Shown one piece after another: positions 1 to 64,000 of a DNA stretch of 64,000 bases. The number at the start of each line of letters is the position of its first letter. The first letter of the stretch is position 1. A model generated the notes under the pieces. It had not been told where the DNA came from. It did not search any database and worked only from the letters and a program-made list of their open reading frames with translations. The position numbers and the translations under genes were made by a program. The stretch covers positions 62,001 to 126,000 of the forward strand of contig CAJQSQ010000006.1 of NCBI GenBank assembly GCA_905616395.1, written 5' to 3'. This DNA comes from an uncultured Candidatus Pelagibacter sp. (GTDB taxonomy: Bacteria > Pseudomonadota > Alphaproteobacteria > Pelagibacterales > Pelagibacteraceae).

Positions 1-1218
1 TATACTCCTGAAGAAGTGGAGAGACTTAGAGGTTCAATAAAAATTGAATATTCGATGTGCAAACATCAATCAAAAAAACTGTGGGATCTTTTAAATTCAG
101 AGAATTATATTAATACTTTGGGATCATTATCTGGAAACCACGCAATTCAACATGCTAAAGCAGGTTTAAAGGCAATTTATTTAAGTGGATGGCAAGTTGC
201 TGCTGATGCAAATACTGCTGGGGAGATGTACCCTGATCAATCTTTATATCCATATGATAGCGCACCAAAGTTAGTTGAGTCGATGAATAACGCTCTAATT
301 AGAGCAGATCAAATTCAACATATGGAATTAAATGATGGTGATATGCAGTCAAAAGATAGAACTGATTATATGCTGCCAATCATTGCCGATGGTGAAGCTG
401 GATTTGGTGGACCATTAAATGTTTTTGAGTTAACAAAAAAGTTTATTAAAGCAGGAGCTGCTGGAGTTCACTTCGAAGATCAATTAGCTAGTGAAAAAAA
501 ATGTGGTCATATGGGTGGTAAAGTTTTAGTTCCAACAGGAACAATGATTAAAAATTTAAAAGCTGCAAGACTTGCTGCTGATATTGCTGAAGTTCCATTA
601 ATTATTTTAGCGAGAACAGACGCTAATGCTGCAAAACTAATTACAAATGATTTTGACGAAAATGATAAACCATTTTTAACTGGTGAAAGATCTCCTGAAG
701 GTTTCCATTATGTTAAACAAGGTATAGAACAAGCTATCTCAAGAGGTTTAGCTTACGCTCCTTATTCAGATTTAATTTGGTGTGAGACTGCAACACCTAA
801 CCTTGAAGAAGCTAAAAAGTTTGCAGACGCAATACATGAAAAGTTTCCTGGGAAATTACTTGCATACAATTGTTCTCCATCTTTTAATTGGAAGAAACAT
901 TTATCAGATGCAGAGATTGCAACGTTCCAACAAAACATTAGTGAAATGGGTTATAAATTTCAATTTATTACACTTGCAGGTTTTCATACACAAAATATTG
1001 CAATTTTTGAACTCGCAGAAAAATATAAAACTGAAGGAATGACTGCTTATTCTAAAATTCAAGAACTTGAATTTGCTAGAGAGAAAGATGGTTACACAAG
1101 TGTCAAGCACCAACGTGAAGTCGGCACTTCTTATTTTGATGCAGTTTCAAATACTATAAGTAGTGGAAAAAGCTCTACAACTGCAATGGAAGGCTCAACA
1201 GAGTCTGAGCAATTTTAA
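1..1218 (+). CDS. aceA: Isocitrate lyase, 5' end outside window
   Basis: This enzyme cleaves isocitrate to glyoxylate and succinate in the glyoxylate shunt. The reading frame is open from base 1 ([11 protein letters not shown]), so the GTG start in the ORF track at 16 is internal and the true start lies upstream. Family hallmarks are the [11 protein letters not shown] stretch, MYPDQSLYP and the active-site loop [11 protein letters not shown]. The C-terminal part keeps the NCSPSFNW and TLAGFH segments. The visible 405 residues approach the usual length of about 430, so only a short N-terminus is missing. The next gene on the strand is a small membrane protein about 40 nt away. The identification is secure from several conserved motifs. 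Confidence 0.97.
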
Positions 1219-1259
1219 TTATTCTTTAATACGCCATCTAAATATGATTAAATATTTTG

Positions 1260-1553
1260 ATGCTTATAAGTAGTTTCTTTTTAATCATTCTTTATATTTC
1301 ACACAGATATATTGTTGCATGGATAAATTTTTATAATAATTCAGATAAACGTTTTGGTAACTCTATATGGCGTTGGACATATGATTATAAAGTAGTTGGA
1401 GTTAGAGATATTTCCGATCTAGACGATAAGCCTTTTGTAAGAAAAAGAAGGATTAGAAATAGAACTATTTCAATAATGTACTGCAATTTTTTCCTAGGAT
1501 TTTTTGTGTTAATGTCTTTTGTAAGTGATTTGCTTATTTTAATTTTAAAGTAA
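1260..1553 (+). CDS. Small two-helix membrane protein, unknown function
   Basis: I do not recognise this protein. It has an N-terminal hydrophobic helix (LISSFFLIILYISHRYIVAWI), a charged middle rich in Arg and Lys (KRRIRNRT), and a C-terminal hydrophobic helix (FFLGFFVLMSFVSDLLILIL). This fits a roughly 97-residue inner-membrane protein with a basic loop. The track begins at a TTG at 1257, but the adjoining ATG at 1260 is the likelier start. It sits between isocitrate lyase and the iron-uptake block. Its stop lies about 25 nt before the Fur-like box, so it is probably not part of the iron operon. That the frame is a gene rests on length and clean topology only. Confidence 0.5.
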   Translation: MLISSFFLIILYISHRYIVAWINFYNNSDKRFGNSIWRWTYDYKVVGVRDISDLDDKPFVRKRRIRNRTISIMYCNFFLGFFVLMSFVSDLLILILK

Positions 1554-1578
1554 AAATTACCGTAAACTGCGACACTAA

Positions 1579-1599
1579 TGCGATTGATAATCATTCGCA
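1579..1599. promoter_or_regulatory. Fur-like operator upstream of ferric-binding protein
   Basis: TGCGATTGATAATCATTCGCA is a 21-bp inverted repeat with 19 of 21 positions symmetric. It is centred on TGATAATCA, the core of the classical Fur box. It lies 54 nt before the ATG of the ferric-binding protein gene, where an iron-dependent repressor would block transcription. Which regulator of the Fur superfamily binds it (Fur, Irr or Mur) cannot be told from the site. Confidence 0.7.
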
Positions 1600-1653
1600 A
1601 TGCAAATAGTAAGCATTCTAATCTAATTAAATTAACATAAACGAAAGAAAATA

Positions 1654-2673
1654 ATGAAAAAACTTACGATTATTGCATTTTTCATGGCTTTATTTGCAAA
1701 CATGACGTTTGCTGCTGAAGTTAATGTATTCAGTGCAAGACACTACGATTCAGATGTTCAACTTTATGAAAAATTTACAGCTAAAACTGGAATCAAAGTA
1801 AATATTGTATCTGGTAAAGATAAAGCTCTTCAAAAAAGAATAACTGAAGAAGGTGCTGATTCAAAAGCTGACCTTTATATTACTGCTGATGCAGGAAGAT
1901 TAGGTGCATTCGCTGCAAAAGGAATGTTCCAAAATTCTATGTCTCCAGCAATTAAAGCTGCAGTTCCAGCAAACTTTAGAACTTCTAAATGGACTGGAAT
2001 AGCTAAGAGAGCAAGAATTATGTATTACTCACCTGAAAGAGTAAATGCAAACGAACTTAATGGTATGACTTACGAAGGTCTTGCTGATCCAAAATGGAAA
2101 GGTAGAGTTGTTATAAGAAAATCTAACAATATCTATAACCAATCTCTTGTTGCTTCATTAGTTAAAAATAATGGAAAAAAAGCAACTGCAGAATGGGCTA
2201 AAGGAATAGTTGCTAACATGGCTAGAGATTCTAAAGGAAACGATAGAGCTCAAATTTTAGCTGTAGCAGCTGGTGAAGCTGATATAGCTGTAGCTAATAC
2301 GTACTACTTAGCTTTGATGTTATCTGGAAAAAAAGGTCCAGAACAACAAGCAGCAGCTAAAAAAGTTCTACCATTCTTTCCTAATCAAGGAGATAGAGGA
2401 ACTCACATGAACATTAGTGGTGGTGGTGTATTAAAAAATGCTCCAAACGCAGCTAATGCAATTAAACTACTTGAGTTTTTATTAACTAAAGAAGCGCAAA
2501 CACATATAGTTAATAATACATTTGAATATCCAATGATTGATGGTGTTGAGCCTCATGCATTAGTTAAGCAAATGGGTCTTGGTTACAAACAAGATTTAGA
2601 AACTAAAGTAGCAAATTACGGAAAAAACCAAGCTGCAGCATTAGAAGTAATGTTAGCTGCGAAGTGGAAATAA
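1654..2673 (+). CDS. fbpA: Fe(III) ABC transporter periplasmic binding protein
   Basis: This is a periplasmic ferric-ion binding protein of the FbpA/FutA/AfuA family that delivers iron to an ABC permease. The N-terminus is a standard signal peptide ending MTFAAE. The mature protein opens with EVNVFSARHYDSD, typical of FutA-type proteins. The tandem tyrosines in ANTYYLALM match the iron-ligand pair near the C-terminal lobe. The length of 339 residues is usual. A Fur-like inverted repeat stands upstream, which supports regulation by iron. The permease and ATPase genes lie about 1 kb downstream, separated by a small Cys-rich ORF and a peroxiredoxin, so the transporter is split. Symbols vary (sfuA, futA, afuA). 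Confidence 0.93.
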   Translation: MKKLTIIAFFMALFANMTFAAEVNVFSARHYDSDVQLYEKFTAKTGIKVNIVSGKDKALQKRITEEGADSKADLYITADAGRLGAFAAKGMFQNSMSPAIKAAVPANFRTSKWTGIAKRARIMYYSPERVNANELNGMTYEGLADPKWKGRVVIRKSNNIYNQSLVASLVKNNGKKATAEWAKGIVANMARDSKGNDRAQILAVAAGEADIAVANTYYLALMLSGKKGPEQQAAAKKVLPFFPNQGDRGTHMNISGGGVLKNAPNAANAIKLLEFLLTKEAQTHIVNNTFEYPMIDGVEPHALVKQMGLGYKQDLETKVANYGKNQAAALEVMLAAKWK

Positions 2674-2680
2674 GTAATAA

Positions 2681-2866
2681 GTGAAAAAGAATTTATTTAA
2701 TATTGATGAGAATAAATCTTCTGATGTATATGGGTCGCAAACTCTGAAAGCTTGTGGTCCATGTGCAGCAGAGTGTGAAAAAATCAATAGAAAAATAAAT
2801 AATAGAAAATTATCAGATATTAAAGACAAAGAGGTTGCACATATCCTCTCTCCATTTAATACATAA
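2681..2866 (+). CDS. Cys-rich 61-aa protein, unknown function
   Basis: This small ORF begins with GTG 7 nt after the ferric-binding protein stop, so it is probably cotranscribed with it. Three cysteines form a compact CxxCxxxC cluster (ACGPCAAEC) in an otherwise hydrophilic, Lys/Asn-rich cytoplasmic-looking protein without a signal peptide. Such spacing could hold a metal or an Fe-S cluster or act in redox chemistry. That fits its position between an iron-binding protein and a peroxiredoxin, but it is inference. I do not recognise the family. The GTG start has no strong ribosome-binding site and may depend on translational coupling. Confidence 0.6.
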   Translation: MKKNLFNIDENKSSDVYGSQTLKACGPCAAECEKINRKINNRKLSDIKDKEVAHILSPFNT

Positions 2867-2883
2867 TTTTCTTTTTAATGATT

Positions 2884-2936
2884 GTGCTCATAGTTCTACA
2901 AAAGGTATTTACCCTACCTAATTTAACTATGAGCAC
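2884..2936. promoter_or_regulatory. Perfect 12-bp inverted repeat ahead of peroxiredoxin
   Basis: GTGCTCATAGTT at 2884-2895 is exactly complementary to AACTATGAGCAC at 2925-2936, with a 29-nt loop. No T-run follows it on either strand, so it is not a typical intrinsic terminator. It ends 60 nt before the preferred peroxiredoxin start. It could be a leader structure, an RNA-processing site at the end of the fbpA transcript, or a dyad operator. Confidence 0.5.
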
Positions 2937-2996
2937 TAAAAAATTCAAATGTCAGTAATACAATTAAATAAACATTTAAAAAACAATAGGAATAGA

Positions 2997-3503
2997 ATGA
3001 TTGAAGGAAAAAAATGTTCAAGTGTAGTTTTAAAAACAAGAAAAATTGGTAAATGGGTTGATGTTAGTACTGATGATATATTTAAAGGTAAAAAAGTAAT
3101 ACTATTTTCATTGCCAGGTGCATTTACACCCACATGTTCTGAAAAACAGCTACCAGGCTTTGAAAAAAATTATGATAAATTGTTAGGTCTAGGTATTAAC
3201 GAGGTTTATTGCATTAGTGTTAATGATGGCTTTGTGATGAATGCTTGGGCTGATCAACAAAAATTAACAAAAGTTAAGGTATTACCGGATGGAAATGCAG
3301 ACTTTACACGTTCAATGGGAATGTTAATTGATAAAAAACATTTAGGCTTTGGTCTAAGAAGCTGGAGATATTGCGCAATAATTAATGACGGTATTGTTGA
3401 AAAATGGTGGCAAGAGGATGGTATGAATAATGATGGAAGTGATCCTGATCCGTATAAACAAACAACTCCAGAAAATTGCATTGAATATCTATCAAGCAAA
3501 TAA
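2997..3503 (+). CDS. Peroxiredoxin, Prx5 type
   Basis: This is a thiol peroxidase that reduces hydrogen peroxide and organic hydroperoxides, of the Prx5/AhpC-TSA family with the LPGAFTPTCS active site. The peroxidatic Cys is near residue 47 from the chosen start. Other family features are the GLGINEVYCISVND strand and GFGLRSWRY near the C-terminus. The ORF track starts at 2949, but that adds 16 residues not typical of the family. The ATG at 2997 is preceded by AGGAATAG, a fair ribosome-binding site, and gives the normal length of about 168 residues. Its place inside an iron-uptake block suggests protection against iron-driven oxidative stress, as inference. Confidence 0.9.
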   Translation: MIEGKKCSSVVLKTRKIGKWVDVSTDDIFKGKKVILFSLPGAFTPTCSEKQLPGFEKNYDKLLGLGINEVYCISVNDGFVMNAWADQQKLTKVKVLPDGNADFTRSMGMLIDKKHLGFGLRSWRYCAIINDGIVEKWWQEDGMNNDGSDPDPYKQTTPENCIEYLSSK

Positions 3504-3540
3504 TTTAGAAAAATAAATAATTTATAAAAAAAATTTAAGA

Positions 3541-3612
3541 ATTAATACTCGTAATCTCTCTCTCAATTGGTTTCGAGGTTAATATTAATCTCTCCTGGCA
3601 ACAGGGGAGGTT
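3541..3612 (+). promoter_or_regulatory. Candidate attenuator-like RNA leader before fbpB
   Basis: Two hairpins lie in tandem. The first pairs ATTAATACTCG with CGAGGTTAAT (one bulge). The second, AATCTCTCCTG-GCAA-CAGGGGAGGTT, is an 11-bp stem with G-U pairs closed by a GCAA (GNRA) tetraloop and followed by TCTT. The sequence TAATCTCTC occurs twice (3552-3560 and 3586-3594). The first copy can also pair with the 3' strand of the second hairpin, so two exclusive folds are possible. The simplest alternative is a terminator for the peroxiredoxin gene. I recognise no known riboswitch class. Base pairing was found by eye only. Confidence 0.45.
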
Positions 3613-3644
3613 TCTTAAATATAGTTATTAGAGTATTATAAATT

Positions 3645-5264
3645 ATGGGAATTAAAAATTTTAACATTTGGTACATAAGTAGTTTTTTAATATCTATAGC
3701 TGTTGCTATCCCAATACTTACTATCTGTGCAGGTTTTTTTGAAAATACTAGTAATTATTATTCGATACTAAAGGATACTTTTTTATTTGATTATATTAAT
3801 CACTCACTAATTTTATTAATGGGTGTTCTATTTTTAACTTTTATCATTGGAGTGGGCACCGCCTATCTTGTATCTTTCTATAATTTTCCAGGTTCAAATT
3901 TTTTTAAATGGGCATTAATATTATCATTCGCAGTACCACCCTATATATATGCATACTCATTAACAGCCTTCTTTGAAAATTATGGTACAGCTTTTTCAAT
4001 ACTAACCAATGTATTTGGAGAGGGTGAGTACAATAAACACATACCTAAAATGGATGGCATGTTTGGTGCAATCATTTCTTTATCATTCTCATTGTTTGGA
4101 TATGTTTATATTTTAACAAGAGCATCATTTCATTACCAATCTCAAAACTTAATTGATTTAGGTAAAAATTTAGGATTTTCGAAAAATAAATCATTTTTTA
4201 AAATTATTTTACCTTCAGCCAGACCAGCTATAGTTGCTGGACTTTCTTTAGTTGCAATGGAAACATTATCAGATTTTGGAACAGTGGATTTTTTTAATGT
4301 ATCAACACTAACTACAGGAATTTATAATGCATGGATTTCTTTTGATGATTTATCTTTAGCTAATCGATTATCTTTTTTTCTTTTAATTTTTATTTTAGGA
4401 TTATTTGTTCTTGAAAACTTTTCTAGGAAAAAAGCTCAATATCACTCTCCAACAAAAAGTGGCTTTAAATCTAAAACTTTAATTAAATTAGATAGATCAA
4501 AATCAACTCTAGCTATTATTTTTTGTAGCTTTATTTTTTTTGCCAGTTTTATGTTTCCAGTTTTACAAATGCTTTATTGGACAATAATTTTTCCTAAACA
4601 TTTTAATGATTTAAATATAGTTAGTTTATTTATTAATACTGGAATATTAGTTTTATTAGCAAGTACTGTTTTGATAACATTTGCCTTCATTTCAAACTAT
4701 GGAAATAGGGTTACAAAAAGTAAATTACTAGAAGCACTAACTACATTTTCTATTTCTGGGTATGCAATACCGGGGGTAATTTTAGCTGTTGCGTTTATAA
4801 GCTTCGTGGCCTGGTTTGATAATACTGTTGTTCAGTATTTCGGATTTAAAACTATCAAAACTATATTTATTGGCTCAATATTAGGACTTATAAGTGTTTA
4901 TTTTGTAAGGTTTTACTCTTTAGCCTGTAATGGCATAAAGTCTGGCTATCTTAAGATTAACTATTCAATAGATGAGAGTGCTTATTTACTTGGCTACTCA
5001 AAATTTAAAACATTTAAAAATATTCACTTTCCTTACTTAAGAAACTCTATTCTGTTAATTGGATTAATAATTGCAATTGAAATAATTAAGGAGTTACCAA
5101 TTACACTTATTATGAGACCATTTAATTTTGAAACATTCGCTACTACAGCTTATATATATGCGTCTCAAGACCTATTAGAGGCCGCTGCAGTACCATCTTT
5201 ATTTCTTATATTAATTACAAGTACTTTTATTTTAATTACTTCTAGATATACTTTAAGAGATTAA
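3645..5264 (+). CDS. fbpB: Fe(III) ABC transporter permease
   Basis: This is an inner-membrane permease of the FbpB/SfuB/AfuB family that moves ferric iron from the periplasmic binding protein into the cytoplasm. The 539 residues form two homologous halves with about twelve hydrophobic segments. Each half carries a BPD_transp_1-type EAA loop: IDLGKNLGFSKNKSFFKIILPSA in the first and DESAYLLGYSKFKTFKNIHFPYL in the second. These loops contact the ATPase. The double-length permease is typical of ferric transporters. The ATPase gene starts 2 nt after its stop, so the two are translationally linked. Upstream is the candidate RNA leader, which would set fbpBC expression apart from fbpA. Confidence 0.92.
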   Translation: MGIKNFNIWYISSFLISIAVAIPILTICAGFFENTSNYYSILKDTFLFDYINHSLILLMGVLFLTFIIGVGTAYLVSFYNFPGSNFFKWALILSFAVPPYIYAYSLTAFFENYGTAFSILTNVFGEGEYNKHIPKMDGMFGAIISLSFSLFGYVYILTRASFHYQSQNLIDLGKNLGFSKNKSFFKIILPSARPAIVAGLSLVAMETLSDFGTVDFFNVSTLTTGIYNAWISFDDLSLANRLSFFLLIFILGLFVLENFSRKKAQYHSPTKSGFKSKTLIKLDRSKSTLAIIFCSFIFFASFMFPVLQMLYWTIIFPKHFNDLNIVSLFINTGILVLLASTVLITFAFISNYGNRVTKSKLLEALTTFSISGYAIPGVILAVAFISFVAWFDNTVVQYFGFKTIKTIFIGSILGLISVYFVRFYSLACNGIKSGYLKINYSIDESAYLLGYSKFKTFKNIHFPYLRNSILLIGLIIAIEIIKELPITLIMRPFNFETFATTAYIYASQDLLEAAAVPSLFLILITSTFILITSRYTLRD

Positions 5265-5266
5265 TT

Positions 5267-6325
5267 ATGAGTAAAAATTTTTTAGAAATTAAAGATGTAA
5301 CTTTTGAGGCAAGCAAAGTTAATAAAGTTCATAATGTATCTTTTAATATTGAAAAAGAGGGAGACATTATATGTTTATTAGGACCATCTGGAATTGGAAA
5401 AACTACAATACTAAGATCCATTGCTGGTTTAACAAATATTAAATCTGGTGAAATTATATTAAAAAATAAAGTTCTATCTTCAGAGAAAGTACATGTAGAA
5501 CCTGAAAATAGAAATATATCGTTATCATTCCAGGATAACTGTTTATTCCCACATTATAATGTCTTAAAAAACATTGAATTTGGCGCCGAAAGGAACAAAA
5601 GAAAGAAACAAACTATATCTACTGAAGAAATAATTAGATTCTTAAATCTTGAAAAAATTAAAGATAAGTTTCCACATCAAATCAGTGCAGGTGAAGCTCA
5701 AAGAGCGGCTCTAGCAAGGTCATTAGTTACAAAGCCAGATTTACTATTATTAGATGAACCACTTTCAAATGTTGATCAAAGTTTTAAAGAAGAGATTCAA
5801 GTTAAATTAAAACAAATATTAACTGAACATAAAATAACAACTATAATTGTAACGCATGACTCATATGAAGCTTTTTATTTAGGTACAAAATGTGGAATAA
5901 TTTTAGACGAACAATTAAAACAATTTGATGACCCTTATAATGTTTATCACTTTCCAAATTCAGTAGAGGTAGTAAAATTTTTAAATAGGGGAATTTTAAT
6001 TCCAGCAAAAGTTACTGGAGAAAATAGTTTAGAGAATGTTGATTTAGGAATAATTACTGGTAATTTTATAAAACATTATCCAAAAGGATCTGAGGTTCAG
6101 CTTTTACTTCAACCAGAAGATCTAGAACATGATGATCAAAGTAACTTAAAATTAGAAGTTGTTGATAGAAAGTTTAGAGGTACCAATTTTATTTACACGC
6201 TTAAAACTGTTAGCAATAAATTAATTCCAGTATTTGTACACTCTCATCATATTCATCAACATCAGGTAGATGAAAAATTTGGCATTAAGCTACCTATAAA
6301 TATTGATCATATAGTTTGCTTCTAA
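5267..6325 (+). CDS. fbpC: Fe(III) ABC transporter ATP-binding protein
   Basis: This is the nucleotide-binding subunit that energises ferric uptake. Walker A is GPSGIGKTT (residues 39-47), the Q-loop is LSFQDN (about 87-91), the signature is ISAGEAQR (139-146, a variant of LSGGQQQR), Walker B is LLLLDEP (159-165) and the switch histidine is in VTHDSYEAF (about 197). The C-terminal third, from about residue 240, matches the accessory domain of the FbpC/PotA-type subfamily, which binds ligands or iron in relatives. The length of 352 residues is usual. It sits 2 nt after the permease gene and ends the iron operon. The AzlC gene follows 18 nt later and could share the transcript. Confidence 0.94.
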   Translation: MSKNFLEIKDVTFEASKVNKVHNVSFNIEKEGDIICLLGPSGIGKTTILRSIAGLTNIKSGEIILKNKVLSSEKVHVEPENRNISLSFQDNCLFPHYNVLKNIEFGAERNKRKKQTISTEEIIRFLNLEKIKDKFPHQISAGEAQRAALARSLVTKPDLLLLDEPLSNVDQSFKEEIQVKLKQILTEHKITTIIVTHDSYEAFYLGTKCGIILDEQLKQFDDPYNVYHFPNSVEVVKFLNRGILIPAKVTGENSLENVDLGIITGNFIKHYPKGSEVQLLLQPEDLEHDDQSNLKLEVVDRKFRGTNFIYTLKTVSNKLIPVFVHSHHIHQHQVDEKFGIKLPINIDHIVCF

Positions 6326-6343
6326 TATAAAACCTAAATTATA

Positions 6344-7042
6344 ATGAATAAAAGATTAAAAACCCTTACCAAGGGAATAACAGATGTAAGTCCGTTAATG
6401 ATACCTGTGGTACCTTTTGGAATTATATTTGGTGTTATTGGTGTGGAATTAGGCCTAAGCCCTTATATGACATTTGGAATGTCGGTCATAATTTTTGGTG
6501 GTGCTTCTCAAATAGTTTTATTACAATTATTCTCTGGTGGAGCCTCATCTTTAGTAGCAATAACATCTGTAGGTGCAGTTAATTCAAGACATTTATTATA
6601 TGGTGCAGTTTTTTCAGAATATTTATCTCATTTGAAATTGTCATGGAAAGTTATCTTATCATACGTATTAATTGATCAAGCATTTGCTGTTTCAAATACT
6701 TATTTTAAAAAAAATAAAGAAAATGAGTTTAAACATTACCATTTATTGGGAGCTGGCTTTACTTGTTGGACTGTTTGGCAAATTTCAACAATTTTGGGGA
6801 TATTTTTAGGGTCAGTTGTTCCAGAAGAACTAGGATTAAGCTTTACAATTTCTTTAACTTTTTTGGCTTTGTTAATTAATGATTTTAGAAAATTTAAAAA
6901 TATTATTGTAATGTTGGTATCAGGTATGGTTGCAACTATTGGATATAATGCGATACCATTTCAGGCCTACATTATTGTTGCAGCATTATCAGCTTTACTA
7001 GTTGCTACATTATTAACCTTAATAAATTTAAAGAAAAAATAA
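6344..7042 (+). CDS. azlC: AzlC-family amino-acid exporter large subunit
   Basis: This is the large subunit of the AzlCD family, which exports branched-chain amino acids or related compounds across the inner membrane. The 232 residues are almost entirely hydrophobic, with the family hallmarks PVVPFGIIFGVIG near the N-terminus, FGGASQIVLLQL, and VGAVNSRHLLYG in the first half. The stop codon overlaps the ATG of the next gene by one base (TAATG), a clear sign of coupling with the small subunit AzlD. The pair is complete. The substrate cannot be read from sequence. Confidence 0.9.
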   Translation: MNKRLKTLTKGITDVSPLMIPVVPFGIIFGVIGVELGLSPYMTFGMSVIIFGGASQIVLLQLFSGGASSLVAITSVGAVNSRHLLYGAVFSEYLSHLKLSWKVILSYVLIDQAFAVSNTYFKKNKENEFKHYHLLGAGFTCWTVWQISTILGIFLGSVVPEELGLSFTISLTFLALLINDFRKFKNIIVMLVSGMVATIGYNAIPFQAYIIVAALSALLVATLLTLINLKKK

Positions 7043-7359
7043 TGCATTGGTCTACAATTATTTACTGTGGAATTATTACCTATTTAACAAGGTTTTCTAT
7101 GATTTTTTTATTAAAAGAAGACATATTAAACGATAAAGCAAAAAAAGTTTTGTCATACGTTCCATCTGCTATTTTTCCAGCAATAATTTTTCCACCAATA
7201 TTCCTAGATAGTGCTGGTTCCTTAGACTTTGAAAGTAATCCTAAAATTTTAGCTACTGTATTCGCTATAATTATTGGTTTTTTCAGTAGAAGTATTATTG
7301 CTACAATATTTGCAGGACTTATTTCTTATTGGTTTTTGATTTTTGTATATTACCAGTAG
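7042..7359 (+). CDS. azlD: AzlD-family small subunit
   Basis: This is a 105-residue small membrane partner of AzlC. It has about four hydrophobic segments and the family-typical TYLTRFSMIFL segment near the N-terminus followed by VLSYVPSAIFPAIIFPPIF. It overlaps the azlC stop by one nucleotide. Together the pair would form an export complex for branched-chain amino acids or similar solutes. Length and position match the family closely. Confidence 0.88.
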   Translation: MHWSTIIYCGIITYLTRFSMIFLLKEDILNDKAKKVLSYVPSAIFPAIIFPPIFLDSAGSLDFESNPKILATVFAIIIGFFSRSIIATIFAGLISYWFLIFVYYQ

Positions 7360-7380
7360 AAAAAAATATAATTAACCCTC

Positions 7381-8274
7381 ATGTTTCATAAATTTAAAGT
7401 TAACAATGATCTAATTGGCATATTTTATATGCTTTTATGTCAATTTTCATTTGCAACAAATGATGCTTTTGTAAAAGTTATTTACCAAAACTATGATGAA
7501 ATATTTGTTTTAAACCAAATCATTTTTATAAGAGGTATTTTTACATTACTTTTCATTTTATTATTTCTTTATATTAAGAAAGAAATTAATTTTAAATTAA
7601 TCTTTACTTCAAATGAATTGAGAATGAGAGGCATTTTAGAATCTTTAGCTGCTTTATTTTTTTTCATTGGTATTGCTCTATTACCTTTTGCAAATGTTTA
7701 TATTTTACTAAGCATGGCACCAATTTTATTAACTGCATTTAGCGCAATATTTTTAAGAGAAAAAGTTAGATGGAGAAGATGGAGTGCAGTGTTACTGGGT
7801 TTTGTTGGTGTGGTGGTGGTAATTAATCCTGGAAAATTAGAGACTAGTTATTATTTTATCTTTCCTATAATTGCAGCAATTATGCTTTCGATTAGAGACA
7901 TGTATACAAAAAATTTTAAAAAAGATTATCCCAGTCTACAAATAGCATTTATGACCTGTTTTGTTGTTACAGCTCTTTTTGGCTTGTTAAGTATTTATAA
8001 ATTTTATGATTTTAGTTTAAAGGATATCTTCATTTTGTTTATTGCTGCTTTTTTTTTAGCACTGGGCTACATTTTTTCAATAGCAACAATCAAAATTGCA
8101 CTAGTTTCTGTCACATCAACATTTAGATATTCAGTTATTTTATGGGGAATATTATATGGATACTTTCTATTTGATGAAGTGCCCTCAACTAATAGCTATA
8201 TAGGAGCTTTAATAATTGTTATTAGTGGGTTAATTATTATTTCAAGACAAAAAAAGATTGGTGTTATAAAATAA
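7381..8274 (+). CDS. DMT-superfamily (EamA) transporter
   Basis: This is an inner-membrane carrier of the drug/metabolite transporter superfamily. The 297 residues hold about ten hydrophobic helices in two EamA repeats. The first includes FIRGIFTLLFILLFLYI and the end-of-repeat signature LREKVRWRRWSAVLLGFVGVVVV. The second ends in FDEVPSTNSYIGALIIVISG. DMT proteins usually export amino acids, nucleosides or other metabolites; the substrate here is unknown. It starts 21 nt after azlD and may belong to the same transcript, making three exporters in a row. Confidence 0.88.
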   Translation: MFHKFKVNNDLIGIFYMLLCQFSFATNDAFVKVIYQNYDEIFVLNQIIFIRGIFTLLFILLFLYIKKEINFKLIFTSNELRMRGILESLAALFFFIGIALLPFANVYILLSMAPILLTAFSAIFLREKVRWRRWSAVLLGFVGVVVVINPGKLETSYYFIFPIIAAIMLSIRDMYTKNFKKDYPSLQIAFMTCFVVTALFGLLSIYKFYDFSLKDIFILFIAAFFLALGYIFSIATIKIALVSVTSTFRYSVILWGILYGYFLFDEVPSTNSYIGALIIVISGLIIISRQKKIGVIK

Positions 8275-8319
8275 AATCAAATTCTTGTTAATCGAATTTT
8301 TAAGACATATGATTATTAC

Positions 8320-8685
8320 ATGAAAAAAATATTAGTTATAATTTTTGCATTATTTACAATGAAGGCTTTTGCGGTAGATAAAAGTACAACTTTTAATAAT
8401 GAAATTTTTCAAAAAGCCCAACTTGAAGGAAAAACTGTTATTATCAACTCATGGAACGAAACTTGCACAACATGCAAGGCACAGATAATAATTTTAGATG
8501 AAGCAGAAAATGAATTTAAAGATGTTCTTTTTTTAAGCTTTGAACAAACAAAAGATAAAGATATAGCAAAACAATTAGGCATTGATTATTGGACTACAAT
8601 TGTTGTGTATAAAAATAATAAAGAAGTTCACAGAAGTATTGGTCAAACTAATAAAGCTAAAATCTACGAATTAATAAAATCCTAA
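8320..8685 (+). CDS. Periplasmic thioredoxin-like protein
   Basis: This is a 121-residue thioredoxin-fold protein with an N-terminal signal peptide (MKKILVIIFALFTMKAFA) and the redox motif CTTC (Cys49 and Cys52) in NSWNETCTTCKAQ. Thioredoxins normally have WCGPC; here the first Cys is preceded by Thr and the inner pair is TT, so the redox potential probably differs. The C-terminal part keeps the thioredoxin strand pattern (TTIVVYKNNKEVHRSIG). It could reduce periplasmic disulfides or serve a cytochrome assembly pathway. The partner is unknown and neighbouring genes give no strong clue. Confidence 0.8.
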   Translation: MKKILVIIFALFTMKAFAVDKSTTFNNEIFQKAQLEGKTVIINSWNETCTTCKAQIIILDEAENEFKDVLFLSFEQTKDKDIAKQLGIDYWTTIVVYKNNKEVHRSIGQTNKAKIYELIKS

Positions 8686-8720
8686 TATCAAATAACAGGC
8701 TTTTTAACGTTTATTTGATA
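8686..8720. terminator. Inverted repeat between convergent genes
   Basis: TATCAAATAA (8686-8695) is exactly complementary to TTATTTGATA (8711-8720), with a 15-nt loop. It separates the thioredoxin-like gene from the convergent 61-aa gene, whose stop codon lies inside the right arm. The stem is AT-only and no strong T-run follows, so a weak bidirectional terminator is plausible but not proven. Confidence 0.4.
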
Positions 8721-8896
8721 ATCCAAAAGATGATATTAATTATATAAACTAAAATACCGTAAAATAAGAACATAAGTATTTTATCTTTTCCGGTTTTTTC
8801 TTTCCAGTTCAATTTAAATAACACTGATGGAGAGACTACCAATAAGATAACTCCAATCACGATTACAAGTATTGATAAAATTATAAATACATTCAT
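8711..8896 (-). CDS. Small two-helix membrane protein
   Basis: This is a 61-residue protein with two hydrophobic helices (IILSILVIVIGVILLVV and ILMFLFYGILVYIINIIFWII) separated by a short basic loop (KLNWKEKTGKDK). It lies 8 nt downstream of the persulfide dioxygenase-like gene on the same strand and is probably cotranscribed with it. I do not recognise the family. Its start, ATG at 8896, and compact two-helix topology support a real gene. Confidence 0.6.
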   Translation of the reverse strand: MNVFIILSILVIVIGVILLVVSPSVLFKLNWKEKTGKDKILMFLFYGILVYIINIIFWIIK

Positions 8897-8904
8897 ATTA
8901 AAAG

Positions 8905-9588
8905 TTAAATAGATCCAAGTTTAATATTGCTTGCAATATTTATGTCCATTAATTTAGGCTTAGATAAATTTAAATTATTCATTATATCGCTATACTCAGT
9001 TACACTGTCAACCTGCAGTCGAGGATTGAACTTTTTTTCTTTACCAATAGTGCTTACTTTCTGATCATTATAGTCATGAGCAGGATATAATAATGTTTCC
9101 TCAGGAAGTTTTAACAATCTATTAAAAATAGAATTATAGGAGTCTACCGAATTACCACCTTGAAAATCAGTTCTACCAGTTCCATTAATTAGCAAAGTGT
9201 CTCCTGAAAAGAGATAATCATTCATGAGAAAACTGTAGCTATCTTTAGTATGTCCAGGTGTGTAAATTACTTTTATTTCTAATTTATCAACATAAATTAT
9301 TTCATTATCTTTAACTTTTATTTCAACTGCATTCGATGGAGTATGTTCACCCATTATCGTTGTGCAATTTGTTTTATTTTTTAATCTTGAAGCTGCAGTT
9401 ATATGATCAGCATGAATGTGTGTGTCTATAACTTTTACTAATTTTAAATCTAATTCATTAAGAAGTTTAATATATTGCTCAATATTTTCTAAAACAGGGT
9501 CAATGATTAATGCCTCTCGACCTTCGGCAGAAGCAATTAAGTAGGTGTAGGTACTTGAGTTTTTATCAAATAATTGATGAAACAACAT
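8905..9588 (-). CDS. Persulfide dioxygenase-like metallo-beta-lactamase fold protein
   Basis: This is a metallo-beta-lactamase fold enzyme of the ETHE1 type, which oxidises glutathione persulfide to sulfite. The metal motif is THIHADH (residues 56-62), followed by the second-shell strand TPGHTKDS, SGDTLLINGTGRTDFQGG and the late PAHDYN. The GRTDFQGG segment separates ETHE1 proteins from glyoxalase II. The length of 227 residues is close to the bacterial form. A single mononuclear Fe(II) site is expected from the family. The alternative is a glyoxalase II-like hydrolase, which I consider less likely. The downstream 61-aa membrane gene probably shares the transcript. Confidence 0.85.
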   Translation of the reverse strand: MLFHQLFDKNSSTYTYLIASAEGREALIIDPVLENIEQYIKLLNELDLKLVKVIDTHIHADHITAASRLKNKTNCTTIMGEHTPSNAVEIKVKDNEIIYVDKLEIKVIYTPGHTKDSYSFLMNDYLFSGDTLLINGTGRTDFQGGNSVDSYNSIFNRLLKLPEETLLYPAHDYNDQKVSTIGKEKKFNPRLQVDSVTEYSDIMNNLNLSKPKLMDINIASNIKLGSI

Positions 9589-9652
9589 CTTATTACTTTA
9601 TCAGCATATTCAATTTAGCAGAATATATTTAATTGAAGTATTATGTATGCAT

Positions 9653-10606
9653 TTAAGCAATTAATTTCATTATAGATTTAGCAGGATTCGTTTTTTTAAT
9701 CCAATCTTGAGGGATACCTTTTATACCTTTATAAGCTGCAAAATAAGCACCTACAAAATTAGCACGAGAACAATTACATCCACCAGCTTTAATTGTTTTA
9801 ACAACTGCAGTTTTAAAACTTTTAGAGGTTATGATTGCATGTATTGCACCATTAAAAGTTCCTGGATAGCTACATGCTTTACCAAATTTTTTTACAACAA
9901 AATTGTGTGGTTTTGACTTTATTTTTTTAACTTTTTTGATGTTTTCAATAACATTTTTAAAATATTTATTTTTTATATTTTTTCTTAAAAAACTATTAAC
10001 AGGATCTTTGTCTCCTTTATCAGCTAACTCAATAATCTTAAGTTTTGCCATAGCAAATTGCTCACTAATTTTACCATTAGCAACAGTTCTTATAATTTGT
10101 TTTGTTTTTTGGTCAGAATTGTTTGAAAAATAAAAGGGTAGACTTGCACAATACCCATCAGATTCGTTAACTTTAGTACCACCCGTGATAGTTTTTTTTA
10201 ATTTGATATTTTTAATAGTTTCTAGGATATTTTGATGAATCCATGGGCCTTTCATGGCTGTTTTCCATTTAATCTTTTTGTATTTTTTTCTTAAAGATAA
10301 ATTTTTCCAATAGCTTGAGCTTGCGCCAAAATTTTTGACAATATTTTTTTTAAAAAGTTTAATAACTTCTTTAGGGTTGGTAGTTTTTGTTAATGTTTTA
10401 AACATAACCTGACCTACATCGTTGTATCCAGAAACTTCGCCTGTTTTAATAGAATAGAATGGAGATCTATTTTGCCTAAAGAAAGCAATATTCTTTTTTC
10501 CTTTAATATAGGAATTGAGTTTTTTTTTATCATACACCCAATGTAAGGGTCTTGCTGCTGCATCTGCTACTGTTGCGCCAAGAAATATATGTAATTTATC
10601 AAACAT
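9653..10606 (-). CDS. ADP-ribosylglycohydrolase-like protein with altered metal site
   Basis: The fold assignment rests on GATVADAAARPLHWVYD near the N-terminus and the C-terminal NFVGAYFAAYKGIKGIPQDW, which match ADP-ribosylglycohydrolases, in particular the crystallin-J1/selenoprotein-J-like branch. In active enzymes acidic residues in GDxxG, TDDT and GGDxDT bind two magnesium ions. Here the last motif reads GGCNCSRANF, without those aspartates, and the middle one reads GYNDVGQVM. Activity on ADP-ribose is therefore doubtful. The track opens at TTG-TTG; the following ATG at 10606 is preferred. The gene is very Lys-rich (many KK and KNIK runs). No ADP-ribosyltransferase is visible nearby. 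Confidence 0.75.
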   Translation of the reverse strand: MFDKLHIFLGATVADAAARPLHWVYDKKKLNSYIKGKKNIAFFRQNRSPFYSIKTGEVSGYNDVGQVMFKTLTKTTNPKEVIKLFKKNIVKNFGASSSYWKNLSLRKKYKKIKWKTAMKGPWIHQNILETIKNIKLKKTITGGTKVNESDGYCASLPFYFSNNSDQKTKQIIRTVANGKISEQFAMAKLKIIELADKGDKDPVNSFLRKNIKNKYFKNVIENIKKVKKIKSKPHNFVVKKFGKACSYPGTFNGAIHAIITSKSFKTAVVKTIKAGGCNCSRANFVGAYFAAYKGIKGIPQDWIKKTNPAKSIMKLIA

Positions 10607-10657
10607 CAACAATTAATACTTTATTTAAATATAAGTTAAAATGTTTTAAATTAAGCA

Positions 10658-11371
10658 ATGTTAAGTATTAAAAATTGGGACAACAAAACTTGGATTTCAT
10701 CTACAAAATATATCCAGTCCTTTAACAATTTTTTGCTAAAACAAAAAAAATTAACTAAACATTCAAAAATTTTAGATATTGGATGTGGTCGTGGCAAGAT
10801 AATGGGCTCATTATCATCTAAACTCAAATTAATGAATAAACCTATTGGAATTGATATAGAAAATCACAAAGATTTTGACAAAAGAATTACTTTTAAAAAA
10901 ATAAATGCAATTAGATATCTTAAAAATAATAAAAATAAATTTGATTTAATATTAATTAAACAAACTATTCATTTTTTTAATTTAAGAGATGTTAAAAAGA
11001 TATTAAGATATTCAAACGCAAGTTTAGAAGTAGGAGGGGTTATTTTAATTTTAACCTTAGATACAAAAAATAACGAAATTCCCACATTTTTTTTGATGAA
11101 ACAAAAACTTAACCAGTCGCTCAAGAGAGATAATCTTATTTGGAAAAAGCTACTTCAACTAAATATAAAAAAAAGCATCACTAAATTTAACTTTAAAGTG
11201 AATATTAAAAAAAACATATATTTAAAAATGATAAAACAGCGTTATATATCCACTTTATTAAAATTTAGTCCACTTCAAATTTCTAATGGGATTAATGAGA
11301 TTAATTTAAGATATAAAAAAAATATTTTATTTAATGATAAACTGAAATGTTTAATATTTACAAAAGTTTAA
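10658..11371 (+). CDS. Class I SAM-dependent methyltransferase
   Basis: This is a 237-residue Rossmann-fold methyltransferase. Motif I is ILDIGCGRGK (residues 38-47), with the acidic ribose-binding residue in IGIDIENH and a motif IV-like FDLILIKQTIHFF. These support a small-molecule methyltransferase of the Methyltransf_11/25 type; the acceptor is unknown. It reads away from the ADP-ribosylglycohydrolase-like gene with about 50 nt between the starts, and its 3' end overlaps the convergent cytochrome b561 gene by 4 nt. Strong Lys/Asn enrichment follows the local A+T content. Confidence 0.8.
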   Translation: MLSIKNWDNKTWISSTKYIQSFNNFLLKQKKLTKHSKILDIGCGRGKIMGSLSSKLKLMNKPIGIDIENHKDFDKRITFKKINAIRYLKNNKNKFDLILIKQTIHFFNLRDVKKILRYSNASLEVGGVILILTLDTKNNEIPTFFLMKQKLNQSLKRDNLIWKKLLQLNIKKSITKFNFKVNIKKNIYLKMIKQRYISTLLKFSPLQISNGINEINLRYKKNILFNDKLKCLIFTKV

Positions 11372-11895
11372 AGAATTCTCTTTAAAATATCTTCTTTTAA
11401 TAAAAATTTATGAAATAGTACTGCTAAAATATGAAGACTTATTAATCCAATTAGCGCATAGTTTGCGAATATATGAATTGAATAAAACTGCTCAGAAATT
11501 TCATAATTATAAGTCAGATTAATTTTTTTGAAAAAAATAACCAAGCTTTCACCATTAAATAGTTTCTTAGAAATCCCTGATATTGTTATTATTAATAAGG
11601 CTAAATATAAAAAAAAGTGGTTTAACTTTGCTAAAATTTTTTGACCAGGAAAAGCATTATCATTGAAATTTGGTGCAGGTGATAATAATTTAAAGGTCAA
11701 TCTTATCAGAGTTACATAAAATATGATTAATCCAAATAATATATGATAATTTTCTATATCAACCCTAGTTTGATCAAAGTCTAAATCTACCAGATAAAAG
11801 CCAAGTGGTATTTGAATTAGTAATCCTGCGGCAGTTAGCCAATGGAATAATTTGCTGAGTAATCCATATTTTGATTTATTATTTAACATAGACAT
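11368..11895 (-). CDS. Cytochrome b561
   Basis: This is a bacterial cytochrome b561 of the CybB/YceJ type: a four-helix inner-membrane dihaem protein passing electrons between quinone and periplasmic acceptors. The N-terminus KYGLLSKLFHWLTAAGLLIQIPLG holds the first haem-ligand His. Later His residues occur in the second helix (YHILFGLIIF) and last helix (SLHILAVLFHKF). The track starts at 11910, only 3 nt from the divergent cytochrome gene. The family normally begins a few residues before KYGL, so the inner ATG at 11895 (MSMLNNKSKYG), or the one at 11889, is more likely. The neighbour is a cytochrome c-prime, the common partner. Confidence 0.88.
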   Translation of the reverse strand: MSMLNNKSKYGLLSKLFHWLTAAGLLIQIPLGFYLVDLDFDQTRVDIENYHILFGLIIFYVTLIRLTFKLLSPAPNFNDNAFPGQKILAKLNHFFLYLALLIITISGISKKLFNGESLVIFFKKINLTYNYEISEQFYSIHIFANYALIGLISLHILAVLFHKFLLKEDILKRIL

Positions 11896-11913
11896 GATCA
11901 AATTAAACATATT

Positions 11914-12357
11914 ATGACAACAATTAAAAATACTTTATTTTTTATCTTTATACTTTTTTATAGTTTCAGTGCTTTTTCTGAGCAAAATGTAGAAGAGATT
12001 ATCAAAGAAAGAAAATCTATTTTTAGTAAAAATTACAAAACTGCAAAAAGAGTAAACAGCCTTGCTTCTAATGGAGACATAGATGAAGCAAAAAAGCTAA
12101 TGATTGAAATGAGTGATAATTATAAAAGATTAATAGATCTTTTTCCTGAAAATTCAAAAGTAGGATTTAAAACTGGGGCTTTGTCTTCTATTTGGGAAAA
12201 TAAAGATGAATTTAATTTATTAATGACAAAAGCTTCAAGTAATATGATTGAGCTAACGTCTGTTATTGATGAAACAGAAAATATGAAAGCAACTCTTGGA
12301 AAATATATGTGGAGTAGCTGCAAGTCTTGTCACTCTAAATTTAGAGCTGAACATTAA
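11914..12357 (+). CDS. Cytochrome c-prime
   Basis: This is a periplasmic four-helix-bundle c-type cytochrome. The signal peptide is MTTIKNTLFFIFILFYSFSAFSE, and the single haem-attachment motif CKSCH is at the extreme C-terminus (Cys136, Cys139, His140), the position typical of cytochrome c-prime. Length is 147 residues. Such proteins bind NO or carry electrons. It is divergent from cytochrome b561, and the two are often adjacent and probably work together. The two annotated starts are only a few bases apart, so their promoters must overlap or lie in each other's coding sequence. Confidence 0.9.
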   Translation: MTTIKNTLFFIFILFYSFSAFSEQNVEEIIKERKSIFSKNYKTAKRVNSLASNGDIDEAKKLMIEMSDNYKRLIDLFPENSKVGFKTGALSSIWENKDEFNLLMTKASSNMIELTSVIDETENMKATLGKYMWSSCKSCHSKFRAEH

Positions 12358-12403
12358 GATTTAGTTGTTTGTATTTGAAAATTTTAATATTGTTAAATTA
12401 TAA

Positions 12404-14848
12404 ATGTCAGCCATATTACCAAAATCAGCAAAAGTAGTAGTAATAGGAGGAGGTGTTGCTGGTTGTTCTGTTGCCTACCATCTTGCAAAGTATGGTTGGA
12501 AAGATACGGTATTATTAGAACGAGATCAGTTAACTTCAGGCACTACTTGGCATGCAGCAGGTCTTGTTGGTCAATTAGGAGCGTCAGCTACAATTACACG
12601 TCTTAGAAAATATTCTTTAAATCTTTATAAAGAATTAGAAAAAAAAACTGGACTATCAACTGGATTAAAACAAAATGGTGCAATCACAGTTGCTAGCACA
12701 CCTGAAAGATTACAAGAATTATTACGACAAGCAACAGCTGCACAATTATTTGATGTGAATGTTGAAAGTGTTAACAAACAAAGAATAAAAGAACTCTATC
12801 CTGTTATAAATGATGCTGACATTTTAGGTGGAGTTTATATGCCAGAAGATGGTCAGGCAGATCCTGTAGGAGTCACTAATGTATTAGCTAAAGCAGCAAA
12901 GATGGAAGGGGCTCAGATATTTGAAAAAACTTCTGTTGAAAAAATACTGGTTAAAGACAAAAAAATTGTTGGTGTTCAAACTAAATTTGGCAAAATTGAT
13001 TGTGAATACGTTGTAATTGCAACTGGAATGTGGTCGAGACAAATCGGAGAGGATATTGGTGTAAGCATTCCATTATATCCAAATGAACACTTTTATATAA
13101 TCACAGAACCACTAGATAAATTACCCAAAAATTTACCAGTCTTAAGAGACTATAACTCCTGTCTTTATTTGAAAGAAGATGCTGGGAAAATGTTAGTTGG
13201 AATATTCGAACCTAATGCAAAACCTGCTTTTAAAGATAAGGGAGTTGTTCCAGAAGACTTTTCTTTTGGAGAGTTTCCAGATGATTTTGATCACTTTGAA
13301 CCTTATTTAGAAAAATCATTTCAAAGATTGCCCATGTTAGAAACTGCTGGAATTAGAAAATTTTTTTCAGGACCTGAATCCTTTACACCAGACACGCAAT
13401 ATCTTTTAGGAGAAACTGCTGAAGTGAATAATCTTTTTACATGTTGTGGATTTAATAGTATCGGTATTGCAAGCTCAGGTGGCGCTGGAAGAGTTACTGC
13501 TGAATGGATGATTAATGGATACATGAATGAAGATTTATTCTCACTTGATATTAAAAGATTTCAAAAATTTCATTCATCTAAAAAATTTATTATGGAAAGA
13601 GTAACGGAAACGCTTGGTGATTTATACGGAATGCACTGGCCTTATAAACAGCATAACACTTCAAGAAATCAAAGACTATTACCTTATCATGAAGAATTAA
13701 AAAAAGAGGGTGCATGTTTTGGTGTATCAGGTGAATATGAAAGACCTATGTGGTATGCAAAAAATAATGAAAAAGCAGAATACAAATATAGTTTTGATTA
13801 TCAGAATTGGTATCCTTCAGTTGAATTTGAAACAAAAAATACAATTACCAATGTTGGTTTGTATGAACTTTCTCCCTTTTCAAAATATGAAATAAAAGGA
13901 GAGCAAGCTCACAGTGAATTACAAAGAATATGTACAGCTAACATTAAAAATGAAATAGGCAGATCAACTTACACACAAATGCTGAATGAGGCAGGAGGAA
14001 TTGAAACAGACTTAACAGTTATTTGTATTGATAAAAATTATTTTAGAATAATAAGTTCAGCTGCAACAAGAACTCACGATAAGGTTCATATTATAAAGCA
14101 TTTGTCATCTAGTTTAGAATTTAAAGATATTACTGATGATCTAGTTTGTTTAGGAATTTTTGGACCAAAAAGTAGAAATTTAATTTCAAAAATTTCAAAT
14201 GATGATTTTAACAATGAAACATTTAAATTTGGTTATGGAAAATTTGTAACACTTAGTTTGAAAAAAGTTTGGGCCCAAAGATTATCTTATGTTGGTGAAT
14301 TAGGATTTGAACTTTATATTGAGAATAAAGATGCTAAAGAAATTTATCAATTAGTTGTTGATGAAGGAAAAAATCATAATTTATCACACTGTGGTTCACA
14401 TGCAATGGATACTATGAGAATGGAAAGTGGGTTTTTACATTGGGGTCACGATATTTCACCTGAAGAAAATCAATACGAAGCAGGATTAAATTTTGCAATA
14501 AGTTATAAAAAAGAAATCGATTTTGTTGGCAAAGAAAGCTTATTAAAAATAAAAGATAAAAAACAGAATAGAAGATTTATTATGCTGTCACTTAAAGATA
14601 GTAAGCCAGGTACACCTCTATTATTACATGAAGAGCCAATTTATCTTGGAGATAAGATTATAGGGAGAACAACTTCCGGAAATTATTCCTTTAATTATAA
14701 AAAAAACCTATCTTTTGGATATGTAAGCTCATCATATTCAAATGAAGACCTTTCAAAAATGGACCTATATATTGAAGTTGCTAAACAAAAATATCAAGCA
14801 ATAGTAGAGATTACTCCTCTAAAAGATAAACAAGCTAGATTTTTATAA
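12404..14848 (+). CDS. Dimethylglycine/sarcosine dehydrogenase-like FAD and folate enzyme
   Basis: This is a two-module enzyme for oxidative demethylation of a methylated glycine. Residues about 1-400 are a D-amino-acid-oxidase-like FAD domain with the dinucleotide motif VVVIGGGVAGCSVAYHLAK and TSGTTWHAAGLVG, the latter typical of the DMGDH/SARDH family, in which a His near the N-terminus attaches FAD. An FAO_M-type segment follows, and from about residue 430 to 814 come GcvT-like folate-binding domains (GELGFELYI, then the late QARFL). The 814 residues match the family. It feeds C1 units to tetrahydrofolate. Dimethylglycine, sarcosine or another N-methyl compound is possible. It stands alone, with no sox subunits. 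Confidence 0.88.
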   Translation: MSAILPKSAKVVVIGGGVAGCSVAYHLAKYGWKDTVLLERDQLTSGTTWHAAGLVGQLGASATITRLRKYSLNLYKELEKKTGLSTGLKQNGAITVASTPERLQELLRQATAAQLFDVNVESVNKQRIKELYPVINDADILGGVYMPEDGQADPVGVTNVLAKAAKMEGAQIFEKTSVEKILVKDKKIVGVQTKFGKIDCEYVVIATGMWSRQIGEDIGVSIPLYPNEHFYIITEPLDKLPKNLPVLRDYNSCLYLKEDAGKMLVGIFEPNAKPAFKDKGVVPEDFSFGEFPDDFDHFEPYLEKSFQRLPMLETAGIRKFFSGPESFTPDTQYLLGETAEVNNLFTCCGFNSIGIASSGGAGRVTAEWMINGYMNEDLFSLDIKRFQKFHSSKKFIMERVTETLGDLYGMHWPYKQHNTSRNQRLLPYHEELKKEGACFGVSGEYERPMWYAKNNEKAEYKYSFDYQNWYPSVEFETKNTITNVGLYELSPFSKYEIKGEQAHSELQRICTANIKNEIGRSTYTQMLNEAGGIETDLTVICIDKNYFRIISSAATRTHDKVHIIKHLSSSLEFKDITDDLVCLGIFGPKSRNLISKISNDDFNNETFKFGYGKFVTLSLKKVWAQRLSYVGELGFELYIENKDAKEIYQLVVDEGKNHNLSHCGSHAMDTMRMESGFLHWGHDISPEENQYEAGLNFAISYKKEIDFVGKESLLKIKDKKQNRRFIMLSLKDSKPGTPLLLHEEPIYLGDKIIGRTTSGNYSFNYKKNLSFGYVSSSYSNEDLSKMDLYIEVAKQKYQAIVEITPLKDKQARFL

Positions 14849-14889
14849 TTTTAGTTGCTGAGTTAAATGATTGGTGGTTAAATAATTAA

Positions 14890-15117
14890 ATGCCAAAAGT
14901 ATATTTTCATAATGAAAAATCAATTGATCAAAATATAAATACCAAAAGATTATCTGAAGCACAGCACATAGGTGAAAGACAAGTTGTTGATATCAACAAA
15001 TTACTTAACAGAGTGAAAATAGATCAAAAAAATGACACAAAGCGAAAAATCATTTTTTATGGCTTTGTTATATTGGGACTTTCTTTATTAGGAACTTTGA
15101 TTACGTTCTTAAAGTAA
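14890..15117 (+). CDS. 75-aa tail-anchored membrane protein, unknown
   Basis: This small protein has a hydrophilic N-terminal 50 residues and one C-terminal transmembrane helix (IIFYGFVILGLSLLGTLITFL), so it is probably tail-anchored with its N-terminus in the cytoplasm. I do not recognise the family. It follows the FAD-folate enzyme by about 40 nt on the same strand. The remaining 180 nt to the next gene contain no other ORF or clear signal that I can see. Confidence 0.6.
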   Translation: MPKVYFHNEKSIDQNINTKRLSEAQHIGERQVVDINKLLNRVKIDQKNDTKRKIIFYGFVILGLSLLGTLITFLK

Positions 15118-15297
15118 ATAACTCTTTCAAATACTTGATCGCGCTAAAATATAAACCTATTATAAATCATCAAGAATTAAGTTGCAGGATAGCTTGTTGA
15201 TTAATGCGTAGAACTCATAAAGTTTGTTATATGGTTGTCAGTAAACATAGTTGTGTATATGTTAGAGAAAATAAATTTAATACATACTTTTAATTAA

Positions 15298-15963
15298 ATG
15301 AAACATAACTTTTTTTTTGCTAAAGAAAATTTATTCCTCAAAAAAGAGTTAACTAATGAGTTGCTTAAAAAGTTTGATCAAATGTATCAAAAGAACACAG
15401 AGCTAAAAAAAAATACTAATATTTTGGAATTAAGAAAAAAGGATATCATGAAAATTCCTTTATTATTTTCTTTATCCAATAAAATAAAAAAAAATTTTGA
15501 ATTAATCACTGGATATAGTGATTTAAGTTTTCACAAGTTATGGCTAGTTTCATCTTCATCAAATGATAGTAACAAAGCTATACTTCCATACATTCCTCAT
15601 ATAGATAAACATAGGTGTCTTAAGGCAATGGTCTATCTTCATGATGTTAAATTAGAACATGGACCAATTCACATCGCTAGAGCAAAAAATACTATTTATA
15701 TAGAGCAAAAAAGAAAAGAATTACCTCGGGATTATGCTGTAAAAGGATTAAATATTATTGATGATAAAGATCTTGCTAGTAATTTAAATTCAATTACAGG
15801 TGAGGCGGGCGATGTAATTTTTTTTGACACTAATACTCCACACAAAGCAGGTACAGTAAAAAATGGCTATTGTAGAAAAGTATTAAGATTTGATTTTGAA
15901 GGACCTTTTTTTAACCCTAAGCAATCTATATTTGATCGAATTATTAATAAATTAAATATATGA
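15298..15963 (+). CDS. PhyH-like Fe(II)/2-oxoglutarate dioxygenase
   Basis: This is a non-haem iron dioxygenase of the phytanoyl-CoA hydroxylase fold. The facial triad is visible as HID (His101 and Asp103 in PYIPHIDKHRC) with the distal His182 in NTPHKAG. An Arg downstream (CRKVLRFDF) is suited to bind 2-oxoglutarate. The GEAGDVIFFD segment before the distal His is characteristic. The substrate is unknown. It lies next to the nonulosonate-type sugar cassette, so hydroxylation of a surface sugar or lipid is conceivable but unproven. Length is 221 residues, short for the family but with all catalytic residues. Confidence 0.8.
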   Translation: MKHNFFFAKENLFLKKELTNELLKKFDQMYQKNTELKKNTNILELRKKDIMKIPLLFSLSNKIKKNFELITGYSDLSFHKLWLVSSSSNDSNKAILPYIPHIDKHRCLKAMVYLHDVKLEHGPIHIARAKNTIYIEQKRKELPRDYAVKGLNIIDDKDLASNLNSITGEAGDVIFFDTNTPHKAGTVKNGYCRKVLRFDFEGPFFNPKQSIFDRIINKLNI

Positions 15964-16014
15964 TTGATTTGATTATTTAATAAAAGAATAACCAACAAAT
16001 TAATTTAACTAAAA

Positions 16015-16749
16015 TTATAGTAAATTAAAATTTTTTAAAATTTTTAGATCTTCCTCTGTATCAATATCCAAACATTCATTTTTTGCAATTATTATAGGTG
16101 AAGCATTTTGATAGATAGATTTAATAGTCTTTTTTAAAGTTCTTACATATAAACAATTTATCACTCCATTGGGGTGATAATATATTTTTTGGGTTTGGCT
16201 TTGAGTGGTACCAGTAACAATAGGTGACTTTTTAAAAACTGGTCTCCAATTATTGTTATTAATTAAAAAACTAAATGTTAAGTGAAAATCATACTCACAT
16301 GCTGAAAAACAATTTTTATTATTAATAATTGAATAGTTAATTGCTTTTTTAATAGAACTTATTGTTCTTAATGGGCAGGTAGGAAGCATTTGTACTAAAA
16401 GATCATCTTTTTTTAGATTAAATTTTTTTAATAAATCATACTTTAAATAATCAAATATTTTTGATTTTGTTTTTGAATGCAAGACATTTCTTTTATCAAA
16501 AATTAATTTTTCATAATTCAATTTATCTTTTTTTAAATATTTTATTAAAATTTTATAGTATCTATCAGCATCTGAACTAAAAATAATTTTATCAAATTGT
16601 TTTGATTTGATAGCTTTTAAAACAGTCCAATAAATAAGAGGTCTACCATTTATTAATCTGATATTTTTATTCTTAATTCTAGTGGAACCTGATCTTGCTG
16701 GTATAAAACAAATAATTTCTGAATTTTTTTTTAATTTCTTAAAAATCAT
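16015..16749 (-). CDS. CMP-sugar-acid synthetase (NeuA-like cytidylyltransferase)
   Basis: This enzyme activates a sugar acid with CTP to give a CMP-sugar. The nucleotide loop IPARSGSTRIKNKNIRLINGRPLIYWTV is the signature of NeuA/PseF/LegF-type synthetases. LVQMLPTCPLRTISSIKKAI and CLDIDTEEDLKI match later conserved blocks, the last with the usual metal-binding Asp. Length is 244 residues. It overlaps the upstream DapA-like gene by 11 nt and is the last gene of the four-gene cassette. The sugar acid cannot be named; legionaminic or pseudaminic acid would need amino-sugar genes not present here. Confidence 0.88.
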   Translation of the reverse strand: MIFKKLKKNSEIICFIPARSGSTRIKNKNIRLINGRPLIYWTVLKAIKSKQFDKIIFSSDADRYYKILIKYLKKDKLNYEKLIFDKRNVLHSKTKSKIFDYLKYDLLKKFNLKKDDLLVQMLPTCPLRTISSIKKAINYSIINNKNCFSACEYDFHLTFSFLINNNNWRPVFKKSPIVTGTTQSQTQKIYYHPNGVINCLYVRTLKKTIKSIYQNASPIIIAKNECLDIDTEEDLKILKNFNLL

Positions 16750-17719
16750 TTTTAATCTTTAAATTAAATTTTTTCCAAGAACCTAATTTTTTTTTAATTT
16801 GTACAACCTTTTTTTTTACATCATTAAATTCTTTTTTATCAAGTGATATCATCGGCAATCTTTCAAATCTTTTCATTACTCCATTTATCTCAAGACATGC
16901 TTTGTTTAAACGATGCCAACCATACTTGGAGGATAAAATATCCCAAAATGGGTCATCAATTTCTTTAACAAATTTTTTTGCAAGTGTTGGATTTATCTTA
17001 AAAAATTTCCAAAAAATATTATCAATTTCTGGATCAATGATTGATGTCCCATTTAAATATGAAGTTAGCCCACTTTTTCTTAGATCCAATATTAACTTTT
17101 TCCTTCCAGCGAAAATTATAGAAAATCTTTTTTTAAATTTTTTTAGTATGTTGGCACCATATACAAAACTTTTTGTATCCTCTTTAATTGCTATAATATT
17201 TTTAATAGTAGATAATTTTTTTAGCGTATTAAATTTCCAATTCATATTTGATCCATCATATCCAGACAAAAAGGGCATCATATGAACTAAGATGGGCATA
17301 TTTGATGAAGAAATTTTTTTATAATGTAGAAAAATTTGCTTATCTGAAAAATATTTTTCTCTACAAATAGATGAAAAAATATCTGCTCCATTTTTTTTTG
17401 CATCAAGACAAAATTTTAATTTAGTCTCAGTAGAAGCATGTATTGGATCTGAAACAATAATTAATTTTCCTTTTTTTTTTACTTCACTTATACAAAATCT
17501 ATTTAGTTCCATAATCTCATTCTCTGAGAGTTGAGAGTATCTACCATTATAAGGCATTAAATATAGACATTTGACAAAATCAAAACTACATAAAATAGAT
17601 ATATGTTTTCTAAGTGCAGGATAGTCTATATTCAATTTCCTATTAAAAGGGACAAATATTGTTTGTACAGGGCCCTGAAGACTTTTTTTTAATTTATCAA
17701 AAGTATTAATTGTTTTCAT
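16739..17719 (-). CDS. DapA/NanA-family aldolase-like protein
   Basis: This is a TIM-barrel protein of the dihydrodipicolinate synthase / N-acetylneuraminate lyase family, which joins or splits pyruvate and an aldehyde through a Schiff base. The expected lysine is Lys179 in NIIAIKEDTK. The usual catalytic tyrosine motif YNxP is replaced by MMPF (residues 147-150), so the proton-relay Tyr seems to be missing and the reaction may differ. Length is 326 residues, slightly longer than DapA. It sits inside a NeuB and NeuA sugar-acid cassette, so a role in sugar-acid synthesis rather than lysine synthesis is likely. It overlaps the next gene by 11 nt. Confidence 0.78.
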   Translation of the reverse strand: MKTINTFDKLKKSLQGPVQTIFVPFNRKLNIDYPALRKHISILCSFDFVKCLYLMPYNGRYSQLSENEIMELNRFCISEVKKKGKLIIVSDPIHASTETKLKFCLDAKKNGADIFSSICREKYFSDKQIFLHYKKISSSNMPILVHMMPFLSGYDGSNMNWKFNTLKKLSTIKNIIAIKEDTKSFVYGANILKKFKKRFSIIFAGRKKLILDLRKSGLTSYLNGTSIIDPEIDNIFWKFFKINPTLAKKFVKEIDDPFWDILSSKYGWHRLNKACLEINGVMKRFERLPMISLDKKEFNDVKKKVVQIKKKLGSWKKFNLKIKNDF

Positions 17720-17723
17720 AAAA

Positions 17724-18623
17724 CTATTTTAGATCACGTATCATGGTGTCAACAACCTCTGGTAATTGTTTTATAGATTTTAACTTAAGAGTTTTAATTA
17801 GTTTATTATTGTTTGCTCTTCTAATTCTAAACAAATTTTTAAATTTTAAATTATCTTTAAAATCAAAACAATTAAGGGGTAAATTAAATTTTTTCTTATA
17901 AACATTAACAACTTGTTTTACAGAGAAAGATTTTCCTGTTGCAATAATAAAATCACCAGATTCTTTTATTTGCATAAGTTTATGAAAATAGTTAGTAAAA
18001 TCTTTAGCACATCCAAAATCTCTTATTGGACGAGAGTCAGTTATGGTAATTTTTTTTAATTTTTTACTTATTATTTTTTTGCAAGAAGTTAAGAGATATT
18101 TTAATAGAAATGTTTCTTTTTTTTTATAAGAATCATGATTAAATAGAATTGCATTAATTAAAAACAGATTATATTTTTTTCTGTACGCATCTACTAAAAA
18201 ATATGATGCTGATCTTCCAATACCGTAAGGATTCATTGGATGAATTTTGGAGTTTTCATCTAATAAGCCATTACTATCAGCAAATATTTCACTTGTACTT
18301 GCGTTAAAAAATTTTATTTTTTTTGTTTTTTTTAGTATTTCTAAAAAGTTGAGAGTAATTTTCAAATTTGAAAAAATATTTTTTTCCGGATATTTCCAAG
18401 ATTCTTTTGGATTTGAAAAACCAGCCAAATGATATATTTCATCTGGTTTAAAAAAGTCAATAATTTTTTTTATAGAATTTTTTGAATAATTAGTTTTTAA
18501 AATATTTTCATCTTTATTTTTTTTTCTACTCAATCCTAGTATTTGATAATTTTTTTTCTCAAGAATCTTTTTTAATAAATAACCATCTTGTCCTGTAATA
18601 CCTGTTATCAATGCTTTTCTCAT
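17724..18623 (-). CDS. GDP-mannose 4,6-dehydratase-like epimerase/dehydratase
   Basis: This is an extended short-chain dehydrogenase closest to GDP-mannose 4,6-dehydratase. The NAD(P) motif is TGITGQDG, followed by YHLAGFSNP, STSEIFAD, FNHDSYKKKETFLLK (matching FNHESPRRGETF in GMD) and RPIRDFGCAKDF. The catalytic YxxxK, usually YAVAK, reads YGIGR here (Tyr133, Arg137), so the lysine is replaced by arginine. The length of 299 residues is shorter than GMD (about 350). The start overlaps the upstream gene by 4 nt (ATGA). It probably modifies a nucleotide sugar for the cassette; activity with Arg in place of Lys is uncertain. Confidence 0.82.
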   Translation of the reverse strand: MRKALITGITGQDGYLLKKILEKKNYQILGLSRKKNKDENILKTNYSKNSIKKIIDFFKPDEIYHLAGFSNPKESWKYPEKNIFSNLKITLNFLEILKKTKKIKFFNASTSEIFADSNGLLDENSKIHPMNPYGIGRSASYFLVDAYRKKYNLFLINAILFNHDSYKKKETFLLKYLLTSCKKIISKKLKKITITDSRPIRDFGCAKDFTNYFHKLMQIKESGDFIIATGKSFSVKQVVNVYKKKFNLPLNCFDFKDNLKFKNLFRIRRANNNKLIKTLKLKSIKQLPEVVDTMIRDLK

Positions 18624-20458
18624 TTCAATAATTTTATTATCTTTCTTATATCTTTTTTAAAATTATATAATTCATCTAAATGACCTTGCCATGTCTCTAA
18701 AACTTTTACAGTTTTTTTATCATTTAAAATTTTTTTAAACAGACCAGACTCGATAATTTCACCTTGCCCAATTAGAACACCTTCCCCATCTGTATTTTTG
18801 GCATCTGATAGGTGGTAATGTTTGAAAATATCTTTATAATTTGAGTAATATTTCAATACATTTAGTTTGTGAAAATTGCATGATAAAATAAAATGACTTG
18901 CGTCCAAACATATATCTAATTTTATTTTTTTTAAATAATGTAAATCTTGAGGATTTGAAAAAGCTCTAGTTTTAACATTTCCACCAAAATACCATGCATC
19001 TACTGGTAACCATTGTGGATATAAATTAATAGACAATTTTTTTAAATTGTTAATTAATTTTTTAATCTTATCATAGTATTTGTGCTTATCAATTGGATTA
19101 TTTAACCTTGATAGACTTATAATTATGCTAACATCTGAACCATTAATCTTTTTAATTTGTTTGGCAATTTTAATAGTTTTTTTTAATAAGGTTATGCTTT
19201 TTCTCTTAATAATAAAATTTGGTGAAAAAAAATCAATAATATTATTTTCATCACAATAATCTGGCATATGTATAGTAAAATTATTTTTTTTAATAAAAAT
19301 ATTATCAAAGTCTTTAATTTTAAAATTATTAATATCTATAAACGATAAATGCAATTCAAAATTCTTAATTGGAATATGATTGTATATATTTTTATAATCT
19401 CTTGGTCTTATCGGTAGAGAAAAATTATATTCTTCCAATATACCTAAATCAGATTTGCTTATATTTTGTTCGGTAAATATTGATTTTGTTATAGGGTCAT
19501 TTTTTTTAATATTTTTACACAATCTCTGATTTAAATATTTTTCTATATTTAAATCTGTAAGTCCAACACAAGGATGTTTTTTCTCTAAAAATTTTTTTTT
19601 CAAAAAATCTCCCTTATTAATTTTTTTTTTAGCATAATACGATGTACCTAAATTTTGAATATTAATAATCTCTCCCTGATTTGGCATTAATTTCTTGGTT
19701 TGTTTGTAAATTTTAGAAAAATTTTCATTATAAATTTGATATAGACTTAATTCTTTAAAATCAGAACTTGATGAATGGTCTAGTCCATCTTTATTCTTAT
19801 CTAGAGTGATATGCCTCTCAACATAATCAATATTTTTTGTTAAGCAAAGTATTGCATTTAATATTGTTTTTTCATGACTAGAGTAACCAATTTTAAAATC
19901 TTTAAAATTTTTTAAAAGATTATCTAAAAAACCTAAGTTTGAATTTAACTCGTTAACTGGATAATTAGATATACAATGTAACAAAACAGTATTGCTTCCT
20001 TTTAAGTTACAATCTTTAATAATTTTTTTTATTTCAAAAAAATTTTTCCCTCCAAAAGATATAATATTAAGTTTTGCTTTATTTTTTAAAAAACTGATTA
20101 ATTCATAATCGTGGCAAACAGGCGATGGAATCTTAAAAAAATCAAATTTATAGTTTTTAAAAGATTTATAATCTTTTTTTGAAAATAAACTCAAACCAAC
20201 TTTGAGGTTCTTTTTCTTTGAATAATTAGCTAATCTTAAAATTTGCTGATGACTTAAATAGTTTTTTTTTATTTCTTTATCAATTATTTCTTTTCCTAGC
20301 TCAGCACTTTTTTGTTCGTGTAAAAAGTAATTATTTAAATTTCTATATTGAAATTTAACACCCCAACAATTTGTTAGTGATGCAATATCAACTAGTTTTA
20401 TAGCTTCTAAAAAATTACCGTTATGATTAATTCCAATTTCTGCAATGAGTTTTGTCAT
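18620..20458 (-). CDS. NeuB-type sialic-acid synthase fused to TIM-barrel sugar isomerase
   Basis: Residues 1 to about 260 are a NeuB-type synthase, which condenses phosphoenolpyruvate with an amino or deoxy sugar to give a nonulosonic acid. Motifs are AEIGINHNGN, VKFQYRN, GYSSHE and ERHITLDKNKDGLDHSSS. Residues about 265-340 resemble the SAF antifreeze-like domain that caps NeuB (KKKINKGDFL, KNIKKNDPITKS). From about 350 to 612 there is a second TIM barrel like sugar-phosphate isomerase/AP-endonuclease 2 proteins, with CLDASHFILSC and HYHLSDAKNTDGEG supplying likely metal ligands. The 612 residues exceed the usual 340-360 of NeuB. It is first in the minus-strand cassette. Confidence 0.87.
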   Translation of the reverse strand: MTKLIAEIGINHNGNFLEAIKLVDIASLTNCWGVKFQYRNLNNYFLHEQKSAELGKEIIDKEIKKNYLSHQQILRLANYSKKKNLKVGLSLFSKKDYKSFKNYKFDFFKIPSPVCHDYELISFLKNKAKLNIISFGGKNFFEIKKIIKDCNLKGSNTVLLHCISNYPVNELNSNLGFLDNLLKNFKDFKIGYSSHEKTILNAILCLTKNIDYVERHITLDKNKDGLDHSSSSDFKELSLYQIYNENFSKIYKQTKKLMPNQGEIINIQNLGTSYYAKKKINKGDFLKKKFLEKKHPCVGLTDLNIEKYLNQRLCKNIKKNDPITKSIFTEQNISKSDLGILEEYNFSLPIRPRDYKNIYNHIPIKNFELHLSFIDINNFKIKDFDNIFIKKNNFTIHMPDYCDENNIIDFFSPNFIIKRKSITLLKKTIKIAKQIKKINGSDVSIIISLSRLNNPIDKHKYYDKIKKLINNLKKLSINLYPQWLPVDAWYFGGNVKTRAFSNPQDLHYLKKIKLDICLDASHFILSCNFHKLNVLKYYSNYKDIFKHYHLSDAKNTDGEGVLIGQGEIIESGLFKKILNDKKTVKVLETWQGHLDELYNFKKDIRKIIKLLK

Positions 20459-20628
20459 TTTTTATAAATTTATACAAAGTTTTTTACCTTTTTAAGATCA
20501 TTTTACCTTTAATTCTATAGCTAACTTCTGAGTCATCTACTCTAATCGAATGAGTTACTTTATGTGATATTGTAAAAATTTTCTTTAATGTATTTTTTTA
20601 CTATATACGTTTAACATCTATAAAAAAT

Positions 20629-22047
20629 ATGAATTCTAAGTGGACTTTTAATAAAATTCTAGAACGATTTGAACGTATTGAAAAAAAACTATGCCTGGAT
20701 GAAGTTGTTATTCAAGGTGTCCCCTGGTGGGATATGCTTAGAGAGACTATTTTTGAAGAGTTATTGTTTGAGTTGATCGAAAAAGAAGAGATAAAAAATA
20801 GAATTTTTGTAAATAATGAGTTTAAAAAAAAAAAAATTTCTACTATTTTTCGCATATTAAAAAATCTTATAAACATCTTTTCACCTAAATCACCTTTATG
20901 GATAAATAAGAGAAGTGTTATGATTTTAGGTCATCCACAACGTAAATTTGAAAAAGGAAAATATGTTGACCCTTATACTGATCCTTTTATTGATTTGTTT
21001 CCAAAAACTATTGACTTCTCTGTCATTGAAAGACCTGTAGAAAATTTTGGCCACTTTTCTCCAGTTAAGACAAAAAATTTATTTTATGCAGATTCTTTAT
21101 ACGAGTTTTCCAATATAATTTCCATTTTTAGAAAATTAAAATTTAGGCAAAGTGATCTTCTAACTATAACCAATCTTGAAAAAACTCTACATAACGAATT
21201 TTCTTGTTTAATTGATGTCAATAAAAGAGTAAAAAAAATAGTTTACCATTGGTTAGGTTATTATCCATTGATGCGTTTTTTTTTTAAACTTAAGAAACCT
21301 AAACTTTTATTTGTTGTGGTTAGTGAAGGTCATGAAGCTATTATCGCAGCAGCAAAATCACTTAGTATCACCACTATTGAATTACAGCATGGTTCACCTG
21401 CAAGAGGTAAACTTATTTATGATTACACTTCAGGCATTAAAAAAAAATCTTCTACAGACTTATTATTATCTTTTGGCGATTTTTGGTCTTCAAATTGTAA
21501 ATTTTCATTAGATAAAGATAAAATAATTCCATTTGGAAATTCTTATTTACATATGAAATTTAACTCTTATTCACATATAATTAAAGAAGATCGATTAGTA
21601 GTTATTTCGCAAGGGAATCGAGTATTAGCAAAATTTGCACTAGATATATATAAAGAATTCTCAAAAAAAATTATTGTGGAGTATAAGCCTCACCCTAGAG
21701 AATTTAATGAAAAAGAGCCAGATTATTTTACAGAACTTAGAAATGCTGGAGTGGTTATTTCTCATAAACATGCAGACGTATATGAAATTTTAGCGAAGTC
21801 TCGATGGCAAGTAGGTATTTATTCAACAACTCTCTATGAAGGCTTATATTTTGGAACTGCTTGTTTTGTTGTAAACTCTACTCGTGCATTTCATATGAAA
21901 AGATTAATAGAGTTAGACTTTGCACGCCTTATTTCATCACCAAAAGATATTGATCTAAATTGGAAAATTGAAAAAAAAGATATGGAAACTTTTTTTTCAA
22001 AACCTAGTCAAAAAAATATAGAATATGTAATCTCTTTATTTAAATAA
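20629..22047 (+). CDS. Surface-polysaccharide glycosyltransferase-like protein (GT-B)
   Basis: This 472-residue protein resembles GT-B transferases of capsule and LPS assembly. Motifs are ELQHGSPARGKLIYDY, followed by LLLSFGDFW, a mid-protein YKPHPRE and QVGIYSTTLYEGLYFG, which together form a nucleotide-binding half as in polysialyl- or glycerophosphotransferases. It reads divergently from the NeuB cassette across 170 nt, so it could transfer the CMP-activated sugar made there. Arg codons include many CGA, CGT and CGC in contrast to the AGA-rich neighbours, which suggests a different origin. The donor and acceptor are unknown. Its 3' end is about 90 nt before the tRNA-associated repeat. Confidence 0.65.
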   Translation: MNSKWTFNKILERFERIEKKLCLDEVVIQGVPWWDMLRETIFEELLFELIEKEEIKNRIFVNNEFKKKKISTIFRILKNLINIFSPKSPLWINKRSVMILGHPQRKFEKGKYVDPYTDPFIDLFPKTIDFSVIERPVENFGHFSPVKTKNLFYADSLYEFSNIISIFRKLKFRQSDLLTITNLEKTLHNEFSCLIDVNKRVKKIVYHWLGYYPLMRFFFKLKKPKLLFVVVSEGHEAIIAAAKSLSITTIELQHGSPARGKLIYDYTSGIKKKSSTDLLLSFGDFWSSNCKFSLDKDKIIPFGNSYLHMKFNSYSHIIKEDRLVVISQGNRVLAKFALDIYKEFSKKIIVEYKPHPREFNEKEPDYFTELRNAGVVISHKHADVYEILAKSRWQVGIYSTTLYEGLYFGTACFVVNSTRAFHMKRLIELDFARLISSPKDIDLNWKIEKKDMETFFSKPSQKNIEYVISLFK

Positions 22048-22140
22048 CATTAGGTTTTTAAGAATATAATCTTTGGCATCAATTTCTGAACATATTTAAA
22101 AGTATATTATTTAAGACTGCAGGAATATTAAAAGACTCAG

Positions 22141-22277
22141 TTCTTGACACACATAGGACACAGTCAGCCATGAAAACAGGCAAATACTAGATTGGACAGA
22201 AAATAAAATCTATTATAAAACAACGATAATTAAGCGGCGGGGTAGCTCAGTCGGTTAGAGCGCAGGACTCACAAGCC
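22141..22277 (+). repeat. Left copy of 137-bp direct repeat (att-like)
   Basis: These 137 bp match 23774-23910 without gaps and with about six mismatches by eye. They include 95 bp of tRNA upstream sequence plus the first 42 bases of tRNA-Met. The repeat flanks a segment of about 1.5 kb holding one gene. This is the pattern expected when an element integrates at the anticodon-loop region of a tRNA gene, or after a tandem duplication. The 321-nt gap between the glycosyltransferase and the next gene otherwise contains only this repeat and a third GACACAC-type motif near 22336. Confidence 0.85.
22236..22277 (+). pseudogene. tRNA-Met 5' half, truncated copy
   Basis: GGCGGGGTAGCTCAGTCGGTTAGAGCGCAGGACTCAC copies the acceptor, D arm and anticodon arm of the intact tRNA-Met at 23869, with the anticodon CAT changed to CAC. 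After AAGCC the similarity ends abruptly and the T arm and 3' acceptor are missing. It cannot form a tRNA and marks the left boundary of the element. Confidence 0.9.
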
Positions 22278-22368
22278 CGCTGTCCGCTGTTAACTTTTCT
22301 TTATTCATAAGTCTTATTCCACTTCTCAACATTTCTTGACACACTTATGACACAGTGCGAATATCCTT

Positions 22369-23682
22369 ATGATGAAAATAATTCTAAGAAGTTTAATCCT
22401 GTGTTTGATTTTAAGTGGAGAGGCATTTGCTGGTCTAAAAGAAATAGGACAAGGAGAGGTGCCTGCTGATATTAAAAATCAAATAATAAATCAATTTGAT
22501 GAAAATATAAAAAAAAAGAAAAATAAAAACAAAAAACTTATTCTTTATTTTTATACAGATGGTGGGAGCAACAATTCTGTATGGGAATCTACATTTGCTG
22601 ATGAAATAACAGATAAGCTACATGAAAAAATATTTAAAAAATGTACTAAACAAATTAGAAAATATAAAATTAGCAAAACAGCAGAATGCTCTTTATATGC
22701 TACCGACAACCAAGTTGTTTGGAATTTTTCTGCTGAGACAAATGATAAAGAAATATCTGACAAAATTGCACTTTACTCAAAACCTTTTATTCAACCTAAA
22801 GATAAAAAACCAGGAAGATTTTTTGAAGATCAGCCTGATATAACTGATGATTATCAAATTCATTTTAATTATTTGCTAGCTAGTGACAGTAAGGATAGTG
22901 AATGGGATATTAGTGGAAAAATGGAAGATATCTTGCTTGAAATGAATGAGATCATGAAGAGAGAAACTGCTAAACACAGATTATCCAATGGAGTTGGTAA
23001 AAAATTTAAATTTGATTATAGAAAAGATGGTAAACTTGATATTACATTCGTACGTGTACCCAAAAAAAGTAAAGATTTTACAGCTGCCTCCCCAAATAAT
23101 AATATAGTGCCATATTTTTGGTTACAGGGACTGAATAATCCAAAAAAGGTTTATTTTAACTTTGCTGACATACCTGGTAATAAAGGTGATGGTGAAGCTG
23201 GACCTGGAGTTGGATCTTCTTTTGTAGGTGTGTCATCTCAGAAACCAAGATTAATACAATTAACAATTCATGAACTATATCATACACAAGGACAGGGCTT
23301 TGAGTGTGTCCCGGGAGTAAAGAATGGTCACTATACAAATATGGACAGACCTAATCATTTAGCTGCTGGATTAAAGGCTGGTCCAGCATATATGCATGAA
23401 GAGAAAGGATGTCCCCAAACTGCTGATAGTGTCTATTTAACACCAACATCCAAAAACTCATATGATCCATATAAAGTTATGTGTTTAAAAGAGCATGGAA
23501 ATTTTAATCATCCTAAAATTTTAAAAGCTATAAAAAAGTTTAATAAAAAACTTGCAGAAGGAGCCCCTCCTCATGAACTAGGAGGTATTGGTCCAGTCTG
23601 TAAATGGACTATGGCCAGTAGAGACAGAAGTTCTTTTCCAACAAAATCAGGTGCAGTTTCAGATTTTGAAAGGTTAAAATAA
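22369..23682 (+). CDS. Secreted HExxH metalloprotein, unknown family
   Basis: This 437-residue exported protein has a signal peptide ending GEAFA. It carries HELYH at residues 301-305 (TIHELYHTQGQGFECVPG), a zinc-binding HExxH motif that suggests a metallopeptidase. Position 11 after the first His is Phe rather than the His of metzincins, so the third ligand must be elsewhere, perhaps in the following HYTNMD or NHL segment. The first 100 residues are Lys-rich. A decayed relative lies at 45308 next to the beta-barrel cluster. It is the only gene between the two att-like repeats, which points to acquisition by transfer. The initiating ATG pair at 22369/22372 lacks a clear ribosome-binding site. 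Confidence 0.75.
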   Translation: MMKIILRSLILCLILSGEAFAGLKEIGQGEVPADIKNQIINQFDENIKKKKNKNKKLILYFYTDGGSNNSVWESTFADEITDKLHEKIFKKCTKQIRKYKISKTAECSLYATDNQVVWNFSAETNDKEISDKIALYSKPFIQPKDKKPGRFFEDQPDITDDYQIHFNYLLASDSKDSEWDISGKMEDILLEMNEIMKRETAKHRLSNGVGKKFKFDYRKDGKLDITFVRVPKKSKDFTAASPNNNIVPYFWLQGLNNPKKVYFNFADIPGNKGDGEAGPGVGSSFVGVSSQKPRLIQLTIHELYHTQGQGFECVPGVKNGHYTNMDRPNHLAAGLKAGPAYMHEEKGCPQTADSVYLTPTSKNSYDPYKVMCLKEHGNFNHPKILKAIKKFNKKLAEGAPPHELGGIGPVCKWTMASRDRSSFPTKSGAVSDFERLK

Positions 23683-23773
23683 AAGAATAAGAAATTCCCT
23701 TTATTCATATTTTAGAAAATCTAAGTAAAAAAATCCAAACAGAGTCTAAATGCAATACTTAAAAAGTCATATA

Positions 23774-23910
23774 TTCTAGACACACATAGGACACAGTCAG
23801 CTATGAAAACAGGCAAATACTTGAATGGACAGAAAATAAAATCTATTATAAAACAACGATAATTAAGTGGCGGGGTAGCTCAGTCGGTTAGAGCGCAGGA
23901 CTCATAAGCC
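23774..23910 (+). repeat. Right copy of 137-bp direct repeat (att-like)
   Basis: This copy runs from TTCTAGACACACATAGG through the intact tRNA upstream region into the anticodon arm of tRNA-Met. Together with 22141-22277 it bounds the one-gene element. Upstream, the frame reading THRTQSAMKTGKY continues to a stop just before the tRNA and looks like a possible protein tail, but no full ORF is attached. Confidence 0.85.
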
Positions 23911-23945
23911 TGAGGTCAGTGGTTCGATTCCACTTCCCGCTACCA
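23869..23945 (+). tRNA. tRNA-Met (CAT), CCA encoded
   Basis: The 77-nt cloverleaf shows acceptor GGCGGGG pairing with TCCCGCT (two G-U pairs), D arm GCTCAGTCGGTTAGAGC, anticodon loop CTCATAA with CAT, variable loop, T arm AGTGG-TTCGATT-CCACT, discriminator A and encoded CCA. The lowest anticodon-stem pair next to the loop is an A-G mismatch. A CAT anticodon with a G1-U72 pair fits elongator Met better than initiator; a lysidine-modified Ile tRNA cannot be excluded. Its CCA ends 1 nt before the convergent apt stop codon, so apt transcripts probably run antisense through it. Confidence 0.93.
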
Positions 23946-23946
23946 T

Positions 23947-24474
23947 TTAATGTCCTGGAAAATCCATTAAGTTTTCAACCTTATAACCTTTTTTAACTAA
24001 ATTATCAGATCCACCTAGGTCAAAAAGATTAATTGCAAAAACAAATGCAGCAATTTTGGCATCTGACATTTTCACAAGTTTAGCTGCAGCTTCAGCCGTT
24101 CCACCTGTTGCTATTAAATCATCTATAATCAAAACTGAATCGTCTTTATCAATTGAATCTTTGTGAACCTCAATAGTTGCCGTTCCATACTCTAATTCAA
24201 AATCAACAGAATGAGTTTCAGCAGGAAGTTTATTTTTTTTTCTAAACATAATAAAAGGTTTTCTAAGAAGATAAGAAACAGCAGAAGCAAACACAAATCC
24301 TCTTGATTCAATTGCAGCAATTTTATCTATTTTATAATCTTTTGATCTTTCAATTATTTGATTAATGCATTCTTCAAATGCATCTGCATCTTTAATCAAT
24401 GTTGTAATATCTCTAAATAAAATTCCTTTTTTTGGATAATTCGGAATAGACCTGATATAATCTTTTAAATTCAT
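23947..24474 (-). CDS. apt: Adenine phosphoribosyltransferase
   Basis: This enzyme salvages adenine with PRPP to AMP in the cytoplasm. It has N-terminal DYIRSIPNYPKKGILFRDITTL, AIESRGFVFASAVSYLL, and the PRPP motif VLIIDDLIATGGTAEA. The length of 175 residues is normal. It is divergent from the MTA/SAH nucleosidase-like gene 37 nt away, which would produce the adenine that apt recycles. Its 3' end abuts tRNA-Met. Identification is firm. Confidence 0.96.
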   Translation of the reverse strand: MNLKDYIRSIPNYPKKGILFRDITTLIKDADAFEECINQIIERSKDYKIDKIAAIESRGFVFASAVSYLLRKPFIMFRKKNKLPAETHSVDFELEYGTATIEVHKDSIDKDDSVLIIDDLIATGGTAEAAAKLVKMSDAKIAAFVFAINLFDLGGSDNLVKKGYKVENLMDFPGH

Positions 24475-24511
24475 TATATTAATATATTTATATCTTTAGT
24501 AAAAAAAATCT

Positions 24512-25036
24512 ATGGACAAATTATTCCTAGCAGCAATTAAAGAAGAAACAATTGGATTAGACTATTTTAATCACGTTGGGGTTGGAAAAATTAATGCAAC
24601 TTACAATACATTAAAGTTAATTAATATTCACAAACCTAAACTAATTATCAATTATGGGACAGTAGGTGCAATTAATACTAAGCTAAAAGGAATCGTTGAA
24701 TGCACTAAATTTTATCAAAGAGATATGGATGTTAGAGGATTAGATTTTGAATTAGGAGAGACACCTTTTGATAAAATTAAAGAAATTATTACATCAAAAG
24801 AAGGCTATTCTTGTGGAACGGGAGATAGTTTTGTTAATAAAAAAATTGATATGGAAGTTGATGTGGTTGATATGGAAGCCTACGCCATTGCAAAAGTTTG
24901 TAAATTTGAAAACATTGAATTTAAATGTTTTAAATATATATCTGATAATGCAGATGAAAATGCTGACAATGATTGGAATAAAAATCTAGCAAAAGGAGCT
25001 AGTGCATTTGCAAGCTTAATAAATACTCAGTTTTAA
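24512..25036 (+). CDS. MTA/SAH nucleosidase-like protein
   Basis: This is a nucleoside-phosphorylase fold enzyme that would cleave methylthioadenosine or S-adenosylhomocysteine to adenine. It carries NYGTVGAIN, GTGDSFV, the substrate-binding VVDMEAYAIAKVC (a Met-Glu pair that binds the ribose) and ISDNADENADNDW, with the catalytic Asp in SDNAD. At 174 residues it is shorter than E. coli MtnN (232), lacking part of the N-terminal half, but the core is present. It lies between apt and the speD-speE fusion, which makes MTA. This context strongly supports an MTA salvage role. Confidence 0.82.
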   Translation: MDKLFLAAIKEETIGLDYFNHVGVGKINATYNTLKLINIHKPKLIINYGTVGAINTKLKGIVECTKFYQRDMDVRGLDFELGETPFDKIKEIITSKEGYSCGTGDSFVNKKIDMEVDVVDMEAYAIAKVCKFENIEFKCFKYISDNADENADNDWNKNLAKGASAFASLINTQF

Positions 25037-25071
25037 TTCAATTAAGTAAGATATCAAAAATTGATTAATTG

Positions 25072-25099
25072 TTGAAAATTATCAATACACCTATATAAA
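25072..25099 (+). promoter_or_regulatory. Sigma-70-like promoter of the speD-speE fusion
   Basis: TTGAAA (25072-25077) and TATAAA (25094-25099) are separated by 16 bp, close to consensus. Transcription would begin near 25106, about 40 nt before the ATG at 25147, whose ribosome-binding site AGAGGGG is strong. Confidence 0.5.
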
Positions 25100-25146
25100 C
25101 CCTCCATCTTAATATTAATAAAAAATTATAAGAGGGGATAATTTTT

Positions 25147-26187
25147 ATGACTAAAGTAGGTGAGCATATAACTTTAGACATCATAGGTACTACTCAAGAG
25201 TATGACCCTTCAGTCTACGAGAATGTAATTCGTAAAATTGCAAAAGCTGCAGAAGTTACAATTCTTGAAATTTCAAAGTATAAATTTGAACCTCAAGGCT
25301 TCACTATACTTGCCTTATTGGCTGAAAGTCACATCAGCTTTCATACGTTTCCAGAAAAAGGGATTATTAGTTTTGATTTTTTTACATGTGGAAAAGTAAG
25401 TCCTTCAATTGCACTTGATATTGTTAAAAAAGAATTCAAACATAAAAGAATTGTCACAAAAGCTTTTGATAGAGATACTAAGTCTTTATATCATGACATT
25501 TACAGCTCACCTGGATTACAAAAATCATATGTTGTAAATGAAGTTTTAGAAGATTTTAAATCTAAAGTGGGTCAACATATTGAAATATTAGACTTAGAAC
25601 AATTTGGTAAATCATTATTCATTGATAACGAAATTCAAGTCGCAACAAATGATGAAGTTTTATACAGCTCAACATTTGTAAACGCTGCTTTAAAATTAAA
25701 TAAAGACATGGGAACTGCTGCAATCATCGGTGGTGGTGATGGTGGAGTTGCAAGAGAATGTATGTCTCAAGGTTTTGATTTTATAGACTGGTATGAACTT
25801 GATCCAGAAGTAGTTGAGGTTTGCAACAAACACCTTGGAAGCATTGGTAATAAATCAACAGAAAAAAATTCAGTTAAATGTATTTGGGGAGATGCTTTTG
25901 AAAGTATAAAATCTGTTGAAGATGATAAGTATGATAAAATTTTTGTAGATCTTAACGATGATCAGTTTTGTATAGATCTTGCAGCCAAAAATATGGATTC
26001 ATTAATTAGAATATTAAAGCCAAATGGAGTAATTACTGCTCAAGTTGGCAGTCAAGATAAGAAACCAGAGCAAGTAGAGAAATGGTTGGATGTTTTCAAT
26101 AAAAATTTTGGAAATACAACTTTGGATAGGGTTTACATCCCAAGTTTTGACTGTTCTTGGAACTTTTCATCATCAATTAATCACTAA
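25147..26187 (+). CDS. SpeD-SpeE fusion: AdoMet decarboxylase and aminopropyltransferase
   Basis: Residues 1 to about 120 are class 1b S-adenosylmethionine decarboxylase; the self-cleavage site is ESHISFHTFPE, where scission between Glu60 and Ser61 makes the pyruvoyl group, and the conserved Cys is in FFTCG. Residues about 130-346 are a spermidine-synthase fold with GGGDGG (195-200) and YELDPEVV. The fusion would decarboxylate AdoMet and transfer its aminopropyl group to a diamine, releasing MTA. The catalytic-loop motif, usually DSSDP or DSTDP, reads VDLNDDQF, so substrate choice may differ. Neighbours recycle MTA and adenine. Such fusions are known in bacteria but uncommon. Confidence 0.9.
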   Translation: MTKVGEHITLDIIGTTQEYDPSVYENVIRKIAKAAEVTILEISKYKFEPQGFTILALLAESHISFHTFPEKGIISFDFFTCGKVSPSIALDIVKKEFKHKRIVTKAFDRDTKSLYHDIYSSPGLQKSYVVNEVLEDFKSKVGQHIEILDLEQFGKSLFIDNEIQVATNDEVLYSSTFVNAALKLNKDMGTAAIIGGGDGGVARECMSQGFDFIDWYELDPEVVEVCNKHLGSIGNKSTEKNSVKCIWGDAFESIKSVEDDKYDKIFVDLNDDQFCIDLAAKNMDSLIRILKPNGVITAQVGSQDKKPEQVEKWLDVFNKNFGNTTLDRVYIPSFDCSWNFSSSINH

Positions 26188-26249
26188 AAATTTCTTTTTA
26201 AATTATCAAATTTGTGAAATAAATCCCCCATAATCATATGGAGGAAAAA

Positions 26250-27101
26250 ATGAATATATTTAAAAAAACAATATTAAGTGTTCTTGCTTCTTTATTATTA
26301 ATCGGAAACGTTTACGCTGATAAAATAAAGATTGGAACAGAAGGTGCTTACCCACCATGGAACTCTAAGGATGCTTCAGGTGCTCTTATTGGATTTGAGG
26401 TTGAGTTAGCTCAAGAACTTTGTGCAATCATGAAACATGAATGTACTATTGTTGAACAAGATTGGGATGGAATGATTCCGGCTTTGTTAATGAGAAAGTT
26501 TGATGCAATCATGGCAGGAATGTCAATTACTGCTGAAAGACAAAAAACAATTACTTTTTCACAAGGTTATGCTGACGAAGTTGCAGCCCTAGCAGTAATA
26601 AAAGGTTCAAGTTTAGAGAGCATGGATACACCAGAAGGTATTAATTTAACTTTAGGTGGAAGTGCTGTTAAAAAAACTCTTAAGACTTTAACTGCTGCAC
26701 TTGCTGGAAAAACTGTTTGTACGCAAACTGGAACTATTCACCAAAACTTTTTAGAGTCTGGTGACGTAGGTAAAGTAAACGTTAGAACTTACAAAACTCA
26801 AGATGAAGTAAATCTAGACTTAACTTCTGGTAGATGTGATGTTGCATTAGCTGCAGCAGTTGCATTCACTGATTATGCAGATAAATCAGGAAAACCAGTA
26901 GTACTAGTTGGACCTACTTTTTCAGGTGGTGCTTTTGGTAATGGTGTTGGCGTTGGAATTAGACAAGGTGGAGATGATGCAATCGGTACAAGAGATGCAA
27001 AACTTCTTAAAGATTTCAACAAAGCAATTAACACTGCTAGAAAACAAGGAATCATCAGCAAATTAGCGATCAAGCATTTTGGCTTTGACGCTTCTATGTA
27101 A
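26250..27101 (+). CDS. Polar amino-acid ABC transporter binding protein
   Basis: This is a periplasmic solute-binding protein of the HisJ/ArgT/OccT type. The signal peptide MNIFKKTILSVLASLLLIGNVYA is followed by DKIKIGTEGAYPPWNSKDASGALIGFEVELAQELC, the classic amino-acid binding start. The track opens at 26238, but GGAGG lies between that ATG and the one at 26250, so 26250 is the true start. The length of 283 residues is usual. Two permease genes follow. Arginine, ornithine, lysine or a guanidino compound is a likely ligand class, not proven. A hairpin separates it from the permeases. Confidence 0.9.
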   Translation: MNIFKKTILSVLASLLLIGNVYADKIKIGTEGAYPPWNSKDASGALIGFEVELAQELCAIMKHECTIVEQDWDGMIPALLMRKFDAIMAGMSITAERQKTITFSQGYADEVAALAVIKGSSLESMDTPEGINLTLGGSAVKKTLKTLTAALAGKTVCTQTGTIHQNFLESGDVGKVNVRTYKTQDEVNLDLTSGRCDVALAAAVAFTDYADKSGKPVVLVGPTFSGGAFGNGVGVGIRQGGDDAIGTRDAKLLKDFNKAINTARKQGIISKLAIKHFGFDASM

Positions 27102-27116
27102 ATAATATTTTGAAAA

Positions 27117-27138
27117 GGCGACTATTTATTTAGTCGCC
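27117..27138 (+). promoter_or_regulatory. Hairpin between binding-protein and permease genes
   Basis: GGCGACTA (27117-27124) pairs perfectly with TAGTCGCC (27131-27138) around a 6-nt loop TTTATT. It lies between the binding-protein stop and the permease ATG at 27147. No long T-run follows, so it is better read as an RNA-stability or partial-termination element. Confidence 0.65.
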
Positions 27139-27146
27139 CTTTCGAT

Positions 27147-27839
27147 ATGGACCTTTTATCATTCGGAAAAACAGGCTGGGGAGACGAGTTGTTTTATGCA
27201 ACTCTAATGACAATTGCAGTAGCAGTTACCGCAATGTTAATTGGTTTTTTATTTTCATTAATCTTTACGCCACTTAAATTATCAAATAATAAATTTCTAA
27301 ATTTTATTGGAAATACTTACACCACTGTAATCAGGGGTGTTCCAGAATTATTAGTAATTTATCTTTTCTTTTTTGGGGGTAGTGGAGCAATAATGTATGT
27401 TGCTTCAATTTTTGGATACTTTGAATATATAGAAATTAATGCATTTATTACTGGTTCGGTTGCAATTGGTATTATATCAGGAGCTTATTCAACAGAAGTA
27501 TTTAGAGGTGCCATTCAGTCAATAGATAAAGGTCAATTTGAAGCTGCCAAAGTTTTAGGGGTTAGTAAATTTGTACAATTTTATAAAATAATTTTGCCTC
27601 AAATGTTAAGACTTGCTATTCCGAACTTAAGTAATGTTTGGCAAATCACCTTAAAAGACACATCTTTAATATCGGTTACTGGTTTAGTTGAGATCATGAG
27701 ACAATCTTATATTGCAGCAGGTTCCACTAGAGATCCTCTATTCTTTTATTGTTTTGCTGCCGTTTTATATTTGATGCTTACATTTTTAAGTATGAAGCTA
27801 ATTAATAGACTTGAAGTTAAGTATAGTAGGGGTTTTTAA
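27147..27839 (+). CDS. Amino-acid ABC permease, HisQ/OccQ type
   Basis: This is an inner-membrane permease of the His/Glu/Gln/Arg family (HisQ/OccQ). The 230 residues have about five hydrophobic helices and the signature TVIRGVPELLVIYLFFFG near the first third. The EAA loop is KGQFEAAKVLGVSKFVQFYKIILPQMLR. Its last base is shared with the next permease start (TAATGG overlap by one nucleotide). It works with the upstream binding protein and the downstream HisM-like permease. No ATPase gene follows. Confidence 0.9.
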   Translation: MDLLSFGKTGWGDELFYATLMTIAVAVTAMLIGFLFSLIFTPLKLSNNKFLNFIGNTYTTVIRGVPELLVIYLFFFGGSGAIMYVASIFGYFEYIEINAFITGSVAIGIISGAYSTEVFRGAIQSIDKGQFEAAKVLGVSKFVQFYKIILPQMLRLAIPNLSNVWQITLKDTSLISVTGLVEIMRQSYIAAGSTRDPLFFYCFAAVLYLMLTFLSMKLINRLEVKYSRGF

Positions 27840-28513
27840 TGGATTTTGATTTAATGATAACTAGTTTGCCAAAATTATTAAGTGCAGCAGTTATAACTTT
27901 AAAACTATTATCAGCATCTTTAATTATCGGTTTATTTATTGGATTTTTATTTGCAGTTTTACGATTAAATAAAAACCCATTTATTAATAAATTTGCTTAT
28001 GGGTATTCTTATTTATTTAGAGGAACTCCATTATTGGTTCAAATATTTATAATTTATTATGGTCTTGGACAAATTGAGTGGTTAAGATCAACTTTTCTTT
28101 GGGTAATATTAAAAGAGCCCTATTGGTGTGCAATAATTGCATTTGCTTTAAATACGGGAGCTTATACTTCAGAAATTTTAAGATCTGCTTTTCAAACTAT
28201 TAAACCTGGAATTATAGAAGCTGGTAAAAGTCTAGGGATATCAAGCAAAATTATTTTATATAAAATTCAAATTCCAGTAGCGATTAGACAATCTTTACCA
28301 GCTTATGGTAATGAAATTATATTAATGATGAAGGGCACATCGCTTGCAAGCACAGTAACATTAATGGATATCACTGGTGTTGCAAAACACATTGTATCAA
28401 CAACTTATAAACCGTTAGAAGTGTTTCTTTTAGCGGGTGGAATTTATTTATTTATGACTTTTATCATTCACAACTTGATAAAATATTTAGAAAAAAAATA
28501 TAGTTTTCAGTAA
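27839..28513 (+). CDS. Amino-acid ABC permease, HisM/OccM type
   Basis: This is the second permease of the heteromer. The 224 residues contain YLFRGTPLLVQIFIIYYGLGQ, matching HisM/OccM, and the EAA loop PGIIEAGKSLGISSKIILYKIQIPVAIR. The pair should bind one shared ATPase, but the next gene is on the opposite strand and unrelated, so the ATPase must be encoded elsewhere. Its 3' end overlaps the convergent DUF6165-like gene by 7 nt. Confidence 0.9.
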   Translation: MDFDLMITSLPKLLSAAVITLKLLSASLIIGLFIGFLFAVLRLNKNPFINKFAYGYSYLFRGTPLLVQIFIIYYGLGQIEWLRSTFLWVILKEPYWCAIIAFALNTGAYTSEILRSAFQTIKPGIIEAGKSLGISSKIILYKIQIPVAIRQSLPAYGNEIILMMKGTSLASTVTLMDITGVAKHIVSTTYKPLEVFLLAGGIYLFMTFIIHNLIKYLEKKYSFQ

Positions 28514-28896
28514 GAAGTATATTCTTTAATCTCTTTAATCTTAGAGCCCGTGTAATTATTCATCTCTAGTTTAATCTTAGCACGATCATCATTTAAAAAA
28601 TGAATATCTCTTGATAGTTTTATAAAGTTTTCAGTAAAATCAGAATTTTTTTCACATAACCTTTTATCATCTTCAATCACCCATAATTTTGCATTAATAT
28701 CTTTTAGGGATTGAAAAAGAGTATTAAGTTTTTCATCAGATTTAACATTATTATCTAATTGATCTTTTAAAATACCGTGTTCATCATTAATAAATTTTAG
28801 TTTTTCAGGATCTTTAATTTTTTCTTGTTTAATCTCTAAAATAGAAATTTTATCTAAAAGTTCACCGACTGATACTTCAACTAGAATTTTATTCAT
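28507..28896 (-). CDS. DUF6165-like cytoplasmic protein
   Basis: This 129-residue protein of unknown function has the N-terminus ILVEVSVGELLDKISILEIKQEKI followed by long charged helices (KLWVIEDDKRLCEKN). This matches what I recall of DUF6165 proteins, which often occur next to glycosyltransferase genes. It is divergent from a family 9 glycosyltransferase gene 32 nt away, which agrees with that association. No signal peptide or membrane helix is visible. Coiled-coil character is likely from the heptad-like helices. Confidence 0.7.
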   Translation of the reverse strand: MNKILVEVSVGELLDKISILEIKQEKIKDPEKLKFINDEHGILKDQLDNNVKSDEKLNTLFQSLKDINAKLWVIEDDKRLCEKNSDFTENFIKLSRDIHFLNDDRAKIKLEMNNYTGSKIKEIKEYTSY

Positions 28897-28928
28897 AAAA
28901 ATTTATACTATGTTAAGTTGTTAGAAAT

Positions 28929-29861
28929 ATGTCTAATATTTTAGTTATCAAACATGGTTCTTTAGGAGATATAGCCCAAGCTTGTGGAGCAATTCAAGAT
29001 ATTTCTGAAAACTACCCTGAAGATCAAATACATATATTAACAACAAAACCTTATTTTGAATTATTTAAAAAAAACCCACTTGTTCACAGTGTTATTTTAG
29101 ATAAGCGTCTATCAAGGTTTAATCTAATTTATCTATATTTATTGATGAGAACTTTAAAAAAACTAAAGATAAAAAAAGTTTATGATTTACAAAACTCATC
29201 TAGAACAAAATTCTATAAAAATATTTTATTTCCAAAAGCAAATTTTAATACTTGGTCTAGTTCAGAAACCACCCTACCAAATAATATCTCAAAAGAAGAA
29301 TTTGATAAAAATCCTGTTCTAGATAGATTTGATCATCAACTAAAAACTTCTGGAATTAAAACTGAGCACACCATGAAACCAAACTTTAGTTGGGCTGTAA
29401 CTAACATTGATAATATTAAACAAGAATTTAATCTAGATAAATATATTGTTTTATTTCCTTTTTGTTCAGCTCATCTAACTCATAAAAAATGGCCCCATTA
29501 CAATGAACTAATAGAATTAATTAACAATAAATACGGTGAACAAATTAAAGTTGTAGTAGCTCCAGGACCATCAGAAATTGATGATGCAAAAAACATTAAG
29601 GCTGTTTCTGTTTTAGATAAAGGTAAAGCCCTTGATATATCGCAGCTAGCAAGTTTGATTGAAGAAAGCTCATTTGTTATTGCAAATGACACGGGTCCAG
29701 CTCATATCTCATCACACCTTGGTGCAAAAGGACTAACTTTATTTGGTAAACACACAACAGCATACAAAGTTAGTATTGAGCGAGAAAACTTTAAAGCAAT
29801 ACAAGTTGATGATTTAGAAAAATTAAGTGCAGCTAAAGTTTTAGAAAAAATATTAATTTAA
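28929..29861 (+). CDS. Family 9 glycosyltransferase (heptosyltransferase-like)
   Basis: This is a cytoplasmic GT9 enzyme of LPS-core-type assembly. The 310 residues begin ILVIKHGSLGDIAQACGAIQDI, the hallmark KxxxLGD start of heptosyltransferases. The C-terminal half contains FPFCSAHLTHKKWPHYNELIELI and ANDTGPAHISSHLGAKGLTLFGKHTTAY, the nucleotide-sugar site. The sugar transferred need not be heptose. The 3' end overlaps the convergent AbrB-type gene by 9 nt. Confidence 0.9.
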   Translation: MSNILVIKHGSLGDIAQACGAIQDISENYPEDQIHILTTKPYFELFKKNPLVHSVILDKRLSRFNLIYLYLLMRTLKKLKIKKVYDLQNSSRTKFYKNILFPKANFNTWSSSETTLPNNISKEEFDKNPVLDRFDHQLKTSGIKTEHTMKPNFSWAVTNIDNIKQEFNLDKYIVLFPFCSAHLTHKKWPHYNELIELINNKYGEQIKVVVAPGPSEIDDAKNIKAVSVLDKGKALDISQLASLIEESSFVIANDTGPAHISSHLGAKGLTLFGKHTTAYKVSIERENFKAIQVDDLEKLSAAKVLEKILI

Positions 29862-30950
29862 TTTCTTACCAATAATTTTCAATATTATAGGAATGGTAAA
29901 CAGTATCATCAGCAATCTAATAATATGATGAAATGCTACAAAGTTGGGATCTAAATCAAAAGCAATTGCAATAACTGCTACCTCATAAATTCCACCAGGA
30001 GAAAAAGATAAGAGTAATGTTAAGAAATTAGTATCCACAAAATATGTTGCAATAATTGCAGCTAATAATCCAAGTGTAACAAGTATTATAGTTGCAACTA
30101 AACTATGAAATGAATTACCTGCAACTTCTTTTAATGATTTATCTGCAAAACGACAACCAACTGAGGCACCTAAAATAAGCAAACAAAAATTTATACTTTC
30201 ATCGGGCAGTTTGTAGGAAGCAACTTCAGTTATTTGTAAAATTCCACTTGCAACTAATGTTCCTGATAATAATGCAGCAGGCACACCAATTTTATCAAAT
30301 AAGAAAATTAACAATATTGAACCTATTAAGAGGATTAAAAGATGAAAATGATTTTGATCAAGGTAATCAAATCTTTCAATTGTTAGAGCCTCATTTGTTG
30401 AGTAATTAACAACAAAAAAGGGAATAACAGTTATTATTATAATTAACCTAATTAAATGAGATGTAGCAACTTGTGATAAGTCAGATTTTTCATGTTCAGC
30501 TAATATCATTAAAGGTCCTAAAGCACCTGGTGCTGCTGAAAAAATTGAAGTTTTGACATTATAGCCTGAAAATCTTTGTAAATATTTTGATACAATTAAA
30601 ATACTTATTAAAATATAGACAAACATAATTATTGAAGTCCAAACCCATTCGGTCATTTGATTTATCAAATTCTGATCTATATAATTTCCAATATGAAGCC
30701 CAAGAACTATTAATATTGAACTTAAGGCTAGTTTTGGCATCTTAATTTTTATTCCACTTAATGCTGCAACTGAAACTGCAAGCATAGGACCAAGCATCCA
30801 TGCTAAAGGTATATTAAAATAATCAGCTACAATTGCACTTGGGATAGAAATTAAAATAACTAATAGAAATTTTTTAGAAAATAATTCTTTAATGTTAGAG
30901 GAATTAAATTGAATAGAAAGATTTTTCATTAACAAATATTCTTTTATCAC
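29853..30950 (-). CDS. AbrB-family membrane protein (permease-like)
   Basis: This is an integral membrane protein with about ten helices in two related halves, the AbrB/AmoA-like duplication. The repeated PLAWMLGPMLAVSVAALSG and PAALLSGTLVASG-type motifs are typical, as is the late FSPGGIYEVAVIAIAFDLDPNFVAFHHIIRL. The start is uncertain: GTG at 30950 or ATG at 30929 (MKNLSIQF). Function is not established for the family; transport is assumed. It is divergent from tctC with 201 nt between, which would hold both promoters. Confidence 0.82.
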   Translation of the reverse strand: MIKEYLLMKNLSIQFNSSNIKELFSKKFLLVILISIPSAIVADYFNIPLAWMLGPMLAVSVAALSGIKIKMPKLALSSILIVLGLHIGNYIDQNLINQMTEWVWTSIIMFVYILISILIVSKYLQRFSGYNVKTSIFSAAPGALGPLMILAEHEKSDLSQVATSHLIRLIIIITVIPFFVVNYSTNEALTIERFDYLDQNHFHLLILLIGSILLIFLFDKIGVPAALLSGTLVASGILQITEVASYKLPDESINFCLLILGASVGCRFADKSLKEVAGNSFHSLVATIILVTLGLLAAIIATYFVDTNFLTLLLSFSPGGIYEVAVIAIAFDLDPNFVAFHHIIRLLMILFTIPIILKIIGKKLN

Positions 30951-31151
30951 TTACCTTGAAAAAGATAACAGAAAAGAAACTCACTTAATTAGTGATAACT
31001 ATTTTTTTTATTATTAAAATGTTTGAGAGAGCACTTGCTTATTTCTTAAAAAAATAAAATCAACGTTAAGTTGCATCCTATTCAAAAACTTGCTTTCATG
31101 ACTATAGTGTAATTAACTACAACTATTAAAAACTAACAATAGAGGAATATA

Positions 31152-32132
31152 ATGAAAAATATTAAAAAATTAGTTTCAGTATTATTCTCGGTAATTCTAT
31201 TATTCTCTGCAACAGCAACAAATTCAATCGCAATGGATAAAATCCATTTCGTAATTGGTGGTGGTGCTGGTGGTGGATGGGATGGAACTGCTAGAGGTAC
31301 TGGAGAAGCTTTAACAAAATCAGGAATGTTAAAAAGTGCATCATTTGAAAATATGTCAGGTGGTGGTGGAGGAAAAGCATTAGCTTTCATGATTAATACT
31401 CAGCCTAAAAATACAGTATTGGTTCAATCAACACCATTAGTTTTAAGATCTATCACTAGACATAAAGGTTATGTTTCAGGATCTGGAGTTTTATCTTATA
31501 AAGATGTAACACCAATCGCTGGTGTTATTGGTGACTACGGTGCAATAGCCGTAGCAAAAAACTCACCTTACATGAACTTTAAAGATGTAGTTGATGCGTA
31601 TAAAAAAGATCCAAAATCTATTAAAATGGCTGGTGGATCAGTAAGAGGAAGTATGGACCATTTAATTGGTGCTTTAGCATTTCAAGCTGCAGGAGCAAAT
31701 CCAAATGATGTAGCTTACATTCCTTACGATGCTGGTGGAAAAGCTTTAGCTGGACTTTTATCTGGTGAGACACAAATTATCTCTACAGGTTTAGGTGAGC
31801 TTATGGGAGCAAGAGACCAAGTAAGAATTATTGGTATTACTGCACCATCAAGAGTAGCTGACGCACCTGATGCACCAACTTTAAAAGAACAAGGATATGA
31901 TGTTCAGTTCGTAAACTGGAGAGGATTTTTTGGACCTCCAAATATGAGCAATAAAGATAAACAAGCTTTATCTAAAATGTTAGGTAAAGTTATGAAAACT
32001 CCTGAATGGGAAGCTGTAAGAAAAAGAAACGCTTGGGTTAATATTTATAACTCAGATAAGGATTTTGTTAAATTCTTAGAAAAGCAAACTGTAGAAATGA
32101 CAGCTCTTATGAAGAAATTAGGAGTTATATAA
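31152..32132 (+). CDS. tctC: Tripartite tricarboxylate transporter binding protein
   Basis: This is a periplasmic binding protein of the TTT (TctC/Bug) family, which captures carboxylates. It has a signal peptide (ATATNSIAM), then IHFVIGGGAGGGWDGTARGTGEAL, the family's conserved glycine-rich start that binds a carboxylate group. Further matches are AKNSPYMNFKDVVDAYKKDP and YDAGGKALAGLLSGE. Its 326 residues are normal. The ribosome-binding site AGAGGA precedes the ATG. tctB and tctA follow, separated by a hairpin. Expression is probably highest for this gene within the operon. Confidence 0.92.
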   Translation: MKNIKKLVSVLFSVILLFSATATNSIAMDKIHFVIGGGAGGGWDGTARGTGEALTKSGMLKSASFENMSGGGGGKALAFMINTQPKNTVLVQSTPLVLRSITRHKGYVSGSGVLSYKDVTPIAGVIGDYGAIAVAKNSPYMNFKDVVDAYKKDPKSIKMAGGSVRGSMDHLIGALAFQAAGANPNDVAYIPYDAGGKALAGLLSGETQIISTGLGELMGARDQVRIIGITAPSRVADAPDAPTLKEQGYDVQFVNWRGFFGPPNMSNKDKQALSKMLGKVMKTPEWEAVRKRNAWVNIYNSDKDFVKFLEKQTVEMTALMKKLGVI

Positions 32133-32154
32133 TCCTTTAGGATTATTTAAAAAT

Positions 32155-32199
32155 TAGAGCAGTGAATATAAATACTACTAAAATTATATCACTGCTCTT
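32155..32199 (+). promoter_or_regulatory. Stem-loop with T-run spanning the tctB start
   Basis: AGAGCAGTGA (32156-32165) pairs exactly with TCACTGCTCT (32189-32198) and is followed by TTTTTTATTTT. The GTG start of tctB at 32162 lies inside the left arm. A further small hairpin ATAATCC-TTTA-GGATTAT precedes it. Together they act as a terminator or attenuator after tctC and could also mask the tctB start. Confidence 0.7.
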
Positions 32200-32632
32200 T
32201 TTTATTTTCTCAGCATTATATTTATATACTGCTTACAATATTCAAGTTTTTTCATTTGATGAAAATTCACCCTTTAATGCCAAAACATTTCCAATTTATC
32301 TAGGTTATGCAGGTATGTTTTTTTCTGGATTAAAAGTTATCTTACCAGAAGTGAACACCATTAAAGTTGATCACAAGAGTTTAGAATATAAAAAAACAGC
32401 TATATTGGTTCTTATCGCAATTATTTATGGTTTTACTATATTAAGAGTTGGGTATTTCTTAACTACATCGCTATTTTTAGCATCCTCTTACTACGCTTTA
32501 GGTGAGAGAAGGTGGTTATGGATATTTTTATTATCTTTTCCATTTGTGGCACTGTTTATGTATCTTTTACATGGGGTACTTGAAATTTACTTAAGAGATC
32601 CATTTTTAAAACTGATTGGAGTAATGGGATGA
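32162..32632 (+). CDS. tctB: Tripartite tricarboxylate transporter small membrane subunit
   Basis: This is a TctB-type subunit of 156 residues with four hydrophobic helices, for example ISLLFFIFSALYLYTAYNI and WLWIFLLSFPFVALFMYLLHGVLEIYL. It starts with GTG inside the stem-loop after tctC; no later in-frame start would keep the first helix. The 3' end overlaps tctA by 4 nt (ATGA). The small subunit pairs with TctA in the inner membrane. Sequence conservation in TctB is low, so the assignment relies on size, topology and position. Confidence 0.86.
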   Translation: MNINTTKIISLLFFIFSALYLYTAYNIQVFSFDENSPFNAKTFPIYLGYAGMFFSGLKVILPEVNTIKVDHKSLEYKKTAILVLIAIIYGFTILRVGYFLTTSLFLASSYYALGERRWLWIFLLSFPFVALFMYLLHGVLEIYLRDPFLKLIGVMG

Positions 32633-34131
32633 TTGAAGGCATTTTAATTGGATTAAAAACAGCTCTTACATTTCAAAATATATTTATGGTTATGATTGGT
32701 TGTTTTTTCGGAACAATCATTGGAATGCTGCCAGGTCTTGGACCAATGACGGCAATCGCATTAATGATACCAATTACTTATGGTTTTGATCCAGCTACTG
32801 GATTAATTTTAATGGCTGGTGTTTATTATGGTGCAGTATTTGGTGGGTCAACTTCGTCAATTTTACTAAATGCGCCTGGTGTTCCCGGAACTGTTGCGAC
32901 ATCATTTGATGGTTACCCTATGGCACAACAAGGTAAAGCAGGAAAAGCTTTAGCTATAGCTGCATGGAGTTCATTTGCTGGAGGAACACTTGCTACAATA
33001 TATTTATTATTCCTTGCACCAAGTTTATCAAAAGTAAGCTTATCATTTAGATCACCAGATTATTTTGCTTTAATGATATTGGGTCTAACTGCAATTGCCG
33101 CTTTTTCATCAAAGGGTCAATTTATAAAGGCAATGATGATGGTAGTTCTTGGTTTAATGTTGGCATCAGTAGGTCAAGATTCTTTATCTGATATTACAAG
33201 ATTTACTTTTAATAATATGAACTTAACAGATGGAATAAGCTTTGTTTTGGTTGTAATGGCAACTTTTGCAATGAGTGAAGCATTAACAATTATTTTAAAA
33301 AGAAATGATCCTTCTGCAGTAGCAAAACAAGTTTCATTGACAGAGCTTGGTTCAATCAAGATTAATAAAGAGGAAAGGACTCAAATGTTAAAAGCTATTC
33401 CTCGGAATTCAGTTATTGGTTTTTTAATTGGAGTTTTACCAGGTGCTGGAGCAACTATCGCTTCATTTTTAGCATATGGTATGGAAAGAAATTTTGTTAG
33501 TGATGAAGAAAAAGAAAAATTTGGAAAAGGTAGTGTTCATGGATTAACAGCACCAGAAACCGCAAATAATGCAGCATGTTCTGGAGCTTTTGTTCCTTTA
33601 TTAACTTTAGGAATTCCAGGAAGCGGAACTACCGCTGTAATGCTTGGAGCTTTATTAGGTTTTGGTATTCAGCCTGGTCCAAGACTTTATATAACTAACC
33701 CAGAAATTTTCTGGTCAGTTATTATGTCTATGTACATTGGAATGGTCATATTACTCATATTGAATTTGCCCTTAATTCCTTACATAGCAAGAATACTTGC
33801 TGTACCTAAAAATTATTTAATACCTTTGATATTATTTTTTTCAATTACAGGAATTTATGTAATGTCTTTTAATAATTTTGATATTTATTTAATGATTGGA
33901 ATTGCAGTTATTGCAACTTTTATGCGCTTATACGATTTTCCGATGCCACCTCTAATTTTAGCCTTTGTTCTCGGTGGTCTAATGGAAGAAAATTTAAGAA
34001 GATCATTGCTAATCAGTGATGGATCGTGGGATTTTTTATGGAGTAGACCTCTTACAGCATCAATAATAGCAGTGACAATATCTATTGTTAGTTGGCAGGT
34101 ATATAAAACTTTAAAAAATAGAAAAGTTTAA
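32629..34131 (+). CDS. tctA: Tripartite tricarboxylate transporter large membrane subunit
   Basis: This is the 500-residue TctA channel subunit, with about twelve helices. Two halves share the motif GMLPGLGPMTAIALMIPITYG and GVLPGAGATIASFLAYG, and the family also shows GGSTSSILLNAPGVPGTVAT and TLGIPGSGTTAVMLGALLGFGIQPGP. It takes up a carboxylate driven by an ion gradient. A maleate-isomerase-like gene is next on the strand, which hints that the cargo could be a C4 or related dicarboxylate; this is inference. Confidence 0.94.
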   Translation: MIEGILIGLKTALTFQNIFMVMIGCFFGTIIGMLPGLGPMTAIALMIPITYGFDPATGLILMAGVYYGAVFGGSTSSILLNAPGVPGTVATSFDGYPMAQQGKAGKALAIAAWSSFAGGTLATIYLLFLAPSLSKVSLSFRSPDYFALMILGLTAIAAFSSKGQFIKAMMMVVLGLMLASVGQDSLSDITRFTFNNMNLTDGISFVLVVMATFAMSEALTIILKRNDPSAVAKQVSLTELGSIKINKEERTQMLKAIPRNSVIGFLIGVLPGAGATIASFLAYGMERNFVSDEEKEKFGKGSVHGLTAPETANNAACSGAFVPLLTLGIPGSGTTAVMLGALLGFGIQPGPRLYITNPEIFWSVIMSMYIGMVILLILNLPLIPYIARILAVPKNYLIPLILFFSITGIYVMSFNNFDIYLMIGIAVIATFMRLYDFPMPPLILAFVLGGLMEENLRRSLLISDGSWDFLWSRPLTASIIAVTISIVSWQVYKTLKNRKV

Positions 34132-34219
34132 TTTAGAATTTATTAGAATTAGATAGGTCTTAAAAAAAACTGTCTAAAACTTAAAAAAAATGTAAATGTA
34201 AATTTAGATAAAAAAAATT

Positions 34220-34996
34220 ATGATTTCTCAAAAAACTGCCCGACGTGTTGGTCTTATTGTACCAAGTTCAAATGTTACTATGGAAACAGAGATACCAGCA
34301 CTCTTACGTGCAAGAGAAGATATTTTTCCAGACCATTTCACTTTTCATTCCTCACGTATGAGAATGAAAAATGTAACAAAAGAAGAGTTGGAACGGATGG
34401 ATGATGATAGTCTTCGTTGTGCTGCTGAACTCTCTGATGCTGCAGTAGAAGTACAAGCTTATGCCTGCCTTGTTGCAATTATGAGCAGAGGTCATGGTTA
34501 TCACAATGTCAGTGCTAAAAGACTATTCGAGGCCAGCGCTTCTAATGGATCACCAACACCAACAGTCAGCTCGGCTGGAGCTTTAGTTGATGCACTTCAT
34601 GCACTAGGTGCAAAAAAAGTCTCAATTATTTGTCCGTACATGAAACCATTGTCAAAAATGGTTGTTGATTATATTGAAAGTGAAGGTGTAGAGGTAAAAG
34701 ATTACTTGGCATTAGAAATTCCAAATAATTTAGATGTTGCTTCACAAGATCCTATGGCGCCAGCTGAACTTTGGAAAAAACTTGATACAAAAGGTGTGGA
34801 CGTAATCGTTGCTTCAGCTTGTGTTCAAATGCCGTCTTTACCTGCTATTGAAGCAATAGAAGAGCAAACTGGTATTCCTACATTATCTGCTTCAGTTGCT
34901 ACTACTTGGAGTATTTTGCAGGCCTTAGAATTAAAAGCTATTGCACCAGGAGGGGGAACTCTTTTGAAGACAAATATAAAAAACACTAAAGAGTAG
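34220..34996 (+). CDS. Maleate isomerase / arylmalonate decarboxylase family protein
   Basis: This is a two-domain Asp/Glu-racemase-fold protein of 258 residues. The N-terminal VGLIVPSSNVTMETEIP, the first catalytic Cys in AYACLVAIMSRG and the second Cys in SACVQMPSLPAIEAIE match maleate cis-trans isomerases, which convert maleate to fumarate. It directly follows TctCBA on the same strand, so it may act on the imported acid. Unlike neighbours it uses several CGN arginine codons (CGA, CGT, CGG) and has higher G+C, suggesting recent acquisition. A role in nicotinate-type catabolism is possible, but other genes of that pathway are absent. Confidence 0.82.
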   Translation: MISQKTARRVGLIVPSSNVTMETEIPALLRAREDIFPDHFTFHSSRMRMKNVTKEELERMDDDSLRCAAELSDAAVEVQAYACLVAIMSRGHGYHNVSAKRLFEASASNGSPTPTVSSAGALVDALHALGAKKVSIICPYMKPLSKMVVDYIESEGVEVKDYLALEIPNNLDVASQDPMAPAELWKKLDTKGVDVIVASACVQMPSLPAIEAIEEQTGIPTLSASVATTWSILQALELKAIAPGGGTLLKTNIKNTKE

Positions 34997-35002
34997 AAAG
35001 AT

Positions 35003-36085
35003 TTAATTTAAAATTTTTTTATATTCCTCAATTATTTTATTCCATTCAAAATTAGAAGAATTTTCCTTAGCAGCTTTGCCATATTCGTGGAATTTATTAT
35101 TTTCTAACATTGAATTAATTGACGAATACACTTCATCTAATTCATTGCCATCACAGATTAAGCCTGTTTTTTTATGTTCGATTGCATCTGCTGCACCCCC
35201 ATGTTTACCCCCAAGAGAAGGCACTCCATATTGAGCAGCCTCAACATAAGCTATCCCAAATCCTTCAACAGATTTTTTATGAACTATTGATGGCATTACA
35301 AAAATATTTGATTTAGCAACTAGTGCATTTTTTAATTCATTAGAGATATCTTTAAAGAACATTACTTGGGGTTGAAGGCCTAATTCTGCTACTAATTTTT
35401 TAATGTTTTCTTCTTCATCACCATAACCCACGCAAATGTAGACAATACTAGGGTAAATCTGTTTTAAATTTCGAAGAGCCATAATTATCTTTTCATGATT
35501 TTTTCTTTTATCAAATCTTGAAACTGTAATTAATCTTGGCGATTTATGTTTTAATAAATTTTCTACTTTATCTAAAGTTTTTTTATCCAATTCTTCAACA
35601 GGATCAACCCCAGGATTAATAACTATAATTTTATCCTGCTGAACCCCCAATGAAATAGCTAAATTTTTAGTGTACTCAGAATTTGCAACAATGGTTTCAA
35701 CATTATCCAGTACTTCTAATACTCTTTTATTAAGAGAGGTGCCTTTTTCATGATTAATTTCTTTACCATGGATCAAGCATATCTTTTTTTTATTAGTTTT
35801 AAGATGTTCTAAACTTTTCCAATGATCGGCGATAATGCTATCAATTTTATTTTCTTTAATAAATTCATTAATAAGTTGGGCTTTTCTATATTTTCTAAGA
35901 AGCTTTATTCCACCAACTCGCTCTATTGAAAAAGAAACTTGCTCATCAAATAACTTATGATTTTCATGATAATCAGCAAATACTTTTATCATGTAGTGTT
36001 TTGAAAGTTCATTTGCTAACCCCCACATTAAATTTTGCATACCACCTATTTCAGGTGGAAATGAGTGAGTAACTATTAAATACAC
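35003..36085 (-). CDS. Family 4 glycosyltransferase
   Basis: This is a GT-B retaining glycosyltransferase of 360 residues. N-terminal THSFPPEIGGMQNLMWGLANEL is the acceptor-domain glycine-rich loop. The C-terminal donor domain shows VSRFDKRKNHEKIIMAL, YVCVGYGDEEE-type strands, and the E-x7-E motif GFGIAYVEAAQYGVP. It probably adds a hexose to a lipid-linked or surface glycan. It begins with GTG at 36085, 3 nt after the stop of the redoxin gene upstream, so the two are coexpressed. Confidence 0.9.
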   Translation of the reverse strand: MYLIVTHSFPPEIGGMQNLMWGLANELSKHYMIKVFADYHENHKLFDEQVSFSIERVGGIKLLRKYRKAQLINEFIKENKIDSIIADHWKSLEHLKTNKKKICLIHGKEINHEKGTSLNKRVLEVLDNVETIVANSEYTKNLAISLGVQQDKIIVINPGVDPVEELDKKTLDKVENLLKHKSPRLITVSRFDKRKNHEKIIMALRNLKQIYPSIVYICVGYGDEEENIKKLVAELGLQPQVMFFKDISNELKNALVAKSNIFVMPSIVHKKSVEGFGIAYVEAAQYGVPSLGGKHGGAADAIEHKKTGLICDGNELDEVYSSINSMLENNKFHEYGKAAKENSSNFEWNKIIEEYKKILN

Positions 36086-36088
36086 AAT

Positions 36089-36655
36089 CTATTTAAACCA
36101 TTTAATGCCACATCCTACTCCTGGATCTTGTTCTCTGGGTCCTTTACCTGTTTTTGCTATAGTAATCATTGCATCCATTAGATCATCTTTTGAATTCTTT
36201 AATCGAGTTCTAGGACGGGTCTCATTATCTAATTCATAAATTCGACCTCTATATTGAAGTTCTAAATCTAAATTAAATCCAAAAAAATCAGGTGTACATT
36301 TGGCATCATATTTTTTTCCAATACTTTGGTCTTTATCTATTACATAAGGGAAATCAAAATTATATTTTTTACTAAAAGAAATCATGTTTTCAAAAGAGTC
36401 CTCAGGATATTCCAAAGGATCATTTGACATAATAGCGATAGAGTTAATCTTATACTTTTTTATTTCTTTACTAATTCTAACTATGTCATTAATTGTTGCA
36501 ATTACGTAAGGGCAGTGATTACATATGAACATTATTAATAATCCATTTTCTCCCTTACAATCATTTAAATTAATTAATTTATTTTCAGTCGAAAGTAACT
36601 CAAAGTATTCTGCTTTTTTATCAAATTCACAGATTGCAGTTTTTTCTAAAGTCAT
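36089..36655 (-). CDS. Thioredoxin-fold redoxin, PRX-like with CxxC
   Basis: This is a 188-residue redoxin of the AhpC-TSA/TlpA-like group with active site FICNHCPYV (Cys45 and Cys48). CNHCPY is characteristic of a PRX-like1 family of uncharacterised redoxins. Conserved neighbours are SNDPLEYPEDSF, FPYVIDKDQSIGKKYDAKCTPDFFGF and YRGRIYELDNETRPRTR. It has no signal peptide, so it acts in the cytoplasm. The start is separated from the divergent carbonic anhydrase-like gene by very few bases. The physiological partner is unknown. Confidence 0.85.
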   Translation of the reverse strand: MTLEKTAICEFDKKAEYFELLSTENKLINLNDCKGENGLLIMFICNHCPYVIATINDIVRISKEIKKYKINSIAIMSNDPLEYPEDSFENMISFSKKYNFDFPYVIDKDQSIGKKYDAKCTPDFFGFNLDLELQYRGRIYELDNETRPRTRLKNSKDDLMDAMITIAKTGKGPREQDPGVGCGIKWFK

Positions 36656-36673
36656 TTTATGTTACTTTATATT

Positions 36674-37186
36674 ATGATTTATAGTTTGGAAGATAAAAAA
36701 GTTAAAAATTTAGGTGAAAATTGGTCTGCATCTAATGCATCAATTATTGGAGACGTTACTTTAGAAAAAAATACCAGCATTTGGTTTAATGTTACCTTAA
36801 GAGGTGATGTTGAAAATATTTATGTTGGTGAAGGGTCAAATGTTCAAGATGGTAGTGTATTGCATACTGATCCTGGTTACCCATTAAAAATTGGTAAAGA
36901 TGTAACCATTGGTCACTTGGTTATGCTTCATGGCTGCATCATTGAAGACAATTCTTTAATTGGAATTGGGGCTGTAATTTTAAATGGAGCAAAGATTGGA
37001 AAAAATTGCATCATAGGAGCTAATGCACTGATCACTGAAAATAAAATCATCCCTGATAATTCTTTAGTTGTTGGTTCACCTGGTAAAATTGTAAGACAAG
37101 TATCAACTGAAGAAGCAAAATCAATTACTGAAAATGCCATTCACTATCAAGATAACTGGAAAAAATACTCTAAATCAATATTCTAA
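36674..37186 (+). CDS. Gamma-carbonic-anhydrase-like hexapeptide protein
   Basis: This is a left-handed beta-helix protein of the YrdA/PaaY/gamma-class carbonic anhydrase family. Three metal-ligand histidines are visible in SVLHTD, TIGHLVMLHGC (two His), and hexapeptide repeats run through GAVILNGAKIGKNCIIGANALI. The family end is ENKIIPDNSLVVGSPGKIVRQ. The track starts at 36659, but the second Met (MIYSLEDKKVK, at 36674) matches the usual start and leaves a more reasonable gap to the divergent gene. Whether it hydrates CO2 or hydrolyses thioesters is open. Confidence 0.88.
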   Translation: MIYSLEDKKVKNLGENWSASNASIIGDVTLEKNTSIWFNVTLRGDVENIYVGEGSNVQDGSVLHTDPGYPLKIGKDVTIGHLVMLHGCIIEDNSLIGIGAVILNGAKIGKNCIIGANALITENKIIPDNSLVVGSPGKIVRQVSTEEAKSITENAIHYQDNWKKYSKSIF

Positions 37187-37298
37187 AACCCAAAACAGGC
37201 TTTTGTTTAATAGACATTTAATCTTAAATAGATAATTAACCTATATTGGGTTTTTAATTTCTAGATATTGTAAAGTTTTTACTTAAAATGATACTTTA

Positions 37299-38147
37299 AT
37301 GAAAAAAATTTTTGTACTGATTCTTACTTTCTTTATCTTTAACGCATCAAATGCTGATATTTTAAAAATTAAAGATAATTTTTTTAGCTCAATAGAGAGT
37401 TTTTTAGATGGTAACTTTGATGACACTGATTTCTCAATCAAGTCAACAGAGGGCCTAAAACCACAAATTGGAATTTTAACTTTTAAACCATTAAACGATA
37501 CTGATGATGGTTTAACTTTTTTCCAAGGATCTTTTTTTACTCATGATGGAGACAGAGAAACTTTAAACTTAGGTTTTGGAAAAAGAATACTAAGCAATGA
37601 TGAAAGTTTTTTGTTTGGTTTAAATGGATTTTATGATCATGAGTTAGATTATGATCATCAAAGAGCAAGTATAGGTGGTGAAATAAAGTCTTCAATACTT
37701 GAATTAAGCACCAATCATTATTTTGGAATATCTGGAGAGCAAACAGGAAAAAACAATATTAAAGAAGAAGTTGCAGATGGGTATGATTTAGAATTTGGAG
37801 CACATGTTCCATATATTCCAACTGCAAAAATGTACGCTAAAATATTTGAATATGATATTCCAGGTGGATTAGATTTTGAAGGAATAGAATATTCTTCAAA
37901 TATTGGGATACCAAACTCTGGAATGAATTTTGAAGTTGGTTATAAAGATTATGGGAATAATGGTCATGATGACCAGTGGTTCTTTAACTTAACTTTTAGT
38001 TTAAATAAAATGAACCCTAATACTAGCTTTGTATCTGACAAAGCCTTTGAAAGAGTTTCAATGAAAGATAAAAAATACGAAAAAGTTAGAAGAGAAAACT
38101 TAATTGTTAAATCAAAAGCTTTCTCTGTTAAAGCAGGAGGATTTTAA
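37299..38147 (+). CDS. Free-standing inverse-autotransporter-like beta-barrel, copy 1
   Basis: This outer-membrane protein of 282 residues has a signal peptide (LTFFIFNASNA). The barrel resembles the translocator of intimin/invasin: alternating strands such as FFQGSFFTHDGDRETLNLGFGKR and FLFGLNGFYDHELDYDHQRASIGGE, then LELSTNHYFGIS, as in NAFYDHDL and LKLSANGYLGLS of intimins. After the barrel, EKVRRENLIV corresponds to the VxRNNNIVLEY linker, and the chain ends there without passenger domains. The partner gene starts at the next base after a good AGGAGG site. Two paralogs follow at 41922 and 43664. I infer a pore or anchor for the partner. Confidence 0.75.
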   Translation: MKKIFVLILTFFIFNASNADILKIKDNFFSSIESFLDGNFDDTDFSIKSTEGLKPQIGILTFKPLNDTDDGLTFFQGSFFTHDGDRETLNLGFGKRILSNDESFLFGLNGFYDHELDYDHQRASIGGEIKSSILELSTNHYFGISGEQTGKNNIKEEVADGYDLEFGAHVPYIPTAKMYAKIFEYDIPGGLDFEGIEYSSNIGIPNSGMNFEVGYKDYGNNGHDDQWFFNLTFSLNKMNPNTSFVSDKAFERVSMKDKKYEKVRRENLIVKSKAFSVKAGGF

Positions 38148-39005
38148 ATGAAACATATTAAATATTTATTTCTAGTATTATGTACAATTTTTGTATTTGA
38201 GATGATTAGTTTTAATAAAGCTGAGGCCGGCGCATGTACAGTTACTTCTGGAGTTGTTGCAGAAGATGATATTGATAATTCATGTGATACAGTGCCCGAT
38301 ATTTATGAAGTAGTAATTTATAAATTATATTTATGTACAAGTGCTCCAACAGAAGCAACTACATCATCGACAGTTGTTTTAACTCCATGTTCACAAATCT
38401 TTAATAATGATAGTGGAGCAACTGCTTCTGTAACCCAAGGTTCGGATATTACTCTAGATGGTGCATACACAAGACCTCCAAATGGTACCTATACTCATGG
38501 ATATGCTTACATGGACAATACTTTTGGTATAACTTGGTCAGGTAAAATTGAGGCATCAATGACAGGAATGACTGGAGGTACTGGAGTTTTTTGTGCGACT
38601 GTAGCTGGCTCAGGAACACACGCACAAGGTAGTACTCATAATAATAGTTCTATTTGTAGCTCTACAGACAATCTTACAGCAGGAAAATTTGTTGAAACTA
38701 TGAAACAATTTGGTGGATCGAGCGATAACTTTTTATCAAAAGGAGAAGCAACCAATATCAACGGAACTACAGCGAGTATTGTTGGATTATTAGTTGATAC
38801 CAACGGGCATAGAGCTGCAAGCACAGGAGAAGTTGTTAAGCTCGAAGGTTTAGTTACGTTCGCAAATCCAGTCGTTGTTACTACAAAAACTACCTCTCTA
38901 AGTATGAATTTTAATGTAGGCGAGGGAATGCATCTTAATGATGGTGGTAGTAATAAATTACAGGTTGGAAGTGGACCTTTTCAAGCTATCATGACAGCAA
39001 ATTAA
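38148..39005 (+). CDS. Secreted Cys-containing partner of barrel 1, unknown
   Basis: I know no family for this 285-residue exported protein. The signal peptide is MKHIKYLFLVLCTIFVFEMISFNKAEA. The mature part is rich in Thr, Ser, Gly and Ala with short beta-like stretches, and has several Cys, for example YKLYLC and LTPCSQIF. The Y-x-V-V-I-Y-K-L-x-L-C segment aligns with YKLTIYKIELC and LKITVTKIELC of the partners at 42802 and 44540. It begins immediately after the barrel 1 stop, with AGGAGG inside the barrel's last codons, so the two are made together. A surface-exposed passenger or adhesin-like protein is my inference. Confidence 0.6.
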   Translation: MKHIKYLFLVLCTIFVFEMISFNKAEAGACTVTSGVVAEDDIDNSCDTVPDIYEVVIYKLYLCTSAPTEATTSSTVVLTPCSQIFNNDSGATASVTQGSDITLDGAYTRPPNGTYTHGYAYMDNTFGITWSGKIEASMTGMTGGTGVFCATVAGSGTHAQGSTHNNSSICSSTDNLTAGKFVETMKQFGGSSDNFLSKGEATNINGTTASIVGLLVDTNGHRAASTGEVVKLEGLVTFANPVVVTTKTTSLSMNFNVGEGMHLNDGGSNKLQVGSGPFQAIMTAN

Positions 39006-39078
39006 AATTGGTTTAAATTAAGATTAAATTTTTTTAAATAAATCAATACGAAATCATATAAACTTTACTTATAATTCT

Positions 39079-40221
39079 ATGAAAAAAATAATCTTAATAT
39101 TAATATCCATTCTTTTCACATCAAATGTTTATGCACATTCTACTAAGGGTGTAACTCCTAACTTTGATTATAAGCAAAATTGCACAAAAAAAAATTCAGT
39201 ATTAAATTATATTTCAAAACACAAGCTGTATCGTGGAGACAAAGGTGAAATAATTAAATTTAATTCATATACAGCTTTTGATGTACAAAATGTAATGAGT
39301 GGAGCTTATAAAAAAAACCCAATAGAAATAACAGGCTTACTTACTTTACCTAAGGGTGATGCCAAGGTTCCAATTGTAATTATTACTCATAGTAGTGGTG
39401 GACCAGTAATGTATGTCTGGAACGACTTTAATTACCATGCATATAGAAATCTTTTAGATGCAGGAATTGGTGTAATGTTTATTGATAATTTTTGCCAACG
39501 AGGAGCAAGAGAAACATACAGAGATCAATCTAGAGTACCAGCTATAAGTGGTGCAATTGATGCCATGATGGCTTTAGAGTTATTGAAATCTCACCCTAGA
39601 TCAAATGGAAAATTTGGAACTAATGGTCACTCAAGAGGTGGAACAAACTCTCTTTATTTAGGAGAGGTTAAATTCACATCAAATTTTGTTGAAGGAACAA
39701 AAGGTTTTGATGCAATTCTTGGTGAAGCAGCCGAATGTAGATTGGCAGGTTTATTTTTAGAACCAGAGTTAACATCTAATACAAAATTACTTTATGTTCA
39801 TGGTGAATTAGACAATTATACCCTAGCAAAAGATTGCGAAGCACATGTAAAAAGAATTAAAGCAAAACCAGGACAAGTAAAAATTGATATTAAAGAGGGG
39901 TGGTATCACGATTGGCATGCTGGCTTTAAACCAAAAAAAGTTAGAGCACAGAACCTGAATAAGTGTCCAGAAATATTTGTTGATAATAATGGCTTTGTTG
40001 TAGGTCCAATGATTGATCTTGTTTTAAATAAATACAAAATTTTTCCATCTATGGAAGCTGCCAGAAAAGCTTCTGAAGATGAACCAGTCAAAACATTCAA
40101 AAAAATGTTTAAAATATTTAAACAAGAAAAATGCATTAAAAGAGGTGTGATGATAGGTGGTAAACATATCGATGAATATATGCCTCAATTTATGAACTTC
40201 TTTAAAGAAAACCTGCTTTAA
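39079..40221 (+). CDS. Secreted alpha/beta hydrolase, copy 1
   Basis: This is a periplasmic or extracellular serine hydrolase of the dienelactone-hydrolase type. The signal peptide is MKKIILILISILFTSNVYA. The nucleophile elbow is GHSRGG with Ser185, the acid is probably the Asp in VHGELDNYTLAKDC, and the base is a His in GWYHDWHAG. HSSGGP early on may form the oxyanion hole. The 380 residues include a Cys-rich C-terminus. A close paralog follows 18 nt later. Substrate is unknown. Its position between two barrel/partner pairs suggests it belongs to the same surface system. Confidence 0.85.
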   Translation: MKKIILILISILFTSNVYAHSTKGVTPNFDYKQNCTKKNSVLNYISKHKLYRGDKGEIIKFNSYTAFDVQNVMSGAYKKNPIEITGLLTLPKGDAKVPIVIITHSSGGPVMYVWNDFNYHAYRNLLDAGIGVMFIDNFCQRGARETYRDQSRVPAISGAIDAMMALELLKSHPRSNGKFGTNGHSRGGTNSLYLGEVKFTSNFVEGTKGFDAILGEAAECRLAGLFLEPELTSNTKLLYVHGELDNYTLAKDCEAHVKRIKAKPGQVKIDIKEGWYHDWHAGFKPKKVRAQNLNKCPEIFVDNNGFVVGPMIDLVLNKYKIFPSMEAARKASEDEPVKTFKKMFKIFKQEKCIKRGVMIGGKHIDEYMPQFMNFFKENLL

Positions 40222-40239
40222 ATCCTGGTTAAATACTAA

Positions 40240-41379
40240 ATGAAAAAAATAATTTTAATATTTATAACAGTTTTATTTACATCTAATGTTTTTGGACATG
40301 ACTCTCAAAGTGGCACAAAAATGGACACTAGCAAAGAATGTACAAAAAAAAAATCAATGTTGAATTTCCTCTCAAAAAATAAAAATTGGAAAAATAGAGG
40401 TAAATTAATAAAATTTAATTCTTATACAGGTTTTGATGTCAGAACTGTAATTAATGGAGCATATAAAAAACATCCAATCGAGATAACAGGTTTTTTATCT
40501 CTACCAGAAGGATCTAGTAAAGTTCCAATCGTGATCTGGACACATAGTAGTGGTGGACCTGGAATGTATATTTGGAATGACTGGACTTATCATGGTTATA
40601 GAAATTTATTGGATGAGGGCATAGGTGTAATGTTTATAGATAATTTTTGTTCACGAGGTGCAAGGGAAACTTGGAGAGACCAATCAAGAGTTCCTGCTAT
40701 CAATGGTGCAATAGATGCTATGATGGCACTAAAAGTATTAAAATCTCATCCAAGATCTAATGGAAAATTTGGAACCACAGGACACTCAAGGGGTGGTTTA
40801 AACTCTCTTTATTTAAGTGAGGTAAAATTTACTTCTTTGTTTTTAGATGGAACAACAGGCTTTGACGCAATATTGCCTGAAGCAGCAGAATGTAAAATGG
40901 CTGGTTTATTCATTGAACCAGAATTGACAACTAACACTAAATTACTTTATGTTCATGGTGGAGCCGATGATTATACTTTGGCCAAGCATTGTGAAGAACA
41001 TGTTAAAAGAATTAAAGCTGAACCAGGTCAAATAGAAATTGATATTAAAGATGGATGGTTTCATGAATGGCACTCAGGTTCAAAACCAAAAAAAATTAAG
41101 ATGGCAATGATTTTTCATAAATGTCCATCTATATATGTCGACAATGAAGGTAATACTATCGGCCCAATGACAGACTTAATAATAAATAAATACAAGATTT
41201 TTCCATCTATGGAAGCAGCTATGAAAGCTACAGAAGAAGAGCCGAGAAAAACATTTAAAAAAATGTTTAAAGTTTTAAAAAAAGAAAAATGCCTTGAAAG
41301 AGGAGTTACAATTGGTGGTAAACATATGGATGAATATATGCCTCAATTTATGAACTTCTTTAAAGAAAACCTACTTTAA
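40240..41379 (+). CDS. Secreted alpha/beta hydrolase, copy 2
   Basis: This is a tandem paralog of the preceding hydrolase, of nearly equal length (379 aa), with the same signal peptide type (MKKIILIFITVLFTSNVFG) and the same catalytic segments GHSRGG, VHGGADDYTLAKHC and GWFHEWHSG. The C-termini (HMDEYMPQFMNFFKENLL) are almost identical to copy 1. The two differ mainly in the N-terminal region and around substrate-side loops (GFLSLPEG, WTYHGYRN). A recent duplication followed by divergence is likely. It is followed within 4 nt by the GTG-started regulator. Confidence 0.85.
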   Translation: MKKIILIFITVLFTSNVFGHDSQSGTKMDTSKECTKKKSMLNFLSKNKNWKNRGKLIKFNSYTGFDVRTVINGAYKKHPIEITGFLSLPEGSSKVPIVIWTHSSGGPGMYIWNDWTYHGYRNLLDEGIGVMFIDNFCSRGARETWRDQSRVPAINGAIDAMMALKVLKSHPRSNGKFGTTGHSRGGLNSLYLSEVKFTSLFLDGTTGFDAILPEAAECKMAGLFIEPELTTNTKLLYVHGGADDYTLAKHCEEHVKRIKAEPGQIEIDIKDGWFHEWHSGSKPKKIKMAMIFHKCPSIYVDNEGNTIGPMTDLIINKYKIFPSMEAAMKATEEEPRKTFKKMFKVLKKEKCLERGVTIGGKHMDEYMPQFMNFFKENLL

Positions 41380-41382
41380 GTC

Positions 41383-41835
41383 GTGGTTAAAAATGTAAAT
41401 AGTGAGTTAATTTATTCAGCAATAAATCTTCACATTAACCATTTTTTAAATGTAAAAAAACTTGCGAAACATGATTATGAAAGTCACATGATTTTGTTAA
41501 CAGTATATTCACATTTTCTTTTTCAAACAATTGTCAAGGGCAAATCATTTAGTTGGAAAGAAGTTTTTGAAAAAACGGAGACCGAAGAACACAAGACATT
41601 AATGAAAGATAGAAAATTGACAATTTTTTCAGTCGCAGAAAACCTATTGATGCCTCAAGAAACAGTAAGAAGAAAGTTAGAAAAATTATGTAATAGAAAA
41701 TTATTAGATTATTCTAAATCAGATGGGTTAAGTTTAGGTAAAAAGTTTAAAGAAACAATCGAACCACTAGGCAAGGTTGATGGACAAGAGATTTTTGCTT
41801 TGCTTGAAAAATTTGAAAAAGCCAAAAAGCAGTAG
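41383..41835 (+). CDS. Winged-helix-like regulator
   Basis: This 150-residue cytoplasmic protein begins with GTG 4 nt after hydrolase 2. The segment LTIFSVAENLLMPQETVRRKLEKLCNRKLLDYSKSDGLSLG reads as a helix-turn-helix and wing of the CRP/MarR kind: a helix, a turn, a recognition helix PQETVRRKLEKL, and a beta wing. The N-terminal half is helical and could dimerise. It is the only regulator in the beta-barrel island and may control the barrel and hydrolase genes. The DNA-binding assignment is by pattern only. Confidence 0.65.
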   Translation: MVKNVNSELIYSAINLHINHFLNVKKLAKHDYESHMILLTVYSHFLFQTIVKGKSFSWKEVFEKTETEEHKTLMKDRKLTIFSVAENLLMPQETVRRKLEKLCNRKLLDYSKSDGLSLGKKFKETIEPLGKVDGQEIFALLEKFEKAKKQ

Positions 41836-41860
41836 ACAAAATATTTAGTTTTGTCATTTA

Positions 41861-41882
41861 AAACCTATTTAGGGTTTTTTAT
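41861..41882 (+). terminator. Terminator-like hairpin before barrel 2
   Basis: AAAACCT-ATTT-AGGGTTTTTTATT forms a short stem (one bulged G) with a T-run, after the regulator gene and about 40 nt before barrel 2. Similar AACCTATATTGGGTTTTT near 37240 and AACCCATTTTAGGTT near 43603 precede the other two barrels. Confidence 0.55.
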
Positions 41883-41921
41883 TCCTTTTAAATATAATTT
41901 TTTACGGTAAAAGATACTGTA

Positions 41922-42015
41922 ATGAAAAAAATTTTAGTACTGATTCTTACTTTCTTTATATCTACTGCAGTTAATGCTGATGTCACTTCTCAAGCATTAA
42001 ATAAAGTATCTGAAA
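41922..42015 (+). repeat. 5' block shared with barrel 3 (copy A)
   Basis: The first 94 nt of barrel 2 match the first 94 nt of barrel 3 (43664-43757) with one difference (GTA versus ATA at codon 6). After that point the two genes diverge strongly. The block covers the signal peptide and the first mature residues. Confidence 0.9.
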
Positions 42016-42797
42016 AACTATCCTCTACTATAGGAAATTTAATCCCAGGAGACGGTCTTACAGAAGCATCTATTCAGATAAACGAAGACGATAATCCCGA
42101 CATAGAAATTCTTGCTGTAAGAGATTTAGTGGCTAATGAATATTCAAATATGTTTACTCAATTCAGTTTACACACTCAGGAAATAAATGGTCATGATAGA
42201 TTTATTGGTAATCTTGGTTTTGGATATAGAAAATTGTCAGATGATAAATCAAACGTATATGGAATTAACTTATTTTTAGATAATGATTTTGAGGCTGATC
42301 ATCAAAGAGGTAGTGTTGGTTTAGAACTAAAAGGTGCTTATTTAGATCTTTCAGCTAATAGCTATCACGCCATAACAAATACAAAAATTTATAAAAATAC
42401 TGATGAAGAGGTTTTATCAGGACATACAATCGATTTAGCCTCTCAAATACCCTATGCTCCATGGGCTAATTTAAATTTACAAAGTTACGCTTGGGAAAAT
42501 GTTAAAGCCTCTACTGACACGAAGGGTTATACTTTAGGTCTTGAAGCTTATCTAACACCTTCTTTAGCATTAGAGTTAAAAAATGATTATAATGATAATG
42601 CTGCAGTTGATGATGAGTTTACTTATAAATTAACTTTTGTTTATCCACCAAGAAATGACGGTAAGTCAATGAAAGATGGCTTATCAAATTTAGCTTTTGA
42701 AAAACAAAATATGGAAGCAAAATTAAAAGATAAAGTTCAAAGAGATAATAACATTGTAGTAGAAATTCAAGGATCAGTAATCATAACCCAAAAATAA
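41922..42797 (+). CDS. Free-standing inverse-autotransporter-like beta-barrel, copy 2
   Basis: This outer-membrane barrel has 291 residues, with signal peptide LTFFISTAVNA. Barrel strands are visible in MFTQFSLHTQEINGHDRFIGNLGFGYRKL, YGINLFLDNDFEADHQRGSVGLELKG and LDLSANSYHAI, again like intimin/invasin translocators. It ends with AKLKDKVQRDNNIVVEIQGSVIITQK, where VQRDNNIVVEIQ corresponds closely to the VxRNNNIVLEY sequence that follows the barrel in inverse autotransporters. There is no passenger. Its partner starts 4 nt later. A -10 like TATAAT lies about 24 nt upstream of the ATG. Confidence 0.78.
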   Translation: MKKILVLILTFFISTAVNADVTSQALNKVSEKLSSTIGNLIPGDGLTEASIQINEDDNPDIEILAVRDLVANEYSNMFTQFSLHTQEINGHDRFIGNLGFGYRKLSDDKSNVYGINLFLDNDFEADHQRGSVGLELKGAYLDLSANSYHAITNTKIYKNTDEEVLSGHTIDLASQIPYAPWANLNLQSYAWENVKASTDTKGYTLGLEAYLTPSLALELKNDYNDNAAVDDEFTYKLTFVYPPRNDGKSMKDGLSNLAFEKQNMEAKLKDKVQRDNNIVVEIQGSVIITQK

Positions 42798-42801
42798 TAA
42801 T

Positions 42802-43545
42802 ATGAAAAAACTCTTATATACATTTTTAATAACTTTATTATTTAATAACTATGCTTATTCAGCTAGTGGAGATGCAACTGAGTACAAACTTACAATTTAT
42901 AAAATTGAATTATGTGAAACAGGTAGCACACTTGCTAATTGTTTAAATCCAATAACATTGTTCGAAGGTGATTCAGGAATAATTGATATTGCAAATACTG
43001 CATCAGGTGCTCAAGCAGCTGCGTTAGGAAACCCTGGTCAAGCTATATTAGGAAAAACTTATACCGTTACACAAGTTACAATGGATAGAGCAATCACAGT
43101 TAAAGGTTATTATGCGGAAGGAAATAATAGCTGTTCAACAGTAGCAGTTAATAACTCTTCAAAAGTTTTAAATGGATTAGGTGATCATGCAACAGGTGGA
43201 ACACCAGATACTCCAGTAACTGGAATTTATTATGCAGGAGAAGCACTTGCACCTGATCTTGGTGTTGATGATGCTTGGAATGCTGTCGCAACAGATGGTA
43301 CAGTTGATACAGTTGATGACCGGAACGCAGCAGGCTATCAAAGACTTCAGTGGAGAAACACTTTAACAAATTCTGTTACAATCATGTTAGGTAAAACCCC
43401 TACAATTAAAATTGCTTTTGATCCTACTAATACAATAGGATTTGCTGGAACTATTGCAACAGCCGAACATTGTACAGCTGATGCGAACGCTAACAGAGGG
43501 CTTTTTATTAAAAATCCTGAAGTTTCAATCACTATTACTAACTAA
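42802..43545 (+). CDS. Secreted Cys-containing partner of barrel 2, unknown
   Basis: This exported protein of 247 residues has the signal peptide MKKLLYTFLITLLFNNYAYS. The mature part starts ASGDATEYKLTIYKIELCETGSTLANCLNPITL, sharing the KIELCETGST and CLNPIT motifs with the partner of barrel 3. Four Cys (two in that block, NSCS, EHCT) are conserved between those two. MDRAITVKG matches MSRAITVKG of the other. It ends in a beta-like EVSITITN. No known family. I infer a beta-sandwich passenger, secreted and perhaps held by the barrel. Confidence 0.62.
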   Translation: MKKLLYTFLITLLFNNYAYSASGDATEYKLTIYKIELCETGSTLANCLNPITLFEGDSGIIDIANTASGAQAAALGNPGQAILGKTYTVTQVTMDRAITVKGYYAEGNNSCSTVAVNNSSKVLNGLGDHATGGTPDTPVTGIYYAGEALAPDLGVDDAWNAVATDGTVDTVDDRNAAGYQRLQWRNTLTNSVTIMLGKTPTIKIAFDPTNTIGFAGTIATAEHCTADANANRGLFIKNPEVSITITN

Positions 43546-43663
43546 TTAGTAAATCTGGTTGAATTACTAGTCTTAAAATAAATATTCTCAATTAATACTT
43601 AAAAACCCATTTTAGGTTAATTACTTCTTTTAAATACAATTTATTGCGGTAAATAAGAGTGTA

Positions 43664-43757
43664 ATGAAAAAAATTTTAATACTGATTCTTACTTTCTTTA
43701 TATCTACTGCAGTTAATGCTGATGTCACTTCTCAAGCATTAAATAAAGTATCTGAAA
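43664..43757 (+). repeat. 5' block shared with barrel 2 (copy B)
   Basis: This is the second copy of the 94-nt near-identical block at the start of barrel genes 2 and 3. Upstream, TTTAAATACAATTTATTGCGGTAAATAAGAGTGTAATG also resembles TTTAAATATAATTTTTTACGGTAAAAGATACTGTAATG of copy A, so the similarity extends into the promoter region. Confidence 0.85.
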
Positions 43758-44533
43758 CAATATCAAACTTGATACCTGGAGAAGGAATTACTGAAGTGTC
43801 TTTAGATTATAATGATGGTGACGAGGATCAGCTTAACTTTTCAATATTAGGGGTAAGAGATATTGAAGCAACAGATAATTCTAATTTCTTTACTCAATTT
43901 AGCTTAATGAACCAAGAGATAAATAGCTCTGGAAGAATTATTGGAAACATAGGACTAGGTTACAGAAAATTATCTGATGATAAAAATTTTATGTTTGGAG
44001 CAAACACTTTCTACGATAGAGATTTAACAGATGGACAATCAAGATTGGGCTTAGGTATTGAAGCTAAAGGTTCAATTTTAGATTTAACTGCAAATAGTTA
44101 TACAAAAATTTCAAATTCTAAAGTTGTTAATGGAGATAGAGAACAAGTATTATCAGGTTGGGATTATAATTTAACATCTCAAATTCCACGAACTCCTTGG
44201 GCTAGAATTAATTATAATGGTTATAAATGGGAAGCTGAAAAAGGATCTTCTGACTTAAAAGGTAATATTTATTCTTTAGAATTAGATGTAACAAACTCGA
44301 TTGAAGTTGTTGCTAGCTTGGACAATTCTTCATTAGCTGGAATTGATGATGAAACTTCTTTAAGAATTAATTATATTTATCCACCAAAAGAAAAATCTAT
44401 GGTGATGTCTGATGGCTTATCAAACGACATGTTTGAAAAAAGAAATATGGAACATGAATTGAAGAAAAAAGTTAGAAGAAGAAACAAACTAGTTATGGAA
44501 ATTCAAGGATCAATTATAATGACGAGTAAATAA
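43664..44533 (+). CDS. Free-standing inverse-autotransporter-like beta-barrel, copy 3
   Basis: This is a 289-residue outer-membrane barrel with the same signal peptide as copy 2. Strand motifs are FFTQFSLMNQEINSSGRIIGNIGLGYRKL, FMFGANTFYDRDLTDGQSRLGLGIEAKG and LDLTANSYTKI. FYDRDL and GLGIEAKG are close to the FYDHDL and LGGEY motifs of intimin-type barrels. It ends in KKVRRRNKLVMEIQGSIIMTSK, matching the linker and end of copy 2. The partner gene starts 6 nt later. Body sequence differs markedly from copy 2 although the first 31 codons are nearly identical. Confidence 0.78.
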   Translation: MKKILILILTFFISTAVNADVTSQALNKVSETISNLIPGEGITEVSLDYNDGDEDQLNFSILGVRDIEATDNSNFFTQFSLMNQEINSSGRIIGNIGLGYRKLSDDKNFMFGANTFYDRDLTDGQSRLGLGIEAKGSILDLTANSYTKISNSKVVNGDREQVLSGWDYNLTSQIPRTPWARINYNGYKWEAEKGSSDLKGNIYSLELDVTNSIEVVASLDNSSLAGIDDETSLRINYIYPPKEKSMVMSDGLSNDMFEKRNMEHELKKKVRRRNKLVMEIQGSIIMTSK

Positions 44534-44539
44534 TATATT

Positions 44540-45268
44540 ATGAAAAAAATATTTAAAAATCTATTAATGTTAACTTTTGCATATTTTGCTTGTACTTCAA
44601 TTGCAAACTCTACAAAAGCTTCAGGTGCAGCAACAGTACTCAAAATAACAGTTACAAAAATTGAATTATGCGAAACAGGAAGTACGGACACAACTTGTTT
44701 AAATCCTATTACTGTAAGTAATCCTGGATTAAGCACCAATGTTGACCTAGCATCAATAACAGCGGGATCAGTAGCAGCAACTATGGGAAACTTTGGTAGA
44801 GCTAAAGCTGGTACAGCTTATACGTATATACAAGCTGTAATGAGTAGAGCAATTACAGTCAAAGGTAGTGCGACTGCAGATAACCTAACATGTCATACTA
44901 AAGGTGATGGTAATTCTAATGGTCAAACATTTGGAATAGCAGAAACTAATGCAGCTGATTCAACTGAAGCTACATTATATGTTCCCCAATTTACTGATCC
45001 AACGAATTTTCCTAGAATTAATTCTGTAGGTGACAGAGAGGGTAATAACCCTAGAATAGCAGGAACAGTTAATGGAGCTGATACCCATTTTATATCTAGA
45101 GATCCTTTGACTAAACCTTTCATTCTTGACCCCTCTGCAATTCCAACTGTTACAATGGCTTTTGGAACATCCACAGCCGTAACTGTAAGTAATGGTGAAA
45201 GTTGTGATGGAGCTGCGAGAATGTACGCTACTCCACCTGATGTTACAATTACCATTCAAGGTCAGTAA
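44540..45268 (+). CDS. Secreted Cys-containing partner of barrel 3, unknown
   Basis: This 242-residue exported protein is paralogous to the partner of barrel 2. The signal peptide region is MKKIFKNLLMLTFAYFACTSIANS. The shared block is TVTKIELCETGSTDTTCLNPITV; other matches are MSRAITVKGSA and the end DVTITIQGQ. Four Cys are conserved with the partner of barrel 2. Between the shared ends the middle differs in length and sequence, as expected for exposed loops. It follows barrel 3 by 6 nt. Function is unknown; surface-exposed passenger is inferred from its location. Confidence 0.62.
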   Translation: MKKIFKNLLMLTFAYFACTSIANSTKASGAATVLKITVTKIELCETGSTDTTCLNPITVSNPGLSTNVDLASITAGSVAATMGNFGRAKAGTAYTYIQAVMSRAITVKGSATADNLTCHTKGDGNSNGQTFGIAETNAADSTEATLYVPQFTDPTNFPRINSVGDREGNNPRIAGTVNGADTHFISRDPLTKPFILDPSAIPTVTMAFGTSTAVTVSNGESCDGAARMYATPPDVTITIQGQ

Positions 45269-45307
45269 TTTTTTTAAGCAAATATTACTGCTAGATAATA
45301 ATCAAAT

Positions 45308-45567
45308 AAAAAAGATATTTTTAGTTATATTACTATGCTTGTTTAATTCTTCTGCAAATGCTGGTCTTAAAGAGATAGGAAATTCGTATGTATCTCAAGA
45401 AACAAAAGACAAAATTAATATTCAATTTGAAGAAAATAAATCTAAAAAGAAGAATAAAAAATTTATCCTATATTTTTAGACAGATGGAGATGAGCATCAT
45501 ATTTGGGATTGGGGATCTGCCAAGGAAATTACAGATAAATTTCATGGAAAAGTTTTTATAAAAGAAT
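45308..45567 (+). pseudogene. Decayed 5' copy of the secreted HExxH protein
   Basis: The translation IKKIFLVILLCLFNSSANAGLKEIGNSYVSQETKDKINIQFEENKSKKKNKKFILYF, stop, TDGDEHHIWDWGSAKEITDKFHGKVFIKE aligns with residues 1-92 of the protein at 22369. Three lesions are seen: the start codon is ATA instead of ATG, a Tyr codon has become TAG at about 45477, and the gene ends after about 85 codons, losing the HExxH domain. It lies directly after the third barrel/partner pair, linking the barrel locus with the tRNA-associated element. Confidence 0.85.
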
Positions 45568-45622
45568 AGGTTTTAACCACTAAATAAAAAAAACGTTTAG
45601 TTTATTAAGGAATAGATTTTAC

Positions 45623-46222
45623 TTAGGGAATTAACCAAGCATCCTTGCTTGTTTCTAAATCAAACCTAGCTCTACGGTGACCTTTGGCTGCTAAATATAG
45701 CCATTCCATACTTTTAATTTTACACTGTATTACAGTAAAGTTTTTATAACCTACTTCACTTTGCTCCATCGTAAATTCAAAATTATCTAGTTCAGGTTTC
45801 AATCCTGAAGTTGGAGTTTCAGATTTCGTTCCTGGTCCATTATCAACTAAATAACACTTTCTACTCATATGACCTGTTTTTAACCAAGACTGTTTTGTAA
45901 TATCATTGTCATAATTAACAATGCACTCTACTTTAAGTCTAACTTGAATCTTTTCTTCCTTGTCATAAAAAAGCATTGCTGCATTTTTATTTGCTTTTAA
46001 TTTAGCGATTTTATTAGATCTGATATCACTATGGTATTGGATAATGTTATTTTCTTGATCAGATTTTCTAAGAACTACAATTCTTCCGTCAAAGTCATCT
46101 TGGTCTCCACAGATGAATACAGGAATTCTAAAGGGTGAACCTCTATCTTTAATAGCATTATCCAGCATAGACCAAATTTTATTTTTGATCTCATCAAAAT
46201 CTTCGTAGTAAGCTGGTTGCAT
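45623..46222 (-). CDS. PNPOx-like flavin-binding split-barrel protein
   Basis: This is a 199-residue cytoplasmic protein of the pyridoxamine-phosphate-oxidase-like split-barrel fold. Strands DGRIVVLRKSD, IIQYHSDIRSNKIAKLKANKNAAMLFYDKEEKIQVRLKVEC and the C-terminal GHRRARFDLE fit FMN-binding members (the last resembles the usual RxRF/Y-x-W ending). True PdxH function is unlikely as the vitamin B6-binding residues are not obvious. It lies 6 nt downstream of the 3-hydroxyisobutyrate dehydrogenase-like gene, so they share a transcript. Confidence 0.82.
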   Translation of the reverse strand: MQPAYYEDFDEIKNKIWSMLDNAIKDRGSPFRIPVFICGDQDDFDGRIVVLRKSDQENNIIQYHSDIRSNKIAKLKANKNAAMLFYDKEEKIQVRLKVECIVNYDNDITKQSWLKTGHMSRKCYLVDNGPGTKSETPTSGLKPELDNFEFTMEQSEVGYKNFTVIQCKIKSMEWLYLAAKGHRRARFDLETSKDAWLIP

Positions 46223-46228
46223 TGTAGA

Positions 46229-47095
46229 TTATTTACTAAGTCTTCTAATTAAACTAGAAGTATCCCAACGATTTCCACCCATCTCCTGAACTTCACTGTA
46301 ATATTTATCAACTATTTCAGTTACAGGAAGCTGTGAACCATTATTTTTTGCCTCTTCCATTGCGATCTTTAAATCTTTTCTCATCCAATCAACAGCAAAA
46401 CCATGTTCAAATTTATCCTCAAGCATTGTTTTGTACCTATTTTCCATTTGCCAAGATTGTGCAGCACCTTTAGATATTACTTCAATGACATCTTCCATGT
46501 TCAAACCAGATTTTACTCCAAAATTGATAGCTTCAGATAAACCCTGAACTAGACCTGCAATACAAATTTGGTTAACCATTTTTGCTAGTTGACCATTTCC
46601 AGCGCCACCTAATAATTTCATTTTTTTGCTATAGCAATCAATAATGTCTTTAGCTTTATCAAAGTTTACTTGATCTCCACCAATCATTACAGTTAGTGCA
46701 CCATTTTCAGCGCCAGCTTGACCACCTGATACGGGTGCATCCAAGAAACCGAATTCATTTTTTAATGAATGAGCATAAATCTCCCTAGCAATTGTTGCTG
46801 AGGCCGTTGTGTTATCAATGTAAACTGAGCCTTTTTTAATTGTTTTAAAAATACCATTGTCACCAAAAGTAACTTCTTTTAAATCGTTATCATTACCTAC
46901 ACAGGTAAATATAAAGTCAGCTCCCTCAGCAGCTTTTGCGGGTGTATCTGCTTTAGATCCTTTAAATTCAACAACCCATTTGTCAGCTTTTGCAGCAGTT
47001 CTATTATAAACAGTTACATTGTGTCCTGCTTTTGATATATATCCTGCCATTGGATAACCCATGACACCTAAACCTATAAATGCAATATTGCTCAT
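46229..47095 (-). CDS. 3-hydroxyisobutyrate dehydrogenase-like beta-hydroxyacid dehydrogenase
   Basis: This is an NAD(P)-dependent enzyme of the beta-hydroxyacid dehydrogenase family. The Rossmann motif is IAFIGLGVMGYPMAGYISKAGHNVTVYNR, the substrate-binding signature is FLDAPVSGGQAGAENGAL, and the catalytic Lys is in GNGQLAKMVNQIC. Length is 288 residues. Possible substrates are 3-hydroxyisobutyrate, tartronate semialdehyde or a related acid; sequence does not settle which. It is divergent from an MFS carrier gene with only 14 nt between starts. Confidence 0.9.
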   Translation of the reverse strand: MSNIAFIGLGVMGYPMAGYISKAGHNVTVYNRTAAKADKWVVEFKGSKADTPAKAAEGADFIFTCVGNDNDLKEVTFGDNGIFKTIKKGSVYIDNTTASATIAREIYAHSLKNEFGFLDAPVSGGQAGAENGALTVMIGGDQVNFDKAKDIIDCYSKKMKLLGGAGNGQLAKMVNQICIAGLVQGLSEAINFGVKSGLNMEDVIEVISKGAAQSWQMENRYKTMLEDKFEHGFAVDWMRKDLKIAMEEAKNNGSQLPVTEIVDKYYSEVQEMGGNRWDTSSLIRRLSK

Positions 47096-47109
47096 AATTT
47101 CTATTTCCT

Positions 47110-48318
47110 ATGTTTAAAAGTTTGAATTTTAAAGTAATTTTATTTGGTTTCATATTTACATTTTTTTCAAGTTTTGGACAGAGTTTTTTTCTTGGTTTAT
47201 TTAATCCAAGTATAAGAGACGAACTTTCCATCACGCACGGTCAATTTGGATCAATATATGCATCTGCAACTTTATTAAGTAGTTTTATACTTGTTTGGGT
47301 AGGTAAAAAAATTGACGACTTTAATATTTTAAAATTTGCATCTTATGTAATAGCTTTGTTAGCTATTTCTTGTTTTATATTTTCTAAAATTTCATCGATA
47401 GGTTTTTTATTTATATCAATTTTTTTAATGAGATTATCAGGACAAGGTTTAATGTCTCATACAGCAACCACAACTATAGCAAGATTTTTTGAAAAAAGCA
47501 GGGGACGAGCACTAAGCACAACTTGGCTAGGTTTATCTTTAGCTGAATTTATTCTGCCATTATTAATCATTTTTTTATTAACTTTTTTAGATTGGAGAAA
47601 TATCTGGTTATCAATTTCTATTTTTGTCATTGTGATATTGCCAATAGTTACTTTTTTATTAGCAAAAAATATCAAATTAGACTCAAGAGAAACTTCAACA
47701 GTTAAAGAGGGTAAAGGAAAAAATGTAAAACAATGGAAAAGAAGTGAAGTATTAAAAGATTATAGATTTTATATTATTTGCTTGAGTATGTTAGCCATGC
47801 CCTCAATTGCAACAGGTACATTTGTTTATCAATCTTTTATTGTCTCATCTAAAGATTGGGGACCTTACGTTATTGCGCAATCTTTTATGGTGTATTCAGT
47901 TTTATCAGTGATCACTTTATTTTTATCTGGGTTCTTGATCGATAAATTTACAAGTAGGAAATTATTAATCTACATGAATATTCCTTTATTAGTTGCAACG
48001 TTTGTGCTTTATTATTTTAATTCACCATTTTCATCTTTTGTCTTCCTCGGTTTAATTGGGGTTTCAAATGGACTTTCAAATGTTTTAGGTTCTGCTACAT
48101 GGGCAGAAATTTATGGGGTTAAATATATTGGCTCCATTAAAGCTCTCACAACAGCCTTCATGGTTTTTTCAACTGCATTTGGAACAGCTTTATTTGGAAT
48201 ATTGATCGATAATAGCTTTTCAATAGAGCAAATCGCCTTAGTTTCAGGATCTTATGTTTTAATTGCAATATCGTTGTTATTTATCATAAAGAACAAGCTT
48301 AATCCTCAATTTTTATAA
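47110..48318 (+). CDS. Major facilitator superfamily transporter
   Basis: This is an inner-membrane carrier of 402 residues with twelve hydrophobic helices in two halves. The N-half contains SFGQSFFLGLFNPSIRDEL and the loop 2-3 motif KKIDDFNILKF, and the central loop is basic (KGKNVKQWKRSE). It resembles oxalate/formate-antiporter-like or monocarboxylate carriers. It reads divergently from the dehydrogenase gene and could carry its substrate. No substrate assignment is possible from sequence alone. Confidence 0.85.
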   Translation: MFKSLNFKVILFGFIFTFFSSFGQSFFLGLFNPSIRDELSITHGQFGSIYASATLLSSFILVWVGKKIDDFNILKFASYVIALLAISCFIFSKISSIGFLFISIFLMRLSGQGLMSHTATTTIARFFEKSRGRALSTTWLGLSLAEFILPLLIIFLLTFLDWRNIWLSISIFVIVILPIVTFLLAKNIKLDSRETSTVKEGKGKNVKQWKRSEVLKDYRFYIICLSMLAMPSIATGTFVYQSFIVSSKDWGPYVIAQSFMVYSVLSVITLFLSGFLIDKFTSRKLLIYMNIPLLVATFVLYYFNSPFSSFVFLGLIGVSNGLSNVLGSATWAEIYGVKYIGSIKALTTAFMVFSTAFGTALFGILIDNSFSIEQIALVSGSYVLIAISLLFIIKNKLNPQFL

Positions 48319-48360
48319 AATTATCCTTGATTTTTTTTAACCACCGTATAGATACTGCCC

Positions 48361-48984
48361 ATGGCTAGAGTTACAGTAGAAGATTGCATAGATAAAGTTG
48401 ATAGTCCTTACGAATTAGTGCTTGTTGCTAAAGAAAGAGCTGTTCAATTAAATTCAGGTTTAGAACCTACTCTTGATAGAGATAATGATAAAAACACAGT
48501 TATATCTCTAAGAGAAATTGCAGAAGAGACTATTAAAGTCTCAGATTTGACTGATAGTGCTATTCACAAACTTAGAAAACATGTTGAACAAGTTGATGAT
48601 GGTACTGATGATGATGAAGTTATCGGTGACGATTTTGACAGTATGTACAAAGGTGAAATTTCAAAAAGTGGAACACCTATTTTACCATCTAAAAGAGCTA
48701 GAAAAATTCCAGAAAAAATTCAAGTAGCACCAGAAGATTTAGAAGAATTAACTGTAAAAGCAGAACCTGAAGTGGATGTTAACCCAGAGTTAGAAACTGC
48801 TTCAGAAGAAACAGAAACTGCTTCAGAAGAAACAGAAACTGCTTCAGAAGAAACAGAAACTGCTTCAGAAGAAACAGAAACTGCTTCAGAAGAAACAGAA
48901 ACTGCTTCAGAAGAAACAGAAACTGCTTCAGAAGAAACAGAAACTGCTGAAGATAGTTCAGAAAAAACTGAACCTAACAGTTAA
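48361..48984 (+). CDS. rpoZ: RNA polymerase omega subunit with long acidic repeat tail
   Basis: Omega stabilises the beta-prime subunit of RNA polymerase. Residues 1 to about 65 are the omega domain ([33 protein letters not shown], then [14 protein letters not shown]). The family normally ends near 90-130 residues, whereas this protein has 207. From about residue 75 the tail is very acidic, and residues 145-196 consist of seven perfect ETASEET heptads plus a partial unit. The tail lacks predicted folding and may be surface-exposed on the polymerase. It overlaps the convergent CaiB gene by 4 nt. Confidence 0.93.
48793..48948 (+). repeat. 21-nt perfect tandem repeat inside rpoZ
   Basis: Seven identical copies of GAAACTGCTTCAGAAGAAACA (48793-48939) are followed by a partial unit GAAACTGCT. 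Each copy encodes ETASEET. As the unit length is a multiple of three, gain or loss of copies keeps the reading frame. Confidence 0.97.
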
Positions 48985-50126
48985 TTATTAAATTCCTTTA
49001 AGATTTTTTCCCTGTGTTCATCTAAATCAGGAATATCACCTCGAGTTTTTTCATCTTTATAGTTAGACATTTTAATTGGATTGCCTGCTAATTTAAAATC
49101 ACCAATAACTTTGTGATGTGCTTTGACAATCATATTTCTTGCTTCAACTTGAGGGTTTTCAACAGCTTCTTTTATATTAAGGATAGGACCACATGGAATT
49201 TTTTCTTTTTCCATTTCACTTACCCAGTCATTTGTATTCTTAACTAAAAGTTTATCTTCAAGAATTTTTTTAAGATCATCCATATTTTCTGATCGTAATA
49301 AGTTTGTATTAAATTTAGGATCTTTAGAAATTTCAGGGATATTCAAAACATTACATAATTTTTCAAAAAGTTTTTCATTACCAGCTGCTATAATGATGTG
49401 ACTATCTTTAGTTTTAAAAGCTTCGAAAGGAGCTATGGATGGGTGACGTGATCCCATTGGTTTTGGTATTTCATTTTTTGCAAGGTATCTTGCTATAGCA
49501 TTTTCTAATATTGCAATTTGACAATCCAACATTGAAACATCAATAAATGTTCCTTTACCAGTTTTTTCCCTATCATAAAGTGCAGCATTAATTCCAACTG
49601 TAGTAAATAATCCTGCTGTAATATCTCCAATAGATGTACCAACTCTTGTTGGTTCTGAGTTTGGTTGACCTGTTACACTCATAAGACCCCCCATTCCTTG
49701 TACAACCATATCGTATGCAGGTAATTCTTTTAATGGGCCAGTTTGTCCAAAGCCCGATGCTGATGCATAAATTAATCTTGGATATTTTTTACAAACATCT
49801 TTCCATCCATATCCCCATTTTTCTAATGTACCTGGTTTAAAATTTTCAACTAAGATATCTGCTTTAGCTAATATTTTTTCAAAGATTTTTTTGTCGTCTG
49901 AGTTCTTTAAGTTAAGTGCAATACTTTCTTTGCCTCTATTTAGTGACATAAAATAAGCTGAATAGTTTTCAATAAAAGGTCCAAATTTTCTAGAATCGTC
50001 ACCAACCTCAGGCGCTTCGACTTTTATTATACGTGCACCTAAATCTGAGAGCATCATTGTGCAATAAGGGCCAACAAGGACCCTAGTTAGGTCAAGAACT
50101 AATAGGTTTTTTAAAGGGCCGTCCAT
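48981..50126 (-). CDS. CaiB/BaiF family III CoA-transferase, copy 1
   Basis: This is a family III CoA transferase, which moves CoA between carboxylic acids. It shows [30 protein letters not shown] at the N-terminus, the catalytic-Asp region [23 protein letters not shown], and [16 protein letters not shown], where the loop with the nucleophilic Asp precedes. The last third has [20 protein letters not shown]. Length is 381 residues. It is divergent from a TRAP transporter operon 93 nt away and resembles the CaiB next to the second TRAP operon. Its acid is unknown. Confidence 0.9.
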
Positions 50127-50218
50127 ATTTTGTACAATAGTGTGTTTGTGTAGTATTGACTCTTATCAATAACTTTAATTATATGCATCTCTTAAATAAC
50201 ATAATGAGAGGAATAATA

Positions 50219-51229
50219 ATGTTTAAAAAAATATCGTTATATTTTACAGCATTAGTTTTAGTTTTATCAACAGTTGGTTCTGCTTATGCGGTAACGTTAA
50301 AAGCAAGTCACCAATGGCCTGGTACTCCTAGAGCTGATGGATCTTTTGACCCACGTCACGAAATGGTTCAAATTATTGCTGATGAAGTAAAAAAAGCTAA
50401 TGTTGACATAGATATCAGAATTTACCCTGCAAAATCTTTATATAAACCTAAAGAACAGTGGAAACCAATGACTACTGGTCAGCTAGATATATCTGCTTTC
50501 CCTTTAGGATACGCATCGAAGTTTCACCCAGAGTTCAGTGCAACTTTAATGCCAGGAACAGTTAAAAACCATGACCATGCATTAAGATTTAATAAATCTC
50601 CAATGATGACTGAGATTAAAAAAATTATAAATGATGCAGGTGTAGTTGTTTTATCTGATGCTTGGTTAGGCGGTGGTTTTGTTTCAAAAACAAAATGTAT
50701 TAGAAAACCTAGCGATGCAAAAGGTCAAGTAATGAGAGCAGCTGGTAAAGCATTTAACCAAATGCTTGAAGGTGCAGGAGCTGGTATTCAAAGTATGCCA
50801 TCTTCAGAAATTTATACTGGTCTACAAACGGGTGTATTAACTGGTGCAAATACTAGTTCAGGAAGTTTTGTTAGTTACAAAATTTATGAACAAGTAAAAT
50901 GTGCAACACCTCCAGGAAAATTTGGTCTATGGTTTATGTATGAGCCGATCCTTATGTCTAAGAAATCTTTTGATGCTTTAAGTTCTAAGCAACAAAAAGC
51001 TCTTATGAAAGCTGGAAAAGTAGCTGAAAAATATATGACAGCACAAGTAGCTAATCTTGATAAGACATTTGAAGATGCTTATAGAGATGCTGGTGTTGAG
51101 TTAGTATATATGACTGCTGCAGATCACGCTGAATGGATTGAGATCGCAAAGAAAACTGCCCACAAAGCGTTTGCAGAGCAAGTACCAGGTGGTGCTAAGC
51201 TTATGGAAATGGCTTTAGCAGTTAAATAA
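50219..51229 (+). CDS. TRAP transporter binding protein (DctP type), system 1
   Basis: This is a periplasmic DctP-type binding protein for an organic acid. The track start at 50156 adds 21 residues; the ATG at 50219 follows GAGAGGAATAATA and begins the signal peptide MFKKISLYFTALVLVLSTVGSAYA. The mature part has LKASHQWPGTPRADGSFDPRHEMVQIIADEV, and the DctP hallmark with an Arg that binds the carboxylate is in KGQVMRAAGKAFNQMLEGAGA. The length of 336 residues is usual. A hairpin and then dctQ and dctM follow. Confidence 0.9.
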   Translation: MFKKISLYFTALVLVLSTVGSAYAVTLKASHQWPGTPRADGSFDPRHEMVQIIADEVKKANVDIDIRIYPAKSLYKPKEQWKPMTTGQLDISAFPLGYASKFHPEFSATLMPGTVKNHDHALRFNKSPMMTEIKKIINDAGVVVLSDAWLGGGFVSKTKCIRKPSDAKGQVMRAAGKAFNQMLEGAGAGIQSMPSSEIYTGLQTGVLTGANTSSGSFVSYKIYEQVKCATPPGKFGLWFMYEPILMSKKSFDALSSKQQKALMKAGKVAEKYMTAQVANLDKTFEDAYRDAGVELVYMTAADHAEWIEIAKKTAHKAFAEQVPGGAKLMEMALAVK

Positions 51230-51240
51230 ATTAATATATA

Positions 51241-51276
51241 AAGCCCTTGTTTCAATAAAAAATAAGGGCTTTTTTT
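51241..51276 (+). terminator. Stem-loop with T-run between dctP and dctQ, system 1
   Basis: AAGCCCTT (51241-51248) and AAGGGCTT (51264-51271) form a perfect 8-bp stem with a 15-nt loop, followed by TTTTTT that runs into the dctQ ATG at 51277. It fits partial termination after the abundant binding protein. Confidence 0.8.
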
Positions 51277-51771
51277 ATGATAAAAAATTATTTAAAATTT
51301 TGCAATTACACAGCTCAAGCTTGTGGAGCTTTTGCTGTAGGCGCTTTAATCTTGTCTATCTTGGTAATTGTCGAACTAGTTTTTGAAAGATATTTCTTTC
51401 AACATGCAATTACTTGGCAAACAGAATTGGTTACAATGTTACTTGTTGCATCTACTTTTATTGGTAGTGCTTATGTTTTAAGTGAAAAAGCTCATGTGAG
51501 TATGGAGTGGATCTACGACTTCATGTCTAAAAAAAATATTATTAAACTCAAGATTTTTACTTCTTTTTTAAGCTTAGGGTTTTTTCTAACATTGTTTTAT
51601 TTTGGTTTCTTAATGGTAGAGGAAGCTTTCATTAAAAATTACACTACAGGCACAATATGGGATCCTCCTTTGTGGGTGCCTTATTCATCAATGTTAATAG
51701 GTTCAATTTTAATGATACTTCAATATATCGCTGAAATAATAAAACTATTTGATGAAAAGGATTTTAAATAA
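51277..51771 (+). CDS. TRAP transporter small membrane subunit (DctQ type), system 1
   Basis: This is a DctQ-type subunit of 164 residues with four hydrophobic helices. SEKAHVSMEWIYDFMS, the conserved loop after the second helix, and AITWQTELVTMLLVAST match the family. The start ATG lies in the T-run of the preceding hairpin. Its stop overlaps the dctM ATG by one base. It links DctP to the DctM channel. Confidence 0.9.
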   Translation: MIKNYLKFCNYTAQACGAFAVGALILSILVIVELVFERYFFQHAITWQTELVTMLLVASTFIGSAYVLSEKAHVSMEWIYDFMSKKNIIKLKIFTSFLSLGFFLTLFYFGFLMVEEAFIKNYTTGTIWDPPLWVPYSSMLIGSILMILQYIAEIIKLFDEKDFK

Positions 51772-53102
51772 TGGATCCATTAACGATTGCAATAATTGTT
51801 GCTGTTTTTACACTAATAGTTTTATTCTCAGGTATTCCGATTGCCTTTGGTCTAAGTTTTGTTTCAATTACTCTGTTGGTCACATTCGAAGGGCTGCAAA
51901 TGTTAGATGTCTTTGCAGAAACTTTTTACGCAGGATTAAATTCTTTTGTATTACTGTCAATTCCAATGTTCATTCTTATGGGGATGGCTGTTGCTCATTC
52001 ACCAGCAGGCAAAGATTTATATACTGGTCTTGATAGGTGGTTATGGAGAGTTCCAGGTGGTTTAGTTATATCTAATATTGGTGCATGCTCAATTTTTGCA
52101 GCTTTAAGTGGATCAAGTCCAGCGACATGTGCTGCTATTGGCACTATGGGAATTCCTGAAATGAGAAAAAGAGGATACTCAGACGAAATTGCTACAGGAA
52201 CAATTGCTGCTGGAGGAACTTTAGGAGTTTTAATTCCACCTAGTATAGTTTTAATTGTTTATGGTATGGCGACAGGAACTTCTATTGGTAGACTATTTTT
52301 ATCTGGCATTATTCCAGGGTTTATGTTGGCAAGTCTTTTTGCTGTTTGGGCATTAATACACAGTTACTTCATTGATAAAAATGCATCAAAATTATTAAGA
52401 AATAGAAAGCCACCAACGTTAAAAGAAAAATTTGAAGTCCTGCCTAGAATTTTTCCATTTCTAGCGATCATTGTTGGAGTTTTGTATGTACTATATGGGG
52501 GAGTTGCAACACCATCAGAAGCTTCTGGAGTTGGTGCATTTTTAGTTTTTGTAATGATTGCAGTTGTTTACAAAATTTATCAGCCTAAAAAGATTTGGAA
52601 TATTGTTAAAATTTCAATGAAAGAAAGTGTAATGATAATGTTTATTATTGCAGCCTCTTATCTTTTTGCATTCACACTATCTCAACTTTATGTAACGCAA
52701 TCACTTGCTCAAAGCATGATTGAATTAAGTAGTAATAAGTGGATGATTTTTTTGATGGTTAATGTGTTTTTACTTGTGGCCGGTTTCTTTTTACCACCAG
52801 TAGCCGTTATTGTAATGACATCAGCTATATTGTTACCAGTAATAACTACATTAGGGTTTGACCCTTATTGGTTTGCAATTGTATTTACAATAAATATGGA
52901 AATAGGCTTAATAACACCACCAGTTGGATTAAACCTTTATATAATTAAGGGTATAACGCCTGATGTAAGTTTATCTACAATCTTAAAGGGATCATTTCCA
53001 TTTATGATGATGATGGTTTTATCCATATTGATATTGTGTATCTTTCCAGAGATCGTATCTTGGTTACCTGATAAACTAATGGGTAAACCTCTTGGATATT
53101 AA
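51771..53102 (+). CDS. TRAP transporter large membrane subunit (DctM type), system 1
   Basis: This is the 443-residue channel subunit with about twelve helices. Family segments are SIPMFILMGMAVAHS, GSSPATCAAIGTMGIPEMRKRGYS and TLGVLIPPSIVLIVYGMATGTSIGRLFLSGIIPG, with the repeat later at PPVAVIVMTSAILLPV and EIGLITPPVGLNLYIIKG. Transport is driven by a sodium or proton gradient. dusA starts 11 nt before its stop, so the tRNA-modification gene is translationally coupled to it. Confidence 0.93.
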   Translation: MDPLTIAIIVAVFTLIVLFSGIPIAFGLSFVSITLLVTFEGLQMLDVFAETFYAGLNSFVLLSIPMFILMGMAVAHSPAGKDLYTGLDRWLWRVPGGLVISNIGACSIFAALSGSSPATCAAIGTMGIPEMRKRGYSDEIATGTIAAGGTLGVLIPPSIVLIVYGMATGTSIGRLFLSGIIPGFMLASLFAVWALIHSYFIDKNASKLLRNRKPPTLKEKFEVLPRIFPFLAIIVGVLYVLYGGVATPSEASGVGAFLVFVMIAVVYKIYQPKKIWNIVKISMKESVMIMFIIAASYLFAFTLSQLYVTQSLAQSMIELSSNKWMIFLMVNVFLLVAGFFLPPVAVIVMTSAILLPVITTLGFDPYWFAIVFTINMEIGLITPPVGLNLYIIKGITPDVSLSTILKGSFPFMMMMVLSILILCIFPEIVSWLPDKLMGKPLGY

Positions 53103-54097
53103 AAAAAACATTAATAGAAAAATTTCAGTAGCACCCATGATGGATTGTACTGATCGTCATGATCGTTATTTTCTAAGATTAATGAGCAAAAATGTTATGC
53201 TATATTCAGAAATGGTTGCAACAAAATCTGCAATTCATGGAGATAGAAAAAAAATATTATCTTATAGTCCTGAAGAGAAACCTTTGGCTTTACAAGTTGG
53301 TGGATCTGATAAAGCAGAGTTAGCAGAGGTTGCAAAAATTGCAGAGGACATGGGTTATGATGAAATTAATATTAACCTAGGTTGTCCTAGTAAAAAAAGT
53401 TCAAAAAAACATGTTTGGTGCTTGTTTGATGAGAGAACCTGATCTTGTTGCAGAGTGTATTAATTCAATGGTTAATGCTTGTAAAATTCCAGTTACTGCA
53501 AAAACTAGAATTGGTTTTGATGATACTGAAGAATTTGACTATCTAAATAATTTTATTCTTAAAATGAAAGGTGTTGGCTGCAGTACATTTATTCTTCATG
53601 CGCGAAAAGCAATACTAACAGGAATGTCACCAAAGCAAAACCTGAACATCCCAAAACTAAATTATGGAATGGTTTATGATATTAAAAAAGAAAACCCTGA
53701 TTTAGAAATTATTATTAATGGAGGAATTTCAAAAATTGATGAGATTAAAAATCACTTAACCTTATGTGATGGTGTTATGATTGGTAGATCCATATATCAA
53801 AATCCTTATTCGTTAGTTGAAATTGAAAATGAAATTTTTGGAACAAAAGAGAGACCTACAAGAGAAGAGATTGCAGAAAAACTTTTAGAGTACCTTGAGA
53901 AAGAAGTTAAGCTTGGTACAAAAATAAATCATATTATGCGACATACAGTTGGATTATATCATGGTCAAATTGGTTCAAAAGATTGGAAAAGATATTTAAG
54001 TGACAATATGATGGCACGAGATTCAGATTTTCAAAAATCAAAACATATAATGACAATTGTGCAAAATAATGAGAAAGCTAATCAAGTTAGCTCATAA
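53092..54097 (+). pseudogene. dusA: tRNA-dihydrouridine synthase A, frameshifted
   Basis: DusA reduces uridine in the tRNA D-loop with FMN. The gene runs from a TTG at 53092 in two frames. Frame 1 has KISVAPMMDCTDRHDRYFLR and ININLGCPSKK, then goes out of frame. Frame 2 begins at MFGACLMREP (the FGAC block with the catalytic Cys) and continues through HARKAIL and MIGRSIYQNP to the normal C-terminus. The join is at an A7 run (53392-53398). With A6 the frame reads NLGCPSKKVQKNMFGACLM, as in intact homologs. This is either a real frameshift or a sequencing error. Confidence 0.9.
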
Positions 54098-54934
54098 TGG
54101 AAAACTTAAACTACAGTGAGATAGTTAATTTATTAGCAGTCCTTGCAATATCTGCAGCTGTTGCAGGTTTTATGGCTGGATTACTTGGCGTTGGTGGTGG
54201 AATTATAATGGTTCCAGCTTTGTATTATGCTTTTACTGTTCTTGATTTTGATATTGTTACAAGAATGCACCTTTCTGTTGGAACTTCTTTAGCAATAATA
54301 GTTCCAACATCAATAATTTCCACCAAAACACACATGGAGCATGATGCAGTTGATTTTAAAATGGTAAAATCATTTGGTATTTTTATTCTTATTGGAGTAA
54401 TTTTAGGAACCTTCTTAGTGGTAAATTTAAATACTCCCACTTTAGTTTTATTCTTTTCAATCTTTGCTTTTATGATTGGATTATTTTTTATTTTTTTAAG
54501 AGAGGAATTGGTAGAAAATCCAAAAAAAATACCTGAACTAGTAAAAAATATTTCAGGAGTTGTCATTGGTTTTTTTTTCTGTACCTCTTGGTATTGGAGG
54601 TGGATCTTTAATGGTACCTTTTATGAGAACAATTGGTTATAATATCAGAAAATCAATTGGTACAGCTGCAGCGACAGGTATTTTAATAGCTATTAGCGGA
54701 ACTATAACAATGATTATTAGTGGAAAAATAATAAATAATATTAATACTCCTTTTAGCTTTGGATACATTAATTTATTAGGTTTTATTGTATTTGTGCCGG
54801 TAACAATGGTTATGGCAAGATTTGGTGCTAAAACAGTATATAAAATTGATAAAAAATTATTGAGTAAAATTTTTGGTACTTTTCTAATTATAGTTTCAGT
54901 AAGATCTTTTGTTGAGTATCTATCAATAAATTAA
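54097..54934 (+). pseudogene. TauE/SafE-family sulfite/anion exporter, frameshifted
   Basis: This is an inner-membrane protein of the TauE/SafE (DUF81) family with two halves of four helices. The first half has FMAGLLGVGGGIIMVPALYYA and the second has VPLGIGGGSLMVPFMRTIGYN, the repeated signature. The frame breaks at the T9 run at 54570-54578; with T8 it reads VIGFFSVPLGIGGGS without interruption. It starts at the last base of dusA. Family members export sulfite or sulfonates. The substrate is unknown, and either a mutation or a base-call error explains the break. Confidence 0.88.
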
Positions 54935-54982
54935 GTTTTCCTAATTAATTTCTAAGTTAACCCTTTTTATGTTTATAAAAGC

Positions 54983-55027
54983 AAGATATCTGCTGTTAAA
55001 TTAAGCATTTTAATTACTAGATATCTT
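54983..55027. promoter_or_regulatory. 9-bp inverted repeat before TRAP system 2
   Basis: AAGATATCT (54983-54991) is exactly complementary to AGATATCTT (55019-55027), around a 27-nt AT-rich loop. It lies in the 143-nt gap between the TauE-like gene and the second dctP. It could terminate the upstream transcript or bind a regulator. Confidence 0.4.
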
Positions 55028-55077
55028 TTCATATTTTATATAGGTTTTGTAGAATAATAAACTTAGAGGGAGATAAT

Positions 55078-56052
55078 ATGAGTAAATTTAATAAAATAAT
55101 TGTTGTTTTATTTTCAACATTTTTTTTAAGTTTGGCAGTTAATTCAACTGAAATAAAATTTGGACATGTGGGTAAACCTGGTTCATTATTTTCTGCATCA
55201 GTTGATCATTTTGCTAAACTTGCAAATGAGAGATTAGGCAGCAAAGGTAAAGTAAGTGTATTTGGTTCTTCGCAACTTGGTAAAGATAAACAAGGTATGC
55301 AAAAACTAAAATTAGGCACTGTAAACATGTGGTTGCCATCGTCTGTTATGGCGTCAATTCATGATGAGTTTGGTGTTTTTGATATGCCATTTATCATTAA
55401 AGATAGAAAACACATGAATAAAGTTGAAAGCCAAGTATTACCAGGAATGTTCAAAAATCTTGAGGCTAAAACTGGTTATCAAGTTATAGCAGTATGGGAA
55501 AATGGTTTTAGACATATTACAAACAATGTAAGAGCAATAGATAAGCCAGATGACTTAAAAGGAATTAAATTAAGAACTCCTAAGTCAAAATGGAGAGTCA
55601 AAATGTTCCAATCATATGGTGCAAATCCAACTCCAATGTCATTTTCAGAAGTTTTTACAGCTTTGAAAACTGGAACAATGGATGGTCAAGAAAACCCATA
55701 TGCTCAAATAGCTAGTGCTAAGTTTCAAGAAGTACAGAAGTATCTATCTATTACAGGTCACGTTTATACTCCTGCTTATGTAGCAGTACATAAAGATCAT
55801 TGGAGCAAACTTCCTGCGGATGTAAGAGCCATCCTAGAACAAGCTGCGCAAGACACGCAAAAGTTTGTTTACGAAGAAGCTGCAAGACTTGAAAAATCTT
55901 TATTAGGAGTAATTGAGTCAGCTGGTGTTAAGGTAAACACTGCTGATAAAGGAGCTTTTATCGCAGCAAGTAAAGGAATATATGATCAATTTGCATCAGA
56001 AGTATCAACTGGTGGTGCGTTAATTGAAAAAGTATCATCTTTAGCAAATTAA
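55078..56052 (+). CDS. TRAP transporter binding protein (DctP type), system 2
   Basis: This is a periplasmic DctP protein of 324 residues. After the signal peptide (STFFLSLAVNS) come EIKFGHVGKPGSLFSASVDHFAKLANERLGSKGKV, then FDMPFIIKDRKHMNKVESQVLPGM and the ligand-binding DDLKGIKLRTPKSKWRVKMFQSYGANPTPMSFSEVFTALKTGTMDGQENP, where an Arg binds the carboxylate. AGGGAGAT precedes the ATG. A hairpin, dctQ and dctM follow, and then an acyl-CoA enzyme pair that probably acts on the imported acid. Confidence 0.93.
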   Translation: MSKFNKIIVVLFSTFFLSLAVNSTEIKFGHVGKPGSLFSASVDHFAKLANERLGSKGKVSVFGSSQLGKDKQGMQKLKLGTVNMWLPSSVMASIHDEFGVFDMPFIIKDRKHMNKVESQVLPGMFKNLEAKTGYQVIAVWENGFRHITNNVRAIDKPDDLKGIKLRTPKSKWRVKMFQSYGANPTPMSFSEVFTALKTGTMDGQENPYAQIASAKFQEVQKYLSITGHVYTPAYVAVHKDHWSKLPADVRAILEQAAQDTQKFVYEEAARLEKSLLGVIESAGVKVNTADKGAFIAASKGIYDQFASEVSTGGALIEKVSSLAN

Positions 56053-56064
56053 TCTAATTTGTAT

Positions 56065-56087
56065 TAGGCCCTCTTCCTGAGGGCCTA
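56065..56087 (+). promoter_or_regulatory. Hairpin between dctP and dctQ, system 2
   Basis: TAGGCCCTC (56065-56073) pairs perfectly with GAGGGCCTA (56079-56087) around TTCCT. It is 9 bp with high G+C for this genome and no T-run follows, so it is probably an exonuclease barrier stabilising the dctP message. Confidence 0.75.
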
Positions 56088-56096
56088 GAAAAATAT

Positions 56097-56606
56097 ATGA
56101 CATTAAAAAAATTTATAAATTCATACGAAAAATTTTTAAAATTTATACTGTTCGTAATGATGGTAGCCCTTGCAGCAACAGTATTGCTTGGTGTTTCTTT
56201 CCGTTTTGCTGGTAGTGCTTTAGTTTGGTATGATGAAGTTGCAGCAGTTCAACTTGCATGGATAACGTATTATGGCTCAGCTTATGCATCATTAAAAGGA
56301 GCACATATAAGTGTACCTAGTATTTTTAAAGCATTCCCATTAGCTTTAAGAAAAATATTTTTTGTATTATCTAAATTTATTATCTATGCTTTTTTGATAT
56401 TATTAGCTTATTATGGGTTCAAAGTTTTAACACTTATTGGAGGAGAAACATTGGTAACTTTAGAGTGGGTTCCTCAAATTTTTGTACAATCAGTGATACC
56501 AGTTGCATCATGTCTATTTATTTTATCTGAAACTTTACGAATTCCAGAGGATTATAAAAATTTAGTTCTTCAAACAACTAACATTGAACAAACAGGAGAT
56601 ATTTGA
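56097..56606 (+). CDS. TRAP transporter small membrane subunit (DctQ type), system 2
   Basis: This is a 169-residue DctQ subunit with four helices. FAGSALVWYDEVAAVQLAWITYYGSAYASLKGAHISVPSIF carries the typical W-x-E/D and GAHISV segment. It starts just after the dctP hairpin. Its stop overlaps the dctM ATG (TGATG, 56604-56608). It assembles with DctM in the inner membrane and receives solute from DctP. Confidence 0.92.
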   Translation: MTLKKFINSYEKFLKFILFVMMVALAATVLLGVSFRFAGSALVWYDEVAAVQLAWITYYGSAYASLKGAHISVPSIFKAFPLALRKIFFVLSKFIIYAFLILLAYYGFKVLTLIGGETLVTLEWVPQIFVQSVIPVASCLFILSETLRIPEDYKNLVLQTTNIEQTGDI

Positions 56607-57889
56607 TGTTAATTTTAACAATGTTTTTAGTATTACTATTTATTTTATCTATAAATGTTCCTATAGCCATTGGTTTAGCTGTAACAACAATAGTTGCGAT
56701 GGTATTAAAGTCTGGAACAAGTTTTTTAATTGATACTGCAATTGTTATGTTTGATGGATCAATGAAATTTCCATTGATTGCAATACCTTTATTTATTCTT
56801 GCAGGTTCAATAATGAATAGTGCTGGTATTTCTAGAAGATTGATAGCGTTTGCTTCTGCTCTGGTTGGGTTTATTAAGGGTGGTTTAAGCATGATCAACA
56901 TAGCAACTTCAATGTTCTTTGCAGAAATTTCTGGGTCTGCAGTTGCAGATGTTGCTGCATTAGGTTCAATTTTAATTCCAGCAATGAAGAAAAAAGGATA
57001 TCCAGGAGCATTTGCTGCTGCAGTCACATCATCTTCAGCATCTTTAGCAATTATTATTCCACCATCCATACCAATGATTGTTTATGCGGTGATGTCACAA
57101 AGTTCAGTAGTACAATTATTTGTTGCTGGAATTGTTCCTGGTGTAATTGGTGGTTTTTTTTTAATGTTAGCTGCATACATCACAGCAAGACGCAGAAATT
57201 TTCCAGTCGAAGAAACATTTAATCTTGCAAATGTTAGAAAAACTGCAAGAGAGGCAGCATTAGCATTTTTACTACCTGTAATTATTTTGGGTGGTATTTT
57301 TGGTGGTGTCGTAACGGCAACAGAGGGAGCTGGTTTGGCAGTTGTAGCGTCACTAGTTATTGGGTTAGTTTATGGAGAAGTAGATTTTAAAAGACTGTAT
57401 GAAGCTGCAACTGAAGGAGCAATTCAAACATCATCAGTAATGTTGTTGGTAGCAGCTTCAGTATTACTAGGAGAATTTTTAACAGTCGAACAACTTCCGC
57501 AAAAAATTGCTGGATCAATTATGGACTTTACAAATAATAAGTATGCCGTTTTGGCTATATTAAATGTTTTTCTTTTAGTTATTGGTTTCTTTTTACATTC
57601 TGTGGCAGCAATAATTCTTACTGTTCCTATTGTCATGCCTCTAGTTTATGCCGTAGGTATAGATCCAGTTCATTTTGGAATTATTGTCACTTTAAATTTA
57701 GCAATTGGACAACAAACTCCTCCTGTTGCAAGCGTTTTAGCAACCGCATGCTCTGTAGCAAAAGAGGATATATGGGATGTAACTCGAGAAAACCTTATCT
57801 TTATAAGTGTTTTAGTAATATTGTTGCTGTTAGTGACCTATGTACCTGCCATACCAATGACACTAGTTGAATACTTTTATAGGAGTTAA
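56606..57889 (+). CDS. TRAP transporter large membrane subunit (DctM type), system 2
   Basis: This is the 427-residue DctM channel. Family motifs are FPLIAIPLFILAGSIMNSAGIS, EISGSAVADVAALGSILIPAMKKKGYP and SLAIIIPPSIPMIVYAVMSQSSVVQLFVAGIVPG, repeated later at HSVAAIILTVPIVMPLV and AIGQQTPPVASVLATAC. The track begins at a TTG; the ATG at 56606 overlapping the dctQ stop, with AGGAGAT upstream, is better. The crotonase gene begins 0 nt after its stop, which ties transporter and catabolic genes together. Confidence 0.93.
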   Translation: MLILTMFLVLLFILSINVPIAIGLAVTTIVAMVLKSGTSFLIDTAIVMFDGSMKFPLIAIPLFILAGSIMNSAGISRRLIAFASALVGFIKGGLSMINIATSMFFAEISGSAVADVAALGSILIPAMKKKGYPGAFAAAVTSSSASLAIIIPPSIPMIVYAVMSQSSVVQLFVAGIVPGVIGGFFLMLAAYITARRRNFPVEETFNLANVRKTAREAALAFLLPVIILGGIFGGVVTATEGAGLAVVASLVIGLVYGEVDFKRLYEAATEGAIQTSSVMLLVAASVLLGEFLTVEQLPQKIAGSIMDFTNNKYAVLAILNVFLLVIGFFLHSVAAIILTVPIVMPLVYAVGIDPVHFGIIVTLNLAIGQQTPPVASVLATACSVAKEDIWDVTRENLIFISVLVILLLLVTYVPAIPMTLVEYFYRS

Positions 57890-58672
57890 ATGAATAAATT
57901 AATTGAGCTTAATAAGATAAGTAGTCATTTAACTGAAGTAATTTTAAATAGACCAGAAAAGCTGAATGCAATGACCAAGCCTATGTGGATAGAGCTTGGA
58001 AAAATATTCAAAAAGTTATCTAAAAATAAAAACTTAAGATGCATAATTATAAGAGGCAAAGGCAAAAAATCTTTTTCGCCTGGCAATGATATAGGGGAAT
58101 TTAAAAAAGAAAGATCATCATCAAAATTGGCAAAATCTTATGGCAAATTTTTACATGGAACTTTAGGTGAAATATTTAATTGTCCAATACCGACTGTAGC
58201 TCTAATAGAAGGAATTTGTGTTGGTGGTGGATTGGAAATAGCAGCATGTTGTGATATTAGAATTTGTGGCAAAAGTTCAAGATTTGGAATTCCAATTAAA
58301 AGATTAGGTTTAACAATGGCTGCAAAAGAATTAGAGGTACTTTTAAAAGTAACTAATTATTCAACTGCTATGGAAATTTTATTTGAGGGTAGGGTATTTA
58401 GTGCAGAAGAAGCATTTGAGAAAAAACTTGTTAACAGAATAGTTGATGACAAAAATGTTGAAAAAGAAGCTTATAAATCAGCAGAATTAATATGTGAAGG
58501 AGCACCAAAAGTTGCAAGATGGCATAAGCAATTTGCTAGAAATATTTTAAAGAACGGTAAAGTGACTGAAAAAATTAATAATCTTGGTTATAAGTGTTAT
58601 GATACCGAGGACTTTAAAACTGGATATCAATCCTTTTTGAATAAAACAAAACCAAAATTTCAAAATAAATAA
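57890..58672 (+). CDS. Enoyl-CoA hydratase/isomerase (crotonase) family protein
   Basis: This is a crotonase-fold enzyme of 260 residues. It shows LNRPEKLNAMTKPM, SFSPGNDIGEF (first oxyanion strand) and EGICVGGGLEIAACCDIRICGKSSRFGIPIKRLGL (second oxyanion loop). The usual PEIxLGxxPGxGGT with catalytic Glu is changed to IPIKRLGLTMAAKE, so classical hydratase activity is doubtful; another reaction on an acyl-CoA is likely. It follows dctM with no gap and precedes a CaiB gene by 3 nt, so it belongs to the uptake-activation operon. Confidence 0.85.
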   Translation: MNKLIELNKISSHLTEVILNRPEKLNAMTKPMWIELGKIFKKLSKNKNLRCIIIRGKGKKSFSPGNDIGEFKKERSSSKLAKSYGKFLHGTLGEIFNCPIPTVALIEGICVGGGLEIAACCDIRICGKSSRFGIPIKRLGLTMAAKELEVLLKVTNYSTAMEILFEGRVFSAEEAFEKKLVNRIVDDKNVEKEAYKSAELICEGAPKVARWHKQFARNILKNGKVTEKINNLGYKCYDTEDFKTGYQSFLNKTKPKFQNK

Positions 58673-58675
58673 TAC

Positions 58676-59869
58676 ATGGGTGCTTCATTAAAAGGTATTC
58701 GTATTTTAGAAATGGCTCAGATTATGGCTGGCCCAACTTGTGGATTATTATTAGCCGATCTAGGTGCTGAAGTTATCAAAATAGAAAAAACACCCGTTGG
58801 AGATGATACTAGAAATTTTCTTCCTCCTGATATTAATGGAGAAGCCGCAGCATTTATGATGATGAATAGAAATAAGAAGGGAATAGCTTTAAATTTAAAA
58901 GACAAAGATGGAGTAGAGATTTTCAAAAAAATGGTTGAAAACTCTGATGTAGTTTTAGAAAACTTTAGAAAAGGTACATTAGAAAAATTAGGTATTGGTT
59001 ATGATGTGATGTCTAAAATTAATCCTAAAATAATTCTCTGTGAAATTTCTGGTTATGGTAGAACTGGTCCTTATGCTGATAAAGGAGGCTTTGATTTAGT
59101 TGCCCAAGGAATGAGTGGTTTAATGAGCATAACTGGAGAGAGTAAAGACAGACCGCCAATGAAAGTTGGAGCTCCTATCACAGATATTACAGCAGGCTTA
59201 TTGGCTACGAGTGGAATTTTGGCTGCATTGGTTCATAGAAATAAAACTGGTGAAGGTCAAAAAGTTGATACATCTTTATTTGAAGCTGGTATTGTTCACA
59301 CTTATTGGCAATCAGCTATAGCTGGAGCTACTGGACAATCTCCTGGTCCATTGGGATCAGCGCATCCATTAACAGCTCCTTATCAAGCTTTTAAAACTAA
59401 GGATAAGTGGATCACTGTAGGTGCTTCAAACCAAAATACTTGGTTAATGTTATTAAAAGCTATTAATCGTTTGGATTTACAGGAAAATGAAATGTTTTCA
59501 TCAAACCTGAGTAGAAAAAAAAATACTACTCAGCTTGTAGATATACTTAATACTGAACTTTTAAAAAGAACATCAGATGAATGGCTAAAAATATTTGATG
59601 ATAATGGTTTGCCCTGTGGACCTATAAATTCTATTACAGAAATGTTTGAAGACCCACAAACAATTGCAAGGGAGATGATAATTGAAGTAGAAAATAAAAA
59701 AGCTGGCAAAAGTAAAGCTATTGGTATGCCAATCAAGTTTTCAAAAAGTAAAACGGAAAAATCAAAAGGTGCACCTAATTTAGGCGAACATACAAGAGAA
59801 ATTATGCTAGGTTTTGGATACAAGCACGAAGAGATAGAAGATTTTTATAATAGAAAAGTAATACTTTAA
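58676..59869 (+). CDS. CaiB/BaiF family III CoA-transferase, copy 2
   Basis: This enzyme activates a carboxylic acid by CoA transfer. The 397 residues match family III: GIRILEMAQIMAGPTCGLLLADLGAEVIKIEKTPVGDDTRNFLPP, NRNKKGIALNLKDKDG, GYGRTGPYADKGGFDLVAQGMSGLMSITGE (the loop near the catalytic Asp) and LPCGPINSITEMFEDPQ. It is 3 nt after the crotonase gene and ends the TRAP-crotonase-CaiB operon. Its 3' end overlaps the convergent flavoprotein by 4 nt. Together with copy 1 at 48981 it marks two TRAP/CoA-transferase modules. Confidence 0.93.
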   Translation: MGASLKGIRILEMAQIMAGPTCGLLLADLGAEVIKIEKTPVGDDTRNFLPPDINGEAAAFMMMNRNKKGIALNLKDKDGVEIFKKMVENSDVVLENFRKGTLEKLGIGYDVMSKINPKIILCEISGYGRTGPYADKGGFDLVAQGMSGLMSITGESKDRPPMKVGAPITDITAGLLATSGILAALVHRNKTGEGQKVDTSLFEAGIVHTYWQSAIAGATGQSPGPLGSAHPLTAPYQAFKTKDKWITVGASNQNTWLMLLKAINRLDLQENEMFSSNLSRKKNTTQLVDILNTELLKRTSDEWLKIFDDNGLPCGPINSITEMFEDPQTIAREMIIEVENKKAGKSKAIGMPIKFSKSKTEKSKGAPNLGEHTREIMLGFGYKHEEIEDFYNRKVIL

Positions 59870-62769
59870 TTTACAGTTTCAAAAATTTTAAATAGTAATT
59901 CAGAAACATGTTTACCTTTCTTATTAGATAAATCTGAAATTTGATGTCTACAGCTAGTACCATTTGCAATAATAAAATCTTTTTCATCACTATTGTTTAC
60001 TGCTGGTATCAAGGATAAATTTGCCATTTTTTTTGATATTTCATAGTGTTTACTGTCATAACCAAATGATCCAGCCATACCACAACAACTGGATTCTATC
60101 ATTTTGTTGTTAATCTTTAATTTAGATAAAAGATTTTTAAGACCTTTCATTCTATCTTGAGATTTTTGATGACAATGACCGTGTATTAATACGTTTTGGT
60201 CAAATTTATTAATCTTAATATTATTATCATTTTCAATATGCTCTAATATAAATTCTTCCAATAAATAAAATTTATTTTTTATTTTTTCTCTATTTTTTAC
60301 ATTTTTTAATTTTTGATATTCATCACTGAAAGTAAGTAAGCAAGAAGGCTCAATTCCAACAACTGGTAAATTAAAATAATCATTTTTTATGATATAATCA
60401 TTAAATCGATTTAATTCATTTGCTGCCTTATCTAATTGTCCATAAGAAATATAGGTTCTTCCACAACATAAAGGTCTGTCTAAATTATCTTTATCATAAC
60501 TTGGTATGATTGTTTGAAAACCAAGTTTGTTTAATACTTTTATAGCATATATTAAATTTTGATTTTCAAAATTTATATTAAAAGTATCTGCAAATAATAT
60601 TAATTTTTTTTCAGATATTAATTGTTCTGTGTATATTTTCTTTAAAATATCCTGACTTTGTACCTCTGGCATTTCCCTTTTGGTTGTAAAACCAAACTGT
60701 TCAATAATTGTTGAAATTATAGGTAGGTTTTTGACTTTATTGAATATTGGAGCAATGATCTTTAAAAGCCAAATCATCTTCGGCATCTCCGATATAACTT
60801 TATCTTTAATTCTCATACTAAATTTATTGTAGTAATGAGAAAGAAATTCGCTCTTCATCTTGGCCATATCTACGGACATTGGACATTCTCTTTGACACGC
60901 TTTACAGCTAACACACAGCTCCATTGTTTCAAACATGGCTTTAGAGACAAACGATCCCTCAGGTAATTGATTTGATAATGCTAATCTAAGTGTGTTTGCT
61001 CTACCTCTAACTAAGTCTTTTTCCTCTTTAGTTACTCGATATGAAGGACACATTACACCTGAGTCAAGGTTTCTACATGCACCGTTATTATTACACATTT
61101 CCACAGCATCTGACAATTGTCCCCAATCAGACCAATCATAATGTGTGTTAATTTTTTCAGCCTGATAACCTGACTTATATCTCATTAGAGACCTATCGTT
61201 TGAAGTGAGTGGCCTTACAATTTTACCAGGATTTAAAAGATTTTTTTTGTCAAATGTATCTTTTATTTCTTCAAAAGCTTTTGTAATTTTTTCTCCAAAC
61301 ATCATTTTATGAAATTCAGATCTCACAATACCATCTCCGTGTTCACCAGAGTGTGAGCCCTTATAATTTTTTACTATTGCAAATGCCTCCTCAGATATAG
61401 ATTTCATATTTTTTATATCATTATCTGATTTCATATTTAAAACAGGTCTTACGTGCAAGGTTCCAACAGATGCGTGGGCGTAGAACATTCCACTTGTTCC
61501 ATATTTTTTAAATATTTCGTTTAAACTTGCTGTGTAATCTGCCAAATGTTCAAGCGAGACAGCACAATCCTCAATAAAGGCAACTGGTTTTCTATCACCT
61601 TTCATAGACATTAAAATATTTAGTCCAGCTTTTCTTATATCAAAAACTTCTTTTTGCTCATTAAGATCAGAATAATATTTAAACTGATTTTTATTATTTT
61701 GGTTTAAAACAATGTACTCCAGATCATTTATTTTTTTTTCGTAAACTTTTTGATCTGTATCTATAAATTCTACCATCAATACAGCAGCAGGGTTCCCCTT
61801 GATATATTTTTTTATTCCCTCTGCGTACATAGGAATATCTTTTGCTAAATTTAATAGATTTCGATCCATTAACTCAACACATGTTGGTTTTAATTTTACG
61901 ATTTCTTGAGATATTTCCATGGCCTGATGAAAATTATCAAAATAACAAACACCCAGTATCTTATTTTTTGGTAATTCAGACAGCTTTAATTTAATTTTGT
62001 TAAATAAAGATAACGTTCCTTCTGATCCAACTAGTAAATGCGAGGAATTAAATCCATTTGGATCAATTAAGTCTATGTTATATCCACCAACCCTTCTTTG
62101 TGTTGTTGGCCAATGTTCATTTAATTCAGAACTTACGTTTTTTCTTACATCTAAAAACTTATTTATTATTTTATATAATTTGTCTTGATCATTTTTTGTA
62201 GATAAAAAATTTTTATCAATGTGATCAAATGTATTTATAGAGCCATCATCTAAAATAGCTTCTATTGCCAAAACATTATGTACCATATTCCCATAATATA
62301 AGGATCTTGAGCCACATGAATTGTTTGCAGACATTCCACCAATTGTAGCTCTACTACTAGTAGATACATCAACCGGAAACCACAATCCATGAGGTTTTAG
62401 GTGTGCATTTAAGTGATCTAATACAACACCTGGTTCTACCCAGACATATTTTTCCTCTAAATTTACTTCTAAAATTTTATTCTGATGCCTTGAATAATCT
62501 AAAACAATACTCTCACCCACTGTCTGTCCACATTGAGAACTTCCACCACCTCTAGCTAACAATGGAACTGAATTTTTTTGAGAATATTCCATCAGATTTA
62601 GCACATCATTAGTGTTTTTTGGTAAAACTACACCTATAGGCTTTATCTGATAAACAGATGCGTCAGTACTATATCTTCCTCTAGAAAATTCATCGAATAA
62701 AGTTTTTCCCTCAACCTTACTACTAATTTCTTTACCAATTTTTTGAATTTTACCCGCACTTAAACTCAT
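59866..62769 (-). CDS. Fused D-2-hydroxyacid dehydrogenase (FAD and Fe-S, YdiJ-like)
   Basis: This is a 967-residue flavo-iron-sulfur protein that oxidises a D-2-hydroxy acid such as D-2-hydroxyglutarate or D-lactate. The N-terminal FAD domain has LLARGGGSSQCGQTVGESIVLDYSRH and GGMSANNSCGSRSLYYGNMVHN. The C-terminal FAD-oxidase domain includes SGEHGDGIVRSEF. A ferredoxin-like region follows with NNNGACRNLDSGVMCPSY and CVSCKACQRECP, then two CCG-type clusters (LCCGRTYISYG, GHCHQKSQ, SSCCGMAGSFGYDSKHYE). It fuses GlcD-like and GlcF-like parts, as in E. coli YdiJ. It is downstream of the enolase-superfamily gene by 17 nt. Confidence 0.93.
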   Translation of the reverse strand: MSLSAGKIQKIGKEISSKVEGKTLFDEFSRGRYSTDASVYQIKPIGVVLPKNTNDVLNLMEYSQKNSVPLLARGGGSSQCGQTVGESIVLDYSRHQNKILEVNLEEKYVWVEPGVVLDHLNAHLKPHGLWFPVDVSTSSRATIGGMSANNSCGSRSLYYGNMVHNVLAIEAILDDGSINTFDHIDKNFLSTKNDQDKLYKIINKFLDVRKNVSSELNEHWPTTQRRVGGYNIDLIDPNGFNSSHLLVGSEGTLSLFNKIKLKLSELPKNKILGVCYFDNFHQAMEISQEIVKLKPTCVELMDRNLLNLAKDIPMYAEGIKKYIKGNPAAVLMVEFIDTDQKVYEKKINDLEYIVLNQNNKNQFKYYSDLNEQKEVFDIRKAGLNILMSMKGDRKPVAFIEDCAVSLEHLADYTASLNEIFKKYGTSGMFYAHASVGTLHVRPVLNMKSDNDIKNMKSISEEAFAIVKNYKGSHSGEHGDGIVRSEFHKMMFGEKITKAFEEIKDTFDKKNLLNPGKIVRPLTSNDRSLMRYKSGYQAEKINTHYDWSDWGQLSDAVEMCNNNGACRNLDSGVMCPSYRVTKEEKDLVRGRANTLRLALSNQLPEGSFVSKAMFETMELCVSCKACQRECPMSVDMAKMKSEFLSHYYNKFSMRIKDKVISEMPKMIWLLKIIAPIFNKVKNLPIISTIIEQFGFTTKREMPEVQSQDILKKIYTEQLISEKKLILFADTFNINFENQNLIYAIKVLNKLGFQTIIPSYDKDNLDRPLCCGRTYISYGQLDKAANELNRFNDYIIKNDYFNLPVVGIEPSCLLTFSDEYQKLKNVKNREKIKNKFYLLEEFILEHIENDNNIKINKFDQNVLIHGHCHQKSQDRMKGLKNLLSKLKINNKMIESSCCGMAGSFGYDSKHYEISKKMANLSLIPAVNNSDEKDFIIANGTSCRHQISDLSNKKGKHVSELLFKIFETVN

Positions 62770-62786
62770 TAAACTTTGATAGAGGT

Positions 62787-63941
62787 TTATTTATTTTTGT
62801 AAACTAATTTACCAAACTTTTTTAACGCGGCTTCAGAAATCTCTAGTCCTAAACCAGGCTTTTCACTCAAGTATATCCATCCATTACTCATTTTATGTGA
62901 GTTTTCAAATAATTGAGCTTGTAAGGGATCTCTTTCATCATCAAATGACTCAACAATTCTTCCTGCTGGAGTGGATGCAACTAATGGTGCGTGAATGTAA
63001 CAATCGTGGTGAGGAGCTATATCGATATGATTTAATTCACACAAAGCAGAAAGTTTCTTCCCATTTGTAAATCCACCAAACATTGTACAATCAAATTGCA
63101 ATATTTGTATTGCACCTTCTTCAATCATAGATCTGCATCCATAAGCTGTTATCTCACTCTCACCACCTGATAGAGGTATACTCGTTTGTTTTGATAAGAG
63201 TTTTAGTGTTCTTCGATCATCTTCCCATCTTAGTGGTTCTTCAATCCAAGTTGGCTTAAATCTTTCAAACTCTTTAACACCCTCAATTGCAGTTTTGAGA
63301 TTCCATGCTCTGTTAACATCGATCATTAAATCTTTTTCTTGACCAATTTCATCTCTAATAATTTCTAATCTCTTTGCATCATCTTTAATACTTAATCCAC
63401 CTACCTTAACTTTAAAACTTTGATGACCTATTTCTATTAATTTTTTTAATTCTTCTCTTAACTCTGAATCGCTCTTACCTTCTCGGTAATATCCACAAGT
63501 TACATACACTGGAACTTTATTCCTATAACCTCCAAATAATTTATATAGGGGGATATTTAATGATTTACCAACTAAGTCCCAACAAGCAATATCTAGAGCT
63601 GCTGAAATTCTAATTAAAGCTTCTTTACTCCAGCCTTTTTCACTACTAATTCTACTATCAGTTAATTTAAATATTTTTTCATAAATTTTTTCAGGACAAA
63701 ATGGATCTTCTCCAATTATGAAATCTTCAAGACCACTTGAAAATGGTTTGATAATCGGTGATATATCAGTGTAGCTTGTTGCCATTCCAAATCCTGAGTT
63801 ACCATTTTTATTCTTAATTTTGATCAACAATTCATTTGCAGTTGGAACAATAAAATGACTTACCCAGTGTGGCTTTGTCTCATCTGGGTTGTTTAATACA
63901 TAAACTTCTAAGCTATCTATTAAATTACTACTATTTGTCAT
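62787..63941 (-). CDS. Mandelate racemase/muconate lactonising enzyme family protein
   Basis: This is an enolase-superfamily enzyme of 384 residues. The catalytic and metal residues are visible: KxK in SFKVKVGG, Asp in MIDVNRAW, Glu in WIEEPLRWED, Glu in LSGGESEIT, and a His in APHHDCYIHAPLV. These belong to the MR/MLE branch that abstracts a proton alpha to a carboxylate, e.g. sugar-acid dehydratases. The gene is 17 nt upstream of the fused hydroxyacid dehydrogenase and on the same strand, so the two may act in sequence on one hydroxy acid. Substrate is unknown. Confidence 0.9.
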   Translation of the reverse strand: MTNSSNLIDSLEVYVLNNPDETKPHWVSHFIVPTANELLIKIKNKNGNSGFGMATSYTDISPIIKPFSSGLEDFIIGEDPFCPEKIYEKIFKLTDSRISSEKGWSKEALIRISAALDIACWDLVGKSLNIPLYKLFGGYRNKVPVYVTCGYYREGKSDSELREELKKLIEIGHQSFKVKVGGLSIKDDAKRLEIIRDEIGQEKDLMIDVNRAWNLKTAIEGVKEFERFKPTWIEEPLRWEDDRRTLKLLSKQTSIPLSGGESEITAYGCRSMIEEGAIQILQFDCTMFGGFTNGKKLSALCELNHIDIAPHHDCYIHAPLVASTPAGRIVESFDDERDPLQAQLFENSHKMSNGWIYLSEKPGLGLEISEAALKKFGKLVYKNK

Positions 63942-63986
63942 ATATTAAAAAATTGATTATATAATAACTTTAGCATATACAGCATT

Positions 63987-64000
63987 ATGGCAATTTCAAA
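63987..64000 (+). CDS. Possible start of a gene cut by the window end
   Basis: ATGGCAATTTCAAA begins an open frame (MAIS) divergent from the enolase-superfamily gene, 46 nt away. Only 14 bases are visible, so nothing about its product can be said. Confidence 0.2.

Follow-up and report, generated by a model that had tools for sequence, protein, structure and literature searches.

Bare intimin-type barrels with separate disulfide-rich secreted proteins in SAR11 bacteria suggest a two-piece version of intimin/invasin secretion and display

What does an intimin-type barrel serve when its own chain carries no passenger, and what is the secreted protein encoded directly beside it? Barrel-only Int/Inv proteins are known in alpha-proteobacteria, cyanobacteria, and Chlorobi, and such short barrels were suggested as possible transporters or anchors of non-covalent passengers (Tsai et al. 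2010, PMC3008723). In the multi-gene cases given there, Yfr4 of Yersinia frederiksenii and Ahy1 of Aeromonas, the following genes encode usual passenger-type repeats, while the other short proteins in that study were without informative gene context (PMC3008723). Here we report three barrels of this short kind in a 64,000-nucleotide window (the whole stretch of DNA that was analysed) from a SAR11 bacterium, an uncultured Candidatus Pelagibacter sp. The barrels and their C-terminal tails are located as follows:

37299..38147, + strand: barrel of pair 1, passenger-less inverse autotransporter beta-domain, 282 aa, with signal peptide (PF11924, E 3.4e-36)
38106..38144, + strand: C-terminal tail of barrel 1 (surface-strand region and last residues, ...KSKAFSVKAGGF), after the linker VRRENLIV
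41922..42797, + strand: barrel of pair 2, passenger-less inverse autotransporter beta-domain, 291 aa (PF11924, E 2.4e-35)
42756..42794, + strand: C-terminal tail of barrel 2 (VVEIQGSVIITQK), from the alignment to invasin/intimin constructs
43664..44533, + strand: barrel of pair 3, passenger-less inverse autotransporter beta-domain, 289 aa (PF11924, E 4e-33)
44492..44530, + strand: C-terminal tail of barrel 3 (VMEIQGSIIMTSK region), with a short modelled strand at residues 278-280 and the remainder at low confidence

The three barrels score 115-126 bits against PF11924 (cut-off 22.3), no other barrel family exceeds its cut-off in them, and in barrel 1 the profile is matched up to its last position (279/279). 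The structural model of barrel 3 contains 12 barrel strands in the intimin/invasin fold, its best PDB matches being invasin (4e1t, E 1.5e-10, target TM-score 0.74) and intimin (4e1s, E 3.2e-09, target TM-score 0.70); barrel 2 also matches 4e1s (E 9.5e-09). Alignment with invasin and intimin extends through the pore-spanning linker, and the barrel chains then terminate 10-16 residues after the linker motif, at the site where the passenger of intimin would start, leaving no C-terminal passenger in the same chain. The tail of barrel 2 aligns with the C-terminal end of the crystallised invasin/intimin barrel constructs and runs on for about 8 more residues, and the tail layout of barrel 1 is found in the other barrels. 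By family and fold, these proteins are inverse autotransporters (type Ve) without a passenger. The known members of this class (intimin, invasin, YeeJ, YchO/SinH; PF11924, TC 1.B.54), share with the SAR11 barrels the 12 strands, the linker through the pore, and a surface beta-strand at the linker end (PMC13078405); the SAR11 pairs differ from them in that the in-chain passenger is missing and a separate gene immediately downstream encodes a secreted protein from a different family.

These downstream genes had been picked out in the first-pass annotation, and all three open reading frames are present on the + strand where it had placed them:

38148..39005, + strand: partner 1, predicted secreted protein, 285 aa, 6 mature cysteines; its ATG abuts the stop codon of barrel 1 (TAAATG)
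42802..43545, + strand: partner 2, predicted secreted protein, 247 aa, 4 mature cysteines
42913..42915, + strand: Cys38 of partner 2, within KIELCETGST, invariant in 51 homologues
42940..42942, + strand: Cys47 of partner 2, within CLNPIT, invariant in 51 homologues
43132..43134, + strand: Cys111 of partner 2, nearly invariant (at least 90% of 51 homologues)
43471..43473, + strand: Cys224 of partner 2, invariant inside the A-type subfamily (26-sequence alignment A9)
44540..45268, + strand: partner 3, predicted secreted protein, 242 aa, 4 mature cysteines

Two of the three barrels also fall inside 38148-45268, as do a small gene that may encode a DNA-binding protein and two hydrolase-like genes.

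A full-length alignment of partners 2 and 3 (32% identity, E 3e-27) contains the shared KIELCETGST, CLNPIT, and RAITVKG blocks noted earlier; the four cysteines ascribed to both hold for the mature proteins and fail for partner 3 when its signal peptide is counted (5 in total, 1 of them in the signal peptide). Tyr87 of partner 2 is also nearly invariant among the 51 homologues. Partner 1, with 7 cysteines of which 1 lies in the signal peptide, is linked to the family by pairwise BLAST through the YKxxLC block only (E 0.004), which is the related block previously reported, and profile-profile comparison over 189 columns assigns its subfamily to the family of partners 2 and 3 (E 2.6e-11). The conserved motif of the family is well beyond chance. 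The proposal of a new secreted family with a conserved cysteine pair and a variable centre is borne out by searches of Pfam, NCBIfam, PHROGs, and the PDB, none of which returned a match, by signal-peptide-like N-termini in every partner examined (60/60, with a heuristic cleavage site), and by even numbers of mature cysteines (4, 6, 8, or 10) in 60 of 60 non-identical partners. Neither a known domain nor confinement to this locus weakens that proposal, because homologues occur in 86 of 197 genomes of the order and in 8 of 289 genomes of the class. From the signal-like segment and the even cysteine parity, we infer that the partners are Sec-exported, disulfide-bonded proteins.

The predicted core of a partner is all-beta, in a poor model (pLDDT 58, pTM 0.58) with which the PDB fold search returned nothing under E 0.001, a result from which we draw no conclusion given the weak model; the alignments behind the structural models were built from the window and related loci and contained 12 and 17 sequences. 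Neither Big Ig-like nor C-type-lectin-like domains were detected in the partners by Pfam or, with this low-confidence model, as a PDB fold match at E 0.001. The surface-exposed fold that had been proposed for these proteins is, at this model quality, a putative one. Remote similarity to DUF4382 (PF14321), a secreted or lipoprotein beta domain, is only a lead: profile-profile scores of 23.7 and 22.2 over about 70 columns exceed the maxima of 60 column-shuffled controls (14.9 and 14.1, P 0.007-0.013) and those of reversed controls, at an hhalign probability of only 3-6%, and HMMER found no PF14321 match at E 0.1 in 51 members. The partners differ from DUF4382 in their conserved cysteines and in lacking its usual first strand with the LTDAP motif. 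The idea that the barrel tail donates this missing strand was rejected on sequence, since the score was 23.5 with the tail and 23.6 without it, and 105 of 150 shuffled tails performed equally well or better.

The pairing of barrel and partner is not peculiar to this window. Among the 197 genomes of Pelagibacterales, a partner lies downstream of 111 of 113 barrels; one exception sits at a contig end, and in the other the barrel match is confined to a portion of an extended protein, with two partner genes present there nonetheless. Of the 84 genomes with a barrel, 83 also encode a partner (Fisher p ~8e-51, a value that ignores relatedness), and the source genome itself carries five pairs. When the first 62 barrels were examined, a same-strand partner was found in 61 of the 61 cases with enough downstream sequence, mostly at a distance of -1 to +6 nt. 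In the wider Alphaproteobacteria, the eight partner-encoding genomes (own included) always have the partner adjoining a passenger-less barrel, one of these barrels being broken by a frameshift, and the partner is found in none of 23 genomes with passenger-carrying inverse autotransporters (Fisher p 8.6e-7). In 399 sampled genomes of the phylum, the partner was detected only in the source genome. It was not found in IMG/VR (three scans) or in phage and plasmid collections, and is thus unlikely to derive from a phage or plasmid. The flanking genes differ between sites and only barrel and partner are constant, therefore the pair forms a two-gene unit; a promoter and terminator scan gave sites no more frequent than in shuffled sequences. 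Barrel and partner distances are correlated (Mantel r 0.86), indicating that the pairs are kept together, although linkage correlates everything about both genes and co-variation alone is thus no proof of contact.

We lean, with modest confidence, towards reading the three partners as non-covalent passengers of the passenger-less inverse autotransporters in a two-partner, or split, type Ve system for secretion and display. Barrel and partner would be expressed from one short two-gene unit and, each with its own signal peptide, pass through Sec to the periplasm. By homology with intimin, BAM would insert the barrel with its alpha-helical turn and linker spanning the pore, and a short tail would remain on the outside of the cell. 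The even cysteine counts suggest that the disulfides of the partner, predicted in partner 2 as C38-C47 and C111-C224, form in the periplasm; the source genome encodes DsbB and one Omp85-family (BamA-type) match. The partner might then leave the periplasm through its cognate barrel or the barrel-BAM assembly, or along with either, and be held at the surface by this barrel, probably by the C-terminal tail. By analogy, the fast-varying middle of the partner may mark an adhesin or variable surface protein. In one genome (G424) a barrel is fused to Ig-like Big_12 domains and followed by two partner genes, so that the partner is kept even with an outward stalk on the barrel; this could also mean that the partner needs no free barrel tail. 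The presence of the linker inside the pore counts against passage of a second chain. A modelled read-through fusion of barrel and partner (pTM 0.46, low-confidence tail) did not support docking, and no fusion genes, which would be the most direct link, were found. Such an arrangement would resemble two-partner secretion (type Vb, TpsA/TpsB) in having two genes, an outer-membrane barrel, and an exported partner that carries a separate signal peptide. It differs in that the type Vb barrel is an Omp85 protein with POTRA domains, whereas the SAR11 barrel is of the intimin type (PF11924), and in that the SAR11 partner is short, with no significant Pfam or NCBIfam match to an N-terminal TPS/haemagglutination domain.

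Alternatively, the partner would remain in the periplasm and serve the barrel as a plug, gate, assembly factor, or barrel-cell wall tether, the bare barrel being the surface feature. The linker occupies the pore and no export step would be necessary. Pairing with passenger-less barrels and an own signal peptide are equally expected under this reading, which we nevertheless regard as rather unlikely: mean identity is lower for the partner (0.26) than for the barrel (0.35), the reverse of a usual housekeeping assembly factor; cysteine-stabilised beta proteins of variable length (228-373 aa) resemble exposed proteins; and passenger-carrying inverse autotransporters manage without such a partner.

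It is less probable again, and in our judgement quite improbable, that the partner takes a different path to the surface and cooperates with the barrel there, whether as a surface protein co-expressed with it or, if the barrel is a receptor, as its ligand or shield. A two-gene unit without a further constant neighbour would suit this, but no other secretion gene accompanies the pair, the genome has that single Omp85-family match, and the N-termini of the partners, on inspection, are not those of lipoproteins. SAR11 bacteria live under nutrient limitation, and this, with a secreted beta protein beside a barrel, could point to a small diffusion or uptake channel that has lost autotransport, served by a soluble substrate-binding or ligand-capturing protein. 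We give this little credence, since these barrels retain the pore-spanning linker and surface strand that obstruct the intimin lumen, and the highly variable partner centres are unlike a fixed-nutrient binding site. Finally, the idea that a stop codon divided one ancestral autotransporter gene whose product is still made as a read-through fusion, for which frames match in several pairs (gap of 0, 3, or 6 nt), is rejected because the gap is not kept in frame (3 nt in 14 pairs, 1 in 12, 0 in 9, -1 in 7, 2 in 7, and 4 in 4), three different stop codons are in use, and every partner begins with its own signal-peptide-like segment.

The SAR11 partners, with no detected Ig-like passenger repeats, are unlike those of Yfr4 and Ahy1, and what is new relative to Tsai et al. 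(2010) is a specific, previously undescribed partner family that almost always lies beside the Pelagibacterales barrels. A partner gene next to 111 of 113 barrels in one order provides a direct handle for testing the bare-barrel question. Should the barrel prove to export and retain the partner, type V secretion would gain a two-chain version with an intimin-type pore. More tentatively, SAR11 and other Alphaproteobacteria may use their bare intimin-type barrels to export and retain separate disulfide-bonded passengers of a new family, giving variable, exchangeable surface proteins. If true, the partners would constitute a family of variable proteins on the surface of SAR11, very abundant ocean bacteria whose poorly known surface matters for phage attack, grazing, and attachment.

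The three secreted proteins for which the first-pass annotation had proposed a new family are present as open reading frames carrying the motifs that it listed, and each lies directly downstream of a gene for a short outer-membrane barrel, forming pairs 1 to 3:

37299-38147 (+), barrel 1; 38148-39005 (+), partner 1
41922-42797 (+), barrel 2; 42802-43545 (+), partner 2
43664-44533 (+), barrel 3; 44540-45268 (+), partner 3

The three barrels match the inverse autotransporter beta-domain PF11924 (E 4e-33 to 3e-36; 115-126 bits, cut-off 22.3 bits), and their closest solved structures are invasin and intimin, type Ve proteins in which the passenger normally shares a chain with the barrel. The barrels are 282-291 aa long, the chain ending just past the PF11924 domain, and their profile aligns to invasin and intimin through the pore linker VxRxNxIVxE, as far as the final residues of the crystallised constructs. 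In intimin, the linker end is a small beta-strand at the outer face that is required for passenger secretion (PMC13078405). The SAR11 barrels retain a strand of this type and stop 10-16 residues beyond it; given an intimin-like topology, the chain would end at the cell surface, where a passenger would begin. In a single case from another alphaproteobacterium (L153:3716-4561, -), a short barrel ends at the linker itself (IILGRP), with neither the 10-16 residue tail nor a partner. Pair 3 was modelled as one chain read through the barrel stop, purely as a modelling device; the model shows 12 barrel strands followed by a helical turn, plus a short strand at residues 278-280, and its best PDB matches are invasin and intimin. 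It does not resolve the tail or where the partner lies relative to the barrel (pTM 0.46), so it speaks neither for nor against docking.

Partners 2 and 3 are full-length homologues (32% identity, E 3e-27). Partner 1 reaches only E 0.004 in pairwise comparison, through a YKxxLC block, while comparison of its subfamily profile with the other partners aligns 189 columns (E 2.6e-11), which identifies it by sequence as a more distant family member. The view that the partners contain no known domain was borne out by searches of Pfam, NCBIfam, PHROGs and PDB, none of which gave a significant match, and homologues exist outside this locus, for example across Pelagibacterales genomes. The conserved cysteine pair also holds: across 51 aligned homologues, the positions of partner 2 residues C38 and C47 never vary, and those of Y87 and C111 hardly do. 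Every partner has a hydrophobic signal-like segment at its N-terminus, and after removal of this segment by a simple cleavage rule the cysteine count is even in all 60 non-identical partners (4 in 15, 6 in 28, 8 in 16 and 10 in 1). Cysteines are thus gained or lost pairwise across subfamilies, strong indirect evidence that the partners contain disulfides and, by extension, are extracytoplasmic; a DsbB gene is present in the genome.

An AlphaFold2 model of a partner from 12 sequences resolves an all-beta core but not the middle part (mean pLDDT 58, pTM 0.58); local confidence in the core is fair to good, with 10-residue means of 85-88 near residues 31-60, 86 at 81-90 and 81 at 181-190. Compared with PDB folds, this model of mean pLDDT 58 gave nothing below E 0.001. 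The partner core may resemble DUF4382. HMMER lent this likeness no support, and a first, smaller profile comparison with six DUF4382 domains was not significant; profile-profile comparison with 29 such domains gave P 0.007-0.013 and scored 22-24, the ceiling being 15 in 60 column shuffles and 18 reversed, with the alignment covering the strands anticipated beforehand. On these profiles DUF4382 is a lead rather than a classification. The idea that the barrel tail donates a DUF4382 strand which the partner lacks did not survive testing.

The 1.13 Mb host genome encodes five barrels, and the two outside the window (contig C2, locus L006) are each followed by a partner-type gene. Of 61 genomes, made up of the host and 60 relatives, 35 have barrels; named public loci with close homologues belong to SAR11 (Pelagibacteraceae / Candidatus Pelagibacter), apart from one record labelled only Alphaproteobacteria, and these relatives would place the window in Pelagibacterales. 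Among 62 barrels from these genomes and the public loci, all 61 with sequence beyond them are followed by a same-strand secreted protein, usually at a gap of -1 to +6 nt. The partner alignment and PF11924 were then run separately, each independent of the other, against 197 genomes from the order; counting partner matches within 1 kb downstream, 111 of 113 barrels were paired, and the partner was present in 83 of the 84 genomes with a barrel. One unpaired barrel (G044) reaches a contig end; in the other (G424), the protein extends past the barrel and the partner match lies farther off, the partner gene actually being directly downstream. Five partner matches had no barrel match: three sit right where a contig begins, another is a fragment, and the last is the second of two tandem partners in G424. 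No barrel-partner fusion was seen. Flanking genes vary between sites (upstream neighbours differ; an oppositely oriented gene often lies immediately downstream) while barrel and partner remain together. Barrel and partner are a two-gene unit. The distances within the barrel set correlate with those within the partner set (Mantel r 0.86; maximum 0.20 in 2000 permutations), as expected of genes inherited together, the partners being more variable (mean identity 0.26 versus 0.35 for barrels). At L065:1854-3579 (+), the barrel is shortened by a frame change, with the rest of its coding sequence after the stop, and the partner matches in two pieces; this is probably a decaying pair, of which intact relatives exist.

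The association follows barrel type across the class. PF11924 was found in 32 of 289 sampled Alphaproteobacteria genomes. In 23 the barrel lies within a long protein, ranging from about 520 to more than 12,000 aa, and none of these has a partner; one of the 23 carries a further barrel gene that a contig end truncates; nine have short barrels, and eight of them, including the window's genome, have a partner, always directly downstream (Fisher p 8.6e-7, counting genomes as independent, though they are related). One of the eight, G185, has a frame change that interrupts its barrel match; the ninth genome is the one described above whose short barrel lacks the tail. Across the phylum, a sample of 399 genomes contained the partner only in the window's own genome.

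Within the window, the barrel starts share DNA and other genes accompany the pairs:

37273-37358, 41857-42022, 43599-43764: near-identical DNA, barrel upstream region and gene start; 89% for pairs 2 versus 3, 78-84% to pair 1
39079-41379 (+): two secreted hydrolase-like paralogues in tandem, with 77-80% identical DNA stretches, the second with a weak Peptidase_S9 match
41383-41835 (+): small protein, possible helix-turn-helix; its relative at locus L159 weakly matches HTH_Crp_2

The shared DNA spans 166 nt in pairs 2 and 3 and 86 nt in all three, suggesting that the barrel 5' ends were recently duplicated or underwent gene conversion. L008, a related locus from SAR11, shares the genes around the array but has one pair and, in place of the tandem, one hydrolase-like copy, so that together with the common DNA the three pairs look like a variable array that has expanded locally. 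Homologues of the small protein also lie directly upstream of the barrel in L008 and L159, and this helix-turn-helix candidate may regulate some pairs. Separately, a secreted family marked by KPGRFFEDQPDV and by HExxH-type motifs like those of metalloproteases is found between barrel pairs or beside them at several SAR11 loci; the one member searched had no Pfam match, and the window's member is far from the pairs:

L006:6356-9515 (-)
L008:6735-9025 (+)
L159:4207-5160 (+)
window 22369-23682 (+)

The ORF at 48361-48984 (+; 207 aa) ends in a run of SEETETA units, a repeat that may vary in length.

The main rival explanation holds that the partner is a periplasmic accessory protein. G424 is an instructive exception: its barrel (L157:2141-3673, -) is fused to a segment in which two stretches are Ig-like (Big_12), and two partner genes in tandem come after it, so the partner is kept even where an outward stalk is present on the barrel. 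Such an arrangement fits a surface-located partner, but also one that does not require a free barrel tail.

Our searches found no paper linking 'inverse autotransporter' with Pelagibacter. Tsai et al. (PMC3008723) described intimin/invasin members of alpha-proteobacteria, cyanobacteria and Chlorobi as barrels only, with function called unknown, found no informative gene contexts except a few operons, and proposed that such members may transport or anchor non-covalent passengers. The partner family is the natural candidate for that missing passenger, and this fit leads us to favour, with slightly more belief than doubt, the reading that barrel and partner would together constitute a split type Ve system.
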